From: an uncultured Alphaproteobacteria bacterium
GTDB taxonomy: Bacteria; Pseudomonadota; Alphaproteobacteria; UBA11222
Assembly (NCBI GenBank): GCA_947258435.1
Contig: CAMYID010000004.1
Span: forward strand, 124,001 to 188,000
DNA: 64,000 nucleotides
Direction of reading: 5' to 3'
Shown here: positions 1 to 64,000 of the stretch, piece by piece
Numbering within the stretch: position 1 is the first letter of the stretch
How the letters are laid out: each line of letters starts with the position of its first letter
The notes under the pieces: model-generated
Seen by the model: only the letters and a program-made list of their open reading frames with translations
The model's database searches: none
What the model was told of the DNA's origin: nothing
Program-made: the position numbers and the translations under genes

Positions 1-297
1 CGGCCACCCCGGGCAAGCTTTGTCGATTTTCCGCTCGGGCATACGTCGGGCAAGCCGTTCGACAGCGCCGGGCAGATCGGGCTTGTCCGCCATGCGCTTG
101 CAGGCCTTGAAAGCGCCCGCGAACCCGAAAGCTTCTTTTTTGCGCCCGACCGTTGGGATGCGGATGAGCGTTGGAAAGCTGAAACCCGCAAGCAGGAAGG
201 CGCGGGTGGTGAGGATAAGCGCAAACCCCGTAATACCGAGCCGCAATATCAGACCGAAGAGGATCGCAGGCTGGCCGAAGCGGCGCTTGCAGGATAG
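1..297 (+). CDS. C-terminal end of a GrdB-like (glycine/sarcosine/betaine reductase component B-like) protein, partial
   Basis: Reading frame 1 is open from the first base and stops with TAG at 295-297, giving 98 residues without a start. The segment FVDFPLGHTSGKPFDSAGQ followed by VRHALAGLE resembles the C-terminal 'PLGH..G.P.D...Q' signature that I recall from selenoprotein-B-like proteins of proteobacteria, which usually lack selenocysteine. The tail after about residue 55 is charged and rich in Glu, Lys and Arg (RWKAETRKQEGAGGEDKRK). Most of the protein lies upstream of the window, so no active site can be judged. It converges on the RraA-like gene with a 27-base gap. The family assignment rests on one motif and is tentative; that the frame is coding is more certain, because a competing frame (20-328) looks like low-complexity Arg/Ser/Pro sequence. 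Confidence 0.5.
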   Translation, partial: RPPRASFVDFPLGHTSGKPFDSAGQIGLVRHALAGLESAREPESFFFAPDRWDADERWKAETRKQEGAGGEDKRKPRNTEPQYQTEEDRRLAEAALAG

Positions 298-324
298 GCA
301 GGGCGTTTGCCTGGTCCATCTCCG

Positions 325-999
325 CTAACCGACTTCCTCGGGCGGCGGGAAGTTCATCAGCGTCAGGGTGGATTCGCCATTTGCGATGCGCGCCATGAAA
401 TCTTCTTCCTTTGCGATCCGGGCCTGACATTGCGGCAGCAAATCGCCCTGCTTCTCCGACGGGATAACAACAACTCCGTCCGCATCGCCAACGATCAGGT
501 CGCCAGGGCGGATAAGGGCGCCCGCGCACTGAATTTCACCGTTGATCGTGCCGCCAAAGCCTTTGTGAGGGCCGTTGGGCACGGCGGCGCGCGCATAAAC
601 CGCAAGCCCTGATTCGCGCAGTTCCGTTACATCGCGCACTGCGCCATCGATAATGACAGCGCGCACACCGCGCGCTATTGCCGCCGCCGTCAGAATCCCG
701 CCCCAGATGGCGGTTTCGGTATGCCCGCGTGCATCGACGGTCAGCACACAGCCGGGCCAGGCCTGCGCCAGCGCATAGTGAAGTGTGGCATTGTCACCGA
801 CCATGGTTTGGATGGTCAGGGCCTGCCCCGCAAAATCCATCCCTGCCCCAAGCGGTTTGATCGCCGCATGCATGGTCTGAGTGCGGTTGAGATCGTCACT
901 GATCACCGCTGTCGGAATATCCTGCCAGATATCGATTTCCGATTGCGGTAACAGATTTTCCGGCGCCGGATTGATCGTTAAAGCCATATGTCTGTCCAT
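325..999 (-). CDS. RraA-like / HMG-CHA aldolase family protein
   Basis: The 224-residue protein has the fold and motifs of the RraA/4-hydroxy-4-methyl-2-oxoglutarate aldolase family, whose members are divalent-metal retro-aldolases or oxaloacetate decarboxylases, or RNase E inhibitors in Escherichia. Visible signatures are the glycine-rich segment GDNATLHYAL, AIWGGILTAAAIARGVRAVIIDGAVRD (residues about 98-120, where the DG..RD residues bind substrate and metal in characterised members) and the closing GDLIVGDADGVVVIP. Such enzymes commonly act at the end of aromatic meta-cleavage or related 2-oxo acid pathways; the partner genes here do not fix the substrate. The ATG at 999 is preceded by AGGAAGGGA. 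It is convergent with the GrdB-like gene and divergent from ilvD across 130 bases. Confidence 0.85.
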   Translation of the reverse strand: MDRHMALTINPAPENLLPQSEIDIWQDIPTAVISDDLNRTQTMHAAIKPLGAGMDFAGQALTIQTMVGDNATLHYALAQAWPGCVLTVDARGHTETAIWGGILTAAAIARGVRAVIIDGAVRDVTELRESGLAVYARAAVPNGPHKGFGGTINGEIQCAGALIRPGDLIVGDADGVVVIPSEKQGDLLPQCQARIAKEEDFMARIANGESTLTLMNFPPPEEVG

Positions 1000-1129
1000 T
1001 CCCTTCCTGTTGCCGCAAAAGTGTCGATGGATGTGGGATGCCGGTCAAGTCGCCTGTGGCTTTCACCGCGGCCGCTTTCGGTGTAAAACCCTTCAAGGAC
1101 GGAAGAAAGTGGTTTAAGGAGAGCCGATT

Positions 1130-3022
1130 ATGCCGGCATATCGTTCACGAACCTCGACATTTGGGCGCAACATGGCGGGTGCGCGAAGCCTTTGGCGTGC
1201 TACGGGCATGACCGATAGCGATTTTGGCAAGCCGATTATCGCCATCGCCAACAGCTTTACCCAGTTCGTGCCGGGGCATGTGCATCTCAAGGACCTTGGC
1301 CAGATGGTGGCGCGCGAGGTGGAGGCAGCCGGCGGCGTTGCCAAGGAATTCAACACCATCGCGGTGGATGACGGCATCGCCATGGGACATGACGGTATGC
1401 TTTATTCCCTGCCCTCGCGCGAGGTGATCGCCGATGCGGTCGAATATATGGTCAATGCCCATTGCGCCGATGCAATTGTCTGCATCTCCAACTGTGACAA
1501 GATCACGCCGGGCATGTTGATGGCGGCGATGCGGCTTAATATTCCCGCTATTTTTATTTCCGGCGGGCCGATGGAGGCAGGCAAGGTTGTCCTCGATGAT
1601 GGCAGCAGCCGTGCGCTCGATCTGATCGATCCGATGATTGATGCGGCAAATGATGATGTGTCCGATGAATTTGTCGACAAGCTGGAACGGTCCGCCTGCC
1701 CGACCTGCGGTTCCTGTTCAGGGATGTTTACCGCCAATTCGATGAACTGCCTGGCCGAGGCCCTGGGCCTTGCCTTGCCCGGTAACGGGTCGATGCTGGC
1801 GACCCATGCCGACCGCCAGGCCATGTTCCTTGAGGCTGCGCGTACGGCAGTTGCCATGTGCAAACGCTATTACGAGGAAGATGATACATCCGTCTTGCCG
1901 CGCAATATCGCAACCTTCAAGGCATTTGAAAATGCCATGGCGCTTGATATTGCGATGGGCGGGTCGACCAATACGGTATTGCATCTGTTGGCTATTGCCA
2001 ATGAAGGCGGGGTTGACTTCACGATGAAGGATATCGACCGCATGTCGCGCAAGGTGCCTCATATCTGCAAGGTCGCGCCCTCGACCAGCGAATATCACAT
2101 GGAAGATGTGCATCGCGCGGGCGGTGTGATCGGAATTATGGGTGAGCTTGAGCGCGCCGGGCTGATCGATCGTGAATGTAGCACGGTACATACAGAATCC
2201 ATCGGCGCGGCGATCGACAAATGGGATGTCGCCCGCACCAATAGCGAGGAAATTGCCACCTTCTACCGCGCCGCGCCGGGCGGGGTGCGTACGACTGAAG
2301 CATTTAGTCAGTCGCGCCGCTATGACAGTCTGGATACGGATCGCGAGGGCGGTTGCATCCGCACGGTTGCGAATGCCTATTCAAGCGATGGTGGTCTTGC
2401 TGTGCTCTACGGCAATATTGCGACGGATGGCTGCATTGTGAAAACCGCAGGTGTGGATAGCGGGATCCTTGAATTCAATGGTAAGGCGGTGATCTGCGAA
2501 AGCCAGGAGGAGGCTGTCGACAAGATCCTGAATGGTGGTGTTGCGCCGGGCGATGTCGTGATCATTCGCTATGAGGGCCCCAAAGGCGGGCCGGGGATGC
2601 AGGAAATGCTGTATCCGACAAGCTATCTGAAATCCAAGGGGCTTGGGGCAAAATGCGCGCTATTGACCGATGGGCGTTTTTCCGGCGGCACATCGGGGTT
2701 GTGCATCGGGCATGCCTCGCCCGAGGCGGCGGAAGGTGGTGCCATCGGACTGATTGAGGAAGGCGACGGGATCGAGATCGATATTCCCAACCGTACGATC
2801 AATGTAGCCGTGAGCGATGCCGAACTTGCCGCCCGCCGTACGCGGATGGAGGCAAAGGGCGCCGATGCATGGCGACCCGCCTTGCCGCGTCCACGGGTGG
2901 TCAGTCAGGCCCTGCGTGCCTATGCCGCCCTGACGACGAGTGCCGCGCGCGGCGCGGTGCGTGATGTAACGCAGGTGGAACGCGCACGAACGCCTTCGCC
3001 GGAAAGTCAGGCTGCGGAATAA
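1130..3022 (+). CDS. ilvD: Dihydroxy-acid dehydratase
   Basis: IlvD removes water from 2,3-dihydroxy-isovalerate or 2,3-dihydroxy-3-methylvalerate to give the 2-oxo acid precursors of valine, isoleucine and leucine, in the cytoplasm, using an Fe-S cluster and magnesium. The 630-residue length fits the family (about 560-620) with a slight C-terminal extension. Fe-S ligand motifs are present: [14 protein letters not shown] near residue 41, CDKITPGM with Cys122, and [17 protein letters not shown] around residue 195. The segments [14 protein letters not shown] and [13 protein letters not shown] near the C-terminal third are also characteristic. The ATG at 1130 follows AAGGAGA at a good distance. 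The gene stands alone; the last 25 residues ([19 protein letters not shown]) are poorly conserved tail. Confidence 0.97.
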
Positions 3023-3095
3023 CTGTTTGCAGCGCAGGCTGTTATCGCCGCGCCAGTCGCAGCATATAACCCACAGGTCTGTTGCCGAAATTCTG

Positions 3096-3602
3096 TCAGT
3101 CGAGAACGATACCGATCAGGATGGCCTCCACATCGCTGCCTGATCGGGTCAAAGGCAGGGACAGGGACTCAATCTGCTTATGGTCGCGCTTGTCGATCTG
3201 CAGAGGGGTCGGTCCGTTCTGTACCGGCGCGCGATAACGAATAACCGTGTCGAAGATCGCTCTTGTCCGTTCCAGAAAAGCGGATTGATGTAATTCGGAA
3301 ATTTTATAGCCCGTAATATCGTTATTGATCGCCCTGGCAAATTCCGACCCGATAAGGCTGAAATAATAATCCGCGCCGCTGTCAATGACACGGGCGATGC
3401 TGACCCATCCCAGCACGAATGTCAGGTCCCGAGGGTTGACTGATTGCCGGGTTGGCGCAATTCCCAGTTTGGGCAGTCCCTGCCAATAATTATACAATTG
3501 CCGCAATGCAGGCGAATTCAGGCTTTTGGCGCTGTCCACTCTGCGCCAGCTTGTATCCTGTGGCCGTATCATCCCAATGCAGCCCCCTGTAACATAACGC
3601 AT
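3096..3602 (-). CDS. PAS_5 domain protein
   Basis: A 168-residue soluble protein with no signal peptide or membrane segment. The central part (SPALRQLYNYWQGLPKLG, then NPRDLTFVLGWVSIARVIDSG, then YYFSLIGSEFARAINNDITG) follows the alphaproteobacterial PAS_5 pattern: a conserved YW segment, a 'P..L...L.....' helix, a 'Y.R..G...' strand and a 'G' turn. The C-terminal strand IESLSLPLTRSGSDVEAILIGIVLD also matches. PAS_5 proteins of this size generally lack an output domain and their ligand or partner is unknown. The ATG at 3602 gives a leader of about ten residues; an ATG at 3572 (MIRPQDTSW) is an alternative start. It is convergent with ilvD and divergent from the DUF748 gene. Confidence 0.75.
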   Translation of the reverse strand: MRYVTGGCIGMIRPQDTSWRRVDSAKSLNSPALRQLYNYWQGLPKLGIAPTRQSVNPRDLTFVLGWVSIARVIDSGADYYFSLIGSEFARAINNDITGYKISELHQSAFLERTRAIFDTVIRYRAPVQNGPTPLQIDKRDHKQIESLSLPLTRSGSDVEAILIGIVLD

Positions 3603-3734
3603 TGCAGGTCTATGAAACTAATCATGCGCTTTCATTGTTTGCACAAAGACTGATTTCACGCCACCTTGCTTGGTTTTTACGAAAACCCGATTATGTCAAA
3701 GCCATAGTCGAATTGAAACATTGGATCATCGCTG

Positions 3735-6272
3735 ATGACTGCGCTGCGTAAATTTTTCAGTACACGCCCGCCTGCCTATTATGCGGGGCTGACGATTATA
3801 TCGCTGGCAATAACGCTCCTGTTCCTGTTTGTATTCTGGCCATATGCGCTTGGTCAGGGGGTGCGCCTCGCTTTGGCGGAGCCGGGTGTGCGCGATGTGC
3901 GGATAGAGCGGGTGACATTCAACCCGCTCAATGCGCAATTGCGGATGCGGGGGCTGCACATCGATACCCCCGAGCAGCAGGTGCTGCGCGTTGGATTGCT
4001 GTATGTCAATCTTGACTTTCCGGAGTTGCTGCAACGGCGGGTTCATGTCGAAGAGGCGATACTGCGCGATATTGCCGTCCGCGCGGTGGAGCAGAACAGG
4101 GACGGGGCGACCGAGATTGCGGGTTTCGCGTTGTCACAGAAAGAAAATGACCGTGCGGATGAGGAAATGCCGGGCCAGTGGCGGTTTGGCATCGACCAGA
4201 TTGACATACAGAATTCGGAAATTACCTATGCGCAGCCTGACAGGGATATACCCTTGCGGATTGTACATCTGGCGCTACAGAATCTGACGCAATGGGAATC
4301 GGAGCAGTCGGCCGAGCTACGCCTGTCCGTTGAGATCAGTGAAGGTGAATTTGCCGCGCAAGGTAATTTTCACGCTTTCAGCCAGACACCCAATGCAACA
4401 TTCAATCTGCAGTTTGCCGATGTGCGTCTGTCGCCCCTTCTGCAATTTGCGGTGCCGCGGGAAACCGCGCGCATCGACGGGGCACTTGCAGCGGATCTGA
4501 AACTTGTATTTGAAACGCCGCAAGGTTCGCCGCCCCTGTTCACCGCCCAAGGCATGGTTGAACTGACCGGTCTTGATGGTGAAATTGCCATGAAGCCCAG
4601 GCCGCAGTTCAAGGTTGGGACCATCGGCTGGCAGGGTGATGCGCAGGTGACCCTTGACCCCGATGCACTGCAATTTTCTGTTGAAGGTGAGATGCGCGCC
4701 GCCGGGCTGGATGCGACACAAGGCTCTACCCGTATCAGGCAGGATAATCTGAACTGGCGCGGTTCGGTCGACAGCGCGCCGCCCGGGATGGCGCTGCCTG
4801 TATCGGCTGCGGGCGATTTTACCGCGCGTGGAACGAATTTGTCTGACGCGGCGCTGGGGCGTGCCCGGGTGTCAGAAGTTACGGTGGCGGGGCTGCAACT
4901 CGCACCCGATCAGGCGCTGACGCTTGCGGCGCTGAGCGTTACAGACATTGCGCTGAACCCGACCGCGCGGGCGCCGCGGGAACAGGAATCCGAATCCCTG
5001 CTTTCGGTTGGCAGTCTGATGCTTGAGCCGGTTGCCATGCCCGCCCCCGACCGGCTTGAAATCGGACAAATGCGGATCTCCGATCTTGCAGCCACGCTGG
5101 TGCGCAATGCAGACGGGCTGCTGAACAGCGTGGCGGTGCTTGGCAAAACCAATGCCATGCCATCGGGCGATCAGCCGACTTCGTCTGAAAATACCGACAC
5201 GCAACCATTCAGTATCCGGATCGGTGGGGCGACGGTTGACGGGGAAAGTCATCTGCGGTTTCACGATCATGCGGTCAACCCGGCAGTCACCGTGGCGGCA
5301 GAAAATATCTCGCTCAGAATCGGGGAGATCGACAGCGCGGAGCCGGATGCACAGACGCCGGTCACACTGGAGATGGACTTCCGCGATTTCGGTACTGTTA
5401 CCGCACGCGGGAGTTTTGTGCCGTTTGCCACAAGCCCCGAGGGCGATGTGGCGCTGCAGATCAGCACGCTGGAATTGCCGGTCATCTCTCCCTATACGCA
5501 GCGTTATCTTGGCTATGCGCTGACGCGCGGGCGGCTCGATGCGACAGTTGATGCAACGCTTGCCGCGGGGCAACTGGATGCGGAGAGCGAGCTTAAGTTG
5601 AGTAAGCTGAAAATGGATGTCGCGGATCAGGACAAGGCCGCACCGTTACAGGCACAGATCGACCTGCCGATCAACGCGGCCTTGTCGCTGCTGCGCGATT
5701 CCGATGATATCATCACTCTTTCCCTGCCGATCAGCGGCCCGCTCGACAATCCGCAAATCGGGCTCGGCCAGGTGATCAACAAGGCATTGGGCAAGGCTTT
5801 GAAAGCGACAGTGGCAACGACGCTGACAGCGTTGTTCCCGGTTACCGGGGTGCTGGTTGTCGCCAATCTGGCGGGTACACCCAAGCTCAAATTCAACCCG
5901 GTGATGTTCGATCCGGGGCAGGATACGTTGCCCGATGCGCAGACAGCCTATCTTGACGAGGTGGCTGCGCTGCTCAAGGCGCGCCCTGCGGTCGAGCTGA
6001 CTTTCTGCGGCCGGGTGACCAAAGCGGACCGTGACGCACTTGCCGGCCAAAAGGCGGAAAATGCGGAAACCGCAAAGCCGGCAGGCGACGAAAAGGCAGC
6101 CGAACCGTCTGTTGCCGACGCGGTGCTGCTGGCCCTTGGCGACCGGCGGGTCAACCGGGTCAAACGCTATCTGGTTGATGCGCATTCGGTGGAACCCGCG
6201 CGCATGTTCGAATGCAAATCCGCAATCGACACAGATGCTGACGCCCGCCCGCATGTCGAGGTGCTGATGTAA
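3735..6272 (+). CDS. DUF748 (AsmA-like) envelope protein
   Basis: An 845-residue protein with one N-terminal membrane anchor (about residues 17-40, LTIISLAITLLFLFVF core) and a long periplasmic part. It shows the repeating amphipathic strand pattern of AsmA/DUF748 proteins, with phrases such as LLYVNLDFPELLQRRVHVEE, FTARGTNLSDAALG and TLELPVISPYTQRYLGYALT, the last being a DUF748 hallmark. The C-terminal part (KLKFNPVMFDPGQDTLPDAQ, then LLKARPAVELTFCGRVTKAD) resembles the region seen in many DUF748 proteins just before the end. AsmA-type proteins are thought to form long grooves that carry lipids between the membranes; that role is inferred by family. Monocistronic: 132 bases upstream to the divergent PAS_5 gene and 121 bases downstream to the SDR gene. 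Confidence 0.9.
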   Translation: MTALRKFFSTRPPAYYAGLTIISLAITLLFLFVFWPYALGQGVRLALAEPGVRDVRIERVTFNPLNAQLRMRGLHIDTPEQQVLRVGLLYVNLDFPELLQRRVHVEEAILRDIAVRAVEQNRDGATEIAGFALSQKENDRADEEMPGQWRFGIDQIDIQNSEITYAQPDRDIPLRIVHLALQNLTQWESEQSAELRLSVEISEGEFAAQGNFHAFSQTPNATFNLQFADVRLSPLLQFAVPRETARIDGALAADLKLVFETPQGSPPLFTAQGMVELTGLDGEIAMKPRPQFKVGTIGWQGDAQVTLDPDALQFSVEGEMRAAGLDATQGSTRIRQDNLNWRGSVDSAPPGMALPVSAAGDFTARGTNLSDAALGRARVSEVTVAGLQLAPDQALTLAALSVTDIALNPTARAPREQESESLLSVGSLMLEPVAMPAPDRLEIGQMRISDLAATLVRNADGLLNSVAVLGKTNAMPSGDQPTSSENTDTQPFSIRIGGATVDGESHLRFHDHAVNPAVTVAAENISLRIGEIDSAEPDAQTPVTLEMDFRDFGTVTARGSFVPFATSPEGDVALQISTLELPVISPYTQRYLGYALTRGRLDATVDATLAAGQLDAESELKLSKLKMDVADQDKAAPLQAQIDLPINAALSLLRDSDDIITLSLPISGPLDNPQIGLGQVINKALGKALKATVATTLTALFPVTGVLVVANLAGTPKLKFNPVMFDPGQDTLPDAQTAYLDEVAALLKARPAVELTFCGRVTKADRDALAGQKAENAETAKPAGDEKAAEPSVADAVLLALGDRRVNRVKRYLVDAHSVEPARMFECKSAIDTDADARPHVEVLM

Positions 6273-6393
6273 CCGCCCGTAAACCCCTGCCAGTTGCGTA
6301 CTTGCCTTCCGCGGTTGGCGATGCTTGTCTTATGAGTAGTTACGCAGGACAACAGAATGCCGGCGGCTGTGCCGGTTGCAGGGAGGAGTTGCG

Positions 6394-7179
6394 ATGAATC
6401 GGGTGGACGGAAAAGTCGCCATCGTTTCGGGCGGTGCGCGGGGTATTGGCGGTGAAAGCGCACGGCGGCTTGCCGAACATGGGGCACAGGTGATTGTCGC
6501 CGATCTGCTTGAGGCGGAGGGCGAGGAAAATGTCGTCGCAATCCGCACAGCTGGGGGCGATGCGCGGTTCGTGCGTCTTGATGTGACCGACGCGCAAAGC
6601 TGGGAAGCGGCGGTTGCTGCGGCCAAATCGGCTTATGGCGGGGTCGATATCCTGGTCAATAATGCGGGGGTCTACATCCCCAAGCCGATCCTGGAAACCA
6701 CGCAGGAAGATTTTGCAAGACTTGTATCGGTCAATCTTGAAGGGGTGTTTCTGGGCACCAAGATCTGCGCGCCTGAAATGATGCGCCGGGCTGAAAACAA
6801 CCCGGCAGGCAGTGCAATTGTCAATCTTTCCTCGGCGGCAGGGCTTGTCGGCTCACGCAATGCGCCGATCTATTCGATGACCAAGGGCGGGGTGCGGTTG
6901 CTGACGAAATCCACAGCACTTGAATTTGCGCGTCGTGGCATCCGTTGTAATTCGGTGCATCCGGGGCTTATCGATACGCCGATGGGTAGCATGGTGCTGA
7001 ATGCGCGCGGCGAGGAAGGCAATAATGCCGTGCGCGCGGCGGTCGCAAATGCGCATCCGCTTGGCCGGATTGGTGAACCGACCGACATTGCGGCTGGTGT
7101 CGTGTTTCTGGCCTCCGACGATGCGGCATTCATCACCGGCGCCGAACTGGCTGTCGATGGCGGCGTGACCGCAGCCTGA
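6394..7179 (+). CDS. Short-chain dehydrogenase/reductase (classical SDR)
   Basis: A 261-residue NAD(P)-dependent oxidoreductase of the classical SDR family. Cofactor motif SGGARGIGG (residues 12-20), Asp37 (VIVADLLE) at the end of the second strand suggesting NAD preference, NNAG at 89-92, catalytic Ser147, Tyr160 and Lys164 (YSMTK), and the C-terminal FLASDDAAFITGAELAVDGG are all visible. The closest general type is the 3-alpha/20-beta-hydroxysteroid or cyclopentanol dehydrogenase-like group; the substrate cannot be deduced. I chose ATG 6394 because GGGAGGAG precedes it at the right spacing; an in-frame TTG at 6376 lies upstream of that ribosome-binding site. Confidence 0.94.
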   Translation: MNRVDGKVAIVSGGARGIGGESARRLAEHGAQVIVADLLEAEGEENVVAIRTAGGDARFVRLDVTDAQSWEAAVAAAKSAYGGVDILVNNAGVYIPKPILETTQEDFARLVSVNLEGVFLGTKICAPEMMRRAENNPAGSAIVNLSSAAGLVGSRNAPIYSMTKGGVRLLTKSTALEFARRGIRCNSVHPGLIDTPMGSMVLNARGEEGNNAVRAAVANAHPLGRIGEPTDIAAGVVFLASDDAAFITGAELAVDGGVTAA

Positions 7180-7192
7180 ACGTGCTCTGATA

Positions 7193-7228
7193 GCGCACCG
7201 GCGGATCATTTGCCGATCGCCGGTGCGC
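7193..7228. terminator. Stem-loop between convergent SDR and PLDc_N genes
   Basis: An 11-base perfect inverted repeat, GCGCACCGGCG at 7193-7203 and CGCCGGTGCGC at 7218-7228, with a 14-base loop. It sits 13 bases after the SDR stop codon and 29 bases before the end of the opposing gene. No U-tract follows on either strand, so it may be a weak or Rho-assisted terminator or an mRNA-end stabiliser. Confidence 0.45.
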
Positions 7229-7257
7229 CGGAACAGAGCTCTATCGCGCGCCTTGCG

Positions 7258-7455
7258 TCAAGGGGCGGGTGCTGTGGCGCTACGCGGCCCGGCGAAGAAC
7301 CAGATGATAAGGCCGACTACCGGCAGCAACAGGATCAGAATGATCCAGAAAACCTTGGCACCGGTGCCTGCACCGCTTTGGAAAACATTCACAATCGCCC
7401 AGATGTCGGCAATTAGAATCAGCAGTCCGACAATCCCGCCTACTTCGATCCCCAT
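7258..7455 (-). CDS. Small PLDc_N-domain membrane protein
   Basis: A 65-residue protein with two hydrophobic helices (GGIVGLLILIADIWAIVNVF and VFWIILILLLPVVGLIIWFF) joined by a short loop, ending in a short Ala/Pro tail. The pattern 'I.DIWAI...........K..W...IL..P..G...W...GP' is the phospholipase-D nuclease N-terminal (PLDc_N) domain. The domain on its own has no known catalytic activity. ATG 7455 is favoured because AAGGGGAAG lies at good spacing upstream; an ATG at 7473 would add six residues. Convergent with the SDR gene. Confidence 0.82.
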   Translation of the reverse strand: MGIEVGGIVGLLILIADIWAIVNVFQSGAGTGAKVFWIILILLLPVVGLIIWFFAGPRSATAPAP

Positions 7456-7579
7456 AGTCAGCTTCCCCTTCATGTTGATATACTGAGCCGGTATATTTTG
7501 CCAGCGTGCTTACATACTGGCCTGTTTACATATATGTCTGCCAGCCCGGCTTGCAAGGCGGTAGGCAAGAAGCAGGGGC

Positions 7580-8776
7580 TCAGTTCACGATACCATCGGC
7601 ACGCAGACGGTCGATAATCGCTTCGTCATAGCCAAGTTCGCGCAGGACTTCAGCGGTATGTTCTCCTACATCCGGTGTCGGGCGGCGGATTTCCATATCC
7701 TGGCCATCGAAGCGGATTGGCGAGGCAACGCCTGTCATCTTGCCGCCCTGCCCGTCGGGAATATCGACGAAGGCACCCGCGGCCCAGGCTTGCGGATCCT
7801 CGACCACCTGCGAGGTGTGCTGTACCGGCGCCCACACCAGATCCGCATCATCCAGCGCCTTGCCCCATTCCGCCAATGTGCGCCTGGCGAAAGCTTCATC
7901 GAACATGGCGACAAGCTCGCGCGCATTTTCCTTGCGGTCGATGGGGGTCTTGAAGCGCGGGTCCTGGGGCAGTTCCGGATAGCCGACGACGTCGCAGATT
8001 GTCTGCAGATCGGTCTTGTTGCCACGCGGGATCAGCATCAGCCAGTGCCCGTCGGAGGTTTCGTAGAAATTGCGCGTGACCTCGGTTGCTTCCGCCCGCG
8101 GCGTGGTGGAGGAAAGCCGTCCGAAATGGAGCTGGGTGCTCATATCGGAACCCAGCGCGAAAATACCCGTGCGCAGCAGCGAGGCTTCGACAAGCTTGCC
8201 CTTGCCGGTATTGTTACGGTCGTAAAGCGCGGCCATGATGCCCGCCACCGTGGCGATGCCGGTAACGTGATCGCCCATTGCCGCGCGCAAGGGCACAGGT
8301 TCGGAGCCCTTCGGCATCATCATCCGGCACAGACCCGAACGTGCCCAGAAAGCAACGATATCAAAGCCGGGGCGGTTTGCTTCTTCCCCCTTCAGGCCAT
8401 AGCCGGTGACGCTGGCATAGACCAGCCGCTCATTTTCGCCTTTCAGCGTTTCGTAATCGAGGCCCGCGCGTTCCAGCGCTGCCGGTCGCACATTGGTGAT
8501 GAAGACATCCGCCTCGCGCGCCAGCTTGTGCACAATATCGCGGCCGTCATCGGAGCGGATGTTCACACAGATGCCGCGTTTGCCGCGATTGTCGAAGGCA
8601 AACATGGGGTTGCCTTCCAGCTTGTTGCGCGAAATGCCGGTAAAGGCGTTGCGGATTGCATCGCCCTCCAGATCCTCGATCTTGATGACGTCCGCGCCCC
8701 AGTCCGACAGCATCATCGCCGCCGACGGTGCCGCCATGTAAGTCGCCAGCTCGACGACCTTGATTCCTTCAAGCAT
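7580..8776 (-). CDS. Family III CoA-transferase (CaiB/BaiF type)
   Basis: A 398-residue acyl-CoA transferase of the formyl-CoA/carnitine/2-methylacyl type. Such enzymes move CoA between an acyl-CoA donor and a carboxylic acid via an enzyme-bound aspartyl thioester. The N-terminus MLEGIKVVELATYMAAPSA, the segment SDWGADVIKIED, the DVFITNVRPAALERAGLDYE segment, and the helix MGDHVTGIATVAGIMAALYDR containing the probable catalytic Asp are typical. The C-terminus GEHTAEVLRELGYDEAIIDRL is also a family hallmark. It lies 39 bases upstream of the LLM gene that begins its own coding at 9682 on the same strand, so the LLM gene is transcribed first and the two probably form an operon for activating and reducing one substrate class. 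Substrate unknown. Confidence 0.93.
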   Translation of the reverse strand: MLEGIKVVELATYMAAPSAAMMLSDWGADVIKIEDLEGDAIRNAFTGISRNKLEGNPMFAFDNRGKRGICVNIRSDDGRDIVHKLAREADVFITNVRPAALERAGLDYETLKGENERLVYASVTGYGLKGEEANRPGFDIVAFWARSGLCRMMMPKGSEPVPLRAAMGDHVTGIATVAGIMAALYDRNNTGKGKLVEASLLRTGIFALGSDMSTQLHFGRLSSTTPRAEATEVTRNFYETSDGHWLMLIPRGNKTDLQTICDVVGYPELPQDPRFKTPIDRKENARELVAMFDEAFARRTLAEWGKALDDADLVWAPVQHTSQVVEDPQAWAAGAFVDIPDGQGGKMTGVASPIRFDGQDMEIRRPTPDVGEHTAEVLRELGYDEAIIDRLRADGIVN

Positions 8777-8815
8777 GCTTTTGTTTCCTGTTACCGGTCA
8801 TTTGAGTTGTGTTGA

Positions 8816-9682
8816 TTATGCCGCGATTCCGGCTGTTTTGGCCATTGCATCGAGACGGGTTTTGAATTCATCGAGCCCGCGCCCGCCCACCGCGTGGATA
8901 ACCTGCTCGACGCCGTTCTCTTCATAGCGTTTGAACAGGTCCGGGTCACGGCCCGGTACGTTTGGCATCACATAGATCTTCACATCGGCCCGTGTGCGCC
9001 CGTTTTCTGCAAGCAGTTCATCGAGCCGGGCAAGCCGCGGCAGCATTTCCTCGGGCGTCATGCCCGCACCCATCCAGCCCTGGCCGATATCCGCCACCCG
9101 GCGCAGGGCGGGGTCGCTTTCGCCGCCAAAGAAGATCGGCGGATGCGGCTTTTGCACGGGCTTGGGGAATTGCAGACAGGGGGGTAGCTCGAACATTTCG
9201 CCTTTGTAGGAGGATTCGTCCTCGGTCCACAGCGCCTTCATCACCCCGAAACATTCCCGCGTCCGTTTGGCGCGGGTCTTGAAATCGATGCCCAGCGCGT
9301 CGAACTCCTCCTTCAGCCAGCCGATACCGACGCCGAAATTAAGCCGCCCGCCCGACAGAAAGTCGATATCGGAAACCTGTTTCGCTGTGTAAATCGGTTC
9401 GCGCTGGGGGACCAGGCAGATGCTGGTGCCCAGCCGGATCGTCTTCGTATTCGCCGCAAGGAATGTCAGGGCGATAAACGGATCGAGCATACCATTGCGA
9501 AAACCGTGAATGCGACCGTCTTCGGAATAGGGGTAACGCGATGCATATTCCTCGAAAAACAGCACATGCTCGGGCACCCAGAGGCAGTGAAAGCCACGTT
9601 CTTCCACTGCCTGCGCCATGGCGATCACCTCTTCTGGCGGCGTTGCCGCACTGAAGCCGCAAAAAATTCCAACCTCGACCAT
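8816..9682 (-). CDS. LLM-class, probably F420-dependent oxidoreductase
   Basis: A 288-residue luciferase-like TIM-barrel protein. It shows VEVGIFCGFSAATPPEEV at the N-terminus, FHCLWVPEHVLFFEEYASRYPY, the conserved LGTSICLVPQREPIYTAKQ strand-helix, the cofactor-phosphate segment LSGGRLNFGVGIGWLKEE and PKPVQKPHPPIFFGGES. This pattern is that of the TIGR03619-like F420-dependent family known mainly from actinobacteria; the cofactor is inferred from family, not seen. ATG 9682 is supported by GGGGAGGATAAA just upstream; longer in-frame starts to 9724 would bypass it. Probably co-transcribed with the CoA-transferase 39 bases downstream. Its divergent neighbour at 9826 encodes another LLM protein of the same type. 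Confidence 0.9.
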   Translation of the reverse strand: MVEVGIFCGFSAATPPEEVIAMAQAVEERGFHCLWVPEHVLFFEEYASRYPYSEDGRIHGFRNGMLDPFIALTFLAANTKTIRLGTSICLVPQREPIYTAKQVSDIDFLSGGRLNFGVGIGWLKEEFDALGIDFKTRAKRTRECFGVMKALWTEDESSYKGEMFELPPCLQFPKPVQKPHPPIFFGGESDPALRRVADIGQGWMGAGMTPEEMLPRLARLDELLAENGRTRADVKIYVMPNVPGRDPDLFKRYEENGVEQVIHAVGGRGLDEFKTRLDAMAKTAGIAA

Positions 9683-9825
9683 TTTATCCTCCCCGACTGA
9701 TGCGGTCATTTTGTTCGACTGCATGATTTAGGGAAAGTCTAGGCGCGTGGGCGCTGGCTGTCGAATGTTTGGCGCAAAAGGTAAAGCCGCGCTAAGCTCG
9801 ATCAGAATTTCAGGGGAGTTTCATC

Positions 9826-10659
9826 ATGGAATATGGCATCACGATTTTTCCGACCGACTATTCGATCTCACCCGCTGATCTCGCCATCGCGGCGGAGGAG
9901 CGTGATTTTGAATCCCTTTGGGTGCCCGAGCATTCGCACATCCCGGTTTCGCGCAAATCCCCCTGGCCGGGCGGGCCCGAGCTTCCCAAGATGTATTATG
10001 ACGTGATGGATCCGTTCGTGTCGCTTGCCACCGCGGCGGCGGTGACCAGAAAACTGAAGCTCGCGACCGGCATCTGCCTTATTGTGCAGCGTGATCCGAT
10101 CCAGCTTGCCAAGGAAATCTGCACGCTTGATCAGCTTTCCAATGGGCGTTTTCTGTTCGGGATCGGCGCGGGCTGGAATGCGGAAGAGATGGCCGATCAC
10201 GGTACCGACTTTAAAAAGCGCCTGGGCGTGATGCGCGAACGGGTCGAGGCGATCAAGGTGATCTGTACCGAGAACAAGCCGCAATATGCCGGCAAATATG
10301 TGAATTTCGAACCCTTCATGACCTGGCCGAAACCGGTGCAAAAGCCCCATCCGCCGATCCATGTGGGTGGTATTTTCCCTTATGGCGCGCGGCGCGCGGC
10401 GGAATATGGCGATGGCTGGATGCCGATTCTGGGCCGTGGCGACCTGCTCGAGGAATTGCCGAAATTTCGCCAGATGGTGGCAGAACATGGCCGCGATCCC
10501 GACAGTGTTGAGGTAACGCTGTTTGCCGCCCCGCCCGAAGCAGACAAGCTCAAGGCGCTGGCCGATGCCGGCGTGACACGCGTGATTTTTGGATTGCCGC
10601 CGGCCAAGTCCGATGAGGTGCTGCCGATCCTTGATCACTATGCGGCGCTGATGCGGTAG
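9826..10659 (+). CDS. LLM-class, probably F420-dependent oxidoreductase
   Basis: A 277-residue luciferase-like protein of the TIGR03619 type: FESLWVPEHSHIPVSRKSPW near the N-terminus, LKLATGICLIVQRDPIQLAK, LSNGRFLFGIGAGWNAEEM, and KPVQKPHPPIHVGGIFPYGA. F420H2 or FMNH2 would bind in the barrel; the family suggests F420. It is the first gene of a four-gene same-strand unit: 47 bases separate it from the formate/nitrite channel gene, which is followed by a hydrolase and a second LLM gene. ATG 9826 follows CAGGGGAGT. It shares a divergent control region of about 143 bases with the LLM/CoA-transferase operon. Confidence 0.9.
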   Translation: MEYGITIFPTDYSISPADLAIAAEERDFESLWVPEHSHIPVSRKSPWPGGPELPKMYYDVMDPFVSLATAAAVTRKLKLATGICLIVQRDPIQLAKEICTLDQLSNGRFLFGIGAGWNAEEMADHGTDFKKRLGVMRERVEAIKVICTENKPQYAGKYVNFEPFMTWPKPVQKPHPPIHVGGIFPYGARRAAEYGDGWMPILGRGDLLEELPKFRQMVAEHGRDPDSVEVTLFAAPPEADKLKALADAGVTRVIFGLPPAKSDEVLPILDHYAALMR

Positions 10660-10706
10660 CCTGATTAAGGCGAACGCGGCGCCAAATAAGTAGAGGGGAA
10701 GCAGGC

Positions 10707-11579
10707 ATGCCGGATACGGTGCCGACCGAAAGCCATTCCATCGATGCGCTATTGCCGGGGGAAATGGCGCTGAAGGCGGAACGCATCGGGGCCGCAAAAG
10801 CGCGGCAGGATGTGCTGAGCCTGCTTGTCCTTGGGGTCCTCGCCGGGGCCTTCATTGCTTTTGGCGGCATCTTTTCGACCATTGTCGCGGCCGGGGCGGC
10901 GGGGGAGTTACCCTTCGGCCTCGTGCGGCTGTTGTCCGGGCTCGTCTTTTCGCTCGGGCTCATTCTAGTGGTTATCGGCGGGGCTGAGCTTTTCACCGGC
11001 AACAATCTGATCGTCATGGCCTGTGCCGGGGGCAAGGTCGGAATGTCGGAAATGCTGCGCGCCTGGGCGATTGTCTATGTCGGTAATTTCATCGGTGCCG
11101 TGGCGACCGCTATCATGGTTTTTCTGGCGGGAACCTATGCGCTTGGAAGCGGGGCGGTGGGGGCCGCTGCGCTTGCCACCGCGGAAGCCAAGGCGGCGCT
11201 GCCTTTTGCCGCCGCGTTGTTCCGGGGCATTCTGTGCAATGTGCTGGTGTGTCTGGCCGTCTGGCTGTGCTACAGCGCGCGCAGTACGACTGACAAGATC
11301 CTCGCGGTCATTTTCCCGATTACCGCCTTTGTCGCTGCCGGTTTTGAACATTCCATCGCGAATATGTATTTCCTGCCCTTCGGGCTTGCGATCAAGGGGT
11401 TCGCGCCGGATAGTTTCTGGACTGTGATCGGGCAGACGCCGGATAGCTATGCCGCGCTCGACTATGCAGCACTTGCGACCAATCTCGTTCCGGTGACAAT
11501 TGGCAATATGATCGGCGGCGGGATGCTTGTCGGGGCGGTTTACTGGTTCGTCTATCTGCGTGTGCGCCGGTCGAATTGA
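10707..11579 (+). CDS. Formate/nitrite transporter (FNT) family channel
   Basis: A 290-residue polytopic inner-membrane protein of the FNT family, pentameric channels for formate, nitrite, hydrosulfide or small monocarboxylates. After a soluble N-terminal helix of about 35 residues there are six hydrophobic segments. Family features visible are LGVLAGAFIAFGGIF, the GGAELFTGNNLIV selectivity-loop motif, FFRG-like FRGILCNVLVCLAVWLC and GFEHSIANMYFLPFGL. The Leu-Phe-Thr-Gly-Asn loop argues for a true FNT channel rather than a generic permease, but the ion cannot be named. It lies between an LLM oxidoreductase gene and a hydrolase gene (16-base gap downstream), an unusual setting for an FNT gene. 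Confidence 0.92.
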   Translation: MPDTVPTESHSIDALLPGEMALKAERIGAAKARQDVLSLLVLGVLAGAFIAFGGIFSTIVAAGAAGELPFGLVRLLSGLVFSLGLILVVIGGAELFTGNNLIVMACAGGKVGMSEMLRAWAIVYVGNFIGAVATAIMVFLAGTYALGSGAVGAAALATAEAKAALPFAAALFRGILCNVLVCLAVWLCYSARSTTDKILAVIFPITAFVAAGFEHSIANMYFLPFGLAIKGFAPDSFWTVIGQTPDSYAALDYAALATNLVPVTIGNMIGGGMLVGAVYWFVYLRVRRSN

Positions 11580-11595
11580 TGGGGAGGGGCACAGA

Positions 11596-12543
11596 ATGCG
11601 AAAATTTATCACGGGGCTGATTATTCTGCTGATCGTTGTCATTGCCGGCGGTTATGCGTATCTGTTCGAGTCCGATATTCCTCATGACGAGCTGGTGGCG
11701 GAATATGGCGGTGAGCCGTCGAAATTCCTGATCCTGCCCGATGGCAGCCGCGTCCATTATCGCGATCAGGGGCGGGCGGACGGGCGGCCGCTTGTGCTGC
11801 TGCACGGTTCGAATGCATCGCTGTTCACCTGGGAAGGGTGGGTTGCTGAACTTGGCGATGAGTTCCGTGTGATTACACTCGATCTGCCCGGGCACGGGCT
11901 GACCGGACGGATCGTTGGCGATGACTATTCAGCGCAGGGGATGGACCGGTTCCTGCTGGCCTTTGCAGATACGCTTGGGCTTGAACGTTTCGTACTTGGC
12001 GGTAACTCAATGGGGGGCGGCATCGCCGCGCGCTTTGCCCGCGATCATGCCGAACGGGTTACACAGCTCATCCTCGTGGATGCGGGTGGCATCCCCGCGC
12101 CCGGTGAGGAACAGAAAGTGCCGCTCGTTTTCAAGCTGATGGGGCAGCCGGTAATTGGCGATATGCTTGTTTATCTCACCCCGCGTGAACTTGTGGGCGA
12201 TGCGGTGCGCAATATCTATGGCGATCCGGGCAAAGTCAGCGACCGGCTTGTCGATCTGTATCACGATATGAACCTGCATGAAGGCAATCGCGTGGCGACC
12301 AAATATCGGGTGCAGAGCTATGACACCACCCTTGTGGAGACGATGGATCGGATTATTCAGCCGACCCTTATCCTCTGGGGATCGGAGGACCGGCTCACCC
12401 CGCTTGCGATGGGGCACAGCTTTGATGCAGGCATCCCCAATTCGCATCTGCATGTGTTTGACGGGGCGGGACATATTCCGATGGAAGAAATCCCGGTGGA
12501 AAGCGCAGCGGTTGTCCGCAACTTCCTAATGGGTGGAGAATAG
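11596..12543 (+). CDS. Membrane-anchored alpha/beta hydrolase
   Basis: A 315-residue alpha/beta-hydrolase. An N-terminal hydrophobic helix (residues 5-23, GLIILLIVVIAGGYAYLF) suggests a signal anchor, with the catalytic domain in the periplasm. The catalytic triad is visible: nucleophile Ser138 in GGNSMGGG, an acid in WGSEDRLTP and the histidine in FDGAGHIPMEE. The oxyanion region LLHGSNASLFTWEGW and LDLPGHGLT are typical of the epoxide-hydrolase/haloalkane-dehalogenase-like fold. ATG 11596 follows GGGGAGGGG; a longer in-frame start at 11527 would overlap the FNT gene and remove the anchor from the N-terminus. The next gene (LLM) begins three bases after its stop, so coupling is likely. Substrate unknown; an ester or lactone is plausible. 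Confidence 0.9.
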   Translation: MRKFITGLIILLIVVIAGGYAYLFESDIPHDELVAEYGGEPSKFLILPDGSRVHYRDQGRADGRPLVLLHGSNASLFTWEGWVAELGDEFRVITLDLPGHGLTGRIVGDDYSAQGMDRFLLAFADTLGLERFVLGGNSMGGGIAARFARDHAERVTQLILVDAGGIPAPGEEQKVPLVFKLMGQPVIGDMLVYLTPRELVGDAVRNIYGDPGKVSDRLVDLYHDMNLHEGNRVATKYRVQSYDTTLVETMDRIIQPTLILWGSEDRLTPLAMGHSFDAGIPNSHLHVFDGAGHIPMEEIPVESAAVVRNFLMGGE

Positions 12544-12546
12544 ATA

Positions 12547-13422
12547 ATGCAGCTTGGGAAACTCGGTGTCTGGTGGGCGACTGATGCACTGTCAGCCGAT
12601 GATGCGGCGGCATTCGCCAAACGGCTCGACGCATGGGGTTATGCGGCCTTGTGGATTCCGGAAGCGATGGGGCGTGAGCCATTGGCGCATGCGGCCTGGC
12701 TGCTTGCCAATACCCAGACACTCGTCATCGCGACGGGGATTGCCAATATCTATGCGCGGGATGCGCGGGCGGCCTTTACCGGTCAGCGCACCCTGGCAGA
12801 ACAGTCCGGCGACCGTTTCCTGCTGGGGCTGGGAGTGTCGCATGCCCCCCTTGTCGAGGGAATGCGCGGTCACGCTTACAAATCGCCGCTTGCCACCATG
12901 CGCGGCTATCTTGAGGCGATGGCCAATGCAGGGGATTATGGCGCGGTGCCGCCCCGGGAGGCGCCGCCCACGGTGATTGCGGCGCTGGGCCCCAAGATGC
13001 TGGCGCTTGCGGCCAGCCATGCGCGCGGCGCGCACCCTTATCTTGTAACCCCGGACCACACAAAAAAGGCACGTGAGATTCTCGGGCCAGACCCCTGGCT
13101 TTGCGTCGAGCAGAAAGTATTGCGCGAGACAGACCCCGAAAAAGCGCGGGCGATCGCGCGGCAGGGTATCGGCTTCTATCTTGCCTTGCCCAATTACCGC
13201 AATAACCTGCTACGGCTTGGCTTCACGGCAGAAGAGATTGACGGGCAGTCGGACAGGCTCGTTGACGCGCTTGTCGCCTGGGGGGATGAGGCGGCGATCC
13301 GCAACCATATTGACGCGCATTTTGCCGCCGGTGCCGATCATGTCTGCATTCAGCCGCTCAACCCGCAAGGCACACCCCTGCCCGATGAAGGCCTGCTCGC
13401 CGCGCTGGCTCCCGACAGTTAG
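12547..13422 (+). CDS. LLM-class F420-dependent oxidoreductase, MSMEG_4141-like (TIGR03620 type)
   Basis: A 291-residue luciferase-like protein. The opening LGKLGVWWATDALSADDAAA, then YAALWIPEAMGREPLAHAAW, VIATGIANIYARDARAA, and RFLLGLGVSHAPLVEGMRGH are the features I associate with the MSMEG_4141 (TIGR03620) F420-dependent family of mycobacteria. It starts three bases after the hydrolase stop codon, so the four genes 9826-13422 form one tight operon. The reaction is unknown; the protein is shorter than many LLM enzymes and lacks the insertion loops of true luciferases. Convergent with the TauE-type permease gene after 11 bases. Confidence 0.9.
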   Translation: MQLGKLGVWWATDALSADDAAAFAKRLDAWGYAALWIPEAMGREPLAHAAWLLANTQTLVIATGIANIYARDARAAFTGQRTLAEQSGDRFLLGLGVSHAPLVEGMRGHAYKSPLATMRGYLEAMANAGDYGAVPPREAPPTVIAALGPKMLALAASHARGAHPYLVTPDHTKKAREILGPDPWLCVEQKVLRETDPEKARAIARQGIGFYLALPNYRNNLLRLGFTAEEIDGQSDRLVDALVAWGDEAAIRNHIDAHFAAGADHVCIQPLNPQGTPLPDEGLLAALAPDS

Positions 13423-13433
13423 GTCAATCTGCT

Positions 13434-14276
13434 TCAGCTCAAGTCCAGAAACATCCGGATACTGGTGAGTGCCAGGAACAGGGCAAAGGCACGGCGCAGG
13501 GCGGGGCGGCTGATCGCATGGGCAAGCCGTGCGCCCCAGGGGGCGGCCAGCACGGTCGCGGGTACGATCAGTGCAAATCCGACCAGATTGACATAGCCGA
13601 GCGAAAAGGGCGGCAATCCCGGCGCGTTCCAGCCGCCGGCGATCATGGCAAGCGTGCCCGGTATCGAGATGATGAGCCCGAAGCCGGCGGCTGTCCCGAC
13701 GGCGCGGTGAATGGGGAAACTGTACAGATTGAGGATCGGTACACCGAGCGTACCCCCGCCAATCCCCATCAATACGCTGATTAACCCGATCACTGTGCCA
13801 ATCGCGCCGCGTATGATACCTGTGGGGAGCGCATCGGCCAGTCGCCATTCCTCCCGCCCGAACGCCATATGGACAGAGACGATGAGCGCAACAGTTGCGA
13901 ATACGCCCATCAGCATTCCGCCTGCCGCAACCCCGGCCACGATACCGCCAAGCAGAACGCCGCCAAGGATCGGTAACCCAAGCCCTTTCAGTAATTCAAA
14001 ATCCACCGCGCCCCTGTCGTGATGTGCGCGGATCGAACGGATCGATGTGGGAATAATCGTGGCCAGAGAGGTGCCGACTGCCAGATGCATGCGCACTGCT
14101 TCGTCGATCCCAAGCAGGGAAAACAGATGGAACAGCACCGGGACGATAACGATGCCGCCCCCCACACCAAGCAGTCCGGCCAGAACGCCGGCAATGATGC
14201 CGGTAATGAGCAATGCGCCGGCCAGCAGGCTCAGTGCGACAAAATCGTAGCCGGCCAGCAGTTCCACCGCCTTCAA
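13434..14276 (-). CDS. TauE/SafE (TSUP) family permease
   Basis: A polytopic membrane protein of about 280 residues with roughly eight hydrophobic segments in two repeated halves, as expected of the TauE/SafE sulfite-exporter family. Typical motifs are GIIAGVLAGLLGVGGGIVIVP in the first half and GLISVLMGIGGGTLGVP in the second, the duplicated 'G..G.GGG....P' signature. Reported members export sulfite or sulfoacetate or take up organosulfur anions; the ligand here is unknown. The likely start is TTG at 14276, overlapping the dusA stop as TTGA, or GTG at 14267; a much longer open frame to 14459 runs across dusA and reads as low-quality Arg-rich sequence. Probably translationally coupled to dusA. 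Confidence 0.87.
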   Translation of the reverse strand: MKAVELLAGYDFVALSLLAGALLITGIIAGVLAGLLGVGGGIVIVPVLFHLFSLLGIDEAVRMHLAVGTSLATIIPTSIRSIRAHHDRGAVDFELLKGLGLPILGGVLLGGIVAGVAAGGMLMGVFATVALIVSVHMAFGREEWRLADALPTGIIRGAIGTVIGLISVLMGIGGGTLGVPILNLYSFPIHRAVGTAAGFGLIISIPGTLAMIAGGWNAPGLPPFSLGYVNLVGFALIVPATVLAAPWGARLAHAISRPALRRAFALFLALTSIRMFLDLS

Positions 14277-15268
14277 GCCGCCCGTGCGAGGGCGGCTTGC
14301 GATACCTGTTCCAGCGCGGCGACCATCACATCCGCTCCCGCGCCGGATATGTGTGCATGTTCGCTCAGATATCTGCGCCAGATACGCGCACCGGGTTGGC
14401 CCTGAAACAATCCCAGCATGTGCCGGGTGATCCGATGCAGCGGCACCCCGTCGGCGCATTGTGCCGCGACCCAGGGGGCAAGTGCTGTGACAATATCACC
14501 CCTGTCTGGCACCGGTGCCGCCGATCCGTAGAATTCGCGATCCACCGTTGCCAGCAGATAGGGATTACGGTAGGCCGCGCGGCCGATCATCACCCCGTCC
14601 ACATGCTGCAAATGTTCTCTTGCCTCAGTCAGGCTATTGACCCCGCCATTGATCGTGATGTGAAGCTGTGGAAAGGCCTGCTTCATTGCATGGACAAGCG
14701 GATAATCGAGGGGTGGAATTTCGCGATTCTGCTTGGGGTTCAACCCTTTGAGCCAGGCCTTGCGCGCGTGGATCACAAAATGGGTGCATCCCGCATCCGC
14801 CAATGTGGCAAGGAAGGCAGGCAGCACTTCATGGGGGTCCTGATCATCGATCCCGATGCGGGACTTTACCGTGACAGGGACAAGCGGCGCGGCCCTTCGC
14901 ATGGCCGTGATGCACTGTGCGACAAGCCTGGGACTGGCCATCAGACAGGCGCCGAACCGGCCTGATTGCACCCGGTCGCTCGGGCAACCGACATTGAGAT
15001 TGATTGCGTCATAGCCGTAATCCGCGCCGATCCGCGCCGCCTCGGCAAGGGTTGCGGGATCGCAGCCGCCGAGCTGCAACGCCACCGGATGCTCGGACGG
15101 ATCGAAGCGCAGCAGATAATCGCGATCCCCGCGCAGCACGGCTTCTGCATGCACCATCTCGGTATAAAGCAGCGCATGCCGGCTGATCCGCCGCAGGAAA
15201 TAGCGGTCGAACCGGTCCGTCCACTCCATCATCGGTGCGATGGCGATGCTGTTTTCAGCGGCACTCAC
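14273..15268 (-). CDS. dusA: tRNA-dihydrouridine(20/20a) synthase
   Basis: DusA reduces uridine 20/20a in the D-loop of tRNA with FMN and NADPH. The 331-residue protein has the FMN-binding start IAIAPMMEWTDRFDRYFLR, HPVALQLGG, the catalytic-cysteine segment INLNVGCPSDRVQSG with Cys95, KSRIGIDD, and the motif INGGVNSLTEAREHLQHVDG followed by MIGRAAYRNP. The HARKAWLKGLNPKQNREIPPL motif separates DusA from DusB and DusC. GTG at 15268 is chosen as start because AAGGAA lies upstream and the protein then begins exactly at the family N-terminus; a longer frame to 15385 adds 39 unlike residues. It overlaps the start of the downstream permease gene by three or four bases. Confidence 0.93.
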   Translation of the reverse strand: MSAAENSIAIAPMMEWTDRFDRYFLRRISRHALLYTEMVHAEAVLRGDRDYLLRFDPSEHPVALQLGGCDPATLAEAARIGADYGYDAINLNVGCPSDRVQSGRFGACLMASPRLVAQCITAMRRAAPLVPVTVKSRIGIDDQDPHEVLPAFLATLADAGCTHFVIHARKAWLKGLNPKQNREIPPLDYPLVHAMKQAFPQLHITINGGVNSLTEAREHLQHVDGVMIGRAAYRNPYLLATVDREFYGSAAPVPDRGDIVTALAPWVAAQCADGVPLHRITRHMLGLFQGQPGARIWRRYLSEHAHISGAGADVMVAALEQVSQAALARAA

Positions 15269-15402
15269 GCGATTAATATTCCTTGGTTTGCGCAAATCGG
15301 CGCGCACTATAACGCAACGGACTTGCCTTTGCACGGCATGGCAGGTGATGCTTGGCGCAAGCAGCTTATTGCAATTACACCGCAAGCCACGGGGGGCAGA
15401 AG

Positions 15403-16671
15403 ATGGCGCGTTTCAGTGACAGCGAGTGGCGGGATATTAATGCCACGCTTAACACAGTGCCCCTATCCGATGAGCCATTCGGCATGCCGGAGCGGCGTGA
15501 CGGTTCGGTTATCCTGTCCTCTTTCAATATTCGCGCGCTCGGCAATCCCGGTACACGCGGGGTGGACAGCCGTTCGGGGCGCACGCGGGGCGCGTGGCAA
15601 TTGCTTGCCGATTATGTGAGCCGTTGCGACTTTGTCGCGATTCAGGAGGTAAAGGACGATCTGCGCGGCCTCAAAAAACTGAAATCCATGCTGCGCGACG
15701 CGGATAAATATGCGCTTATCGTGTCGGATGTGACCGGTGCGCGGCCCGGTCTCGATGTCAGTCAGGAGCGGTTGGCTTTCCTTTACCGGTGGGACCGGAT
15801 CGAACGGACCGAGATGGCATCCGACATCACCTTCGACCGGCGCGCCGTGCTGGATACGATCCATGAGAAATGGGATGCGTTCATGGCGGATTTCCAGGCC
15901 CATGACGCGCTGATGCGGGTGTATGAGATCAAGCGTGAAGAATTCAAGGCAGGGCTGCGCAGTTCGCGGCCCGCCAAGCCCGCATTCGTCCTGTCCAATT
16001 TTCTTACCTTCATCCGCACACCGCATGTCGCGTCTTTTCGCGTACGCGGCGCGAGCGGGTCGGCGGGGCTCGATTTCAACGCGGTGAACGCACATCTGCT
16101 TTACGGCAACAAAAGCCGTTCTGCCGAAGAGCGGAAGATGGAATTCGATGCGCTGGTCAGTTGGCTGCGCTGGCGGACAAAGGCGAAAGACCGGCTTTAT
16201 CACCGCAATATCATTCTGTTTGGCGATATGAATCTTGAGTTTGAAAAGCGCTTTACCTCAATGGCGGATGCGGAAGCCGCGATCAAGGCGATGAATGAGG
16301 ATGTGGGCAGAGGCTATCAGGTGAATTTCCCGTTCCTTGATGTGCCGGCGCGCCGCGGGCCTCCGCCACAGGGCGATGGCAAGGGGCGCTTCATGTCCAC
16401 CGCCCGGATGACCGAAACCTATGACCAGATCGGTTTCTTCGGGGCCGATGGCGCATTGCCTGATTATCTGGCGAATGAGGCGGCGGGTCAGCAGGGAGCG
16501 AATGGTTTCAATTACGGTGTGTTTGCATTTGCGGATCTGTTCGCGCAGGCATTGCATGGCAAAGAGCGTTTTCGGGAGGTGCCGCGCTCTGGCAGTTTCG
16601 TGCGCCGGTTCGAACATGATGTGAGCGATCATCATCCAATCTGGGTACGCCTGCCTGTTTCCCCTGTGTGA
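15403..16671 (+). CDS. Endonuclease/exonuclease/phosphatase (EEP) fold protein
   Basis: A 422-residue protein of the EEP superfamily (DNase I/exonuclease III fold). The signature blocks are present: SSFNIRALGNPGT near residue 40, FVAIQEVKDDLRG with the metal-ligand Glu, NAVNAHLLYGN with the catalytic His, NIILFGDMNLEFE (Asp-Met-Asn), and the closing VSDHHPIWVRL with the His base. A long insertion (about residues 130-215) contains a charged helical segment, IHEKWDAFMADFQAHDALMR, and is not typical of exonuclease III. Substrate may be a nucleic acid or a phosphoester; no secretion signal is visible. ATG 15403 follows GGGGGGCAGAAG. It is divergent from dusA over about 134 bases. Confidence 0.85.
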   Translation: MARFSDSEWRDINATLNTVPLSDEPFGMPERRDGSVILSSFNIRALGNPGTRGVDSRSGRTRGAWQLLADYVSRCDFVAIQEVKDDLRGLKKLKSMLRDADKYALIVSDVTGARPGLDVSQERLAFLYRWDRIERTEMASDITFDRRAVLDTIHEKWDAFMADFQAHDALMRVYEIKREEFKAGLRSSRPAKPAFVLSNFLTFIRTPHVASFRVRGASGSAGLDFNAVNAHLLYGNKSRSAEERKMEFDALVSWLRWRTKAKDRLYHRNIILFGDMNLEFEKRFTSMADAEAAIKAMNEDVGRGYQVNFPFLDVPARRGPPPQGDGKGRFMSTARMTETYDQIGFFGADGALPDYLANEAAGQQGANGFNYGVFAFADLFAQALHGKERFREVPRSGSFVRRFEHDVSDHHPIWVRLPVSPV

Positions 16672-16695
16672 GGGATTGCCTGCTCTGCTGTGGCT

Positions 16696-16983
16696 TTAGC
16701 CGGAACCGGTGTTTTTACTCTGGATTCGGCGCATGAGTGCCAGCGTGCCGAGAAAAACAAGGCTGAGTCCCGAAAAGGTCATAACTTCGCCGGGCAGAAC
16801 AGGGCGAACGGCAACCCCCTGCCACACACGGTAGCCCAGCACCGCTCCCCAGACCGCCCAGCCGGCAAGTGGCAATAACGCAAGCCGCCGGTGAAATCCG
16901 TTCCATTGCCGAAGCACAAGCGTTTGCAGCGTGACGTAAAGCACCGGCACCACAAGTGCCAGAATATTGATCACATGCTGCAT
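16696..16983 (-). CDS. Small three-helix membrane protein, unknown function
   Basis: A 95-residue protein with three hydrophobic stretches: residues 5-24 (INILALVVPVLYVTLQTLVL), about 33-52 (LALLPLAGWAVWGAVLGY) and about 64-84 (VMTFSGLSLVFLGTLALM), followed by a short basic end (RRIQSKNTGSG). I do not recognise a named family. The reading frame is favoured over the overlapping alternative in this region because it gives a coherent membrane protein and a plain ATG start. It lies convergent to the EEP gene (24 bases) and divergent from the copper ATPase gene, whose CueR-like promoter lies in the shared 147-base gap; involvement in metal handling is only a guess. Confidence 0.65.
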   Translation of the reverse strand: MQHVINILALVVPVLYVTLQTLVLRQWNGFHRRLALLPLAGWAVWGAVLGYRVWQGVAVRPVLPGEVMTFSGLSLVFLGTLALMRRIQSKNTGSG

Positions 16984-17067
16984 TGGGCCATTCCTTCTTC
17001 GCCGTCAATAGGGGGTCGGTGCCCCTTTTTAACGCAGCTTTGAACCGAAATCCCGAAAAAGCGGGGC

Positions 17068-17098
17068 TTGACCTGCCAGTTACTGGAAGCTTCATCAT
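17068..17098 (+). promoter_or_regulatory. CueR/HmrR-type (MerR family) copper-responsive promoter
   Basis: TTGACC at 17068-17073 and CATCAT at 17093-17098 are separated by 19 bases, the over-long spacer characteristic of MerR-family promoters. The spacer carries the dyad CCAG-TTA-CTGG, and the stretch CTTGACCTGCCAGTTACTGG matches the known copA/CueR operator layout. It lies 33 bases upstream of the copper ATPase start. A CueR-like activator would untwist this promoter when Cu(I) binds. The sequence match is direct observation; the regulator itself is not in the window. Confidence 0.78.
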
Positions 17099-17130
17099 CA
17101 TGGGGGCAACAAAGCTGAAGGAAACCGACA

Positions 17131-19521
17131 ATGGCGCAGCAACATGATCCCGAAAAACATGCCGATGCTATCGCCACTGTCCCCGTCCCTGTCCCCGTAA
17201 ATGCCGGCGCCAGTGCCGGCGCCGGCGTAATGCGCGATCCGGTTTGCGGTATGCAGGTGATGCCTGAGGCAGCGCATGTCAGTACCACGCATGCGGGCGA
17301 GGAGTATTATTTCTGCTCAGCGCGTTGTGAGGAGAAGTTCACCGCCGCGCCTGAGGACTATCTTGGCGATCGTCCCGCGCCTGAACCAATGCCGGCGGGG
17401 ACACAATATACCTGTCCCATGCACCCCGAGATTGTTAAGGATGGGCCAGATGATTGCCCGCTTTGCGGCATGGCGCTTGAGCCGACGGGCATCCCGCCCG
17501 CCGATGCGGGGCCGAACCCGGAACGGGTCGATTTTACCCGCCGTCTATGGATCGGTACACCGCTTGCCGGGCTTGTCTTTCTGCTTGAAATGGGCGCGCA
17601 TCTGGGGCTGCCGGTGGCGAACTGGTTTGGCGCGCGCGGGGCGGTCTTTGCCCAACTGTTGCTTGCGACACCGGTCGTGTTGTGGGTTGGCGCACCGTTT
17701 TTCAAACGCGGTTGGGCCTCACTTGTCAATCGCAGCCCGAATATGTGGACGCTGATTTCGCTGGGCACCGGAGTTGCCTGGGGTTACAGCATGGTTGCCG
17801 GGCTTGTGCCGGGTGTCTTCCCCGAAGCCTTCCGCACCGCGCAGGGCGTCGTACCTGTCTATTTCGAGGCCGCAGCCGTCATCATTATTCTGGTTCTTGT
17901 GGGTCAGGTGATGGAGTTGCGCGCGCGCGAACGGACGGGCGATGCGATCCGCGCATTGCTCGATCTTGCGCCAAAGACTGCCCGCCGGGTCGGCGCGGAA
18001 GGGAACGAGGCGGATATTCCGCTTGCCGAGGTGCAGGCAGGCGATCTGTTGCGCGTCCGCCCGGGGGAAGCCGTGCCGGTTGACGGCACCGTGAGACAGG
18101 GACATTCCTCGGTTGATGAATCGCTGATAACTGGTGAGCCGTTGCCGGTTGAAAAAGCCGCGGGCGATCCGGTCACTGGCGGTACGGTCAATGCGACGGG
18201 CAGTTTTGTCATGCGGGCGGAACGGGTCGGCGCCGACACTATGCTGGCGCATATCGTGGATCTGGTTGCAAAGGCGCAACGCAGCCGGGCACCGATTCAG
18301 GCACTGGCTGATCGGGTTGCGGGATATTTTGTGCCCGCGGTGGTGGGGGTTGCAATCATGGCCTTTATTGCCTGGTCATTGGCGGGACCCGAACCGGCGA
18401 TGGTCTACGGGCTGGTCGCGGCGGTTTCCGTGCTGATCATTGCCTGCCCCTGCGCGCTGGGGCTTGCCACACCGATGTCGATCATGGTGGCGACGGGACG
18501 TGGTGCCACAGCCGGTATCCTGATGCGCGATGCCGAGGCATTGGAGCGTTTCGCCGAGGTGGATACGCTGATTGTGGACAAGACAGGCACATTGACGGAA
18601 GGCAAGCCGGTCCTGACCGATGTGATCGCATTTGATGCCGCATATGATAGCGCGCGACTTGTCGCCATCGCAGCGGGGCTTGAGCGGGGAAGCGAACACC
18701 CGCTTGCGCAGGCGATTCTGGCAGATGCGGAAGGGCGGGGCGTTGAACCGCTGGCAGTGGAAGATTTTACGGCGATCACCGGAAAAGGCATTACCGGCCG
18801 TGTGACGGGGATCGGTTGGGCGGCATTTGGCAATGCGGCGCTTATGTCCGATATCGAGGTGGCGCTGGCCGGAGCGGAAATCCGGGCCGATGAATTGCGC
18901 AAGGACGGCAAGACAGTCATGTTCCTCGCGGTCGATGATACACTGGCAGCTGTTATCGCGGTGACCGACCCGATCAAACAGACGACACCGGCCGCGGTCG
19001 CGGCAATGCATGCGGCGGGTATACGGATCGTCATGGCAACCGGTGACAATGAACGTACCGCCCGGGCGGTGGCGGGGCAGCTTGGTATCGATGCGGTGGA
19101 GGCAGGGGTTCCGCCCGAGCAGAAGGCGGCGCTCATTACGAAGCTGAAGGCGCAGGGCGCGCGTGTTGCGATGGCGGGGGACGGGATCAATGACGCCCCC
19201 GCGCTGGCCACGGCCGATATCGGTATTGCGATGGGGGCAGGTGCCGATGTGGCCGTGGAAAGCGCGGGGCTTACCCTTGTCAAGGGCGATCTGTTGGGGG
19301 TCGTCCGTGCCCGGAATCTTTCCCGCGCCACGATGCGCAACATTAAACAGAACCTGTTTTTCGCTTTTGTCTATAACGGGCTCGGCGTGCCGGTTGCCGC
19401 GGGTATTCTCTACCCCTTTTCCGGTCTGCTGCTTTCGCCGGTCATCGCAGCGGCTGCGATGAGCCTGTCTTCGGTTTCTGTCATCGCCAACGCCTTGCGC
19501 CTGCGCCGCGTCAGGCTCTAG
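17131..19521 (+). CDS. copA: Copper-translocating P-type ATPase with YHS and heavy-metal-binding N-terminal domains
   Basis: A 796-residue P1B-type ATPase exporting Cu(I) (or Ag) across the inner membrane. Order of parts: low-complexity His/Val/Pro start (1-33); YHS domain RDPVCGMQV...[12 protein letters not shown] (about 35-80); heavy-metal-binding domain [21 protein letters not shown] (about 93-112); eight expected membrane helices; TGEP actuator loop; CPC metal site at residues 439-441 followed by ALGLATPMS; phosphorylated Asp483 in [32 protein letters not shown] with the M-S-V region near the C-terminus ([19 protein letters not shown]) indicates the Cu+ class. It lacks the usual CxxC ferredoxin-like metal domains, which the YHS and HMBD modules replace. 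A CueR-type promoter lies just upstream. Confidence 0.95.
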
Positions 19522-19568
19522 CACGCCCGCGCCGGTCGGGCATTTCCTCGGGCAACTATTCGCCCCGG

Positions 19569-20807
19569 TCAGCCCGCGCCGGTGGGAAGTTCGTTGAAGG
19601 GCTTGTTTTTGTCGACACGGATCTCGCCGGGCAGGCCAAGCACCTGTTCGGAGATGATGTTGCGCAGGATTTCGTCGGTGCCGCCGGCGACCCGCATGGC
19701 GGGGGACATGATCCAGCCTTCCTGAAAACCCGCTTCATAGGGGGAAATTTTCGGATCGCGGATAAGCCCGCCCATCTCCATCAGCTCGATCGCGAAGGCG
19801 GCAAGTTCCTGCCCGTAAGAGGCGCCGACCGCCTTGGAAATGGAATTTTCCGGGCCAGGCGTCACCCCCTTGCTGAGCGCGGTGAGTGAGCGGTACCGGG
19901 TATATTTCAGCCCCTGGGTCTGCACATACCAGTCGGCGATACGTTCGCGCACCGCCCCATTGCCGATCGCTGTGCCGTCCGCAAGCTCGGTATTCCGGGC
20001 AAGATCGAGCATCTCATAAATGCCCGCGCCGCCGCCCATTGCGCCCACTGCCACGCGCTCATTCATCAGAACGGTGAGCGCAACTTTCCAGCCATCGCCT
20101 TCCGCCGCAACGCGCATATTGTCGGGTATGCGCACATTGTCGAAATAGACCTCGTTAAAGCTGCTGCCGCCGGAAATCTGTTTGATCGGCTTGACCGTCA
20201 CCCCGGGTGTTTTCATATCGACCAGGAAGAAGCTCAGCCCCTTGTGCTTTGGCTTGGTCGGGTCGGTGCGCGCGACCAGAATCCCCCAGTCAGAGATATG
20301 CGCGAGCGAGGTCCAGATTTTCTGCCCGTTGACGATCCACTCGTCGCCCTGTTTTTCCGCACGGGTGCGCACGCCGGCAAGGTCCGATCCCGCGCCCGGT
20401 TCGGAAAAAAGCTGACACCAGACTTCCTCGCCATAAAGGGCGGGGCGGATGAAGCGGTCCTTCTGTTCGTCAGTGCCATGCACCATGAGAGTGGGGGCAG
20501 CCATGCCGATGCCGACGACAAACATGGCGCTTGAAACGGGATATTTTGCTTCCTCCTGCCCGTAAATCACATTCTGCATGGAATTGCCGCCCATGCCGCC
20601 ATATTGCGTCGGCCAGGTGATTGCGGCATAGCCCGCATCGGCCTTGATTTTCTGCCAGGATTTCGCGGCGCCCAGCGCGGCTGTATTTTCAATCGACATG
20701 GACAGAAGGCTGCCGGCCTCCCCCTCGCCCTTGGGAGCCTTGGCGGCAAGCCAGTCACGTACCTGGGTGCGGAATGCGGCTTCTTCTGGCGTATCCTCGA
20801 AATCCAT
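19569..20807 (-). CDS. Acyl-CoA dehydrogenase (first of two sister copies)
   Basis: A 412-residue FAD-dependent acyl-CoA dehydrogenase. It has the N-terminal MDFEDTPEEAAFRTQVRDWL, the FAD/substrate motifs WCQLFSEPGAGSDLAGVRTR and VNGQKIWTSLAHISDWGILV, KQISGGSSFNEVYFDNVRIP, and the C-terminal RVAGGTDEILRNIISEQVLG. The position that carries the catalytic Glu in medium-chain enzymes (YEGT) reads AGGT here, as in many actinobacterial steroid or terpenoid FadE subunits, so the base may lie elsewhere or in a partner subunit. ATG 20807 is the natural start; the frame runs open to 21185 but that extension is not conserved-looking. Convergent with copA. The sister copy at 22546-23781 shares the unusual ending PFNELPTGAG. 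Confidence 0.93.
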   Translation of the reverse strand: MDFEDTPEEAAFRTQVRDWLAAKAPKGEGEAGSLLSMSIENTAALGAAKSWQKIKADAGYAAITWPTQYGGMGGNSMQNVIYGQEEAKYPVSSAMFVVGIGMAAPTLMVHGTDEQKDRFIRPALYGEEVWCQLFSEPGAGSDLAGVRTRAEKQGDEWIVNGQKIWTSLAHISDWGILVARTDPTKPKHKGLSFFLVDMKTPGVTVKPIKQISGGSSFNEVYFDNVRIPDNMRVAAEGDGWKVALTVLMNERVAVGAMGGGAGIYEMLDLARNTELADGTAIGNGAVRERIADWYVQTQGLKYTRYRSLTALSKGVTPGPENSISKAVGASYGQELAAFAIELMEMGGLIRDPKISPYEAGFQEGWIMSPAMRVAGGTDEILRNIISEQVLGLPGEIRVDKNKPFNELPTGAG

Positions 20808-21140
20808 CTTTTTGTTCCTGTCTGTCTGTCTGGTCGGGCAGACGGCCCGCCCATTGCGGCGCGTGACCTGATCAGTTGCCGCACTTGTATGTTGCGATTG
20901 CGCCCAATGTGCCATGGACGGTTGCGCCGGGCAAAATTCTTTTGTGACGGACAGGCGGTAACGCGGCGGGCCGCGTTCTGCTGCGCATTGCCGCGCATTG
21001 GGCCAGCTGGTATGGTTGCGCTGCTGAACAAGCGACCTGTCTGCGGAAAGGGCTGCGCCCCCACATAATATTGATCTGATCGTTTTTGCGATTTCCTTGC
21101 CCGGCGAAGCAGACGCGGGCGGACAAGAAGGATATCGTGT
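20808..21140. other. 333-base divergent intergenic region, no gene seen
   Basis: This stretch separates the first acyl-CoA dehydrogenase (minus strand) from the DUF1835 gene (plus strand), so it must contain both promoters. I see short direct CTGT repeats just before the dehydrogenase start (about 20818-20832) and AAGAAGGA as the ribosome-binding site of the DUF1835 gene near 21127. No tRNA, hairpin with U-tract or convincing small coding frame was found. Confidence 0.6.
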
Positions 21141-22439
21141 ATGACCCCGTTTGAGCGGCGGCATGAGCCGCGTAGCTGGTTTCATGGTCGTCTTAATCTT
21201 GAACAGCAGAAAAAACGCGCGAAGGCGCTACTTGGCGCATTGCGGGCAGGCGATCCCGCCGGCCAGGAGCGTTTTGTAAAATCTCATCCCGAAGCGGATC
21301 GGCGGACCGCGCATTCCGCAAAGTTAGCCGATGCCCAACTCGTCATCGCGCGCGAGAACGGTTTCTCGAGCTGGCCGCGGATGAAAGCGCATATCGAAAA
21401 GCTGACACTGGCGCATCGGGCAATCCAGGCCGGCAGGCCGGTCATGCCCGATACGGCTGATACTTGCCATATACGCTGCGGCTCCGACATTGCGCATGGG
21501 CTGAAGCTTGCCGGTTTTGCCGGCAGTTTCATTGAATTTTCCGATCCCTTTTGTCAGGGTCCGCTTTGCGATGTTCCGTTACCGGAGTTTATTGAACTAC
21601 GCGCGGATTTCATCTCGCGAGCGTATGGGGAGCCAAAGCCCCGGACGCTGACGGAGCTGCGCAGTCAGTATCGTATGCTCGGGCAGCTCGGGGATTATGA
21701 GCGTATCGTATTGTGGTTCGAGCATGACAGCTACGATCAACTGATCCTGGCATTCTTACTCGCACATTTTCACACGCATGGCGTTCAGGCTCCTGTCGAT
21801 CTGATCTGTGTCGATCACGTGCCCGGGGTGCCGCATTTTCAGGGGTTGGGACAATTATCTCCCGAATTGTTGCTGTGGCTGTGGGACAATGCGCGCCGGC
21901 CGGTCACAGCGGCGCATTTGAATATCGGTCGGGCAATCTGGTCCAGGCTGTTATCGCGCGCACCGTCCGAGTTGACCGCGCTTGGGCAAATTCCGGCCGA
22001 GCCGTTGGCTTTCGCCGCACGGGCGCTGAGCCGCCATCTTCAGGAACTGCCTCAGGCGGAAAATGAGCTGAGCCTGACGCAGAGCCTGATACTCGGCATA
22101 GCGCGCGACAGCGGCCCCGTTCAGATGGGACAGGTCTTTGGAAAATTGATGCGCGAATGGGAACCCTTGCCGTTTTTGGGGGATCTTATGTTCTATTATG
22201 TGCTGCGGGATCTGAATAACTGCCGTGCGCCTTTATTCACCGTGACCGCGCCGTCTCAAGATACCCCGTGGCCCGCGCGGGAAATCGAGATCACGCCACG
22301 GGGGGCCGCCATCCTCGACGGGGACAAGCGCTATCTTGGGGACTATCTGGGTGAAAGATGGGTCGGAAATATCAGAATCAGCGCAACCGACGCCGTGCCG
22401 CATTGGCATGATGAGGGCGGCCAGGTGATTGTCAGCTAG
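21141..22439 (+). CDS. DUF1835 (with C-terminal DUF3658-like) protein
   Basis: A 432-residue cytoplasmic protein. Residues about 35-90 (ERFVKSHPEADR, then LADAQLVIARENGFSSWPRM) form a small helical motif that I know from the starts of many ankyrin-like or hypothetical bacterial proteins. Residues about 110-240 match DUF1835: CHIRCGSDIAHGLKLAGFAG, FSDPFCQGPL, and IVLWFEHDSYDQLILAFLL, with the conserved Asp/His/Asp residues of that family. The C-terminal part (LPFLGDLMFYYVLRDLNNCR, then ITPRGAAILDGDKRYL) resembles the helical domain following DUF1835 in long members. Function unknown. It lies between the two acyl-CoA dehydrogenase genes and faces the second, but nothing ties it to their pathway. 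ATG 21141 follows AAGAAGGA. Confidence 0.82.
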   Translation: MTPFERRHEPRSWFHGRLNLEQQKKRAKALLGALRAGDPAGQERFVKSHPEADRRTAHSAKLADAQLVIARENGFSSWPRMKAHIEKLTLAHRAIQAGRPVMPDTADTCHIRCGSDIAHGLKLAGFAGSFIEFSDPFCQGPLCDVPLPEFIELRADFISRAYGEPKPRTLTELRSQYRMLGQLGDYERIVLWFEHDSYDQLILAFLLAHFHTHGVQAPVDLICVDHVPGVPHFQGLGQLSPELLLWLWDNARRPVTAAHLNIGRAIWSRLLSRAPSELTALGQIPAEPLAFAARALSRHLQELPQAENELSLTQSLILGIARDSGPVQMGQVFGKLMREWEPLPFLGDLMFYYVLRDLNNCRAPLFTVTAPSQDTPWPAREIEITPRGAAILDGDKRYLGDYLGERWVGNIRISATDAVPHWHDEGGQVIVS

Positions 22440-22503
22440 AGCGGCTACCGTGGGGGATATCCGCATAACTGTGCGGCGGCTATCCCCATTGTCCCCGCCG
22501 CTC
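22439..22503. terminator. Imperfect long hairpin between convergent genes
   Basis: GAGCGGC (22439-22445) can pair with GCCGCTC (22497-22503), and inside it GGGGATA...CCGC pairs with GCGG...TATCCCC. The structure lies directly after the DUF1835 stop and 43 bases before the end of the opposing dehydrogenase gene. There is no U-tract, so it is a candidate bidirectional or Rho-assisted terminator only. Confidence 0.35.
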
Positions 22504-22545
22504 CCGCGCGTCGTTGCGCAAGCCGGTCCGCTATGCGGGACGGGC

Positions 22546-23781
22546 TCAGCCCGCGCCGGTGGGCAGTTCGTTGAAGGGAATGTCCTTGTCGACGCGGATA
22601 TCGCCGGGCAGGCCGAGCACCCGTTCCGCGATGATATTACGCAGGATTTCGTCGGTGCCGCCGGCGATCCGGCTGGCAGGAGATGACAGCCATTGTTCCT
22701 GAAAGCCTGCCTCAAAAGGCAGCAATGCGCTATCGCGCAGTACGCCGCCCAACTCCATAAGCTCCATGGCGAAAGCAGCCAGATCCTGGCCGCGCGCGGC
22801 GCTGACCGCCTTGGTGATCGAGTTTTCAGGCCCCGGTGTCTGGCCCTTGCTGAGTGCGGTGATCGACCGGAAACCCGTATATTTCAGCCCTTCCGCCTGA
22901 ATATGCCAGTCGGCGATTTTTTCCCGCACCGCGGCGTTACCGATTGCGGGGCCGTCGGGCAGCTCGATTGCGCGCGCAAGTTCGATGAGCTCGCGAATGC
23001 CCACGCCTGTATCGGCGCCACCAATTGCCGCCCGCTCATTCATCAGTGTGGTGAGCGATACCTGCCAACCCTGTCCGGGGGCGCCAAGACGCTGACTGTC
23101 GGGGATGCGGACATTGGTGAAATACACTTCGTTGAAATTCGATGCGCCGGAAATCTGCCGGATCGGCTTGATTTCGACGCCCGGTGATTTCATGTCCAGA
23201 TAGAAGAAGGTCAGCCCCTTATGTTTGGCGACCGTGGGATCGGACCGGGTGACCAGGATACCGAAATCCGAATAATGCGCGCCGGAGGTCCAGATCTTCT
23301 GCCCATTGATGATCCAGTCATCGCCATCGCGTTCGGCGCGGGTGCGGATGCCAGCAAGATCCGAGCCCGCGGCGGGTTCGGAAAATAGCTGGCACCAGAT
23401 TTCGCGCCCGTGCAGGGCGGGCTCGACATAGCGGGCGCGGTCCGCTTCCGAGCCATGCGCGATCACGGTGGGGATGCACATGCCAAGGCCGATGACAAAC
23501 GGGCCGTTCGGCACGTCATATTTTGCTTCTTCCTGGGCATAGATCACATTCTGGATCGGCGTGCCGTCCATGCCGCCATATTCCTTGGGCCACATGATCT
23601 TGGCATAGCGCGCCTCGGCTTTCTGTGCCTGCCATTGCTTGGCTTTGGCGAGTTCTTCGGGCGAGCGTACCGAACGCATGAGCCCGCCCACCCCGCCTGA
23701 AAAGGCCGGTGCGGTTTTCGCAAGCCAGGCGCGCACCTCGGCGCGGAAGTCGGCTTCTTCGGGTGTGTCCTCAAAATCCAT
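22546..23781 (-). CDS. Acyl-CoA dehydrogenase (second sister copy)
   Basis: A 411-residue acyl-CoA dehydrogenase, collinear with the copy at 19569-20807: MDFEDTPEEADFRAEVRAWL, WCQLFSEPAAGSDLAGIRTR, INGQKIWTSGAHYSDFGILV, RQISGASNFNEVYFTNVRIP and RIAGGTDEILRNIIAERVLG. It too has AGGT in place of the YEGT catalytic-Glu motif, and the same ending PFNELPTGAG. The pair are clear paralogues that have diverged over the whole length, so they may be two subunits of one enzyme or isozymes for different chain types. ATG 23781 gives the conserved start; the frame remains open to 23946 without family similarity. Divergent from the glutaredoxin-MauE gene. Confidence 0.93.
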   Translation of the reverse strand: MDFEDTPEEADFRAEVRAWLAKTAPAFSGGVGGLMRSVRSPEELAKAKQWQAQKAEARYAKIMWPKEYGGMDGTPIQNVIYAQEEAKYDVPNGPFVIGLGMCIPTVIAHGSEADRARYVEPALHGREIWCQLFSEPAAGSDLAGIRTRAERDGDDWIINGQKIWTSGAHYSDFGILVTRSDPTVAKHKGLTFFYLDMKSPGVEIKPIRQISGASNFNEVYFTNVRIPDSQRLGAPGQGWQVSLTTLMNERAAIGGADTGVGIRELIELARAIELPDGPAIGNAAVREKIADWHIQAEGLKYTGFRSITALSKGQTPGPENSITKAVSAARGQDLAAFAMELMELGGVLRDSALLPFEAGFQEQWLSSPASRIAGGTDEILRNIIAERVLGLPGDIRVDKDIPFNELPTGAG

Positions 23782-24082
23782 GGCTCGTTTCCTTCCCCCC
23801 CGGGAATTGCCGTGCTTGCGGATGCGGGGCCGGTCGCCGTGAAATTGCGCCCTGCTGATCGCTGCGTGCGATTGTGCAACAAGTCCAGCTTTTCTATACC
23901 CGATTTTTATATATGACGAGTTTAGCGTGTTTGGGATGGCTTTCAAGGTGCCGTGTTTGCAGACATAACCGCAACCTATGGAACGCGACGGGGCTTGCCG
24001 AAGCAGGTCATGTGGCGGAACAAGTGCTATTCCCGCGCGTTATATTCGGAGGAAGATCGTAAAGTGCCCGGAGGTCCCCCTC
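23782..24082. other. 301-base divergent intergenic region, AT-richer centre
   Basis: The region between the second acyl-CoA dehydrogenase and the glutaredoxin-MauE gene contains an AT-rich core near 23890-23925 (TATACCCGATTTTTATATATGA), likely part of one or both promoters. GGAGG at about 24071 is the ribosome-binding site for the downstream gene. I see no gene, RNA or repeat here; short open frames are not convincing. Confidence 0.55.
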
Positions 24083-24853
24083 ATGGATCAGCAAATAGAT
24101 CAGCAAAATGAGCCCCGAGTTGCACAGCTTTACAGGATGGAAACGGACGACCATATCTGTCCTTTCGGGTTGAAATCAAAAGACCTGCTCGAACGCAGGG
24201 GTTTTAAGGTCGAGGATCATATTCTTGACAGCCGTGCGGCGCAGGAAGCTTTCAAAGCGGCGCAGCAGGTCGAGACGACGCCGCAAACCTTCATCGGGAC
24301 GCAGCGGATCGGAGGCTATGACGCGCTTCGCGAATATTTCGGCGAGGATGTGCCCGATGAGGATGCGCCGACCTATCAGCCTGTCATCGCGATTTTTGCT
24401 ATCGCCGCTCTGATGGCACTGGCGCTGGCCTGGGCTGCGTTCGGGGGCGTCATGCATTTGCGGACCGTGGAATGGTTCGTCGCTATCAGCATGTGCCTGC
24501 TTGCAGTGCAGAAGCTGCGTGATGTCGCGGCGTTCAGTAACAGTTTTCTAGGTTATGACCTGCTTGCGCGGCGGCACGTCCGCTACGCTTATGTTTATCC
24601 GTTTGGAGAGGCGCTTGCGGGCATATTGATGCTTGCGGGCGAATTAATTTGGCTGGCTGCGCCCGTTGCTGCTTTTATCGGGTGTGTTGGGGCGATCTCG
24701 GTCATCAAGGCGGTTTATATAGACAAGCGTGATATCAAATGTGCATGCGTGGGGGGTAACAGTAATGTGCCGCTAGGATTTGTTTCTCTGACCGAAAACC
24801 TGATGATGTTTGGTATGGCCATGTGGATGACGCTGAAAGGCATTCTGCTCTAG
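24083..24853 (+). CDS. Glutaredoxin-MauE/DoxX-like membrane fusion protein
   Basis: A 256-residue two-part protein. Residues about 14-84 are a glutaredoxin domain: DDHICPFGLKSKDLLERRGF, then TTPQTFIGTQRIGGYDALRE. The usual CPYC centre reads CPFG, so only the first redox Cys remains (monothiol type). Residues about 95-255 hold four hydrophobic helices (VIAIFAIAALMALALAWAAF; VEWFVAISMCLLAVQKL; PFGEALAGILMLAGELIWLA; LTENLMMFGMAMWM) with the motif KCACVGGNSNVPLG, matching the methylamine-utilisation MauE/DoxX-like family, where that Cys pair is thought to pass electrons to periplasmic thiols. The fusion suggests thiol transfer across the inner membrane. ATG 24083 follows CGGAGGTCC. Stands alone. 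Confidence 0.85.
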   Translation: MDQQIDQQNEPRVAQLYRMETDDHICPFGLKSKDLLERRGFKVEDHILDSRAAQEAFKAAQQVETTPQTFIGTQRIGGYDALREYFGEDVPDEDAPTYQPVIAIFAIAALMALALAWAAFGGVMHLRTVEWFVAISMCLLAVQKLRDVAAFSNSFLGYDLLARRHVRYAYVYPFGEALAGILMLAGELIWLAAPVAAFIGCVGAISVIKAVYIDKRDIKCACVGGNSNVPLGFVSLTENLMMFGMAMWMTLKGILL

Positions 24854-24884
24854 CCGGAACGGTCTTCTGCTTCCGGCCGCCGGC

Positions 24885-25031
24885 CTTGGCAAAGGTCGGT
24901 GGGGCGATGATGTTCCCGACCTCTGTATCCTTGGCATAATCTTGATCGCGACGGATCGGATTATCGTCCGCGATCGAGCGGGCGAACGTCATGATCTGGG
25001 TATATTCGACGGGAAACCTATCCACTGCCAT
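24885..25031 (-). pseudogene. Remnant of a MaoC / FAS1-like dehydratase N-terminal domain
   Basis: The minus-strand frame from 25031 reads RFPVEYTQIMTFARSIADDN then PIRRDQDYAKD and GNIIAPPTF (ending near 24891), which is the start of the FAS1-like dehydratase (MaoC N-terminal) domain, including the 'I..FA.....DNP' and 'APPTF' signatures. After APPTF the frame continues as unrelated residues into the 3' end of the glutaredoxin-MauE gene, and the 'hot-dog' core is absent. The true family N-terminus (a few residues before the first beta strand) is also short. I read it as a truncated relic of a beta-oxidation-type hydratase, not an active gene. Confidence 0.5.
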
Positions 25032-25170
25032 CGGCTTATCCTGGCTTATTTTTGTGATGCGGACAGCGCTTGGGAGAAGTCACAATGTCTGCCAACCGGT
25101 GTATGGTGGCGGCACAGAAAGGGTGACAGCCTGTATTTATGAAATGCTCTCAGTTGCGTAGGTGGTCGAT

Positions 25171-25779
25171 ATGCGGCGGTTGGAATTCTGGTTCGAATTT
25201 GGCTCTACCTATTCGTATCTTTCGGTTATGCGAATTGAAGATCTTGCGGCACGTCATGATGTGACGGTCGAATGGAAACCTTTTTTGCTGGGGGCTGTTT
25301 TCAAGGCGCAGGGGTGGGAGACCTCACCCTTCAATATCTATGAGGATAAAGGCCGCTATATGTGGCGCGACGTCGCGCGGCGTGCAGCCAAATATGGTCT
25401 GGAATTTCATCGCTTGCCACATGAAGGGCCTGCCAGGTTCCCGCAAAACGGCCTATATGCCGCCCGAATGGCGCTGGTTGCATTGGAGCAACCCTGGGGC
25501 GAGGCTTTCTGCAAATCTGTATTTATTGCGCAATTTGCGGATGGCGAAGATATCGGCACTCAGGAAAAGATCGATGAGCTGGCCTGTCGGCATGGTGCCG
25601 GATCAGCCGATATTGGTGCAGCGCGTTCGCAACGGATCAAGGATGCCTTGCGTGTCCAGACAGAAATCGCGGTGACAAAAGGGATATTCGGTGCACCGAG
25701 TTTTGTGGTTGGCGATGAGCTCTTCTGGGGGGATGACCGGCTGGAGGACGCGATCGCTTTTGCCGTTGAGCTTCCTTAG
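25171..25779 (+). CDS. 2-hydroxychromene-2-carboxylate isomerase-like protein (DsbA/GST-kappa family)
   Basis: A 202-residue thioredoxin-fold protein of the HCCA isomerase/kappa-class GST family. The N-terminus LEFWFEFGSTYSYLSVMRIE carries the catalytic-Ser segment (FGSTYSYLS), and VEWKPFLLGAVFKAQGWETS, then KGIFGAPSFVVGDELFWGDD near the C-terminus, with the cis-Pro after GA, are family hallmarks. Characterised members use glutathione in naphthalene-type aromatic breakdown; here the substrate is unknown. ATG 25171 is preferred because AGGTGG is at the right spacing; a GTG three codons upstream (25162) overlaps that site. Followed by 97 bases and then tRNA-Gly on the other strand. Confidence 0.88.
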   Translation: MRRLEFWFEFGSTYSYLSVMRIEDLAARHDVTVEWKPFLLGAVFKAQGWETSPFNIYEDKGRYMWRDVARRAAKYGLEFHRLPHEGPARFPQNGLYAARMALVALEQPWGEAFCKSVFIAQFADGEDIGTQEKIDELACRHGAGSADIGAARSQRIKDALRVQTEIAVTKGIFGAPSFVVGDELFWGDDRLEDAIAFAVELP

Positions 25780-25876
25780 CATCGGACGGGGAAGATAACT
25801 CTTTTACGCTTCTGCTCGCCAGTCTGAGTTGCTGGCAGTGTCGCCGCGCAGTATTTCGGACTGATGAGAGAAAATC

Positions 25877-25951
25877 TGGAGCGGGCGATGAGATTCGAAC
25901 TCACGACCCCAACCTTGGCAAGGTTGTGCTCTACCCCTGAGCTACGCCCGC
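25877..25951 (-). tRNA. tRNA-Gly (GCC anticodon)
   Basis: Read on the minus strand, the sequence begins GCGGGCGTAGCTCAGGGGTAG and ends CGCCCGCTCCA. The acceptor stem GCGGGCG/CGCCCGC is perfect, the D-arm GCTC...GAGC and the T-arm GTGAG-TTCGAAT-CTCAT fold normally, and the anticodon loop CTTGCCAA presents GCC (glycine). The 3' CCA is encoded. Length 75 bases including CCA. It lies between the HCCA isomerase-like gene and two LLM genes; a TATA-poor -10/-35 pair is proposed about 35-60 bases upstream. Confidence 0.97.
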
Positions 25952-25984
25952 TCTGTCCGGCGGATTTGGCCCCGCCGGGCGGCC

Positions 25985-26013
25985 CTTATCCCGCAAAAGC
26001 GCCGCCGATGCAA
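25985..26013 (-). promoter_or_regulatory. Candidate promoter of tRNA-Gly
   Basis: On the minus strand TTGCAT and GATAAG are separated by 17 bases, a -35/-10-like pair ending 34 bases before the tRNA 5' end. Four of six bases match the -10 consensus. Position is right for a tRNA promoter; strength is moderate. Confidence 0.4.
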
Positions 26014-26068
26014 GCCCAATTGTCATGGCAGGCTGTTTTGCCTGTGCAATCATTCTGCACGGGCTGGT

Positions 26069-27073
26069 TCAGGCTTTGAGATCGGCCAGCATCTCAGGCA
26101 AATCCGCTTCCGCGACAAAGGGGAAGCGTGTTGCCACCCGGTCAACGATATCGCCGAATCGGGCGCGGATGCCAGGCACAATGTCGCCCGGTTCGCCCAC
26201 AATTGCGAATTCGTTCAGGATGTCATCCTCGATTAATGCACCCATTTCATCCCAGCGGCCCTGCTTTGACAGCAGGTTAAGCTCGCCCTGCAACGCGCCC
26301 CAGCCATGCTGTTCGAGCACCGGGCGATAGGCCGGGGTCGAGCCGTAGAAGGCGATTTGTTTGCAGGTGGCCTTTTTCGTGCGTGCGAATTGCTGCTCAT
26401 CGGCACCGGAGACGACGAACAGCGGATAGCAGATTTCGAAATCGGCGCGGCTGCGGCCCGATTTCGAAAGCCCCTTCTCGATTGCGGGCAAGGTGACATT
26501 GCGCATGTACCGCTCGGTCGTGAAGCCATGAATTAGGATGCCATCGGCGACTTCGGCCGCGACCTCCGTCATCAGCGGGCCGACCGCCGCCAGCAATATG
26601 CGCGGCGCGCCAAACTGCGTATCCTCGGGGGTGAACATCGGTGTCATCAGCGTGTGGGTGTAAAACTCGCCCCGGAAATCGAGCGGCTGCCCCTCATACC
26701 AGTTGGCCCAGATCGCACGCATGGCAAGGATCAGTTCGCGCATCCGTGCGGCCGGTTTCCCCCAGGGCATGGAAAAGCGTTTTTCGATATGCGGCCGGAT
26801 CTGAGAGCCAAGGCCAAGGACAAAGCGTCCCTGGGAATAGGCGTTCAGATCATGCGCCATGGCGGCAAGGTTCATCGGGCTGCGTGCGAATGCAACCGCG
26901 ATTGAGGTGATAAGGTCGACCTGCCTGCTATGTTCGGCCGCAAGCAGCAGCGGAAAGAACGGGTCATGGGCGGTTTCCGCGCTGATTACCCCGTCAAACC
27001 CTGCCGCTTCCAGCATCTTCACGGTTTCGGGCACCCGTGCAAGCGAGGTGCCTAATGCGCCATCCACTTTCAT
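26069..27073 (-). CDS. LLM-class F420-dependent oxidoreductase, MSMEG_2256-like (TIGR03617 type), copy 1
   Basis: A 334-residue luciferase-like protein. GFDGVISAETAHDPFFPLLL, then ITSIAVAFARSPMNLAAMAH, GRFVLGLGSQIRPHIEKRFS and MPWGKPAARMRELILAMRA are the pattern of the MSMEG_2256 family of F420-dependent enzymes. It is the downstream gene of a tandem pair; 33 bases separate it from the start-proximal paralogue (27107-28111). Both are very similar, with FSMPWGKPAARMRE and FRGEFYTHTLMTP identical, so they arose by tandem duplication. ATG 27073 follows GAGGAACGAGG. Reaction unknown; mycobacterial relatives are linked to lipid or xenobiotic oxidation. Confidence 0.9.
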   Translation of the reverse strand: MKVDGALGTSLARVPETVKMLEAAGFDGVISAETAHDPFFPLLLAAEHSRQVDLITSIAVAFARSPMNLAAMAHDLNAYSQGRFVLGLGSQIRPHIEKRFSMPWGKPAARMRELILAMRAIWANWYEGQPLDFRGEFYTHTLMTPMFTPEDTQFGAPRILLAAVGPLMTEVAAEVADGILIHGFTTERYMRNVTLPAIEKGLSKSGRSRADFEICYPLFVVSGADEQQFARTKKATCKQIAFYGSTPAYRPVLEQHGWGALQGELNLLSKQGRWDEMGALIEDDILNEFAIVGEPGDIVPGIRARFGDIVDRVATRFPFVAEADLPEMLADLKA

Positions 27074-27106
27074 CCTCGTTCCTCCATTGTCAGCTGTTGC
27101 GGGGCG

Positions 27107-28111
27107 TCAGCTTGCCAGTTCGCGGATCAGCGCGGGGCGTTCGGCCACCGGCGCATAGCTGAAATTGATCGTGATCCGGTCGACAAGTCCTGTATAGCGC
27201 TGTTTGATCATCGGCACGATCTCCTGCGGTTCACCGACGACCGCGAACGTGTTCAGGATGTCATCCTCGATCAACTCGGCCATTTCGACCCATTTGCCCT
27301 GCTTTGACATCAGATTCAGTTCGGGTTGCAAGCTGCCCCAGCCATGGGTTTCGAGTACCCGACGATAGGCCGGCGTCGAGGCATAGAAGGCGATACGCTG
27401 CTTGATTGCCTGCTTGCTTTCGGCGAATTGCTCTTCGGTTTGTCCGGAGACAACGAAGACCGGATAGGACAGTTCGAAATCCTGGCGGGTAAGGCCGCGT
27501 TTCTTCAGCCCCGCTTCGATCACCGGCAAGGTGTGCCGCTCAAGATAGCGGGTCGAGGTCAGCGGATGAACCAGCATCCCGTCGCAAAGATCGGCAGCAA
27601 CCTCTGTCATCATCGGACCAACTGCCGCCAGGAACACGCGCGGCGGGCCGAACGGGCTTGGGGTTGGCGTGAATACCGGTGTCATCAGTGTGTGGGTGTA
27701 AAATTCGCCCCGGAAATTGAGCGGTTCGCCGTCATACCAGTTGGCCCAGATGGCGCGCATTGCCGAAATCATCTCCCGCATGCGTGCTGCCGGTTTCCCC
27801 CAGGGCATGGAAAAGCGTTTTTCGATATGCGCCTTGATCTGCGAACCAAGTCCAAGGATAAAGCGCCCCTCCGAGTAGCCGTTCAGATCGTTGCCGATCG
27901 AGGCAAGGTTCAGCGGGTTGCGCGCGAAGGCGACGGCAATGGCGGTAATCAGATCGATCTGCTTGCTATGCTCCGCCGCCAGTGCCAGCGGCAGGAACGG
28001 ATCGTGGCCGGTTTCCACTGTTTGCGCGCCGTTGAACCCGGCCATCTCTAGCATTTCCACCCGCTCTGCAGCTTTCGCCATACCGATCGGTAATTCGCCA
28101 TCTACCTTCAT
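27107..28111 (-). CDS. LLM-class F420-dependent oxidoreductase, MSMEG_2256-like (TIGR03617 type), copy 2
   Basis: A 334-residue paralogue of the adjacent downstream LLM protein. It has GFNGAQTVETGHDPFLPLAL, ITAIAVAFARNPLNLASIGN, GRFILGLGSQIKAHIEKRFS and GAASWP-free, fully collinear sequence with no gaps of note. Differences cluster around residues 30-40 and in the segment after LMTP, which may alter substrate choice. ATG 28111 is favoured: GGAGGAAATA lies directly upstream, whereas the open frame to 28126 starts inside that site. It is the first gene of the two-gene unit and divergent from the DUF4202 gene. Confidence 0.9.
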   Translation of the reverse strand: MKVDGELPIGMAKAAERVEMLEMAGFNGAQTVETGHDPFLPLALAAEHSKQIDLITAIAVAFARNPLNLASIGNDLNGYSEGRFILGLGSQIKAHIEKRFSMPWGKPAARMREMISAMRAIWANWYDGEPLNFRGEFYTHTLMTPVFTPTPSPFGPPRVFLAAVGPMMTEVAADLCDGMLVHPLTSTRYLERHTLPVIEAGLKKRGLTRQDFELSYPVFVVSGQTEEQFAESKQAIKQRIAFYASTPAYRRVLETHGWGSLQPELNLMSKQGKWVEMAELIEDDILNTFAVVGEPQEIVPMIKQRYTGLVDRITINFSYAPVAERPALIRELAS

Positions 28112-28330
28112 TATTTCCTCCTGCACTGCTTTTGTCCGCGTTGTCCGTCCGGCTTCACCAGGATCGGATGCACGATGATCTGTTGTGTGTCATTCAAGCA
28201 TATCTTGCGCGGCCCCGCACCCCGCTTGTGGAGGCGGCTGCCCAGTAAGTGCTGGCACCGGTTGCCATGGGCCAGTATAGAATCGCTGCAAAATGTCCAA
28301 TCTGTAATGTCAGCGTGAAAGGAGTTGCCC

Positions 28331-28912
28331 ATGAGCCGGTTCGATGCGGTGATCACGGCATTTGATGCGGCCAACGCCGCCGACCCGAACCGGATGCAGG
28401 TGGCGGGACTCGATTTGCCCAAAGAGCTTTATTACGGGCACAGGATGACGCATTTTCTGATGGCAACTTATCCGGATGCGTCCGAAGCCTTGCAGCTTGC
28501 GGCCCGGTGCCAGCATATCCGCCGCTGGGAAAGCCCGCGGACCGACTATCCCCAGGGGCGTGTCGGCTATCTGAAGTGGCGTACCGATCTGAAGCATTTC
28601 CATGCAAGGGTGGCGGGCGAGATTCTTCAGACCGCCGGCTATGATACGGCGATGATCGAGCGGGTGGGACAGCTGCTGCGTAAGGAACGGCTGAAGCAGG
28701 ATGCCGATGTGCAGCGGCTTGAAGATGTTGCCTGCCTGGTTTTTCTGGAAGACCATCTGGGTGAATTCGCGCCGCGATACGATGCCGAAAAGGTCATCGA
28801 TATTATCCGCAAGACATGGAAGAAGATGTCGCCCGAAGGGCATCAGGCCGCCCTTGCGCTCGACTTGCCGGCTTTGGCTGCCGATCTTGTCGGACGGGCA
28901 CTTGCCGATTGA
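28331..28912 (+). CDS. DUF4202 family protein
   Basis: A 193-residue cytoplasmic protein matching DUF4202. Recognisable segments are DAANAADPNRMQVAGLDLPK, ELYYGHRMTHFLMATYP, LAARCQHIRRWESPRTDYPQ, GRVGYLKWRTDLKHFHA and ACLVFLEDHLGEFAPRYDAE. Conserved His, Arg and Asp residues (HRMTHFL; CQHIRRWE; LKWRTDLKHFHA; EDHLGEF) give it the look of an HD-like metal-dependent hydrolase, but the function of the family is unknown. ATG 28331 follows AAGGAGTTGCCC; a TTG two codons earlier is the alternative. It stands between the LLM pair (divergent) and the crotonase gene 84 bases downstream, which may share its transcript. Confidence 0.88.
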   Translation: MSRFDAVITAFDAANAADPNRMQVAGLDLPKELYYGHRMTHFLMATYPDASEALQLAARCQHIRRWESPRTDYPQGRVGYLKWRTDLKHFHARVAGEILQTAGYDTAMIERVGQLLRKERLKQDADVQRLEDVACLVFLEDHLGEFAPRYDAEKVIDIIRKTWKKMSPEGHQAALALDLPALAADLVGRALAD

Positions 28913-28996
28913 GCAAGCGTGTCGATTTTTGCCGCCTTCGCGACTAAGCTGTCTGCATCAAGAAACAAATAATAGCAGATAACCGGGAGATGCGGC

Positions 28997-29848
28997 ATGA
29001 GTGACGCAGGAGAGTATAAATTTATCATCGTCGATACGCCCGAGGGGACCGAGCATGTGCGCCGGATTACCCTGAACCGGCCCGAGGCGCGGAATGCGCT
29101 CAGCAACCACCTGCGGGGTGAGTTGTTCGCGGCGCTGACCGAGGGGGACAAGGATCCCGATGTGCGGGTGATGATCGTCCGCGGCAATGAAAAGGCATTC
29201 AGCGCGGGCTATGATCTGAAAACCGATGTCCGCAAAAACCAGCCCTATTACACTGCGGGCGGGCTTGCCAACTGGCCCCGCCATGTGCTCGACGGCTGTT
29301 TTTATATCTGGGATCTGGCGACGCCGGTCATCGCGCAGGTGACGGGGTATTGTCTTGCCGGGGGGATGGAACTTGCCCAGTCCTGCGACCTTATCTATGT
29401 CGCTGATGATGCGAAGATCGGCTATCCGCCGGTGCGTTCGATCAGCCCGCCCGACAATCAGTTCTTCCCCTGGGTCTTCGGTATGCGCAAGGCGATGGAG
29501 CTGATGCTGACCGGCGATTCCATCTCCGGCAAGGAAGCCGCTGAATATGGTTTTGCCAATGCGTCCTGCCCGGCTGCCGAGCTTGAGGAAAAGGTGCTCG
29601 ATATGGCGCGGCGGGTGGCACAGATCCCGCCCGATCTGCAGCAGTTCAACAAGCGTAGTGTGCATCGTCAGATGGATATGATGGGAATCCGGGGGGCGCT
29701 ACGCGCGGCGACCGAAATTCAGCAACTTGCCTCGTTCACCGAAACGTCGCAGAAATGGATCCGTTCGATTGGTGAGGCGGGGTTGACCACCGCGCTCAGC
29801 AATCGCGACAAGGCATTTTCGGACTATCGCGAAACGAAAAAGGATTAG
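28997..29848 (+). CDS. Enoyl-CoA hydratase/isomerase (crotonase) family protein
   Basis: A 283-residue crotonase-fold protein. RRITLNRPEARNALSNHLRG, then EKAFSAGYDLKTDV (first oxyanion-hole strand) and QVTGYCLAGGMELAQSCDLI (second) are intact. The two catalytic Glu residues of true hydratases are not obvious: the equivalent of GxPE reads GYPPVRS. It may thus be an isomerase, dehalogenase, hydrolase or another crotonase variant acting on an acyl-CoA. Coding context (acyl-CoA dehydrogenases, acyl-CoA synthetase and CoA-transferase in the region) supports a CoA-ester role. ATG 28997 follows CCGGGAGA. Confidence 0.9.
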   Translation: MSDAGEYKFIIVDTPEGTEHVRRITLNRPEARNALSNHLRGELFAALTEGDKDPDVRVMIVRGNEKAFSAGYDLKTDVRKNQPYYTAGGLANWPRHVLDGCFYIWDLATPVIAQVTGYCLAGGMELAQSCDLIYVADDAKIGYPPVRSISPPDNQFFPWVFGMRKAMELMLTGDSISGKEAAEYGFANASCPAAELEEKVLDMARRVAQIPPDLQQFNKRSVHRQMDMMGIRGALRAATEIQQLASFTETSQKWIRSIGEAGLTTALSNRDKAFSDYRETKKD

Positions 29849-29915
29849 GGGTCCGCTGCTCACTTGCAGCCTTCAGTCGCTGCGGGTTGCGGTCCGGCCC
29901 GCAGCAGGCCACGGC

Positions 29916-30506
29916 CTAGCGTGGTGTTGCAAAGCCCTCTCCCGGCGGCGGGAAATTACCACTCTCGCCTTCGGGGTTGCCAAACGGCACGAAACGGTCG
30001 GTTTCGTGCACCTGCTGATAATGATGCAATGCCCAATGGCTGCTTGGAAAGGCAATCTCGTCCCATGGGATTTCGTCCCACTCATACAGCGCCACTTCGC
30101 TGCTTTCGGGACCCGCGCTGACATCAGGAGAGGTAAGCCGCGCTTTGTAGATCAGCTGCACCTGGCTGATCCGCGGAATGTTATAGACCGCGAGCAACGA
30201 CAAAATCTCGATCCGGGCATTGGCCTCCTCGCGGGCTTCGCGCATCGCGCCCTGTTCGCTTGTCTCCTTTTCCTCCATATAGCCTGCGGGCAGTGTCCAA
30301 TAACCTTTTCGCGGCATGATGGCGCGACGGCACATCAGGATTTTCCCCTGCCATTCGCAGACAGCGCCCACAACGATTTTCGGGTTTACATAATGCACGA
30401 AGCCGCAATCGTTGCAGACAAGGCGCTCCCGATCATCGCCGTCGGGAACCGCAAGCGAAAAGTCAAATCCGTCCGTCGCGGGATGGTGAGATTCAGATTT
30501 GTTCAT
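29916..30506 (-). CDS. Nudix hydrolase with N-terminal zinc-ribbon-like segment
   Basis: A 196-residue Nudix enzyme. The Nudix box starts at Gly75: [20 protein letters not shown], with metal-binding REAREE, and the usual EEXGU ending reads EEANA. Before it, Cys31 and Cys34 in [20 protein letters not shown] form half of the small zinc-ribbon seen in many ADP-ribose or NADH-type pyrophosphatases ('C..C....Y.NP....G'). It probably cleaves a nucleoside diphosphate linked to another group; the exact substrate is open. ATG 30506. Convergent with the crotonase gene, divergent from the MarR gene. Confidence 0.9.
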
Positions 30507-30590
30507 GCACGGATTATCGCATAGCGGCCGTTATCGGGTCCAGCAGATGTAGAAAAATGCGAAAAAGTTGGTATGCGGTCGGGATTTTAC

Positions 30591-30620
30591 TTGTTTGTTA
30601 AGGAAAATCGTTGCAAACAA
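30591..30620. repeat. Inverted repeat TTGTTTG/CAAACAA upstream of the MarR gene
   Basis: TTGTTTG (30591-30597) and CAAACAA (30614-30620) form a perfect 7-base inverted repeat with a 16-base spacer in an AT-rich 254-base divergent region, unlike the GC-rich surroundings. It may be a second regulator site or promoter element between the Nudix and MarR genes. Confidence 0.4.
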
Positions 30621-30664
30621 ATAATCCTAAAGTTTTTGTGGTATTTCAGGTTAGTACAGGAAGC

Positions 30665-30681
30665 GGACAATTTTATTGTCC
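30665..30681. promoter_or_regulatory. Candidate MarR operator (GGACAA-TTTTA-TTGTCC)
   Basis: A 17-base perfect dyad, GGACAATTTTATTGTCC, lies 80 bases upstream of the MarR-like gene start. MarR-family dimers bind dyads of just this length and shape, often in their own promoter. The dyad is seen directly; that the adjacent regulator uses it is inference. Confidence 0.5.
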
Positions 30682-30760
30682 ATTCAGAAATATCGCAGAC
30701 AATATCCATTTATCTCTGGGGGAATGCGGAACATCCCCCTTCCGTAATCGGAGCAAGAGA

Positions 30761-31438
30761 ATGGCAAAAGCAACCAAAGTAACGAAAAAAGCCCGCAAGC
30801 CTGTCGCCAAAAACACACCGGCACAGAAGAAAGCCGCAACCGCCGCCAAGCCGGCAGCGCGCAAACCCGTTGCAGCGAAAAAGCCAGCGGCAAAGAAGCC
30901 CGCAGCGAAGAAGCCAGCGATCAGGAAGGCCGCTGCCGCGAAACCGGCGCCCGCGCGCCGTCGTAGCCGGGCGGCTGCAACTGCAGCACCTGCTGCGCCC
31001 GCGAAAGCGGCACCGACACCGGTTCTGACGGATTCGCCGGGGCATTTGTTGCGCCGGGCCGAACAGCGGGCAATGAATATCTATATGCAGGAGGTTGGCA
31101 GTAAAGGGCCAACACCACGGCAGTTCGTCGTGCTGACAGCGGTGGCCGCCAATGAGGGGATCAGCCAGACAGACCTTGTCGCTGCGACCGGTATCGACCG
31201 TAGTACTCTCGCTGACATGATCAGCCGGATGATCAAGAACGGGCATCTCAGCCGTAATCGGACAAAAGACGATCAGCGGGTGAATGCCGTTAAGCTGACT
31301 GCTGCGGGGCGGCGTGTTCTGAAGGCGGCGGAACCCAAAGTCAAGGCCGCTGAGAAACGGGTGGTCCAACCGCTTCCCGCCGCAAAGCGTGCCGCTTTGC
31401 TTGAGGCGTTGCAGGCCCTTGCGGGACGTGACGAATAG
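30761..31438 (+). CDS. MarR-family regulator with a histone-H1-like Ala/Lys/Pro N-terminal tail
   Basis: A 225-residue protein in two parts. Residues 1 to about 85 are almost only Ala, Lys, Pro and Arg in AKKPAAKK-type repeats (KPVAAKKPAAKKPAAKKPAI), like eukaryotic H1 or bacterial H1-like tails, and would be disordered and DNA-binding. Residues about 90-222 are a MarR winged helix: TDSPGHLLRRAEQRAMNIYM, PTPRQFVVLTAVAANEGISQ, TDLVAATGIDRSTLADMISR and RNRTKDDQRVNAVKLTAAGR, with the usual wing Asp/Arg. The tail may raise non-specific DNA affinity. A 17-base dyad lies upstream, suggesting self-control. ATG 30761 is used; the open frame to 30611 is AT-rich non-coding sequence. An intrinsic terminator follows. 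Confidence 0.88.
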   Translation: MAKATKVTKKARKPVAKNTPAQKKAATAAKPAARKPVAAKKPAAKKPAAKKPAIRKAAAAKPAPARRRSRAAATAAPAAPAKAAPTPVLTDSPGHLLRRAEQRAMNIYMQEVGSKGPTPRQFVVLTAVAANEGISQTDLVAATGIDRSTLADMISRMIKNGHLSRNRTKDDQRVNAVKLTAAGRRVLKAAEPKVKAAEKRVVQPLPAAKRAALLEALQALAGRDE

Positions 31439-31482
31439 CGGCGCGTAGTAGCTGCCGCTTGCGAAGTTTATCCTGCCAAAAG

Positions 31483-31520
31483 ACGGGCTGCCTGAATTTC
31501 AAATGCGGGCAGCCCGTTTT
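31483..31520. terminator. Bidirectional intrinsic terminator
   Basis: ACGGGCTGCC (31483-31492) pairs with GGCAGCCCGT (31508-31517) over a 15-base loop. TTTT follows on the plus strand, and CTTTT follows the stem on the minus strand. It lies between the convergent MarR and quinone-reductase genes and can serve both. Confidence 0.85.
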
Positions 31521-31562
31521 ATCGGTTTTCGGCCGATTTGCGCAATCATGTGCGGTGGCGGC

Positions 31563-32552
31563 TTACATCACCACGACGACGCGGCCCACAACCTCGCGGT
31601 TCTGGATCATGCGCAATGCCTCATGCGCATTTTCAAGCGGGATTTCCGCGCAGACATAAGGATTGATTTTTCCTTCTTCGGCCCACTGATCCACCATTGC
31701 GATATTTTCACGCCCCTTTTCGGGATCACGGCGGCCATATTCCCCGGCCCGTACGCCGACAATCGAAAAGCCTTTGATTAGCGGCATATTGACCGGTGCT
31801 TGCGGGATGCGGCCGGATGTAAAACCGATGACCAGCAACCGGCCGTTCCAGGCGATGCAGCGGATCGATTCATCAAAGACGTCGCCGCCGACCGGGTCGT
31901 AAATCACATCTGCACCGTTTTGCTCGGTCAGTTCCTTTACCTTCAGCCGAAAACCGTTTTTAAAATCCGGACCGTAATTGATCAGGTGGTCGGCGCCATA
32001 TTTTTTGACGATTGCGAGCTTTTCGTCAGAACTGCCGGTTGCGATCACGGTTGCGCCGAGCATTTTGCCAACCTCGACAGCCGCCAGCCCGACGCCACCC
32101 GCCGCGCCATGCACAAGCAGCGTTTCGCCAGGCTGAAGATCGCCGCGCCGGATGAGCGATACCTGCGCAGTCAGATAGGCGGAACGGAACGAGCAGGCCT
32201 GCCCGTAAGTCAGGGGTGTCGGCTTGGGGCGCAATGTGCCTTCATGGACATTGACCTCTTCCGCCAGTCCGCCACCGCCAAGCATGCCCGCGACCACGGC
32301 GTCACCCAGTTTCCAGTCGCTGACGCCCGGCCCGACATCGATGATATCACCGGCAAATTCCGTTCCCGGAATATAGGGAAGCTCGGGCTGGTACTGATAT
32401 TTCTTCTGAATCATCAGAATATCGGGAAACTGGGTAGACGCGGCGCGGACCCGCACCCTTACCTCACGCTCGCCCGGTGGGGGCAGCTCTACTTCCTCAA
32501 GCCGCATGACCGAAATATCTTCACTATTCTCGTGAACCACCATTGCGCGCAT
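31563..32552 (-). CDS. NADPH:quinone oxidoreductase family (MDR) protein
   Basis: A 329-residue medium-chain reductase of the zinc-free quinone-oxidoreductase type. It has ELPYIPGTEFAGDIIDVGPG, LLVHGAAGGVGLAAVEVGKM (NADPH-binding AAGGVG), DVIYDPVGGDVFDESIRCIA and GFTSGRIPQAPVNMPLIKGF near the end. Zinc ligands of alcohol dehydrogenases are absent. It likely reduces a quinone or an alpha,beta-unsaturated carbonyl. ATG 32552 follows GGAGGAAATGCA. 42 bases separate it from the upstream coiled-coil membrane protein gene, so the three genes 34912 to 31563 may be one transcript (CoA ligase, membrane protein, reductase). Confidence 0.91.
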   Translation of the reverse strand: MRAMVVHENSEDISVMRLEEVELPPPGEREVRVRVRAASTQFPDILMIQKKYQYQPELPYIPGTEFAGDIIDVGPGVSDWKLGDAVVAGMLGGGGLAEEVNVHEGTLRPKPTPLTYGQACSFRSAYLTAQVSLIRRGDLQPGETLLVHGAAGGVGLAAVEVGKMLGATVIATGSSDEKLAIVKKYGADHLINYGPDFKNGFRLKVKELTEQNGADVIYDPVGGDVFDESIRCIAWNGRLLVIGFTSGRIPQAPVNMPLIKGFSIVGVRAGEYGRRDPEKGRENIAMVDQWAEEGKINPYVCAEIPLENAHEALRMIQNREVVGRVVVVM

Positions 32553-32594
32553 TGCATTTCCTCCCCTTCCGGTTCCTGCCTGTATGGCAGTTTG

Positions 32595-33338
32595 TTATTT
32601 ACGTTTGAATTCCGCGCGCATGGCCGCGCGGATATCGTCGGGCATGCCCCAGGAGAACCTAATCAGTGCCATTTCGAAAAGTGACAGCCACTCCCCGTCA
32701 GTCTGTGGCGGCTCGTCACGCCTTGCGGCCAGCAGCCGCTGCATCTCGGCGACATTATGATAGCCTGGCCAGATTTCCCGGGCTTTTGTAAACGCATCAA
32801 GGGCGGTCGCGTAGTCGCGCGCCAGCATTGCTTCGAAGCCAGTGCGCTCAAGCGAGGCAACCCGTTTCTCGCGTTTGCTGGTTGTGGTGCTCACGGGGGG
32901 CGGCAGGCTTTGCTGCACTGGTGGTGCGGCCATCTGTACCTGCTCCACTTCGCGCGCGAGATTGCCCCTGAAGCTGTCGATCTTGGTTTCGATCTGCTGC
33001 GTCAGCGCCCGCGCCTCCGGCGTGCCAGGCTGGCTGTCCGGCGCGTCGCCGGTTTCCGGGCCATCTTCGATTGTGTTCAGACGCTCCTCAAGCTGGCTGA
33101 CCAGAAAGGCAATATCTTCAAGTTCGCCCTCGGCGCGGCGTTGCACGCCTTCCACCTTTTGCCCGATCGCAACGCCGAACAGATTGACCTCCCGATCGCG
33201 CAGCAGCAGCATCAGATCGTTCCAGCCGAACATCACAACAAATAAGGCGATGGCGGGCCAGGTGAATACCCGCAGATAATCCAGAATCAGCCAGCCAAGG
33301 GCATAGCGGCTTGTTTTTTCCTCCTGTCCGATCTGCAT
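32595..33338 (-). CDS. Single-pass membrane protein with coiled coil and TPR-like end, unknown function
   Basis: A 247-residue protein of no recognised family. Residues about 12-37 form a hydrophobic helix (YLRVFTWPAIALFVVMFGWN). Residues about 60-155 are charged and heptad-like (EGELEDIAFLVSQLEERLNT; TKIDSFRGNLAREVEQVQMA), consistent with a coiled coil. The C-terminal third contains FEAMLARDYATALDAFTKAR with EIWPGYHNVAEMQRLLAAR, a single TPR-like helical pair. ATG 33338 follows AAGGGGGACGGG, whereas the open frame to 33410 adds low-quality residues. It lies between the acyl-CoA ligase gene (44 bases) and the quinone-reductase gene (42 bases) on the same strand. An envelope scaffold is possible; no function is claimed. 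Confidence 0.7.
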   Translation of the reverse strand: MQIGQEEKTSRYALGWLILDYLRVFTWPAIALFVVMFGWNDLMLLLRDREVNLFGVAIGQKVEGVQRRAEGELEDIAFLVSQLEERLNTIEDGPETGDAPDSQPGTPEARALTQQIETKIDSFRGNLAREVEQVQMAAPPVQQSLPPPVSTTTSKREKRVASLERTGFEAMLARDYATALDAFTKAREIWPGYHNVAEMQRLLAARRDEPPQTDGEWLSLFEMALIRFSWGMPDDIRAAMRAEFKRK

Positions 33339-33382
33339 CCCGTCCCCCTTCCTGTCCGTCGGCGGTACCGCGCGGCTACCCC

Positions 33383-34912
33383 TCAGATACTGCGTCCCGT
33401 GCCTTCCCAATAAGGATCGCGCAGCTTGCGCTTGAATATCTTCCCGGAATCCTCACGCGGCAGCTTATCATGAAAAGTGAAATGGCGCGGAATCTTGAAC
33501 CGCGTCATGCGGCTATCAAGCCAGTCGCGCAGCGCGTCTTCGGATAATGCCGCGCCGGCTTCGCATTCAATCGCAGCCATCAGGCTTTCGCCGAATTCCG
33601 CATCCGGAATGCCAAATACAGCACAGTCATGCACACCGGGGCAGTTGATCAGTACAGCCTCAATTTCCGCGGGATAGATATTCACCCCGCCCGAGATCAC
33701 CATGTCGCGCTTGCGGTCGCACAGATAGAGGAAGCCGTCCGCATCGAGATAACCGATGTCCCCGCAACTGACGAGCCCGTCGCGTTCGCAGGCGGCCCGA
33801 TCGGCTTCGCGGCCCTGATAGGTGAAATCGGGAAATGAATCGAGGCGGACAAAAATCTCACCCACCTCGCCGGCGGGCAGAACATGGCCATCCGCGTCAT
33901 AGATCCGCACATGACCGCCTTCGACCGGTCGGCCCACAGTGCCCGGATGCGCCAGCCATTCTTCGGAATCGCAGAACACGACGGTGCCGGTTTCCGTGCC
34001 GCCGTAATATTCCCCAAGGACAGGCCCCCACCAGTCGATCATTTGCCGCTTGATTTCAGGCGGGCAGGGGGCAGCGCCATGATTGACCCGCACGATGCGC
34101 GACAGATCGTAACGCGCGCGCACTTCCTGCGGCAGTTTCAGAAGCCGTACGAACATGGTTGGCACCATATGCACATGGGTAATGGCTTCGCGCGCGATCG
34201 TGGCCAGCGTTTCCTCTGCGTCAAAGCGTGGCATCAGATACAGCGTGCCGTCGAATTTAAGGGTAAAGGTGCCGTACATATTCGGGGCGCTGTGATAAAG
34301 CGGCCCTGTCAGAAGTGCGCGCATGCCTGGCTGATAGCCATAGATGAATTTCCGCATCGTCAGGCTTGCCGCCGCCATTTCCGCTGTGGGGGGCTGTCGC
34401 CGTACCCCTTTGGGGTGGCCCGTGGTGCCCGAGGTATAGATCATGCTGGCAGGTGCCGGGCGCGGCGGTTCATCATGCGGTGCATGTGCTTCCACCCAGC
34501 TATCCCATAGTGGCAGGCCTGCCGGCGGTTCAGCAGCCTGCGCAGAGATGCCATAAGCCGAGCGCAGTTCCGGCGGCACCGCAACGATCAACAGCTGAAC
34601 ACCGTCGGGCAGGATACCGGCGATGATCGAGTAAAGATCGGCATGGCAGATGACAACCCGTGCGCCACAATCCTGCAACACATAGGCGGCTTCTGCAGTG
34701 CTGTAGTGCCAGTTGATCGGTACCGGGTATGCGCCCAGATGGCCGACGGCCATCGTTGCCTCGAAAAAGGCGATATCGTTACGCAGAAGCAGTGCCACCG
34801 CATCGCCTTCACCGATACCCAGTGTGGCCAGGCCGCGCGCGGCGCGTGCTGCGCGTAATTCAAGATCCACCCCGCCAATGCGGCGTGTGCCGCTGATTAC
34901 CGTCCCTGTCAT
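33383..34912 (-). CDS. Acyl-CoA synthetase (AMP-forming)
   Basis: A 509-residue ANL-family enzyme that activates a carboxylic acid with ATP and loads it onto CoA. The P-loop SMIYTSGTTGHPKGVRR, the linker motif EYYGGTETG, the motif GDIGYLDADGFLYLCDRKRD with the hinge Asp, MVISGGVNIYPAEIEA, and the C-terminal catalytic Lys in REDSGKIFKRKL are all in place. The N-terminus MTGTVISGTRRIGGVDLELR is short, as in fatty or aryl acid ligases of the FadD-like group. Substrate unknown. It heads a probable three-gene unit on the minus strand. Confidence 0.94.
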   Translation of the reverse strand: MTGTVISGTRRIGGVDLELRAARAARGLATLGIGEGDAVALLLRNDIAFFEATMAVGHLGAYPVPINWHYSTAEAAYVLQDCGARVVICHADLYSIIAGILPDGVQLLIVAVPPELRSAYGISAQAAEPPAGLPLWDSWVEAHAPHDEPPRPAPASMIYTSGTTGHPKGVRRQPPTAEMAAASLTMRKFIYGYQPGMRALLTGPLYHSAPNMYGTFTLKFDGTLYLMPRFDAEETLATIAREAITHVHMVPTMFVRLLKLPQEVRARYDLSRIVRVNHGAAPCPPEIKRQMIDWWGPVLGEYYGGTETGTVVFCDSEEWLAHPGTVGRPVEGGHVRIYDADGHVLPAGEVGEIFVRLDSFPDFTYQGREADRAACERDGLVSCGDIGYLDADGFLYLCDRKRDMVISGGVNIYPAEIEAVLINCPGVHDCAVFGIPDAEFGESLMAAIECEAGAALSEDALRDWLDSRMTRFKIPRHFTFHDKLPREDSGKIFKRKLRDPYWEGTGRSI

Positions 34913-34993
34913 GGGTTTCTGTGCCGGTCCCTGTTTATCGTTGTTTTCCGCTGTTTACGGCGCGAAACGATAGGGGATCGGATGCGGGGCAGC

Positions 34994-35033
34994 AAATAAA
35001 AAGCCCCCGGGCAGCCAGTGTGCTGCCGGGGGC
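34994..35033 (-). terminator. Intrinsic terminator of the hsp20-DUF1150 transcript
   Basis: On the minus strand GCCCCCGGCAGC (35033-35022) pairs with GCTGCCCGGGGGC (35015-35003; one unpaired base), loop ACACTG, followed by TTTTTATTT. It lies 40 bases after the DUF1150 stop. Confidence 0.9.
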
Positions 35034-35073
35034 CGGATCGTTGGAACAGGTTTGGCTTTGCGTGCGGTCGTGC

Positions 35074-35343
35074 CTAGTGCACGCTCATCGGCACCATATT
35101 ATATTGCCGCGCCACCGAAAAAGCCGTTGCGCGGTCGCCCATTACGGCCACCGGTGTGCCGTCGGCCAGATGTACCGTATAGACCACGGTACCAGCGGGG
35201 ACCCCATCCAGACCTTCGATCGAGGAAGAATCGGTCGGCTTGATATAGACAACCCGCTGATCAAATGCCTCAAATCCCGCCCTCAGCATTTTGGTTTCGG
35301 GCGCTTCGATATCCTCATTACGTGAATTATCACTCGTTTTCAT
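35074..35343 (-). CDS. DUF1150 family protein
   Basis: An 89-residue protein. The core TKMLRAGFEAFDQRVVYIKP, then AGTVVYTVHLADGTPVAVMG and DRATAFSVARQYNMVPMSVH is the DUF1150 pattern, an alphaproteobacterial family of unknown function very often found next to Hsp20 genes. That partnership is repeated here: hsp20 ends 85 bases upstream on the same strand and a strong terminator follows, so the two probably share a heat-inducible transcript. ATG 35343 is chosen because GGAGG lies five bases upstream; earlier in-frame starts to 35400 would place that site inside the coding part. Confidence 0.9.
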   Translation of the reverse strand: MKTSDNSRNEDIEAPETKMLRAGFEAFDQRVVYIKPTDSSSIEGLDGVPAGTVVYTVHLADGTPVAVMGDRATAFSVARQYNMVPMSVH

Positions 35344-35428
35344 ATCATCCTCCATGACAGCTGGCGGGGGTAAGGAGGCATCCGTGCCCGCAATTGTCAT
35401 TCTATTGGCGCTAATATTGACAGCAGGT

Positions 35429-35908
35429 TTACGACTGCTTGGTTGATGCCGACCGTCCCGATGTCAGTTCGATTTCGGGCTTTGGCGTCTGGTCGGGTTT
35501 GCCGGTGGCGATTTCGATCGTCTGAACCACATTGGCCTGTTGTGGCCGTTTCAGATCGATATTGAGCAGCCCGTTATCGAGGCGCGCAGTGACGATTTCG
35601 ATCCCTTCGGCCAGCACGAAGCTGCGCTGGAACTGCCGTGCGGCAATGCCGCGATGCAGATAGATGCGGCTATCGTCATCGGTCTGCTTGCCGCGGATGG
35701 TCAACTGGTTGTTTTCCAGAGTCACCGACAGCTCGTCGGCTGAAAAACCTGCGACCGCCAGTGTGATCCGCAAGGCATTTTCATCAATTTGTTCAATATT
35801 ATATGGGGGGTAGCCCTCATTCGGTGCTTTGGCTACCCGGTCTAGCATCCGCTCCATCCGATCAAATCCAAGTAAAAGCGGACTGCTGAATATGGATACA
35901 TGCGACAT
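35429..35908 (-). CDS. hsp20: Small heat-shock protein, Hsp20/alpha-crystallin family
   Basis: A 159-residue ATP-independent chaperone that holds unfolded proteins for refolding. The alpha-crystallin domain is clear: PPYNIEQIDENALRITLAVA, GFSADELSVTLENNQLTIRG, RGIAARQFQRSFVLAEGIEI and the family hallmark ARLDNGLLNIDLKRP (A..NGVL...-type). The N-terminal SSPLLLGFDRMERMLDRV is of IbpA class-A type. A sigma-32-like promoter lies about 100 bases upstream and leaves a leader of roughly 90 bases that could hold a thermometer structure. The ATG at 35908 follows AGGAGGACTTGGCGGA. Confidence 0.95.
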   Translation of the reverse strand: MSHVSIFSSPLLLGFDRMERMLDRVAKAPNEGYPPYNIEQIDENALRITLAVAGFSADELSVTLENNQLTIRGKQTDDDSRIYLHRGIAARQFQRSFVLAEGIEIVTARLDNGLLNIDLKRPQQANVVQTIEIATGKPDQTPKPEIELTSGRSASTKQS

Positions 35909-36007
35909 TCCGCCAAGTCCTCCTGTTAAGCGACATGACGTGTAAGGGCCTCAAGGAGCGCCCAAACCGTAACGTTGCAGCCCGTAATGGCACTGCTTGT
36001 GGTTATT

Positions 36008-36035
36008 ATTTGGGCAAATTGCAAAAATGTTCAAG
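36008..36035 (-). promoter_or_regulatory. Sigma-32 (RpoH)-like promoter of hsp20
   Basis: On the minus strand CTTGAA (36035-36030) and CCCAAAT (36014-36008) are separated by 15 bases, matching the heat-shock consensus CTTGAA...CCCCATnT with one change. The predicted start near 36000 gives about a 90-base leader before the hsp20 ATG. The site lies inside the 246-base gap shared with lepA on the opposite strand. Confidence 0.7.
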
Positions 36036-36154
36036 AGGCAGCCGCCGGGCGCCTCGGGCGTGCCGGAATTTTGCCCCTGATAGTGAATTTTTTTGCTGCG
36101 GGACTGTTTGCGCCGCTTGGCCGTTTGCTGCGGCAATGGTACAAGCCCGCTGCC

Positions 36155-37957
36155 ATGACGCCATTATCACATATTCGCAATTTTTCGATTGTCGCCCACA
36201 TCGACCACGGCAAGTCGACCCTTGCCGACCGGCTCATTCAGCGCTGCGGCGGTCTGACCGACCGCGAGATGAAGGAGCAGGTGCTCGATTCCATGGAGCT
36301 TGAGCGTGAGCGGGGCATTACCATCAAGGCGCAGACCGTGCGGCTGACCTATCAGGCGCAGGACGGTGAAAGCTATGTGCTGAACCTGATCGATACGCCG
36401 GGACATGTGGATTTTGCGTATGAGGTGAGCCGGTCGCTGGCCGCCTGCGAAGGCTCGCTGCTTGTCGTCGATGCCAGCCAGGGGGTCGAGGCGCAGACGC
36501 TCGCCAATGTCTATCAGGCAATCGATAATGACCATGAGCTTGTGCCTGTGCTCAACAAGATCGATCTGCCCGCCGCAGAGCCTGACCGGGTGCGTCAGCA
36601 GATCGAGGATGTGATCGGTATCGATGCCTCCGGGGCGCTTGAAGTTTCCGCCAAATCGGGCATAGGCATTGAAGATGTGCTGGAGGCGATTGTCCATCAA
36701 TTGCCGCCCCCTGAAGGCGTGCTTGAGGCACCGCTGAAGGCGATGCTGGTGGATAGCTGGTACGATCCTTATCTCGGGGTCATGATCCTTGTGCGGGTGA
36801 TCGACGGGGTGCTGAAGAAAGGCATGCGTGTTGCGATGATGGGCACCGGGGGTGCTTATCAGGTTGACCGGGTCGGTGTGTTCACACCCATGCAGAAGAT
36901 GGTCGATGCGCTCGGACCCGGTGAGATCGGTTTTTTCACCGGCAGCATCAAGGAGGTGGCCGACACCCGCGTCGGCGATACGATTACCGAAGAAAAGCGT
37001 CCAACCGCCGCGCCGCTGCCTGGTTTCCAGCCGGCCCAGCCGGTGGTGTTCTGCGGTCTGTTTCCTGTCGATTCCTCGGAATTCGAGGAATTGCGCGACA
37101 GTATGGGCAAGCTGCGGCTCAATGATGCAAGTTTTGAGTTTGAAATGGAAACCAGCGCCGCGCTGGGCTTTGGTTTCCGCTGCGGCTTTCTGGGGATGCT
37201 GCATCTTGAAATCATTACCGAGCGGCTGGAACGCGAATTCGGGCTGGAGCTGATCACAACGGCGCCAAGCGTCATCTATCAGGTGCATCTGACCGATGGC
37301 AGCATGCAGGAGGTACATAACCCGGCCGATATGCCGGACCCCGTTCGTGTCGATCATATTGAAGAGCCATGGATCCTCGCCACTATTCTGGCGCCGGATG
37401 AATTCCTGGGTGCTATCCTCAAACTGTGTGAGGACCGGCGTGGCATTCAGCAGGAGCTGACCTATGCGGGCAGCCGCGCCATGCTGGTCTATAAACTGCC
37501 GCTTAACGAGGTGGTATTTGATTTTTATGACCGGTTGAAATCGGTCAGCCGGGGCTATGCGAGCTTCGATTATCAGATTACCGGCTATGAGGTGGGCAAG
37601 CTCGTCAAGATGTCGATCCTGATCAACGACGAACCGGTCGACGCGCTGTCCATGATCGTGCATGCGGATCGGGCGCAGATGCGCGGCCGCGAAATCTGCG
37701 AAAGGCTGAAGGATCTGATCCCGCGGCACTTGTTCAAGATTCCGATTCAGGCGGCAATCGGCGGCAAGGTGATCGCGCGTGAAACGATCAGCGCGATGCG
37801 CAAGGATGTGACGGCAAAATGCTATGGCGGCGATGCGACGCGTAAACGCAAGCTGCTCGACAAGCAGAAGGCGGGCAAGAAGCGGATGCGCCAGTTCGGC
37901 CGGGTCGAGATCCCGCAGGAAGCCTTCATCGCCGCCCTCAAAATGGGCGATGACTAA
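36155..37957 (+). CDS. lepA: Translation elongation factor 4
   Basis: A 600-residue GTPase that back-translocates or re-positions stalled ribosomes; length equals the family norm. [20 protein letters not shown] carries the G1 P-loop (AHIDHGKST), followed by [20 protein letters not shown], the switch segment [15 protein letters not shown]3 [12 protein letters not shown] and G4 NKIDLP. The LepA-specific C-terminus [20 protein letters not shown] and [19 protein letters not shown] is complete. ATG 36155 gives the conserved N-terminus; a 60-codon upstream open stretch (from 35975) is unlike LepA. Divergent from hsp20. Confidence 0.97.
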
Positions 37958-37996
37958 CGCGCCGGGCGCTCGTCTTCATGATTAAGGCGCCCGCCA

Positions 37997-38626
37997 TCAT
38001 GACTGAAGGGCGGATATCGCGGCAAGGCCGAACGCGCCGCTTGCCGTCAGCCGTGCGGCATTTCCTTCATTTACCCCACCCAGCCCATAGACGGGCAGGG
38101 CAATAGCGCCGACAAGCTGTGCGAAGCGGTGCGGCCCTAAAGTGGGGGCGCCCGGATGGCTTTGCGTTGGAAAGACCGGAGACAGCAATGCTGCGTCAGC
38201 GCCTGCGGCCTGTGCGCGGCGCAGCGCCGGCAGGCTGTGTGCGGCAACCGTTACCCATAACCGCGGCGCGCGGCGTTTGATCGCGCTGGCCTGTCTTGCT
38301 TGCGCTTCGGGCAGATGTAGCCCGTCGGCGCGGAGTGCGCGTGCAAGGCGAAGATCGCCGGCCACAAGGAATGGCAGGCCCTTTCGGGCGCATAGCGCGC
38401 GCAACTCCGCCCCCAATGCGGCACGGCCCGCCACCCCGTAATGGCGGAAGATCACACCGGCGTCCTGTGGCAGCGCGGCAATTGCCTTTTGCGGTGCGGG
38501 CAGGCGCGCGGCATCGGTCATCAGCCATAGCGCGGGCCAGTCTGTATATCTGCCATCGCCCCGGTCATAATTTGCTGCCAGATAGCGGCGTTTGAGACGC
38601 GTTGCGGTTTTTGCTAGCTTGCGCAA
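37997..38626 (-). CDS. Thiamine phosphate synthase / TenI-like protein
   Basis: A 209-residue TIM-barrel protein of the ThiE/TenI family. ThiE joins the pyrimidine and thiazole halves of thiamine; TenI is an aromatizing thiazole tautomerase-like cousin. Visible parts are LVAGDLRLARALRADGLHLP (diphosphate-loop region), AAHSLPALRRAQAAGADAAL, LLSPVFPTQSHPGAPTLG and the end motif LPVYGLGGVNEGNAARL. The usual ThiE segment 'DGVHLGQ.D' reads DGLHLPEAQ, which favours a divergent ThiE or TenI-like form. Start is likely TTG at 38626 with AGGGGAC upstream. Not part of a visible thiamine operon. Convergent with lepA, divergent from the YggS gene. Confidence 0.82.
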   Translation of the reverse strand: MRKLAKTATRLKRRYLAANYDRGDGRYTDWPALWLMTDAARLPAPQKAIAALPQDAGVIFRHYGVAGRAALGAELRALCARKGLPFLVAGDLRLARALRADGLHLPEAQARQASAIKRRAPRLWVTVAAHSLPALRRAQAAGADAALLSPVFPTQSHPGAPTLGPHRFAQLVGAIALPVYGLGGVNEGNAARLTASGAFGLAAISALQS

Positions 38627-38668
38627 AAGGTCCCCTGTTCAGGGCATGAATCGGTCAGTGAGTGGAGC

Positions 38669-39364
38669 ATGAACGACAATCTAACCCGGAACGAGGTCGA
38701 TGTGGCGGCCAATCTTGTTGCGATCCGGGAGCGTATGGATCTCGCTGCCCGCGCGGCGGGGCGTGCGCCCGCCGATGTCACTCTCACCGCGGTCAGCAAG
38801 CTGCACGGGCCTGAACGTATTGCTCCGGCGCTCGTGGCGGGGCAGCGCATTTTTGGTGAGAATCGGGTGCAGGAGGCAGTCGATAAATGGCCCGCCCTGC
38901 GTGATGGCTTTGATGATGTCGGACTGCATCTTATCGGTCCGCTGCAAAGCAACAAGGTGCGGCAGGCGGTGTCGCTGTTCGATGTGATCGAGACGCTTGA
39001 CCGACCAAAGCTTGCGCGCCGGATTGCCGATGCCATTGAAGAGCTGGGGCGTGCGCCGGAACTGCTTATTCAGGTCAATATCGGGGAAGAGCCGCAAAAA
39101 GCCGGTGTTGCGCCGCTTGAGACGGATGCATTTGTCGCGCAGTGTCGTGGTGAGTTCGGGCTTACGATTGCGGGTCTTATGTGTATCCCCCCGCAGGGGG
39201 ATGCGCCGGCCCCCTATTTCATGCTGCTTGAGAAGATCGCCCGACGCAACGGACTTGCAAAGCTCAGTATGGGGATGAGCGGGGATTTCGAAACAGCGAT
39301 CGCATTCGGCGCAACCCATATCCGGGTTGGCACGGCGATTTTCGGACCACGTGCACATGATTAG
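38669..39364 (+). CDS. YggS family PLP-binding protein (PLP homeostasis protein)
   Basis: A 231-residue single-barrel PLP protein. VTLTAVSKLHGPERI bears the PLP-binding Lys, FGENRVQEAVDKWPAL is the family block, HLIGPLQSNKVRQAVSLFD the signature motif (usually H.IG.LQ.NK), and LSMGMSGDFETAIAFGATHI with RVGTAIFGPR ends the protein. YggS has no clear enzyme activity but keeps pyridoxal phosphate and some amino and keto acids in balance. ATG 38669. Divergent from the ThiE-like gene with a 42-base gap, so both share a very compact control region. Confidence 0.95.
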   Translation: MNDNLTRNEVDVAANLVAIRERMDLAARAAGRAPADVTLTAVSKLHGPERIAPALVAGQRIFGENRVQEAVDKWPALRDGFDDVGLHLIGPLQSNKVRQAVSLFDVIETLDRPKLARRIADAIEELGRAPELLIQVNIGEEPQKAGVAPLETDAFVAQCRGEFGLTIAGLMCIPPQGDAPAPYFMLLEKIARRNGLAKLSMGMSGDFETAIAFGATHIRVGTAIFGPRAHD

Positions 39365-39373
39365 CTGTTCGCC

Positions 39374-39400
39374 GCGCGCGACATGCCGCGCGCTTATATA
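39374..39400 (+). terminator. GC hairpin after the YggS gene
   Basis: GCGCGCG (39374-39380) and CGCGCGC (39387-39393) pair with a six-base loop ACATGC, followed by TTATATATT. It lies 9 bases past the YggS stop, between convergent genes; the tail is not a pure U-run, so efficiency is uncertain. Confidence 0.5.
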
Positions 39401-39427
39401 TTGTGTTCAAAACGGCCTATTCGTGCG

Positions 39428-41203
39428 TTAGTGCGCGTCATGCGCAACCCCCGCGCCTGAGGGGATACGGATATCATCGACAAGTTCCTGCACCTTCTCC
39501 GGCGGTGGGGCGGTGACTGCACTGACTGCGAAGGCGACAGCAAAATTAAGCAACATGCCGATGGTCCCGATCCCTTCGGGCGAGATGCCGAACCACCAAT
39601 GCGCGGCATTGTTAAGCTCGGGTGCCATGAATTTGAAATAGGCGATATAGGCAAAGGTGAAGACCAGACCGGTCAGCATGCCTGCAATCGCACCTTGCTT
39701 GTTGATCCGCTTGAAGAAAATGCCAAGGAAGATCGCCGGGAAAAGCGAGGCCGCCGCCAGTCCGAAAGCAAATGCCACCACTTGTGCGACGAAACCGGGC
39801 GGGTTGATGCCAAGATAACCGGCGATGACAATGGCGGTTGCTGCCGCGATTCGGGCATAGGCAAGCTCCTGCTTGTCGCTCAGATCCGGTCTGAATGTCC
39901 GCTTCATCAGATCGTGCGAAACCGCGGTTGAAATCACAAGCAGCAGCCCCGCAGCCGTTGACAGTGCCGCGGCAAGTCCGCCTGCGGCCACCAGCGCGAT
40001 GACCCAGCCTGGCAGTTGCGCAATCTCGGGATTGGCAAGCACCATGATATCCCGATCAACATAGACCTCGTTCGCATTGTCGGTCGGGGTGTTTGTGAGT
40101 TTGCGTTCGCCTGAACTGCCACGTTCGCCGTTAAAGGCCGGTGTGCCTTCAAATGGCGCGCCCGCGCCATACTGGATCTTGCCGTCATCATTCTTGTCCA
40201 GCCAGCCGATCAGCCCGATCCCTTCCCAGTTCGAAAACCAGCCCGGCGTTTCCTGATAATCGGTCTGGTGCACCGCATCGACGAAGTTGAGCCGGGCAAA
40301 GGCTGCGACAGCCGGTGCGGTGGTGTAGAGAAGTGCAATGAAGATCAGCGCATAGCCGGCTGACAGTCGCGCATCGGACACCTTCGGGACGGTGAAAAAG
40401 CGCACGATCACATGCGGCAGTCCGGCTGTACCCGCCATCAGGGCAAGTGTGATCGCAAAAACATCGATCTTGTCCTTCAGCCCTGCTGTATAGGCCGCAA
40501 ATCCCAGATCCTGCAGTGTGAGGTCAAGCTTTTGCAAAACAGAGACGCCGGGTTCGTTCACAACCTCTGCGCCAAGTCCAAGCTGTGGCACCGGATTGCC
40601 GGTGATCAGAATGGAGATGAAGATTGCGGGCACAAGATAGGCAAAGATCAGCACGCAATATTGTGCCACCTGAGTATAGGTGATGCCTTTCATCCCGCCA
40701 AGAACAGCATAGACGAAGACGACAGCCATTCCGATCAAGACCCCAAGATTGATATCCACCTCCAGAAAGCGTGAGAAAACGATGCCGACGCCGCGCATCT
40801 GCCCGGCGACATAAGTGAATGAAATAAAGATCAGGCAGATCACCGCAACAATGCGGGCCGCGCGCGAGTAATAACGCTCCCCGATAAAATCGGGCACGGT
40901 GAATTCACCGAATTTCCGCAGATAGGGGGCAAGCAGCAAGGCAAGCAGTACATAGCCTCCCGTCCAGCCAAGCAGGTAGACCGATCCATCATAACCCATA
41001 AAGGCGATGATGCCGGCCATGGAAATAAAGCTTGCGGCACTCATCCAGTCAGCCGCGGTTGCCATGCCGTTTGCGACAGGATGCACACCGCCGCCTGCAA
41101 CATAGAAATCCCTGGTGCTACCGGCGCGTGACCAGATCGCGATGCCGATATACAGGGCAAAAGACAGCCCCACGAAAAGATAGGTCAGACCCTGCGTGCT
41201 CAT
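39428..41203 (-). CDS. Sodium:solute symporter, VC_2705/ActP-like large subunit
   Basis: A 591-residue SSS-family transporter with about 13 hydrophobic segments, taking up acetate or a similar carboxylate with Na+. VGLSFALYIGIAIWSRAGST, FYVAGGGVHPVANGMATAAD (sodium-binding SSS motif region), WMSAASFISMAGIIAFMGYD, and GGLAAALSTAAGLLLVISTA with VSHDLMKRTF are typical of the VC_2705 group. A soluble insertion near residues 325-395 (WEGIGLIGWLDKNDDGKIQY) contains a DKNDDGKIQ stretch that looks like an EF-hand-type calcium loop and is known in this subfamily. It pairs with the small DUF4212 subunit encoded 36 bases upstream on the same strand. Confidence 0.94.
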   Translation of the reverse strand: MSTQGLTYLFVGLSFALYIGIAIWSRAGSTRDFYVAGGGVHPVANGMATAADWMSAASFISMAGIIAFMGYDGSVYLLGWTGGYVLLALLLAPYLRKFGEFTVPDFIGERYYSRAARIVAVICLIFISFTYVAGQMRGVGIVFSRFLEVDINLGVLIGMAVVFVYAVLGGMKGITYTQVAQYCVLIFAYLVPAIFISILITGNPVPQLGLGAEVVNEPGVSVLQKLDLTLQDLGFAAYTAGLKDKIDVFAITLALMAGTAGLPHVIVRFFTVPKVSDARLSAGYALIFIALLYTTAPAVAAFARLNFVDAVHQTDYQETPGWFSNWEGIGLIGWLDKNDDGKIQYGAGAPFEGTPAFNGERGSSGERKLTNTPTDNANEVYVDRDIMVLANPEIAQLPGWVIALVAAGGLAAALSTAAGLLLVISTAVSHDLMKRTFRPDLSDKQELAYARIAAATAIVIAGYLGINPPGFVAQVVAFAFGLAAASLFPAIFLGIFFKRINKQGAIAGMLTGLVFTFAYIAYFKFMAPELNNAAHWWFGISPEGIGTIGMLLNFAVAFAVSAVTAPPPEKVQELVDDIRIPSGAGVAHDAH

Positions 41204-41239
41204 TTTTCGTCCCCTCCGGCGGCGCAGCCGCCCAAACCC

Positions 41240-41602
41240 TTACGCGTCATCATCCACGCCATGCCGCCGCTCGATCCGCTTCATGGCGATGGCATAGACA
41301 AAAATCAGGATAATAAAGACATAGATCGCACCCTGCTGCGCCCACCAGAACCCCATGTCGAAGCCGAAAAAGGGTATCTTGTTCAGTTCATCAACGAACA
41401 GGATACCGAACCCGAATGAGGTGATGAACCATACCGCAAGCAGCCCGAGCAGCAGCCGGATATTGGCCCGCCAATAGCTGCTGACCGCTTGCTCGCCGAT
41501 CACTTCCGCATCGTGATGGCCCTGAACTGGCCGGTTACCGGCTTCGTCATGGTGATAGACATGCGCATCATCGGCCTGTCTTTGATCGTCGGATTCGGCC
41601 AT
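41240..41602 (-). CDS. DUF4212 symporter small subunit
   Basis: A 120-residue protein: a soluble His/Asp-rich start (DDAHVYHHDEAGNRPVQGHH), then two transmembrane helices (RANIRLLLGLLAVWFITSFG; IYVFIILIFVYAIAMKRIE) joined by FVDELNKIPFFGFDMGFWWA. This is the DUF4212 family, small partner of VC_2705-type sodium:solute symporters, and it directly precedes that gene. ATG 41602 is preferred for its spacing from GGGGATGGGA; ATG 41608 would add two residues, and the open frame to 41752 extends into GC-hairpin sequence and is not likely. Confidence 0.88.
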   Translation of the reverse strand: MAESDDQRQADDAHVYHHDEAGNRPVQGHHDAEVIGEQAVSSYWRANIRLLLGLLAVWFITSFGFGILFVDELNKIPFFGFDMGFWWAQQGAIYVFIILIFVYAIAMKRIERRHGVDDDA

Positions 41603-41717
41603 TCCCATCCCCAGGCTTTCTTGAAACTGTTTTATTGCGCCGCAGTTTAAGCGTTTCGCGCGCGGGGCGAAACCGTTTGATTGATGATATCTGTTGAGGG
41701 GTATTGCTGTGAGGCGG

Positions 41718-41746
41718 GCCGGGGCGCACTGTCTGCGCGCCCCGGC
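41718..41746 (-). terminator. GC-rich stem-loop downstream of the GST gene
   Basis: GCCGGGGCGC (41718-41727) and GCGCCCCGGC (41737-41746) form a perfect 10-base stem with a nine-base loop. It lies 44 bases past the glutathione-transferase stop codon (minus strand). No U-tract follows, so it may be a Rho-assisted stop or a processing hairpin. Confidence 0.45.
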
Positions 41747-41789
41747 ACCCAATTCAAAGGGGAGAATTGGCAGGGGAGTAATCCCGCGT

Positions 41790-42431
41790 CTAGCCGCCCA
41801 TCGCCGCCTTCAGCGCCTCACCCAGTTCGCCGATCAGCCGCGCGCCGATCTCATCTTTCTGTATCGCCTGCCAATAGGCGGCAAGTTTCGGTGTTTCGGC
41901 AAGCGGTTCGGCCAGGCCAAATAGCGGCAGCAGGCTTGTTGCAAAAAACAATCCGCCGATCAGCGCACCATCCGCATGGCAGAGCCCGCTACCGGCGGCA
42001 AATCCGTCCTCGCCGATATAGTGTTCCAGATAGCCAAAGGCGATGCGCGCATTGTTGATGCCGTCCGCGATAATCTGCTGATCCTTTTCCGCCGCCTGCA
42101 ACTGACCGAAAAGGGGGGCCATGGCCGGAACGACATAGAGGTCAACCATCCGTGCCAGCAAACGTGCTTTGGCGGCAGCAAGCGGATCTGCGGGGCGCAG
42201 CGGCGGCTCGGGGAAGCGGTCTTCAAGATATTCGCAGATTACCTCTGATTCAGGCAGTATCGTCCCGTCATCGAGTTCGAGCGCCGGAATTTTCCCGACA
42301 GGATTGACCGCCTTATAGGCATCGGTGCGGAAGCCCGGCGGTTCGGCGAATTCGATATCAAGATTTTTTGCATAGCAGATAAGCCGTACCCGCGCGGTAT
42401 AGGGGGACAGATTGAGCTGATAGAGTTTCAT
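41790..42431 (-). CDS. Glutathione S-transferase family protein
   Basis: A 213-residue protein with the thioredoxin-fold N-terminal half (MKLYQLNLSPYTARVRLICY, then NPVGKIPALELDDGTILPES with the cis-Pro and ESEVICEYLEDRFPEP) and an all-helical C-terminal half. The ES dipeptide (ILPESEVI) is the glutathione gamma-Glu site. The catalytic residue is probably the Ser or Tyr near the start (NLSPYTARV). Such enzymes conjugate or isomerise electrophiles; with no partner visible, the substrate is open. ATG 42431. Upstream 160 bases separate it from the divergent quinone-reductase gene. Confidence 0.92.
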   Translation of the reverse strand: MKLYQLNLSPYTARVRLICYAKNLDIEFAEPPGFRTDAYKAVNPVGKIPALELDDGTILPESEVICEYLEDRFPEPPLRPADPLAAAKARLLARMVDLYVVPAMAPLFGQLQAAEKDQQIIADGINNARIAFGYLEHYIGEDGFAAGSGLCHADGALIGGLFFATSLLPLFGLAEPLAETPKLAAYWQAIQKDEIGARLIGELGEALKAAMGG

Positions 42432-42591
42432 GGCGCATTCTCCTGCTGTCTGTTGTCGTCATTGATTCTTTCGCGGGCATGTCATCATGCGGTGCAAGGG
42501 GTTGTATTGGCCTGGCCGGCGATTATGGTGCATGAGCGTAGTCATCATGCGCGGATCATGCTGGCAAATGCGTATTGAGGAAAGTGAAATT

Positions 42592-43575
42592 ATGAAAGCG
42601 ATTCTGTGTCATGATTACGGGGCCCCCGACAGCCTTGTGCTGGGGGAACTTCCCGATCCGGAGGCCGGTCCCGGCAAGGCGGTCATTGACATCCATGTGG
42701 CCGGTGCGAATTTCGTCGATGCGCTTTGCATTCAGGGCACGTATCAGATCAAGCCGCCCCTGCCTTTCGTTCCGGGGATGGAGCTGGCCGGGGTCGTTCG
42801 CGCGGTGGGTGACGGGGTCAGCAACGTTTTACCTGGCGACAGGGTTGCCTGTCTTGCCGGAATTGGCGGTGCATTTGCCGAACGGATCGCGGTGAAGGCT
42901 GACCGGCTGGTCAAAATTCCTGACAAGATGGATTTTGATACAGGTGCCGGGTTCAGCCTGACCTACTGCACATCGCTTTATGCGTTGGAAAATCGCGGTC
43001 ATATTGCGGCGGGTGAAAACCTGCTTGTGCTGGGGGCGGCTGGCGGGGTCGGGCTTGCCGCGGTCGATCTTGGCAAAGCCCTTGGGGCGCGAGTGATCGC
43101 AGCAGCCTCAAGTGATGAGAAGCTTGCCAAATGCCGCGAATTCGGCGCCGATGCACTGATCAATTATGATAGCGAGGATCTGAAGGCGCGGGTGAAAGAA
43201 CTGACCGCTGGGGGCGGGGTCGATCTTGTCTATGATCCGGTTGGCGGTAATTATTCGGAAATCGCATTGCGCACGATGGGGTGGAACGGGCGGTTCCTTG
43301 TCATCGGGTTCGCGAATGGTGAAATACCGCGTATTCCGATCAATCTGACGCTTCTGAAAGGGTGTGAGATTGTTGGCGTCGATTGGGGCCAGTTCGGGGC
43401 GCGCTTCCCGGCTGAAACCGCACCGGTGCTTGAGCGGGTCATGCAGCTTTTTGAACAGGGAAAAATAAATCCCTGCGTGACCCAACGTTACAGCTTTGCC
43501 GATGCGCCACGTGCGTTGAACGATCTGCTCGCCCGGAAAGTAGTGGGCAAGGCCGTCATCCGTATCCGCGATTAG
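42592..43575 (+). CDS. NADPH:quinone oxidoreductase family (MDR) protein
   Basis: A 327-residue zinc-free MDR protein. PPLPFVPGMELAGVVRAVGD, FSLTYCTSLYALENRGHIAA, LVLGAAGGVGLAAVDLGKAL (NADPH site), VDLVYDPVGGNYSEIALRTM and FANGEIPRIPINLTLLKGCE resemble the protein at 31563-32552 throughout, so the two are paralogues. Likely an NADPH-dependent quinone or enone reductase. ATG 42592 follows GAGGAAAGTGAAATT; the upstream frame to 42487 is not coding-like. A TusA-family gene starts 11 bases after its stop. Confidence 0.92.
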   Translation: MKAILCHDYGAPDSLVLGELPDPEAGPGKAVIDIHVAGANFVDALCIQGTYQIKPPLPFVPGMELAGVVRAVGDGVSNVLPGDRVACLAGIGGAFAERIAVKADRLVKIPDKMDFDTGAGFSLTYCTSLYALENRGHIAAGENLLVLGAAGGVGLAAVDLGKALGARVIAAASSDEKLAKCREFGADALINYDSEDLKARVKELTAGGGVDLVYDPVGGNYSEIALRTMGWNGRFLVIGFANGEIPRIPINLTLLKGCEIVGVDWGQFGARFPAETAPVLERVMQLFEQGKINPCVTQRYSFADAPRALNDLLARKVVGKAVIRIRD

Positions 43576-43586
43576 GTGCAGTTGCG

Positions 43587-43838
43587 ATGACGGCAGCGCC
43601 GGACAAGCAGGCGATAACAGAATTGGACCTCAGGGGGCTGAAATGTCCCCTGCCGGTGCTGCGGGCGCGCAAGACGGCAAAGGGGCTTGCCCACGGCACA
43701 TTGCTTGAGGTTCTGGTCAGCGATCCGCGCGCGCAGGATGACTTCCCGGCCTTCTGTGAAAATGACGGGCATGTCTTGCTTGCCTGCGAGGCAGAAGATG
43801 ATGCGCTGTGGCGGTTTCGTCTGCGTATTGGCGGTTGA
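43587..43838 (+). CDS. TusA/SirA-family sulfurtransferase-like protein
   Basis: An 83-residue two-layer sandwich protein. The motif LDLRGLKCPLPVLRARK carries the sulfur-accepting Cys20 of the conserved CPxP start. The segment HGTLLEVLVSDPRAQDDFPA and the end DALWRFRLRIGG complete the fold. TusA-like proteins pass persulfide sulfur to tRNA thiolation, molybdopterin or oxidation pathways; the family suggests a role in sulfur transfer, the partner is unknown. Eleven bases separate it from the quinone-reductase gene, so the two are probably one transcript. Confidence 0.88.
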   Translation: MTAAPDKQAITELDLRGLKCPLPVLRARKTAKGLAHGTLLEVLVSDPRAQDDFPAFCENDGHVLLACEAEDDALWRFRLRIGG

Positions 43839-43860
43839 GAGGGTTGTTGAGAGGGGGCGG

Positions 43861-44268
43861 CTAACCGCTGAGCCCGGCGATGACTGCTCCCATAACGGTG
43901 AGCGAGGTAATTTCGGACCCGCCATCGATCAGGACAAGGCGCATTGGCTTGCCGGTAAAGCCCGCTGATTTTGCCTCATGCATAAAGACAAAGCCAAGTC
44001 CTACGGCGAAACCCAGAATACCGCCCGCTACGATCCCGTCCGTCGCGGTTGTCTGTTGCAGCAATGCCATGGCGATAGCGGTTAGAACACTGATTACTGC
44101 CGCATGTCCCATGGCGCGCACCGGATTGCCAAGTTCCTCCGGTGATTTGCCGATCGCTTCCCGCCACAGACCGCCAAACAGCAATGGCGAATACCAAAGT
44201 GCGCCAACGGCAAAAGAGGCGGCAGCTCCTGCAAAAACCGCGATCCAGCTGAAAAACTCGATACTCAT
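43861..44268 (-). CDS. DUF1761 membrane protein
   Basis: A 135-residue integral membrane protein with about four helices: EFFSWIAVFAGAAASFAVGA, LGNPVRAMGHAAVISVLTAI, GILGFAVGLGFVFMHEAKSA and VLIDGGSEITSLTVMGAVIA. The segments WYSPLLFGGLWREAIGKSPE and the G-rich last helix match DUF1761, a family with no known function. ATG 44268 follows GGGAGGGC. Convergent with the TusA-like gene; about 106 bases upstream lies the end of an MDR oxidoreductase gene on the same strand. Confidence 0.85.
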   Translation of the reverse strand: MSIEFFSWIAVFAGAAASFAVGALWYSPLLFGGLWREAIGKSPEELGNPVRAMGHAAVISVLTAIAMALLQQTTATDGIVAGGILGFAVGLGFVFMHEAKSAGFTGKPMRLVLIDGGSEITSLTVMGAVIAGLSG

Positions 44269-44374
44269 GGCATGCCCTCCCCTGATGGATTTCCACCCCT
44301 GATGACCTGCCCGCACCGATGGTGTACCGGCAGGTCGGTTCCTTTCCGGGCTGTGTACGCCCGCAGCTATCAGT

Positions 44375-45391
44375 TTACGGATCAGGGCTGATGCGTACCA
44401 GTGCCTTGCCGAAATTTTCACCGGTGAACAAGCCGATGAAAGCGTCGGGCGCTTTCTCCAGCCCGTCATAGACCGTTTCCTTCCAGTGGATTTTACCTTC
44501 TGCGATCCAGCCGCCCATCTCTGCCGCGAAAGCGGGAAATTCGGCAAAATGGTCCGACACGATAAAGCCCTTCATCGTCAGGCGTTTGCCAACGATATAG
44601 AACAGGTTACGCACGCCGGTCGCATCGGGTTCGTTATACTGGCTGATCATGCCGCAGCCGATGATACGGCCGTTCACATTCATATGTTCAAGCGCGGCTT
44701 CAAGATGCGTCCCGCCGACATTTTCGAAATAAACATCGATACCGTCAGGGGCTGCCTTGCCAAGCGCAGCGACCAGTTGATCGCCTTCCGTGCGATAATC
44801 GATTGCCGCATCGACGCCGATCTCCTCACGCAGCCAGGCGCATTTTTGTTCGCCACCTGCGGTGCCGATCACGCGGCAGCCGTGAAGTTTCGCGATCTGG
44901 CAGACAAGCGCACCAACAGCACCTGAGGCCGCGGAAACAAATACCGTCTCCCCCGGCTGTGGCGCGCCAATTTTCAGCAGCCCGTACCAGGCGGTCATGC
45001 CAGGCATGCCGAGCACCCCAAGATAGGCTTGAAGGGGGGCAAGGGCAGGATCAACTTTCGTCAGGCCAAGCCCCTCCGATATATGATATGTGCGCCAGCC
45101 GCCGGTCATGCCGCTGACATAGTCGCCTTCTGCAAACGGGCCGTTACGCGATTCCTCGACAATGCCGACGGCGCCGCCGTCAAGCACCGTATTCAGCCCG
45201 AACGGCGGGACATAGCTGTCGCGGCTTGGGGTCATCCGTCCGCGCATATAGGGATCAACGGTCATCCAGATATTGCGGATGCGCATCTCCCCGTCCTTGA
45301 GCGGCGGCAAGTCACATTCGGTGTAGTCGAAGATCTCCCTGGTCGGCATGCCATCGGGATAGGCATTAAGCCGGATTTCGTGATTTTTCAT
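44375..45391 (-). CDS. NADP-dependent oxidoreductase (leukotriene B4 dehydrogenase / CurA-like MDR)
   Basis: A 338-residue MDR protein. MRIRNIWMTVDPYMRGRMTP, GMPGMTAWYGLLKIGAPQPG, VFVSAASGAVGALVCQIAKL (NADP-binding AASGAVG), DVYFENVGGTHLEAALEHMN and GRIIGCGMISQYNEPDATGV are typical of the YncB/CurA/prostaglandin-reductase group. These reduce alpha,beta-unsaturated ketones with NADPH. Substrate unknown. ATG 45391. Divergent from the LLM-hydrolase operon across 164 bases; no other gene obviously shares its transcript. Confidence 0.93.
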   Translation of the reverse strand: MKNHEIRLNAYPDGMPTREIFDYTECDLPPLKDGEMRIRNIWMTVDPYMRGRMTPSRDSYVPPFGLNTVLDGGAVGIVEESRNGPFAEGDYVSGMTGGWRTYHISEGLGLTKVDPALAPLQAYLGVLGMPGMTAWYGLLKIGAPQPGETVFVSAASGAVGALVCQIAKLHGCRVIGTAGGEQKCAWLREEIGVDAAIDYRTEGDQLVAALGKAAPDGIDVYFENVGGTHLEAALEHMNVNGRIIGCGMISQYNEPDATGVRNLFYIVGKRLTMKGFIVSDHFAEFPAFAAEMGGWIAEGKIHWKETVYDGLEKAPDAFIGLFTGENFGKALVRISPDP

Positions 45392-45555
45392 ATGCCGCCG
45401 CCTTTCGGTGGAAATTGGGGTCTGCCGTGCAATTTACTAGCGCGGGCGGCGCAGATCAAATCAGCAGGCTATATGGAACTGTCCGGAATCCATGGCCGCG
45501 CGACACCGTTTTGTGGTACATCGGCAGCAACAGAAATTAACCAGGGAGTGGACAC

Positions 45556-46827
45556 ATGAAATTCACATGGTTCAATCTGATGCCCTGGCCGTATCTGCCT
45601 GAAGATTTTCGGGAGAAGAACCGGTCGGTCTGGGTAGACATTGATTCCAAACTTTATGACCCGGTGCGCGGTCATGATGTCTATAACGATTATCTTGACC
45701 TGCTCGAATATGCCGATCAGCTCGGCTATGACGGCGTCGGAGTGAACGAGCATCACCAGAATGGCTATGGGATGATGCCTTCGCCCAATATCATGGCCGC
45801 CGCATTGACCCGGCGGACCAAGAATGCGGCCATTGTCGTGCTTGGCAATTCCATCGCGCTTTACAATCCGCCGATCCGCGTGGCCGAGGAATTCGCCATG
45901 CTGGACGTGATGGCGGGCGGGCGTTTTGTGGGCGGTTTCCCGGTCGGCACCTCGATGGATACAAATTACTGCTATGGGCAGATCCCCGCGCTGACACGCG
46001 AGAAATATCAGGAAGCCCATGATCTGATCATGAAGGCCTGGAAAGAGGATGAGCCTTTTGCCTTCAATGGCCGCTACAACAAGCTGCGCTGGGTGAATTG
46101 CTGGCCCAAGCCCATCCAGAACCCGCCACCGCTGCATATTCCGGGCGGCGGTTCGGTGGAGACTTACGATTTCTGTCTCGATAACGTCTATTCCTATTCT
46201 TATCTGAGCTTCACCGGCTATATCCGTGCGAAGGCCCTGATGCAGGGATATTGGGACCGGTTGACCGAACGGAACGAGCCGGACGAATCGCCTTATCGTG
46301 CGGGGTTTGCGCAGACCATCGTCGTTGGCGAAACCGATAAAGAGGCCGAAGATCTGTTCAAGGAACATATCAGCTACTTCTACAATCGCTGTCTGCATGT
46401 GCATGCGGGCTTTGCCGATGCGCCAGGCTACCGGACGATCAATACGATCAAGAGCGGGGCCCTGTCGCAATATGCGCCCAATATGGGCGATCTGTCGAAG
46501 ATGAGCTGGGGACAGCTGCTTGACGAGGGATATGTGATTGCCGGCAGCCCCGATACGGTGCGCGAAAAGCTTGAATTCCTGATCAAGTCGCTGCGGGTAG
46601 GCAATCTGTTCTGCCTGATGCATGTGGGCGATATGCCCAAGGACAAATGCATGCACACCACCCGGTTATTTGCCGAGAAGGTCATGCCCCAGTTGCGCAA
46701 TATCTGGCCTGACTATGCCGATGATAATCGCTTCTGGTGTTCGCCGCTCGACCAGCGGGCGACGCCCGCGCCCGTCGATGCAGCGCTTGGCGCGCGTTCC
46801 GAGGCGCTTGCGGGAGGAGATGACTGA
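45556..46827 (+). CDS. LLM-class flavin-dependent oxidoreductase (alkanal-monooxygenase-like)
   Basis: A 423-residue luciferase-fold protein longer than the others in the window. DGVGVNEHHQNGYGMMPSPN is the 'NEHH' block of true flavin-dependent luciferase-like monooxygenases, followed by NAAIVVLGNSIALYNPPIRV, EEFAMLDVMAGGRFVGGFPV and KPIQNPPPLHIPGGGSVETY. This group uses FMNH2 and oxygen rather than F420, so it is probably a monooxygenase. Its stop codon overlaps the start of an alpha/beta-hydrolase gene (TGATG), which implies joint translation; a hydroxylated or ester product might be the hydrolase substrate. ATG 45556 follows AGGGAGTGG. Confidence 0.92.
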   Translation: MKFTWFNLMPWPYLPEDFREKNRSVWVDIDSKLYDPVRGHDVYNDYLDLLEYADQLGYDGVGVNEHHQNGYGMMPSPNIMAAALTRRTKNAAIVVLGNSIALYNPPIRVAEEFAMLDVMAGGRFVGGFPVGTSMDTNYCYGQIPALTREKYQEAHDLIMKAWKEDEPFAFNGRYNKLRWVNCWPKPIQNPPPLHIPGGGSVETYDFCLDNVYSYSYLSFTGYIRAKALMQGYWDRLTERNEPDESPYRAGFAQTIVVGETDKEAEDLFKEHISYFYNRCLHVHAGFADAPGYRTINTIKSGALSQYAPNMGDLSKMSWGQLLDEGYVIAGSPDTVREKLEFLIKSLRVGNLFCLMHVGDMPKDKCMHTTRLFAEKVMPQLRNIWPDYADDNRFWCSPLDQRATPAPVDAALGARSEALAGGDD

Positions 46828-47606
46828 TGGAATTGCGTAAAATCAGGACCCGGCATACCGAAGCGCATCTGTTCGAGGGCGGCTCAGGCCCGGATCTGCT
46901 GTTCCTGCATGGTGCGGGCGGTATTACCGCCGAAGATCCGTTCCTCACGGCACTGGCGGCAAAGTTCCATGTTTATGCGCCGCTATTGCCAGGCTATGGG
47001 GAATCGGATGAATGCGGCGAGATCCGCGATATGCTCGATGTGACCTTGTTCGAATGGGACATTGCAGAAGCGCTGGGGCTGTCCAAACCGGTGATTGCCG
47101 GTCATTCCATGGGTGGGATGATCGCGGCCGAAATGGCGGCGATTGCCCCCAACGATGTCGATAAGCTGGCGCTGATCTGTCCCGCCGGATTGTGGCTTGA
47201 CGCACATCCGATCCCGGATCTTTTTGCGCTGCTGCCTTATGAGCTGCCGCCGCTTCTGTTTCATGATGTGGAAGCCGGTACCAAGCTGATGACAGCAGGA
47301 CTTGATCTGGGTGACCCGGAATTCCTGAAAGCTTATCTGGTGCAGAATGCGCGTCAGCTTGGCATGGCGGGCAAGATTCTGTTCCCGATCCCCGACCGTG
47401 GGTTGAGCGACCGGTTGTACCGGATCAAGGCACCGACGACCCTGATCTGGGGCGATTCAGATAAGCTGATCCCGCCGGTCTATGCGCAGGAATTCAAAAA
47501 GCTAATTCCCGATTGCAGTCTTGTCAGCATTCCTGAGGCAAGTCATATGGTGCCGATTGAACAGACCGATCAGGTCGTGGCAGCTATTGCCAAGCTTGCT
47601 GGCTGA
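46827..47606 (+). CDS. Alpha/beta hydrolase (coupled to LLM monooxygenase)
   Basis: A 259-residue soluble alpha/beta-hydrolase. The nucleophile Ser94 lies in VIAGHSMGGMIAAEM, the acid is in WGDSDKLIPP, and the histidine in IPEASHMVPIEQ. The opening LLFLHGAGGITAEDPFL and YAPLLPGYGES complete the fold. No signal peptide, in contrast to the anchored hydrolase of the other LLM operon. Its ATG overlaps the LLM stop (TGATG), and a strong terminator follows 31 bases after its stop, so these two genes form a closed two-gene unit. C-C or ester bond hydrolysis of the LLM product is an inference. Confidence 0.92.
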   Translation: MELRKIRTRHTEAHLFEGGSGPDLLFLHGAGGITAEDPFLTALAAKFHVYAPLLPGYGESDECGEIRDMLDVTLFEWDIAEALGLSKPVIAGHSMGGMIAAEMAAIAPNDVDKLALICPAGLWLDAHPIPDLFALLPYELPPLLFHDVEAGTKLMTAGLDLGDPEFLKAYLVQNARQLGMAGKILFPIPDRGLSDRLYRIKAPTTLIWGDSDKLIPPVYAQEFKKLIPDCSLVSIPEASHMVPIEQTDQVVAAIAKLAG

Positions 47607-47636
47607 GGCAAAAGTCTGGAAAGCGGATGGAATTGC

Positions 47637-47668
47637 GGCGGTGCGTGTTATGGCGCACCGCCCTTTTT
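47637..47668 (+). terminator. Intrinsic terminator of the LLM-hydrolase operon
   Basis: GGCGGTGCG (47637-47645) and CGCACCGCC (47654-47662) form a perfect nine-base stem with an eight-base loop, followed by CTTTTT. The end overlaps the last codons of the opposing HAD gene by two bases. Confidence 0.93.
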
Positions 47669-48362
47669 ATGCCGGCTGGCAAGGCGCGTGCCGTAGCAGG
47701 GCGGAATTCAGGAAGCTGGTCAGTTCATCGGTATGGTGATGGATATGTTCTGCATCCTGATGGGCGTCAGGTCCGCTCCATTCCGATTTGCCCCGCACCC
47801 AAATGGTTGTCATGCCGAGCGCATGCGCGGGCAGCAGGTTTTTTGCGCTGTCTTCGAACATTGCCACCACCTCGGCGCGCGCGCATGTCTGCGCCAGCAG
47901 CTTCTGATAAGGGTCAGGCTGCGGCTTTGGTACAAATTCCGCGGCCGCAATATCGAAAATGTCTTCGAAATGGTGCGCCAGACGAAGTTGTTCCAGAACG
48001 GATTGCGCATGTTTCAGCGACCCGTTTGTGAAAATGACCTTTTGCCCCGGCAACCGCCCAAGCGCCGCATCAAGATGCGGGTCCGCGGCCAGAACACCGA
48101 CATCGATATCGTGTACATAATCGAGGAACGGCTCCGCCGCCATACCATGTTCGGCCATCATGCCGTTCAGGGTTGTGCCATGGCTTTCCCAATAGGCTTT
48201 CTGATAGCGCCGCGCGGTCGCGTGATCGACTTCCAGGAAGCGGGAGATAAATTCCGCCATCCGCCGGTCAATCTGGGAAAACAGGTCCGAATGCGCCGGG
48301 TACAGCGTATTGTCGAGATCAAAAAACCAGGTTTCGACATGGCTGAGATCCGCCTGGCGCAT
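47667..48362 (-). CDS. Pyrimidine 5'-nucleotidase (HAD superfamily)
   Basis: A 231-residue HAD-IA protein of the pyrimidine 5'-nucleotidase type. Motif I FFDLDNTLYPAHSDLFSQID has nucleophile Asp15 and Asp17; motif II VIFTNGSLKHAQSVLEQLR (Thr-Asn-Gly); motif III lysine in FVPKPQPDPYQKLL; motif IV VAMFEDSAKNLLPAHALGM. The helical cap between motifs I and II is the short type typical for UMP/CMP dephosphorylation. ATG 48362 follows AGGAGGAAGAAGGAAAGC; the longer frame to 48422 would include that site. Convergent with the LLM-hydrolase operon. Confidence 0.91.
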   Translation of the reverse strand: MRQADLSHVETWFFDLDNTLYPAHSDLFSQIDRRMAEFISRFLEVDHATARRYQKAYWESHGTTLNGMMAEHGMAAEPFLDYVHDIDVGVLAADPHLDAALGRLPGQKVIFTNGSLKHAQSVLEQLRLAHHFEDIFDIAAAEFVPKPQPDPYQKLLAQTCARAEVVAMFEDSAKNLLPAHALGMTTIWVRGKSEWSGPDAHQDAEHIHHHTDELTSFLNSALLRHAPCQPA

Positions 48363-48444
48363 GGCTGCTTTCCTTCTTCCTCCTGCCGGTTTGGCGGTTT
48401 TCCCGGCAAGCGTTGGATGCATCCCGGGAATTCTCAGAATTCAT

Positions 48445-49488
48445 TCAGAATTCATATTGTGCCTTCAGATCGGGGTCTTTATCGGCAACAAGCCGGGCGC
48501 GGTCGACGATCACCTTGGCCTGCTTCCAGGTGGCGTCATCCTGCATCTTGCCATCCAGCAATACCGCGCCGGTGCCATCGGGCATCGCCTCCAGAATGCG
48601 CTTGGCGAACAGAACATCCTCAACCTCGGGACTGAAGACGCGCTTGGCGATATCGATCTGACTAGGATGCAGAGACCAGGCCCCCACGCACCCCATCAGG
48701 AAGGCATTGCGGAACTGTGCTTCGCAGGCCTCAGGGTCGGAGAAATCGCCGAATGGCCCGTAAAATGCGCCAATGCCAGCGGCCTGACATGCATCGACCA
48801 TTTTGCCGAAGGTGTAGTGCCACAGATCCTGCTGATAGAAATTGCGCGTGCTCTGGCCGTCTTCGGCATCAGCAAGAATACCGTAGGAAGGATGGCCGCC
48901 ACCCACACGGGTCGTCTTCATCCCGCGCGAGGCGGCAAGATCAGCCGGCCCAAGGCTCATCCCGTGCATGCGCGGGCTTGCGGTGGCAATTGCTTCCACA
49001 TTATTGACCCCTTGTGCGGTTTCAAGCAGCGCATGGATGAGGATCGGCTTTTGGACCGCATGCTTGCCTTCCAGCTGTGCCAGTAGCTGGTCGAGATAAT
49101 GAATATCCCAGGGCCCTTCCACCTTGGGCAGCATGATAACGTCGAGCTTGTTGCCAATTTGGGCGACAATCTCACAAATATCGTCAAGCACCCAGGGGCT
49201 GTGCAGCGCATTGACACGCGTCCACAAGCCGGTATTGCCGAAATCGGTTGCCTGCGCCACCTCGATAAAGCCCGCGCGCGCCGCCTCTTTCGCGTCGGCG
49301 GGGATGGCGTCTTCCAGATTGCCAAGCAACACATCCACCTGTTTGGCGATGTCGGGCACCTTGCCGCGCACCTTGTCCACATGCGGCGGAAAGAAGTGGA
49401 TCATGCGTTCCGCGCGTACCGGTAATTCGCGCAGCGGTTCCGGCGCACCGATAGCAAGCGGGTGATAGAAGTCGGCAGGCAGTTTCAT
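48445..49488 (-). CDS. HpcH/HpaI aldolase/citrate-lyase family CoA-ester lyase (malyl-CoA lyase-like)
   Basis: A 347-residue TIM-barrel lyase. [40 protein letters not shown] (Glu/Asp metal and substrate region), [60 protein letters not shown] and [20 protein letters not shown] are those of the malyl-CoA/citramalyl-CoA/beta-methylmalyl-CoA lyase group, which cleaves or forms 3-hydroxy acyl-CoA esters with Mg2+. It may serve glyoxylate, acetate or branched-acid metabolism. ATG 49488 follows GGAGTAAGT; the frame to 49611 is less likely. A perfect 32-base palindrome lies upstream, between this gene and the host-attachment gene. Confidence 0.9.
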
Positions 49489-49608
49489 ACTTACTCCAGC
49501 ATTTGCGCTCATCTTTATCCAGGCCATGGGGTAACCCGGTGCGCGTGCGGCGTCAATCCATGCTGATCGGCCTGCAACTGTTTCCGGTCCCGCTCCCGGG
49601 GCGGTTAT

Positions 49609-49640
49609 CATGCGCCTCCGGTGCGCACCGGAGGCGCATG
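49609..49640. repeat. Perfect 32-base palindrome
   Basis: CATGCGCCTCCGGTGC is followed directly by its exact reverse complement (49609-49640) with no spacer. It lies 19 bases after the stop codon of the host-attachment-family gene and about 120 bases before the lyase start on the same strand. It can form a very stable hairpin with a minimal loop; no U-tract follows, so terminator, recombination or binding-site roles are all open. Confidence 0.7.
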
Positions 49641-49658
49641 GTCACGCGCGGCAGGAAA

Positions 49659-50108
49659 TTACACCGCCAATACCTCGCCAAGATGTTCCGTAATGTCGGG
49701 GATTGTGGCATGGGTCAGATCCTTGTGCAGTTCACCGCTTACAAGTGCGCCGACATCTTCCGGCAGGGTTGCGCGGAGGTCACCCAGCGCCTGTGGCGGG
49801 GCCACAAGGATCAGACGTTGATATTCCTGAGCCCTGCAGGCGTCTGTCAGCAAGGCTGAAATATGTGTGATAAATTCCTGTTCCGCCTGCTCGTGCGGAT
49901 CGCTTGTCGGTTCCATCACGCTTTGCACATGACCGCCGCGGCTGTGGGTTCGGCCCAACGCATCGCTTGCGATGTCCGAGCTGCGCCGCGTGTCGCCGGT
50001 CAATTGCGTGTGGCGTGTCGGTGCGATGCCCTTACCTGGCCCATCATTCTGAAAAATACTGGCATGTGCGCCATCGGCAATCACGATCCAGGTGATTTTC
50101 TTTTTCAT
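49659..50108 (-). CDS. Host-attachment / BaeRF-like family protein
   Basis: A 149-residue protein of the family annotated as host attachment protein (archaeal-type release factor-like, baeRF). MKKKITWIVIADGAHASIFQ, the segment PTRHTQLTGDTRRSSDIASD, ALGRTHSRGGHVQSVMEPTS, DPHEQAEQEFITHISALL and RLILVAPPQALGDLRATL match; the end VSGELHKDLTHATIPDITEH is the typical terminal helix. The name derives from Agrobacterium attachment mutants, but biochemical function is unknown. ATG 50108 follows CAGGAGCATCCG. It follows the site-2 protease gene by 68 bases on the same strand and may share its transcript. Confidence 0.87.
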   Translation of the reverse strand: MKKKITWIVIADGAHASIFQNDGPGKGIAPTRHTQLTGDTRRSSDIASDALGRTHSRGGHVQSVMEPTSDPHEQAEQEFITHISALLTDACRAQEYQRLILVAPPQALGDLRATLPEDVGALVSGELHKDLTHATIPDITEHLGEVLAV

Positions 50109-50176
50109 CGGATGCTCCTGTCGGTCAGATGCGGCGGTGGTGGTGAGACCCACCACACCTCAATTATCTGGTCAGT

Positions 50177-51310
50177 CTAGTCCAGACTTTCCAGGTCGAG
50201 CTTGAGCGACATCAATTTCAGCATATCTTTCAGCACCACGATTCCGATCAGCCGGGTACCGTCGGCGACCATCAGGCGGCTGCGCCCGCCGCGCTGCATC
50301 AGCGACAGCGCCTTTAGAGCATCTTCTTGCGGGCTGATTGTATTGGCGTCTGAACGCGGAACCATGATTTCGCCGATCTGGGTGGTTGGCCATTGCTCCC
50401 GCGGCAGCGCCTTGATATCACGGATCGTGACAGACCCCAAAAGCTGCCCTGATTCGACGATGGGAAACATGTCGTGCCCGTGGGTATAGATGTAATCATC
50501 GACAAGTTGGGCGACAGTCAGGTCGGGCGATACGGTGACCGGGCTTTCCGTCATGAAACGCGCAACTCTCTCACCCTTGAAGGCACGGCGGGTCTGAAGC
50601 TGGATGTAGGAGCCACGGGCTGCGCCGATCAGAAACATACCGATCAGAAACCACCACATGCCGCCGATAAAATTACCCGACAGAAGACTCAGCACACCAA
50701 GAATAATCAGCAAAAGCCCGAAGCCCGAGCCCGAGCGCGCGGCAATGCGGGTCGCCCAGCGTATATCGCCTTTCCAGTGCCACAGGGCCGCCCGTAGCAC
50801 CCGCCCGCCATCAAGCGGGAATGCAGGCAACAGATTGAACAGCGCCAGCACGGCATTGATCAGCGCCAGATAGGAAAAGACGCCACCGATCGCGGAAGCG
50901 ATGCCCAGATTAACGCTGATCGTTGCGCAAAGGCCAAAAATGGCGGCAAGCAGCAGGCTTGCGATCGGCCCTGCGATGGCCATAAGGAATTCTGTCCTGG
51001 CGTCTTTGGGTTCTTCCTCCATTTCCGCAACACCGCCGAAAATGAACAGGGTAATGCCGCGAATTGGCAATCCGTATCTGCGGGCGACAAGCGAATGCGA
51101 CATCTCATGAAAGATGATGGAAAAAAACAGCCCCAGCGCCCCGATAATCCCCATGATCCAGTAGGTTGCGACCGACAGTTCGCCATAGGTAACCGGGAAA
51201 TAGCCTGTCGCAAGCGACCAGCTGATCAGCAATGCCAGAAAAATCCAGCTGAAATCGAGCTTTACCTCGAAACCGAACAAGGTGAACAGGCTGATATGCT
51301 TACCCAGCAT
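50177..51310 (-). CDS. Site-2 protease (M50) with two CBS domains
   Basis: A 377-residue membrane zinc metalloprotease. The active-site helix has HEMSH (segment FFSIIFHEMSHSLVARRYG) and the second conserved motif NLLPAFPLDGGRVLRAALW supplies the Asp ligand. About five or six membrane helices are visible in residues 10-230. The C-terminal third holds a pair of CBS repeats: VARFMTESPVTVSPDLTVAQ with DYIYTHGHDMFPIVESGQLL, and IGEIMVPRSDANTISPQEDA with LMQRGGRSRLMVADGTRLIG. CBS pairs bind adenosyl nucleotides and may gate intramembrane cleavage. ATG 51310 follows AAAGGACATGACACA; a TTG at 51328 is the alternative. Divergent from bluB over about 200 bases. Confidence 0.93.
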   Translation of the reverse strand: MLGKHISLFTLFGFEVKLDFSWIFLALLISWSLATGYFPVTYGELSVATYWIMGIIGALGLFFSIIFHEMSHSLVARRYGLPIRGITLFIFGGVAEMEEEPKDARTEFLMAIAGPIASLLLAAIFGLCATISVNLGIASAIGGVFSYLALINAVLALFNLLPAFPLDGGRVLRAALWHWKGDIRWATRIAARSGSGFGLLLIILGVLSLLSGNFIGGMWWFLIGMFLIGAARGSYIQLQTRRAFKGERVARFMTESPVTVSPDLTVAQLVDDYIYTHGHDMFPIVESGQLLGSVTIRDIKALPREQWPTTQIGEIMVPRSDANTISPQEDALKALSLMQRGGRSRLMVADGTRLIGIVVLKDMLKLMSLKLDLESLD

Positions 51311-51510
51311 TGTGTCATGTCCTTTCAAATGTTGCCTCTGGTAAGGACGAACAGGAATGATTACTTATCCTTCTTCCGGGCGCCACGTTCGGAATTGTTC
51401 CGGTTGAGACCAATTGCCGCGCGCACCCGCCCGATTTGACAATAGACTGTTAACCAACCGGCTTTTACGCTTGAGCTACTTATTTAATCCGGCCAAACAG
51501 GATTGCTACC

Positions 51511-52170
51511 ATGCTGAAACATCAGGCCGTAGACACGCCCCCTGATTTCGATACGCAATTTCGCCAGAATTTTGCCGATCTTCTGCGCTGGCGGCGCGAT
51601 GTGCGGCATTTCCTCACAGACCCGATCGACGAGCATATCTTCCAGAAAGTTATGGCGCTGACCAATTATGCGCCGTCGGTTGGTAACAGTCAGCCCTGGC
51701 GCTTTGTGCGGGTCAACGATTCGGGCCGGCGCGAGCGGGTGATCGGCAATTTCAAAAAGCTCAATGCGGCGGCCCTTGCAGACTATAAGGGTGATCGCGC
51801 GGCGCTTTATGCAAAGCTGAAGCTTGCGGGATTGCAGGAGGCGCCGGTGCATCTTGCCGTCTTTTCCGATGAGGGAACCGAGCAGGGACACAAGCTTGGC
51901 CGTAAGACAATGCCGGAAATGCTGCGCTATTCGGTCGTGACGGCGGTTCATACATTATGGCTTGTGGCGCGGGCCTATGATCTTGGTGTGGGGTGGGTAT
52001 CGATCCTCGATCCCGAGGAAATTTCCACGATCCTTGAGGTTCCGGAAGAATGGCGGCTTGTCGCTTATCTCTGCATCGGTTATCCAGCAAAAAAGGAAAT
52101 GACGCCGGAGCTGGAACTCAAGGGGTGGGAACATCGCCATCCTGAGAATTGTGAGGTTCTGCTCCGCTGA
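51511..52170 (+). CDS. bluB: 5,6-dimethylbenzimidazole synthase
   Basis: BluB splits reduced FMN with oxygen to form 5,6-dimethylbenzimidazole, the lower ligand of cobalamin. The 219-residue protein is of normal length. RWRRDVRHFLTDPIDEHIFQ, NYAPSVGNSQPWRFVRVNDS, then LWLVARAYDLGVGWVSILDP and EEWRLVAYLCIGYP are BluB signatures in the nitroreductase fold. A CobD/CobC-type decarboxylase gene follows, overlapping or within 43 bases; together they supply the lower ligand and its linker. There is no riboswitch in the 200 bases upstream, unlike cobW. ATG 51511. Confidence 0.95.
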   Translation: MLKHQAVDTPPDFDTQFRQNFADLLRWRRDVRHFLTDPIDEHIFQKVMALTNYAPSVGNSQPWRFVRVNDSGRRERVIGNFKKLNAAALADYKGDRAALYAKLKLAGLQEAPVHLAVFSDEGTEQGHKLGRKTMPEMLRYSVVTAVHTLWLVARAYDLGVGWVSILDPEEISTILEVPEEWRLVAYLCIGYPAKKEMTPELELKGWEHRHPENCEVLLR

Positions 52171-52213
52171 CCTGTGCCGGGCCGACCGGCACGCAAAAGC
52201 CGGTAGAAAGACA

Positions 52214-53305
52214 GTGCAGCCCGATAGCCCGAACCCTGCGCCGCCGCATGGCGGGGATCTTGCCGCCGCCGAACGTGAGTTCGGCCGGCCGGATGAAGGC
52301 TGGCTCGATCTTTCGACCGGGATTAATCCCGCATCCTATCCTGTCGCTGTGTTTTCTTCCGATGTGTGGCGTAAATTGCCCGAGCGCAGGCTTTACGACG
52401 CAGTATTTGCCAGTCTGCGCGACTATCTGGGGCTGGCCGACAACAGGGCGGCGGTTGCGGCGCCGGGTACCCAGGCTTTCATCCAGTGGCTGCCCTATTT
52501 GCGTGCACCTTCACGCGTTGCGGTCTGGACGCCGACATATGCCGAGCACGCCTATTGCTGGCAACAGGCGGGGCACAGCGTGCGTGCAATCGCACCGGCA
52601 TTGACGACCGGCAATGCGGATGCCCGTTTCACCGCGTTTACCGATGAAGTCCGGCATGGCGATGTGGATGTGGTGGTGGTGGTTAATCCCAACAATCCCG
52701 ACGGGATTTGCCACGATCCCACGCGGCTTGAGGAATTGCGCAGCCTGCTTGCCGCACGTGGTGGCTGGCTGATCGTTGACGAGGCATTTGCCGATGCGGT
52801 GCCTGAGACAAGCCTTGCGGGCGCGGCGCGAACCGAGGGGCTGATTGTTCTGCGCTCTTTTGGCAAGTTTTTCGGGCTTGCCGGACTGCGACTTGGCTTT
52901 GCACTGGGTGATGTGGAGCTTCTCGACCGGCTGTCGCGCGCCCTGGGCCCCTGGGCTGTATCTGGCCCTGCGCTGGCGCTGGCAGCGCGGGCTTATGCGG
53001 ATTGCGACTGGATTGCCGCGACCCGTGCGCAGCTTGTTCTTGAACATAGCCAGCTTGCTGATTTGCTTGCCGGGCACGGATTCAGCCCCACAGGTAGGGT
53101 GCCGCTATTTACCCTGCTGACCACGCCCCATGCGGGTGAGATTCACGCGTTTTTCGCCCGGCGCGGGATCCTGCTGCGGCTGTTTGCGGAAGGGGCGCAA
53201 CCGTTGCACGCATTACGTATCGGCTTGCCGGGGAAGAGTGGGTTTGCACGTCTTGCAGCCGCTTTGGAGGCATTGCCGGGCACAGTGTTGCGTCGTCAAA
53301 ATTGA
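52214..53305 (+). CDS. cobD: Threonine-phosphate decarboxylase (aminopropanol linker synthesis)
   Basis: A PLP enzyme of about 363 residues that makes (R)-1-amino-2-propanol phosphate from L-threonine phosphate for cobalamin; alphaproteobacterial literature also calls it CobC. PHGGDLAAAEREFGRPDEGW, LDLSTGINPASYPVAVF (the LDFS.NINP-type motif), VVVVVNPNNPDGICHDPTRL, LIVDEAFADAVPETSL and the PLP-Lys segment LRSFGKFFGLAGLRLGFALG are visible. GTG 52214 is chosen, giving VQPDSPNPAPPHGG; an earlier GTG at 52151 overlaps the bluB end by 20 bases and adds an unlikely Cys/Arg-rich start. It is probably translated with bluB. Confidence 0.92.
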   Translation: MQPDSPNPAPPHGGDLAAAEREFGRPDEGWLDLSTGINPASYPVAVFSSDVWRKLPERRLYDAVFASLRDYLGLADNRAAVAAPGTQAFIQWLPYLRAPSRVAVWTPTYAEHAYCWQQAGHSVRAIAPALTTGNADARFTAFTDEVRHGDVDVVVVVNPNNPDGICHDPTRLEELRSLLAARGGWLIVDEAFADAVPETSLAGAARTEGLIVLRSFGKFFGLAGLRLGFALGDVELLDRLSRALGPWAVSGPALALAARAYADCDWIAATRAQLVLEHSQLADLLAGHGFSPTGRVPLFTLLTTPHAGEIHAFFARRGILLRLFAEGAQPLHALRIGLPGKSGFARLAAALEALPGTVLRRQN

Positions 53306-53410
53306 CAGGGCCGTACGCCTCTTCCATGCTTTCTGAATACTTCCAGCAATAATCGCCGGTAGTGGCCAGGGACGATCCGGGGCTGCTTTCCGGCCATAAG
53401 GGAGGATGCC

Positions 53411-53872
53411 ATGGAAGAGTTTTCCGTACCGACCCATCTGCCGAAATGGATTCAGGATCACGCGCGGCGCTATATCGAGAGCGGCGGTAAAGAGGGGCAT
53501 ATGCTCGATCTCAGCGCGGCGGGGGCGGAAGGTGAAGTGCCGACCCTGCTACTGCTGACCAGGGGACGCAAATCGGGCAAATATTTTACCGCTCCCCTCG
53601 TCTATGGGGAAAAGGATGGCAAAGTCATCATCGTTGCCTCACTTGGTGGCGCGCCGAAACATCCGAACTGGTACCCTAATCTTGTCGCTGACCCCAATGT
53701 AACGGTTCAGATCGGTACAGAGCGCTTTCGTGCCATTGCCCGTACCGCTGAAGGTGCCGAACGCGAAGAGCTGTGGCGCCATATGGCGACGGTGTTTCCC
53801 ACTTATGAGGAATATCAGGCAAAGACCGAACGCCGTATTCCGGTCGTTGTGTTGGAACGTCAGGCGGGATAG
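53411..53872 (+). CDS. DDN-family (nitroreductase/F420H2-dependent quinone reductase-like) protein
   Basis: A 153-residue split-barrel protein. HMLDLSAAGAEGEVPTLLLL, TRGRKSGKYFTAPLVYGEKD, KVIIVASLGGAPKHPNWYPN and LVADPNVTVQIGTERF are the hallmark order of deazaflavin-dependent (DDN) proteins, whose actinobacterial members bind F420H2 through the TRGRKSG and GG..HP.WY motifs. It lacks the N-terminal membrane-binding helix of Mycobacterium Ddn. This protein is strong support for F420 use in the source organism. It sits alone between cobD and the DUF938 gene. ATG 53411 follows GGGAGGAT. Confidence 0.9.
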   Translation: MEEFSVPTHLPKWIQDHARRYIESGGKEGHMLDLSAAGAEGEVPTLLLLTRGRKSGKYFTAPLVYGEKDGKVIIVASLGGAPKHPNWYPNLVADPNVTVQIGTERFRAIARTAEGAEREELWRHMATVFPTYEEYQAKTERRIPVVVLERQAG

Positions 53873-53914
53873 CTGCGCATTCTCGTCAGGCCCTGGTTCA
53901 AGGCCGGGGGGCAT

Positions 53915-54532
53915 CTATACCGTACGGCGCCAGACGAGCAGTTGATTATTTGCGGGCATGGGCACATCCGCTTTGAGGACAAGCCCGGCTTGCTTTGCCA
54001 GCGCATCGACCGCTTCGAAATCCCGGATGCCGCTTTCGCTGTCGCGTGCTTTGAGCCAGTCGTCAAACCGCGCATTGCTGTCACTGGTATAGGTGCCGTT
54101 ATATCTGAACGGGCCATAGATGCAGACGGTAGCTTCCGGCGCAAGCACCTTGTCCAGTCCGGCGAATAACAAGGCGACCGATGGCCAGGCCATAATATGC
54201 AGACAGTTGGCGCTGAATATGCCGTCATAGTGGCGTGCGGGCAGTGCCCAGTCAGCCGCCTTCACATCCAAAGCCACAGCGGTTCGGCAATTTCGCGGTG
54301 CCTGTGCCGCGATCCGTGCGTTTAGTGGAGCGAGAGCGGGGGCAAGTTCGCTCGGCTGCCAGACCAGATGCGGCAAAATCCCGGCGAAAAACACGGCATG
54401 CTGGCCGGTGCCGCTGCCGATCTCAAGCACAGAGGAGCAGGGAGCGAACCAGTCACCAAGCAGGCCGGCAATCGGTTGCTTGTTATTTTCTGCTGCCTGC
54501 GAAAAGGGAAGTATCGGGGATTTGTCACGCAT
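53915..54532 (-). CDS. DUF938 class I SAM-dependent methyltransferase-like protein
   Basis: A 205-residue protein. FSQAAENNKQPIAGLLGDWF, VLEIGSGTGQHAVFFAGILP (SAM motif I), LVWQPSELAPALAPLNARIA, YDGIFSANCLHIMAWPSVAL, VCIYGPFRYNGTYTSDSNAR, and FDDWLKARDSESGIRDFEAV fit DUF938. Substrate unknown. ATG 54532 is chosen; a TTG at 54544 is an alternative. It is divergent from the cobW operon; the riboswitch promoter begins within about 20 bases of its start. Confidence 0.9.
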   Translation of the reverse strand: MRDKSPILPFSQAAENNKQPIAGLLGDWFAPCSSVLEIGSGTGQHAVFFAGILPHLVWQPSELAPALAPLNARIAAQAPRNCRTAVALDVKAADWALPARHYDGIFSANCLHIMAWPSVALLFAGLDKVLAPEATVCIYGPFRYNGTYTSDSNARFDDWLKARDSESGIRDFEAVDALAKQAGLVLKADVPMPANNQLLVWRRTV

Positions 54533-54550
54533 GGGCCATTGCAATCGGGT

Positions 54551-54581
54551 TTGGTTATGGTGCGAATGCGAAAAGTATAAT
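54551..54581 (+). promoter_or_regulatory. Candidate promoter of the cobW-cobN-cobO operon
   Basis: TATAAT at 54576-54581 is a perfect -10 box, with TTGGTT at 54551-54556 as a -35 at 19-base spacing. Transcription would start near 54588, just ahead of the cobalamin riboswitch. Confidence 0.65.
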
Positions 54582-54594
54582 GCGCATCGGCGAC

Positions 54595-54780
54595 AACACT
54601 GTTATGGTCTGTTTGCCGCGATAAGGGAAGCCGGTGACGCGCTGCGAGAGATCGCAAATGCCATTCCGGCGCTGCCCCGCAACTGTGATGGGAAGGTTTC
54701 CGGCAGCAGGCCACTGGCAGGTTATCCTGCCGGGAAGGCGCTGGAAACCGCAGAACCTCAGTCAGGAGACCTGTCGGGCA
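54595..54780 (+). ncRNA. Cobalamin (B12) riboswitch
   Basis: The conserved aptamer landmarks appear in order: AAGGGAAGCCGGTGACGCG (about 54623-54641), GCGCTGCCCCGCAACTGTGA (about 54670), GGCCACTGGCAGGTTA, GGGAAGGCGCTGGAAACCGC, and the B12 box AGTCAGGAGACCTG ending near 54773. It binds adenosylcobalamin and lowers expression of the downstream genes. It lies about 150 bases upstream of cobW. The following GTCGGG...CCCGAC pair and a small GCCCCAC/GTGGGGC hairpin may be the expression platform; no terminator with a U-tract is seen, so control may be translational. Confidence 0.95.
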
Positions 54781-54932
54781 ACAATGTGTGTTGGGTTCCC
54801 GACGGGGGAGCGCGCACCACTGATCCGTTGGTTGTAGCCTGATCGCGCCCCACACAAGGGGTGGGGCAGGGTGTGCGATGGTCGGTGCGCCTGCCCTGTT
54901 GGTACGGACCGCCGATAAGGAACGGACAGATC

Positions 54933-55976
54933 ATGGCCACAGCCAATCCCGGGCAGAAAATTCCCGCAACTGTCATCACCGGCTTTCTGGGTGCCGGCAA
55001 GACAAGCCTTATCCGCCATTTGCTGCAATCTGCAGGCGGACGGAAACTTGCTCTGATCATCAATGAGTTTGGCGATCTGGGTGTCGATGGTGACATCCTG
55101 AAAGCCTGCGGTGATGAGAACTGCACCGAAGAAGATATTGTCGAGCTGGCCAATGGGTGTATCTGTTGCACGGTGGCCGATGATTTTCTGCCGACGATCG
55201 AAGCCTTGCTCGCCCGTCCTGACAGACCCGATCACATCGTCATTGAAACTTCGGGCCTTGCGCTGCCCAAACCGCTGGTTCAGGCGTTTAACTGGCCAGA
55301 GATCCGTACCCAGGTCACCGTCGACGGGGTGATCGCGGTGGTTGATGGCCCGGCGGTGGCTGACGGCTTGTTCGCATCTGACCCGGCGGCGGTACAGCGT
55401 CAGCGGCAGGCGGATGACAATCTGGATCATGAAAGCCCGCTTGAGGAACTGTTTGAGGATCAGCTCGCCTGCGCGGATATGGTTGTACTGAACAAGGGCG
55501 ATCTGCTTGATGAAAATCATTTCAGCGATGTGAGCGATATCATTCGGGGGCAGACCCGCTCCGCTGTCAGGCTAATCCGGGCGGCTCATGGGGTGGTGGA
55601 TCCGCAGGTTCTGCTGGGGTTGGGCGCGGGCGCGGAAGATGATCTGGCGAACCGGCCCTCGCATCACGATAGCGATCCGGATCACGATCACGATGATTTT
55701 GAAAGTTTCGTCGTCGAACTTGCGACGATTACCGATCCGACAGCGCTTGTCGCCCGGATTGAGCCTGTTATCGCGGCGCATAATATTCTGCGCATCAAGG
55801 GTTTTGCCGCTGTCGAGGGCAAGCCGATGCGGCTCGTTCTGCAGGGGGTGGGCGCGCGGCTGAACCATTATTACGATCGTGAATGGCAACCAGGTGAAGC
55901 GCAGGTAACGCGGCTTGTAGTGATCGGTGAGACAGGGCTCGACCAGGCGGCGATCCGGGCCGCGCTGACGGGTTAA
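54933..55976 (+). CDS. cobW: Cobalamin biosynthesis GTPase CobW (COG0523 metal chaperone)
   Basis: A 347-residue G3E GTPase thought to deliver cobalt to the CobN chelatase. Walker A ITGFLGAGKTS (about 16-26), the metal-binding CxCC motif NGCICCTVADDFLPT with Cys76, Cys78 and Cys79, and the ET-SGLALPKPL segment are present. A His/Asp-rich stretch, PSHHDSDPDHDHDDFES, lies near residue 250 and probably binds metal. ATG 54933 follows AAGGAACGGACAGATC, about 150 bases after the riboswitch, so a riboswitch-controlled leader is certain. cobN starts 14 bases after its stop. Confidence 0.95.
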   Translation: MATANPGQKIPATVITGFLGAGKTSLIRHLLQSAGGRKLALIINEFGDLGVDGDILKACGDENCTEEDIVELANGCICCTVADDFLPTIEALLARPDRPDHIVIETSGLALPKPLVQAFNWPEIRTQVTVDGVIAVVDGPAVADGLFASDPAAVQRQRQADDNLDHESPLEELFEDQLACADMVVLNKGDLLDENHFSDVSDIIRGQTRSAVRLIRAAHGVVDPQVLLGLGAGAEDDLANRPSHHDSDPDHDHDDFESFVVELATITDPTALVARIEPVIAAHNILRIKGFAAVEGKPMRLVLQGVGARLNHYYDREWQPGEAQVTRLVVIGETGLDQAAIRAALTG

Positions 55977-55990
55977 CGCGCGGATCCGTA

Positions 55991-58900
55991 ATGCATCTTC
56001 TGGCAGCAAAACCCGGCGAGATTACCGATGGGTCCGAAGCGGTAGACCTTGGCCAGACGCCGGGCGATATCGTCATTCTGTCCGCCGCGGATAGTGAGCT
56101 TGCCGGGATTGCCGGGGCCTACGCTGCGGATGGGGACAATCTGCCGAGCCTGCGGTTGGCCAATTTGATGCAGCTTGGTCACAATCTGTCAGTTGATATC
56201 TATACAGATGAAATTGTCGCCTCTGCCAGGCTCGTTGTGATCCGCTTGCTTGGCGGGGTCGGTTACTGGAGCTACGGGGTTGAACGGGTTACTGCCATCT
56301 GTCGCGCGCGTGACATTCCGCTTGCTATTTTACCCGGTGACGATCAGCCTGATGCGGAGCTTGTGCGGCTAAGCCGTCTGCCTACGGACGTTTGCCATCG
56401 CTTGTGGCAATATTGCATTCACGGGGGGCGGGAAAATTTCCGCAACATGCTTGCTTATTGTGCCGCGTTGACTGGTCGGGCGGTTGAATGGGCGGAACCC
56501 GCGCCGGTCCCGCGGGCCGGAATTTACGGGCCGGGCCTTGTGCATCCGGAACTGCGCGATCTTATGGCGGAATGGCAGGCGGATGCGCCTGTCTGCGCCA
56601 TTGTGTTCTATCGTGCGCTGATGCAGGGCGGCAATCTTGCTCCCGTCGATGCGCTGATCGATATGCTGAAGGAAGCGCGGCTCAATCCGCTGCCGCTCTA
56701 TGTCGCAAGCCTCAAGGACCCGGTCTCGGCAGAGCTTGTGGCGGCGCTGCTTGCCGAAGCGGGTGCCGATATCGTGCTTAATGCGACGGGGTTTGCTGTT
56801 GCGACGCCGGGAGAAGCGCGCGCCTCTTCACCCTTCGATGGTTGTGATTGCCCGGTGTTGCAGATTGTGCTGGCGGGTAATTCAGAGGAAAGCTGGCGAG
56901 AAGGCTTCACCGGGCTTGGTGCGCGCGATATTGCGATGAATGTCGCCCTGCCAGAGGTGGATGGCCGGATACTCAGCCGCGCCATTTCATTCAAGGCGGA
57001 AGCACGCCGTGATGCGGCAACCCAATGTGCGGTCGTCACCTATGCGCCGATTGATGACCGGGTGCGGTTTGTCGCAGCACTTGCTGCCCGCTGGGTCAGG
57101 TTGCGTCACGCACCCGTTGCGCAGCGCCGGGTGGCGATTATCCTTGCCAACTACCCTAACCGTGATGGCCGGATCGGCAATGGGGTGGGGCTTGATACCC
57201 CGGCTGGCACGATCAATTTACTGCGCGCCATGGCGGCACAAGGCTATACAATCACGGATATGCCCGAAGATGGCGCCGCACTTGTTGCCCGTATTCTGGA
57301 AGGTCCGACAAATGCGGTCACGGGGCGTGCATTGCGGCGCGCCGAACTTCATCTCTCGCTTGCCGGTTATCGGGCCTATTTCGATACATTACCCGAAGAA
57401 GTGCGCACCGCGATGTGCGCACGCTGGGGGCAACCCGAAGCCGATCCGTTTTTTTCCGACGGACGCTTCGCACTTTCTGCGTTTCGTATCGGGAATGTCG
57501 TGATCGGATTGCAGCCTGCGCGCGGCTATCAGATTGATCCGGTATCAAGCTATCATGATCCCGATCTTGTCCCACCGCATGGCTATGCCGCCTTTTATGC
57601 CTGGCTTCGGTTTGAGTTTGATGCTCATGCGGTGCTGCATATGGGCAAGCATGGCAATATGGAATGGCTGCCAGGCAAAGCAGTGGCCTTGTCGGAGACT
57701 TGTTTCTCTGAAGCGATGTTCGGCCCGACGCCGCATCTTTATCCGTTCATTGTCAATGATCCGGGCGAGGGCACGCAGGCCAAGCGACGCGCGCAGGCGG
57801 TCATCATCGATCATCTGACACCGCCCATGACCCGAGCGGAAACCTATGGTCCGCTTGCCGATCTTGAACGCCTTGTCGATGAATATTATGAGGCGACGGG
57901 GGTCGATCCGCGCCGCGTGCGGGTGCTGGGCGAAGAGATCCTGCGTCTGACCGTTTCCGCCGGGCTTGATCGCGATTGCGGCATTCTGCCCGACGATGGC
58001 GAGGATGACCGCCTGGCCAAGCTCGATAATTATCTGTGCGAGTTGAAAGAGCTGCAGATTCGCGATGGGCTGCATGTTTTCGGTGCATCCCCGCAGGGCC
58101 GTCAGCTGACAGACCTTCTGGTTGCGCTGGTGCGGGTGCCGCGCGGGGCAGGAGAAGGGGGCGATGCCTCTTTGATCCGTGCGATGGCCGAAGATGCGGG
58201 ATTTGGCAGCAAGGCGGATTTTGACCCGCTCGATTGCCGGTTCGGCGATCCGTGCAAGGGGCCGCGCCCCGCGATCATGGGATCGGCGGCGGGCTGGCGT
58301 AGCCGGGGGGATACGGTTGAGCGGCTGGAAATACTGGCGTGCCGGTTTGTTGAAGGCACGCTTGCGCCGCCGCCGGACTGGCACAGGACACGTGCCGTGC
58401 TTGCCACGCTGGAGCGCGATATCGGGCCTGCCGTCGCGGCATCGGGGGAAGCGGAGATTGCGGCTGTTCTGAAGGGGCTTGATGGCTGTTTCGTTGAGCC
58501 TGGCCCCTCCGGTGCGCCAACCCGGGGGCGTGTCGATGTGCTGCCGACCGGGCGCAACTTCTATTCCGTCGACAGCCGCACCGTGCCGACGGCCGCCGCC
58601 TGGCATCTTGGCTGGAAATCTGCGGGGCTGCTGCTTGCGCGGCACCGGCAGGAACATGGGGAATGGCCGCGTGCGCTTGCGATCAGTGCCTGGGGAACGG
58701 CGAATATGCGTACCGGCGGGGACGATCTGGCGCAGGCTCTGGCGTTGCTTGGGGTGCGGCCTGAATGGGACGCCGCGTCGCGCCGGGTGACAGGGTTTGA
58801 GATCCTGCCCCTGTCGGTGCTCGACCGGCCGCGTGTTGATGTGATGCTGCGTATATCGGGATTCTTCCGCGATGCCTTTCCGCAGCAGATCGCCTTGTTC

Positions 58901-59755
58901 GATTCGGCGGTGCGTGCGGTCGCCGAGCTTGACGAACCGGATGCCGATAATCCATTGGCGGCGCGTTACCGTAAAGAGGTGGCGGCCCACATATTGCGCG
59001 GGATGGATGCGGCGGAGGCGGCGGCGCGTGCGGGCTACCGGATCTTCGGATCGAAACCGGGTGCTTATGGTGCGGGTTTGCAGGCGCTGATGGATGAACG
59101 CGGCTGGGACAGCGAGGAAGATCTGGCGCGTGCCTATATCGCCTGGGGGGGCTATGCCTATGGGGCGGGTGCGGAAGGTCGCGCCGCGCATGGTTTGTTT
59201 GAAGCACGCCTCGCCGGGATCGATGCGGTGGTGCACAATCAGGATAATCGCGAGCATGATTTGCTCGATTCCGATGACTACTATCAGTTCGAAGGCGGGC
59301 TTGCGGTTGCCGTAGCGGTTACGAAAGGGGCGGCGGTGCCGGTTTGGCACAATGATCATTCACGACCCGAAAGCCCGAAGATCCGCAGCCTGGAGGAAGA
59401 GATTGCACGGGTTGTCCGCGCCCGTGTTGTCAATCCGAAATGGATCGAATCGGCGATGCGACACGGCTATAAAGGCGCGTTCGAGATGGCGGCGACGGTC
59501 GATTATCTTGTCGCATTCGCGGCAACCGCGCATGCGGTGGCCGATCATCATTTCGATGCGGTATTCGATGCCTATCTCGGGGATGAGCAGGTCCGCGCGT
59601 TCCTGCAGCGCGAAAACCCCGATGCCTTGCGCGAAATGGCGGAAAAATTAGGCGAAGCGCAGGACCGCGGGCTTTGGCAGCCGCGCGCCAACAGCATTTA
59701 TCCGCAACTCGAAGCGCTGATCGCACAGACGAGGAGAAATACCGATGGCCGATGA
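55991..59755 (+). CDS. cobN: Cobaltochelatase subunit CobN
   Basis: The 1254-residue large subunit of the ATP-dependent aerobic cobaltochelatase, which with CobS and CobT inserts Co2+ into hydrogenobyrinic acid a,c-diamide. Length is normal for CobN. Family blocks are visible: HMGKHGNMEWLPGKAVALSE, FVIVNDPGEGTQAKRR-like FIVNDPGEGTQAKRRAQAVI, NPDGDE-free VDEYYEATGVDPRRVRVLGE, FGSKPGAYGAGLQALMDERG and DLLDSDDYYQFEGGLA. CobS and CobT are not in the window. It overlaps cobO by 11 bases, so translation is coupled in cobW-cobN-cobO. Confidence 0.96.
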   Translation: MHLLAAKPGEITDGSEAVDLGQTPGDIVILSAADSELAGIAGAYAADGDNLPSLRLANLMQLGHNLSVDIYTDEIVASARLVVIRLLGGVGYWSYGVERVTAICRARDIPLAILPGDDQPDAELVRLSRLPTDVCHRLWQYCIHGGRENFRNMLAYCAALTGRAVEWAEPAPVPRAGIYGPGLVHPELRDLMAEWQADAPVCAIVFYRALMQGGNLAPVDALIDMLKEARLNPLPLYVASLKDPVSAELVAALLAEAGADIVLNATGFAVATPGEARASSPFDGCDCPVLQIVLAGNSEESWREGFTGLGARDIAMNVALPEVDGRILSRAISFKAEARRDAATQCAVVTYAPIDDRVRFVAALAARWVRLRHAPVAQRRVAIILANYPNRDGRIGNGVGLDTPAGTINLLRAMAAQGYTITDMPEDGAALVARILEGPTNAVTGRALRRAELHLSLAGYRAYFDTLPEEVRTAMCARWGQPEADPFFSDGRFALSAFRIGNVVIGLQPARGYQIDPVSSYHDPDLVPPHGYAAFYAWLRFEFDAHAVLHMGKHGNMEWLPGKAVALSETCFSEAMFGPTPHLYPFIVNDPGEGTQAKRRAQAVIIDHLTPPMTRAETYGPLADLERLVDEYYEATGVDPRRVRVLGEEILRLTVSAGLDRDCGILPDDGEDDRLAKLDNYLCELKELQIRDGLHVFGASPQGRQLTDLLVALVRVPRGAGEGGDASLIRAMAEDAGFGSKADFDPLDCRFGDPCKGPRPAIMGSAAGWRSRGDTVERLEILACRFVEGTLAPPPDWHRTRAVLATLERDIGPAVAASGEAEIAAVLKGLDGCFVEPGPSGAPTRGRVDVLPTGRNFYSVDSRTVPTAAAWHLGWKSAGLLLARHRQEHGEWPRALAISAWGTANMRTGGDDLAQALALLGVRPEWDAASRRVTGFEILPLSVLDRPRVDVMLRISGFFRDAFPQQIALFDSAVRAVAELDEPDADNPLAARYRKEVAAHILRGMDAAEAAARAGYRIFGSKPGAYGAGLQALMDERGWDSEEDLARAYIAWGGYAYGAGAEGRAAHGLFEARLAGIDAVVHNQDNREHDLLDSDDYYQFEGGLAVAVAVTKGAAVPVWHNDHSRPESPKIRSLEEEIARVVRARVVNPKWIESAMRHGYKGAFEMAATVDYLVAFAATAHAVADHHFDAVFDAYLGDEQVRAFLQRENPDALREMAEKLGEAQDRGLWQPRANSIYPQLEALIAQTRRNTDGR

Positions 59756-60377
59756 ACAAGCCGGAGCTGATTTCAGCCGTGCCAACGAAAAGGCGCGCAA
59801 GAAGAAAGCCGCACGCGACAAGATTCTTGCCACCAAGACCATCGAAAAGGGCTTGCTGATCGTGCATACGGGCAATGGCAAGGGGAAGTCCACGGCGGCA
59901 TTCGGGCTGGCCGCACGCGCCATTGGCAACGACATGCGCGTGGGAATCGTGCAGTTCGTCAAGGGGAAGTGGGAAACCGGTGAACGCCGTGTGCTTGAAG
60001 CCTTTCCCGATCAGGTTACGATCCGCACCATGGGGGAAGGCTTCACCTGGGAAACACAGGATCGTGCGCGCGATATTGCAGCCGCCCGCCGTGCCTGGGA
60101 CGTCTCCAGGGAGATGATTGAGGCTTGTCGCGGGCCTGATCCGGCCTATGACATGGTGATCCTCGACGAGCTTAATATCGTGCTGCGTTATGACAGTCTG
60201 CCATTGGAAGAGGTGGTGGCCTATCTGCGCGATAGGCCCGAAATGCTGCATGTGGTTGTGACGGGCCGCAACGCGAAGGAGCCGCTTTTGGAAGCGGCGG
60301 ATCTGGTGACCGAAATGACGATGGTCAAACACCCCTTCCGTTCCGGCGTCAAGGCGCAGAAAGGGATCGAGTTTTGA
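59745..60377 (+). CDS. cobO: Cob(I)yrinic acid a,c-diamide adenosyltransferase
   Basis: A 210-residue P-loop enzyme that moves the adenosyl group of ATP to the cobalt of Co(I) corrinoids. Walker A HTGNGKGKSTAAFG occupies residues about 41-54. MRVGIVQFVKGKWETGERRV, DMVILDELNIVLRYDSLPLE, VVTGRNAKEPLLEAADLVTE and MVKHPFRSGVKAQKGIEF, the last being the family C-terminus, are all present. It starts 11 bases before cobN ends, so the two are coupled. Convergent with cbiB with a five-base gap. Confidence 0.96.
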   Translation: MADEQAGADFSRANEKARKKKAARDKILATKTIEKGLLIVHTGNGKGKSTAAFGLAARAIGNDMRVGIVQFVKGKWETGERRVLEAFPDQVTIRTMGEGFTWETQDRARDIAAARRAWDVSREMIEACRGPDPAYDMVILDELNIVLRYDSLPLEEVVAYLRDRPEMLHVVVTGRNAKEPLLEAADLVTEMTMVKHPFRSGVKAQKGIEF

Positions 60378-60382
60378 GCGCT

Positions 60383-61447
60383 TCAACCGGCCTGGAAAAA
60401 CATCGCAACCGCAACAAGGCCGGTACATGCCATGAGCAGCAGAATCGTGCGGTCTGTCAGCGCCAGCGCGGCAGCGATTGCCGTGCCATTGGCCGTGCGG
60501 TGGCCCGGCGCGCCGAGCCATGCGGCCTCATGGACCCCACCGGGATAGCTGCGCGGTCCGCCAAGCGCTATGGTGAGAGCCCCGGCCATCGCGGCTTCCG
60601 GCCAACCGGCATTGGGGGACGCGTGGTTGCGCGCATCGCGCCGCATGACCCGCCACGCATTGCCCGCATCGGTGCGCCGATGGGAAGCCGCAGCAAGACA
60701 AAACAGCAGCCCGGTGATCCGCGCCGGTACCCAGTTTGCCAGATCGTCTGCACGTGCGGCGATGCGACCGAAATAGAGATGCCGTGCGGTACGATAACCG
60801 ATCATACTGTCCAGTGTGTTGACCGCCTTGTACGCGGCCATGCCGGGCAACCCGAAAAGCGCGAACCAGAACAGCGGGGCGACCACCCCGTCGGAGAAAT
60901 TCTCGGCCGCCGACTCGATCGCGGCACGCGCAATTGCGGGCGGGTCGAGATCGGTTGTGTCGCGGCCGACAATATGGCCAACTGCCAGGCGGCCCGCTTC
61001 GGTCGAGCGGACGAGGCCAGTCTGCACCGCCGCCACATGATCGCGCAGACTGCGGCCTGCGAGAAGCGTGCTTGCAAACAGTACCTCAATCACCCAGCCA
61101 TATGGCAGCATGCGCAATCCGATAATGATCAGGGTGGTAAGAGCGGCGCAACCCCCGACAATGAGCAGCCAGCTTGCCGCACCGGCAATCATCTGCCGGC
61201 GGGGGGTGTCCTCAACCCTGTTGTAACGCCTTTCGCAAAGGCTTACGGCACGACCGATCAGTACGACCGGATGCGGCAGCCACCGGTACAATATTGCAGG
61301 ATCGCCTGCCAGCCGATCGATCAGGAGCGCAAGCAGCATAAGCGCCGCAATGCCAATACCGTCTGGCAGCGGGGTGAAAAGTGGCGCTATGGGCAGATCG
61401 GCTGTGAACATCGCGTCACCATGCCGCCGGTTGCGGTTGCCGGTCAA
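60383..61447 (-). CDS. cbiB: Adenosylcobinamide-phosphate synthase
   Basis: A polytopic membrane enzyme of about 354 residues that attaches aminopropanol phosphate to adenosylcobyric acid (called CobD in some alphaproteobacteria). LLALLIDRLAGDPAILYRWL, PHPVVLIGRAVSLCERRYNR, ARAAIESAAENFSDGVVAPL and FGLPGMAAYKAVNTLDSMIG are its signature blocks, with about five membrane helices. The start may be TTG 61447, which has AAGGGGAC upstream, or ATG 61411 (MFTADLPIAP); the longer one is listed. It runs opposite to all other cob genes here and has its own promoter, divergent from cbiX. Confidence 0.94.
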   Translation of the reverse strand: MTGNRNRRHGDAMFTADLPIAPLFTPLPDGIGIAALMLLALLIDRLAGDPAILYRWLPHPVVLIGRAVSLCERRYNRVEDTPRRQMIAGAASWLLIVGGCAALTTLIIIGLRMLPYGWVIEVLFASTLLAGRSLRDHVAAVQTGLVRSTEAGRLAVGHIVGRDTTDLDPPAIARAAIESAAENFSDGVVAPLFWFALFGLPGMAAYKAVNTLDSMIGYRTARHLYFGRIAARADDLANWVPARITGLLFCLAAASHRRTDAGNAWRVMRRDARNHASPNAGWPEAAMAGALTIALGGPRSYPGGVHEAAWLGAPGHRTANGTAIAAALALTDRTILLLMACTGLVAVAMFFQAG

Positions 61448-61503
61448 TTGCAGTTTTGTCCCCTTGGCAGCGGCGGTAATGTGGCGTTCAGAGGAGAAAT
61501 GAG

Positions 61504-62517
61504 ATGAACAGCAAAACCGGCATAATGGTTTGCGGTCACGGTAGCCGTGATACGGCAGCGGTGAAAGAGTTTGAAGCCGTCGCCGAGGGAATGCGGGCCC
61601 GGTTCCCTGAAAATCCGGTGGCTTACGGTTTTCTGGAATTTGCGACGCCGATCATTGCCGACGGGCTTGACCGGTTGCGGGCCAAGGGGTGTGAGGAGGT
61701 GCTGGCGGTGCCCGGCATGCTGTTCAGTGCGGGCCATGCCAAGAACGATATCCCCTCGGTGCTCAATCGCTACCAGGCGCAACATCCTGACATGCGGATC
61801 CGTTACGGGCGGGAACTCGGTATCGATCCGAAAATGATGCGCGCGGCGGGTGAACGGGTCCGCGCCGCGATGGCAGGGGCAGGCGATGATGTGGGGCCAG
61901 AGGAAACGGCGCTCGTTGTCGTCGGACGCGGTGCATCCGATCCCGACGCCAACTCCAACGCCGCGAAGGTGATGCGTCTCATTTGGGAAGGGCTTGGCCT
62001 GGGCTGGGGAGAGACGGCCTATTCGGGGGTGACATTCCCGCTTGTCAAACCCGCGCTTGAGCATGTGGCGCGGCTTGGCTATCGCCGTATCATTGTGTTC
62101 CCTTACTTTCTGTTTACCGGTGTGCTGGTCAAGCGGATCTATGCCCAGACCGATGCGGTGGCGGCGCGGCATCCGGCTATCGAATTCATTAAAGCCGGAT
62201 ATCTCAACGACCATCCGCTTGTGCTCGATACCTTTGCGGAGCGGGCATTGGATATTCTTGGCGAGCGCAACAATATGAATTGCCAGCTTTGCAAGTATCG
62301 CGAACAGGTGCTGGGGTTCGAGGCGGAGGTCGGGTTGCCGCAGGAAAGTCATCACCATCATGTGGAAGGGATTGGCACAGGCGCGGTTTCGCCACCTGCC
62401 GGTGAACAGGGGCAGCCGCATGGGCATGATCATGAGCACGCCCATACCCATACCCATCATCCCTATCCGTTTGCCGATCACCCGCATGGGCCGGTCACGC
62501 TGACGGAAAAGGATTGA
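61504..62517 (+). CDS. cbiX: Long-form sirohydrochlorin cobaltochelatase CbiX
   Basis: A 337-residue chelatase: an N-terminal CbiX half (KTGIMVCGHGSRDTAAVKEF, VPGMLFSAGHAKNDIPSVLN) and a second half (VVGRGASDPDANSNAAKVMR, PYFLFTGVLVKRIYAQTDAV) with catalytic His in HGSRD and GHAKND. The C-terminus has MNCQLCKYREQVL, a Cys-pair Fe-S-type motif, and two His-rich runs (SHHHHVEGIG; GHDHEHAHTHTHH) that may store cobalt. This is the long CbiX type known from Bacillus. In theory it inserts Co early, into sirohydrochlorin. In the same locus CobN would insert Co late; see findings. cobH starts 24 bases after its stop. Confidence 0.92.
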   Translation: MNSKTGIMVCGHGSRDTAAVKEFEAVAEGMRARFPENPVAYGFLEFATPIIADGLDRLRAKGCEEVLAVPGMLFSAGHAKNDIPSVLNRYQAQHPDMRIRYGRELGIDPKMMRAAGERVRAAMAGAGDDVGPEETALVVVGRGASDPDANSNAAKVMRLIWEGLGLGWGETAYSGVTFPLVKPALEHVARLGYRRIIVFPYFLFTGVLVKRIYAQTDAVAARHPAIEFIKAGYLNDHPLVLDTFAERALDILGERNNMNCQLCKYREQVLGFEAEVGLPQESHHHHVEGIGTGAVSPPAGEQGQPHGHDHEHAHTHTHHPYPFADHPHGPVTLTEKD

Positions 62518-62541
62518 TGAGCAAACGGGCAGGCAGCGGTG

Positions 62542-63177
62542 ATGCGTGAATTTGACTATCTGCGCGATCCCGAGGCGATCTACCGCGCCTCTTTCGCGGC
62601 CATCGACCAGGTGGCGGACTGGGGCGGGATCGATACGGATATGGTGCCGGTTTATCGGCGGCTCGTGCATGCCTGTGGCATGGCCGATATCCTGTCCGAT
62701 CTGCGTCACGGTAATGATATCGCCGCCGCCGCATCCGCCGCACTTGTTGCCGGTATGCCCGTAATTACCGATTGCGAGATGGTCGCCCATGGCATCATTC
62801 GCCGCTTTCTGCCCGCCGAAAATCCGGTTCTCTGTTTCCTTAACCGCGACGGGGTTGCCGAGCATGCGCGACAGTTGGGCACAACCCGCTCGGCAGCCGC
62901 AATTGCGCGGGCGGGGGCAGAGCTGGAGGGGGCGGTGATCGCCATTGGCAATGCGCCGACAGCCCTGTTTGCGCTGCTTGAGACGATGGCACAGGAAGGG
63001 TATCGACCGGCTGCAATCCTCGGTTTCCCGGTCGGCTTCATCGGCGCGGCGGAATCCAAACAGGCACTGGTTGAGCATCATCGGGGCGTTGGTTATGTGA
63101 CGCTTCTGGGGCAGCGCGGGGGCAGTGCACTGGCTGCTGCGGCCGTTAATGCGCTTGCGGTGGAGAGTGTGCGGTGA
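62542..63177 (+). CDS. cobH: Precorrin-8X methylmutase (CobH/CbiC)
   Basis: A 211-residue enzyme that moves the C-11 methyl group to C-12 and thereby forms hydrogenobyrinic acid (or the cobalt analogue). The catalytic His43 lies in YRRLVHACGMADIL, matching the position in the Pseudomonas denitrificans enzyme. AALVAGMPVITDCEMVAHGI, AVIAIGNAPTALFALLETMA, and AILGFPVGFIGAAESKQALV are family blocks. ATG 62542 is the likely start, with a GTG one codon earlier. The stop overlaps the cobL start (GTGA). Sequence alone cannot separate the metal-free (CobH) from the cobalt form (CbiC). Confidence 0.95.
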   Translation: MREFDYLRDPEAIYRASFAAIDQVADWGGIDTDMVPVYRRLVHACGMADILSDLRHGNDIAAAASAALVAGMPVITDCEMVAHGIIRRFLPAENPVLCFLNRDGVAEHARQLGTTRSAAAIARAGAELEGAVIAIGNAPTALFALLETMAQEGYRPAAILGFPVGFIGAAESKQALVEHHRGVGYVTLLGQRGGSALAAAAVNALAVESVR

Positions 63178-64000
63178 GCGCATGGCTCAGCATCGTTGGT
63201 ATAGGCGAGGACGGTTTGGCCGGACTTGCCCCCACCGCCCGTGCCCGGCTTGCCGATGCGCGGCTGATTGTCGGCGGTGCACGACATCTTTCGCTGTTGC
63301 CCGCCGATGACGAGCGCCCGCGCCTCGTCTGGGAGAGCCCGCTTTCAAAGACAGTCGAGCAGCTGCTGACATATCGTGGGACCCCGGTCGTGGTGCTTGC
63401 AACCGGTGATCCGCTGCATTGCGGGATCGGCGTGACTTTGCTGCGGCATCTGCCCGTGTGCGAAATGACGATCCTGCCGGGGCTGTCCGCCTTCACACTG
63501 GCTTGCGCAAGGCTTGGCTGGGACCGTGAAACAGTCACAACTATGAGCCTGCATGGCCGTGCCTTTGACCGGCTGAACCGAGAATTGGCGCCAAACCGGT
63601 GTCTTCTTCTGTTAAGTGAAGATGCGGCGACACCGGCCGCGGTTGCGGCGCGGCTGACCGAAACAGGTTTTGGCGACAGCGTCATGCATGTGTTTGAGCA
63701 TATGGGCGGACCGAAGGAGCGCCATATCGAGGGGGTGGCTGCGCATTGGGATGCGGAACCGGGGGCCGACCTCAATACAATTGCGGTTGACTGCCGTGCC
63801 GCACACACGGCGCGCATTTTTTCACGCGCGCCGGGATTACCCGATAATGCCTTCACCCATGACGGGCAGTTGACCAAGGCGGAAATTCGCGCGGTCACGC
63901 TTGCCGCGCTTGTGCCGTTGCCGGGCCAGCTATTGTGGGATGTGGGAGCGGGATCGGGTGCTGTCGCCATCGAATGGCTGCGTGCAGCGTCCGACAGCCT
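63174..64000 (+). CDS. cobL: Precorrin-6Y C5,15-methyltransferase (decarboxylating), partial
   Basis: GTG at 63174 overlaps the cobH stop and opens a frame that is still open at the window end, giving 275 residues. The N-terminal CbiE half has WLSIVGIGEDGLAGLAPTAR, VLATGDPLHCGIGVTLLRHL, then ILPGLSAFTLACARLGWDRE. The C-terminal CbiT half begins at FTHDGQLTKAEIRAVTLAAL with the SAM motif LLWDVGAGSGAVAIEWLRA. The bifunctional enzyme methylates C-5 and C-15 and removes the C-12 acetate carboxyl. About 130 further residues are expected beyond the window. Confidence 0.95.
   Translation, partial: MSAWLSIVGIGEDGLAGLAPTARARLADARLIVGGARHLSLLPADDERPRLVWESPLSKTVEQLLTYRGTPVVVLATGDPLHCGIGVTLLRHLPVCEMTILPGLSAFTLACARLGWDRETVTTMSLHGRAFDRLNRELAPNRCLLLLSEDAATPAAVAARLTETGFGDSVMHVFEHMGGPKERHIEGVAAHWDAEPGADLNTIAVDCRAAHTARIFSRAPGLPDNAFTHDGQLTKAEIRAVTLAALVPLPGQLLWDVGAGSGAVAIEWLRAASDS

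Follow-up and report, generated by a model that had tools for sequence, protein, structure and literature searches.

The window, i.e., the whole stretch of 64,000 nucleotides analyzed here, encodes on its plus strand a MarR regulator of 225 amino acids (30761–31438, stop codon included) with a histone-H1/AlgP-like N-terminal tail (residues 1–85; 30761–31015) and a MarR winged-helix core (residues 86–225; 31016–31435). Divergently, on the minus strand, lies a gene for a zinc-ribbon NUDIX hydrolase (29916–30506; Pfam NUDIX and Zn_ribbon_Nudix). The gap upstream of the regulator has a GC content of ~0.40, vs. ~0.58 in the surrounding DNA, and is thus AT-rich, as described in an earlier note on this DNA. 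Elsewhere in the window, a cobalamin riboswitch (RF00174; 54571–54792, plus strand; 95.8 bits) precedes genes for a CobW-like GTPase (54861–55976) and a CobN-like protein (55991–59755), a textbook arrangement, and two adjacent genes at 26069–28126 (minus strand) code for luciferase-like monooxygenase-type proteins that resemble each other, which probably reflects a tandem duplication.

The coding start of the regulator is the ATG at 30761; the congener G001 retains it, together with a Shine–Dalgarno sequence, which is directly readable as GGAG at 30750–30753, 7 nt before the ATG, within a segment that is 97% conserved. The position 30591, from which the gene had been thought to run, therefore lies in the untranslated gap. 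The open frame extends upstream to the TTG at 30611 only because there is no intervening stop; a start at this TTG, or anywhere in 30591–30760, was rejected in favor of the conserved ATG with its well-spaced Shine–Dalgarno sequence. A short upstream reading frame starting at ATG 30724 (MRNIPLP*) was also rejected, its frame being broken in G001 by a one-base insertion.

The MarR domain itself spans residues 89–222. Residues 116–174 of the core are matched by Pfam MarR_2 and MarR at ~1e-10, with 42 bits for PF12802 (cut-off 27) and 39.3 bits for PF01047 (cut-off 24.6), which places the protein in the MarR family and agrees with the normal MarR domain noticed earlier; the family alignment and Foldseek concur. 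More specific assignments are not obtained: no NCBIfam equivalog cut-off is reached by the protein, and the SlyA model matches it at the general MarR level only. The AlphaFold2 model, which is that of a monomer, shows in the core a MarR fold with the terminal helices that serve dimerization in the family, in agreement with the Foldseek matches. The recognition helix region, IDRSTLADMISR, is nearly invariant in the alignment of the orthologous MarR family. The best PDB matches to the core are PcaV (4fht), CouR (6c28, 6c2s), BpsR (6pcp), and HosA (8aga), MarR-family repressors related to aromatic compounds, all of them ligand-responsive; they share with it the winged-helix fold (Foldseek TMt 0.85–0.90, 29–32% identity) and have a similar core sequence. 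A long histone-like tail such as that of the window protein is absent from all four; in CouR, the N terminus bears no more than a short A/K-rich stretch.

The tail comprises, among its 85 residues, 34 Ala, 19 Lys, 12 Pro, and 7 Arg, i.e., 26 Lys/Arg and no Asp or Glu, and residues 1–80 have no secondary structure in the AlphaFold2 model (pLDDT about 57–66). It is hence a long A/K/P-rich, net basic, disordered stretch with KPAA/AKKP-type repeats, in other words an H1-like tail, and the composition together with the Pfam matches bears out the earlier description of an Ala/Lys/Pro tail of about 85 residues on a MarR core. The curated cut-offs of the known families are missed by the tail, which matches HC2 (PF07382) and H1-like NF038053 weakly, at 19.3 bits vs. 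40 and 24.9 bits vs. 80, respectively; thus, it may be said to work like such tails, rather than being filed in these families. AlgP/PhaF and the bacterial histone-H1-like proteins (HC2, Burkholderia H1-like) have the same kind of disordered A/K/P tail, of the KPAA/AKKPA type; in them, however, the tail stands alone or is attached to a helical or granule-binding domain, whereas in the window protein it is attached to a sequence-specific MarR core. In AlgP, KPAA-type tail peptides bind DNA in vitro, and the disordered tail is functionally required (PMC9239181). By analogy, the tail probably helps the regulator to hold DNA. In the 2.88 Mb assembly, a homology search with the tail yields matches at the MarR locus only, and a comparable tail is absent from all other MarR_2-like proteins of the genome.

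From the 352 relatives that a core search of named genomes yielded, we retained the best 80; those with usable taxon names belong to Alphaproteobacteria, including Parvularculaceae, Parvibaculaceae, and Rhodobiaceae. A C-terminal stretch counted as a tail if it had 15 or more residues, of which at least 25% were K/R and at least 60% K/R/A/P/T. By this definition, 75 of the 77 complete orthologues among the best 80 have a basic K/A/R/P tail at the C terminus (median length 45 aa, median K/R content 46%), which answers the call of the earlier note to search for MarR proteins with tails of this composition. Since the 80 orthologues are the closest of 352, the prevalence holds for the near family; ten more distant relatives included in the tree (43–53% identity) have no such tail. 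The two proteins below the threshold are L108, with 59% of tail letters, and L039, the window's congener, which has its tail at the N terminus. The basic tail is thus a trait of the near MarR orthologues, normally C-terminal. In the open-license literature, we came across no MarR subfamily whose tails are H1-like, lysine-rich, or of the PAKKA type. Among the orthologues, L126 (G217) and L127 (G136) have enormous K/A/R tails of >380 and >450 residues, in open frames of 540 and 1008 aa, respectively, while L172–L176, L142, L143, and L147 (family f65 and its kin) have K/A/E-rich tails of mixed charge, possibly a further tail type.

The position of the tail changes within one clade. The window protein and that of the congener G001 have the N-terminal tail only, while in the proteins of the sister genus (G003 and G004) each terminus is basic over a short stretch. 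In the maximum-likelihood tree of the core, these four form one clade (100/94) inside the C-tailed family. The simplest account of this distribution is that the tail moved from the C to the N terminus through a two-tailed stage, and such a move suggests that the tail is needed, while its place is not.

The opposite interpretation is that the tail is an artefact of composition, produced by slippage in a GC-rich array of Ala and Lys codons and tolerated without function, or by a wrong start site. Consistent with slippage, there is a 15-bp tandem repeat inside the tail-coding region (30872–30918), and the tail length varies widely between orthologues, from about 15 to >450 aa. On the other hand, the start codon and the Shine–Dalgarno sequence are conserved, the tail has no acidic residue, and its composition is kept between the window and G001 despite the divergence of the coding region (67% nucleotide identity, 39% at third positions in the alignment). 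A basic tail is retained by almost all near orthologues and, in the lineage without one at the C terminus, is found at the N terminus; neutral slippage predicts no such replacement. The earlier note had considered that tail-less orthologues starting at about residue 85 would point to a start-site error or a lineage artefact; orthologues do start near this residue, but with the tail at the C terminus. We consider an artefact improbable: the tail is real and conserved, and, while the MarR core and the H1-like tail are both known parts, the change of terminus is unusual.

The gene for the NUDIX hydrolase adjoins the MarR orthologue in 65 of 80 loci, including those from distant orders, while none of the other window genes tested for synteny is syntenic with the MarR orthologue beyond the congener. 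This synteny suggests a single shared regulatory gap, from which the MarR protein would control itself and the NUDIX gene; such regulation of both genes is probable.

Both inverted repeats reported earlier are present in this gap, namely the dyad GGACAAT-TTT-ATTGTCC at 30665–30681 and the pair TTGTTTG/CAAACAA at 30591–30597/30614–30620. MarR proteins usually bind palindromes of such kind near their own promoters, and the dyad, with perfect 7-bp arms and located between divergent genes, had been proposed as a self-operator. Short inverted repeats, however, are frequent in this AT-rich DNA, where 13 pairs occur in 266 bp, hence dyads alone are weak evidence. The TTGTTTG/CAAACAA pair is broken in G001, with CAAACAA changed to CAAAAAA. 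The arms of the dyad differ from those in G001 (GGATGAT-TT-ATCATCC) at four positions, while the recognition helices of the two proteins are identical, so that a change of the operator sequence is not expected. Moreover, no other part of the region is as poorly conserved as the dyad, and no equivalent GGACAAT palindrome emerged from the upstream regions of orthologues, where its conservation was to be checked. Taken together, this makes the dyad highly improbable as the self-operator.

The comparison with G001 points instead to RNA structure. The genus-specific 5′ promoter/leader region (30583–30760, plus strand) is 91% identical between the two genomes at 30583–30660 and 97% at 30691–30760, the lowest identity of the leader, 73%, being that of the dyad segment (30661–30690). 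For comparison, identity is 61–71% at the third codon positions of the genes for ECH, NUDIX, the MarR core, and QOR, silent sites being about 62% identical, and 55–67% in other intergenic DNA; the two well-conserved leader segments far exceed both levels, which indicates strong constraint on the gap. The four substitutions in the arms of the dyad (hairpin 1; plus strand) form two complementary pairs, two positions per arm, and one base of the spacer is lost. The chance that four changes hit two whole pairs of seven is 0.021, even before the new bases are required to pair; when the number of pairs was compared to column shuffles, 123 of 500 shuffles were not beaten, this control having little power with two sequences. 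The paired substitutions, together with the identical recognition helix, favor an RNA hairpin over an operator.

Two more local hairpins of the plus strand are predicted downstream: hairpin 2, GGGGGA(10)TCCCCC at 30718–30739, is unchanged in G001, and hairpin 3, the palindrome TCCGTAATCGGA at 30741–30752, appears in the folds, is identical in G001, and overlaps the Shine–Dalgarno sequence. A possible enclosing stem (30637–30697, pairing 30637–30647 with 30687–30697), seen in the fold of the window, is doubtful, 2 of its 11 pairs being broken in G001. Apart from these three local hairpins, the optimal folds of the window and G001 leaders do not agree, and the larger stems of the window are absent in G001; the fold z-scores relative to shuffled sequences are moderate (−2.0 and −2.9 for the window, −2.3 for G001). 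Rfam gives no credible match at 30300–31600, and none in the gap at the gathering threshold; no clear other copies of the leader hairpins are found in the same genome. The leader was not found in other sampled genomes of the class, the only match being one of 21 nt in G004, with no tie to the MarR orthologue. Known from the window and G001, i.e., from two genomes only, the leader is therefore suggestive of a structured RNA in which the dyad would form a hairpin. Its last hairpin covers the Shine–Dalgarno sequence, and the synthesis of the regulator is probably adjusted post-transcriptionally as well.

Hairpin 3 may also be read at the level of DNA, the palindrome TCCGTAATCGGA being an operator at which bound protein blocks elongation, and the hairpin its mere reflection in RNA. 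The motif TCCGTnnaCGGA, obtained from the upstream regions of orthologues with a log-likelihood gain of 199, vs. 31 in shuffles, was learned separately in two groups of orthologues and recovered above the 5% level in 14 of 51 and 26 of 56 held-out upstream regions, compared to 11–14% in control windows; the TCCGTAATCGGA site, identical in G001, is the best match to it in the window. This match is marginal, though (shuffle p 0.065, with the window's family left out of the training), the position of TCCGTnnaCGGA sites relative to the gene varies between lineages, and the sites are partly inherited within lineages. Besides, TTGCAA at 30611–30616 (no strand assigned), which is kept in G001, is enriched at least as much as the TCCGTnnaCGGA palindrome, being present in 30% of the orthologue upstream regions vs. 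6% of other 260-bp windows from the same loci. This hexamer is a candidate operator or −35 element, and could be a part of the promoter instead of an operator. We thus regard an operator at TCCGTAATCGGA as tentative and somewhat unlikely. A palindrome motif derived from Parvibaculaceae alone was rejected, as it fails to generalize. In another lineage (L005, ~1361–1408; the same genome region as L109), the orthologue is preceded by a long inverted repeat, AACAGTTGCAA...TTGCAACTGTT, which is a good candidate operator there.

The leader bears on the target of the tail, too, since the tail might bind RNA or polyphosphate rather than DNA, e.g., for recruitment to polyphosphate granules or for binding to the leader of its own mRNA. 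AlgP, with a tail of the same kind, sits on polyphosphate granules and spaces them (PMC9239181), and the conserved structured leader of the MarR gene fits binding to RNA. Yet the tail occurs throughout the family and the leader in a single genus only, and nothing in the neighborhood points to polyphosphate. Binding of this type, which would be compatible with DNA binding, seems to us clearly unlikely as the alternative function.

The interpretation we prefer, with a probability of roughly 0.6, is that of an alphaproteobacterial MarR repressor with an AlgP-like tail for non-specific DNA binding, which probably regulates itself and the NUDIX gene and has, in the window's genus, a conserved structured leader. 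Here, a putatively ligand-responsive, sequence-specific winged-helix dimer would be paired with a disordered K/A-rich tail of the histone H1/AlgP kind. An operator for the dimer probably lies between the regulator gene and the divergent NUDIX gene, both of which the dimer would control from there, while the tail, judging from its charge and from AlgP, probably grips the DNA backbone without sequence preference. Such a grip would raise the overall affinity for DNA and speed up the search for the operator; perhaps the tail also bridges or coats neighboring DNA, so that the protein would behave in part as a nucleoid-associated protein. Acting by charge and disorder, the tail would work at either end, consistent with its presumed C-terminal position in the ancestor, its presence at both ends in the sister genus, and at the N terminus in the window's genus. 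In the latter, the conserved leader, with its last hairpin over the Shine–Dalgarno sequence, would probably adjust synthesis after transcription.

A bolder extension, which we consider unlikely, is that the members of a large MarR subfamily in Alphaproteobacteria act as nucleoid proteins under ligand control, the core placing the protein and the terminus-mobile H1-like tail bridging or coating the flanking DNA until the ligand releases it; in the window's genus, self-control via the new leader RNA would be added. A functional link between MarR proteins and nucleoid proteins is described for counter-silencers of the SlyA/RovA type, which counteract H-NS. To our knowledge, proteins of this type carry no H1-like tail of their own.

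With respect to operators, the locus cautions against equating an upstream palindrome with an operator, as the substitutions at the dyad preserve its pairing and not its sequence. With respect to the family, it shows a specific bacterial repressor that is naturally fused, throughout the family, to a histone-like tail of about 15 to >450 residues, with a documented move between termini. The range of lengths forms a natural series in which to study how transcription factors locate their sites and stay bound with the help of disordered basic tails, a subject explored mainly in eukaryotes.
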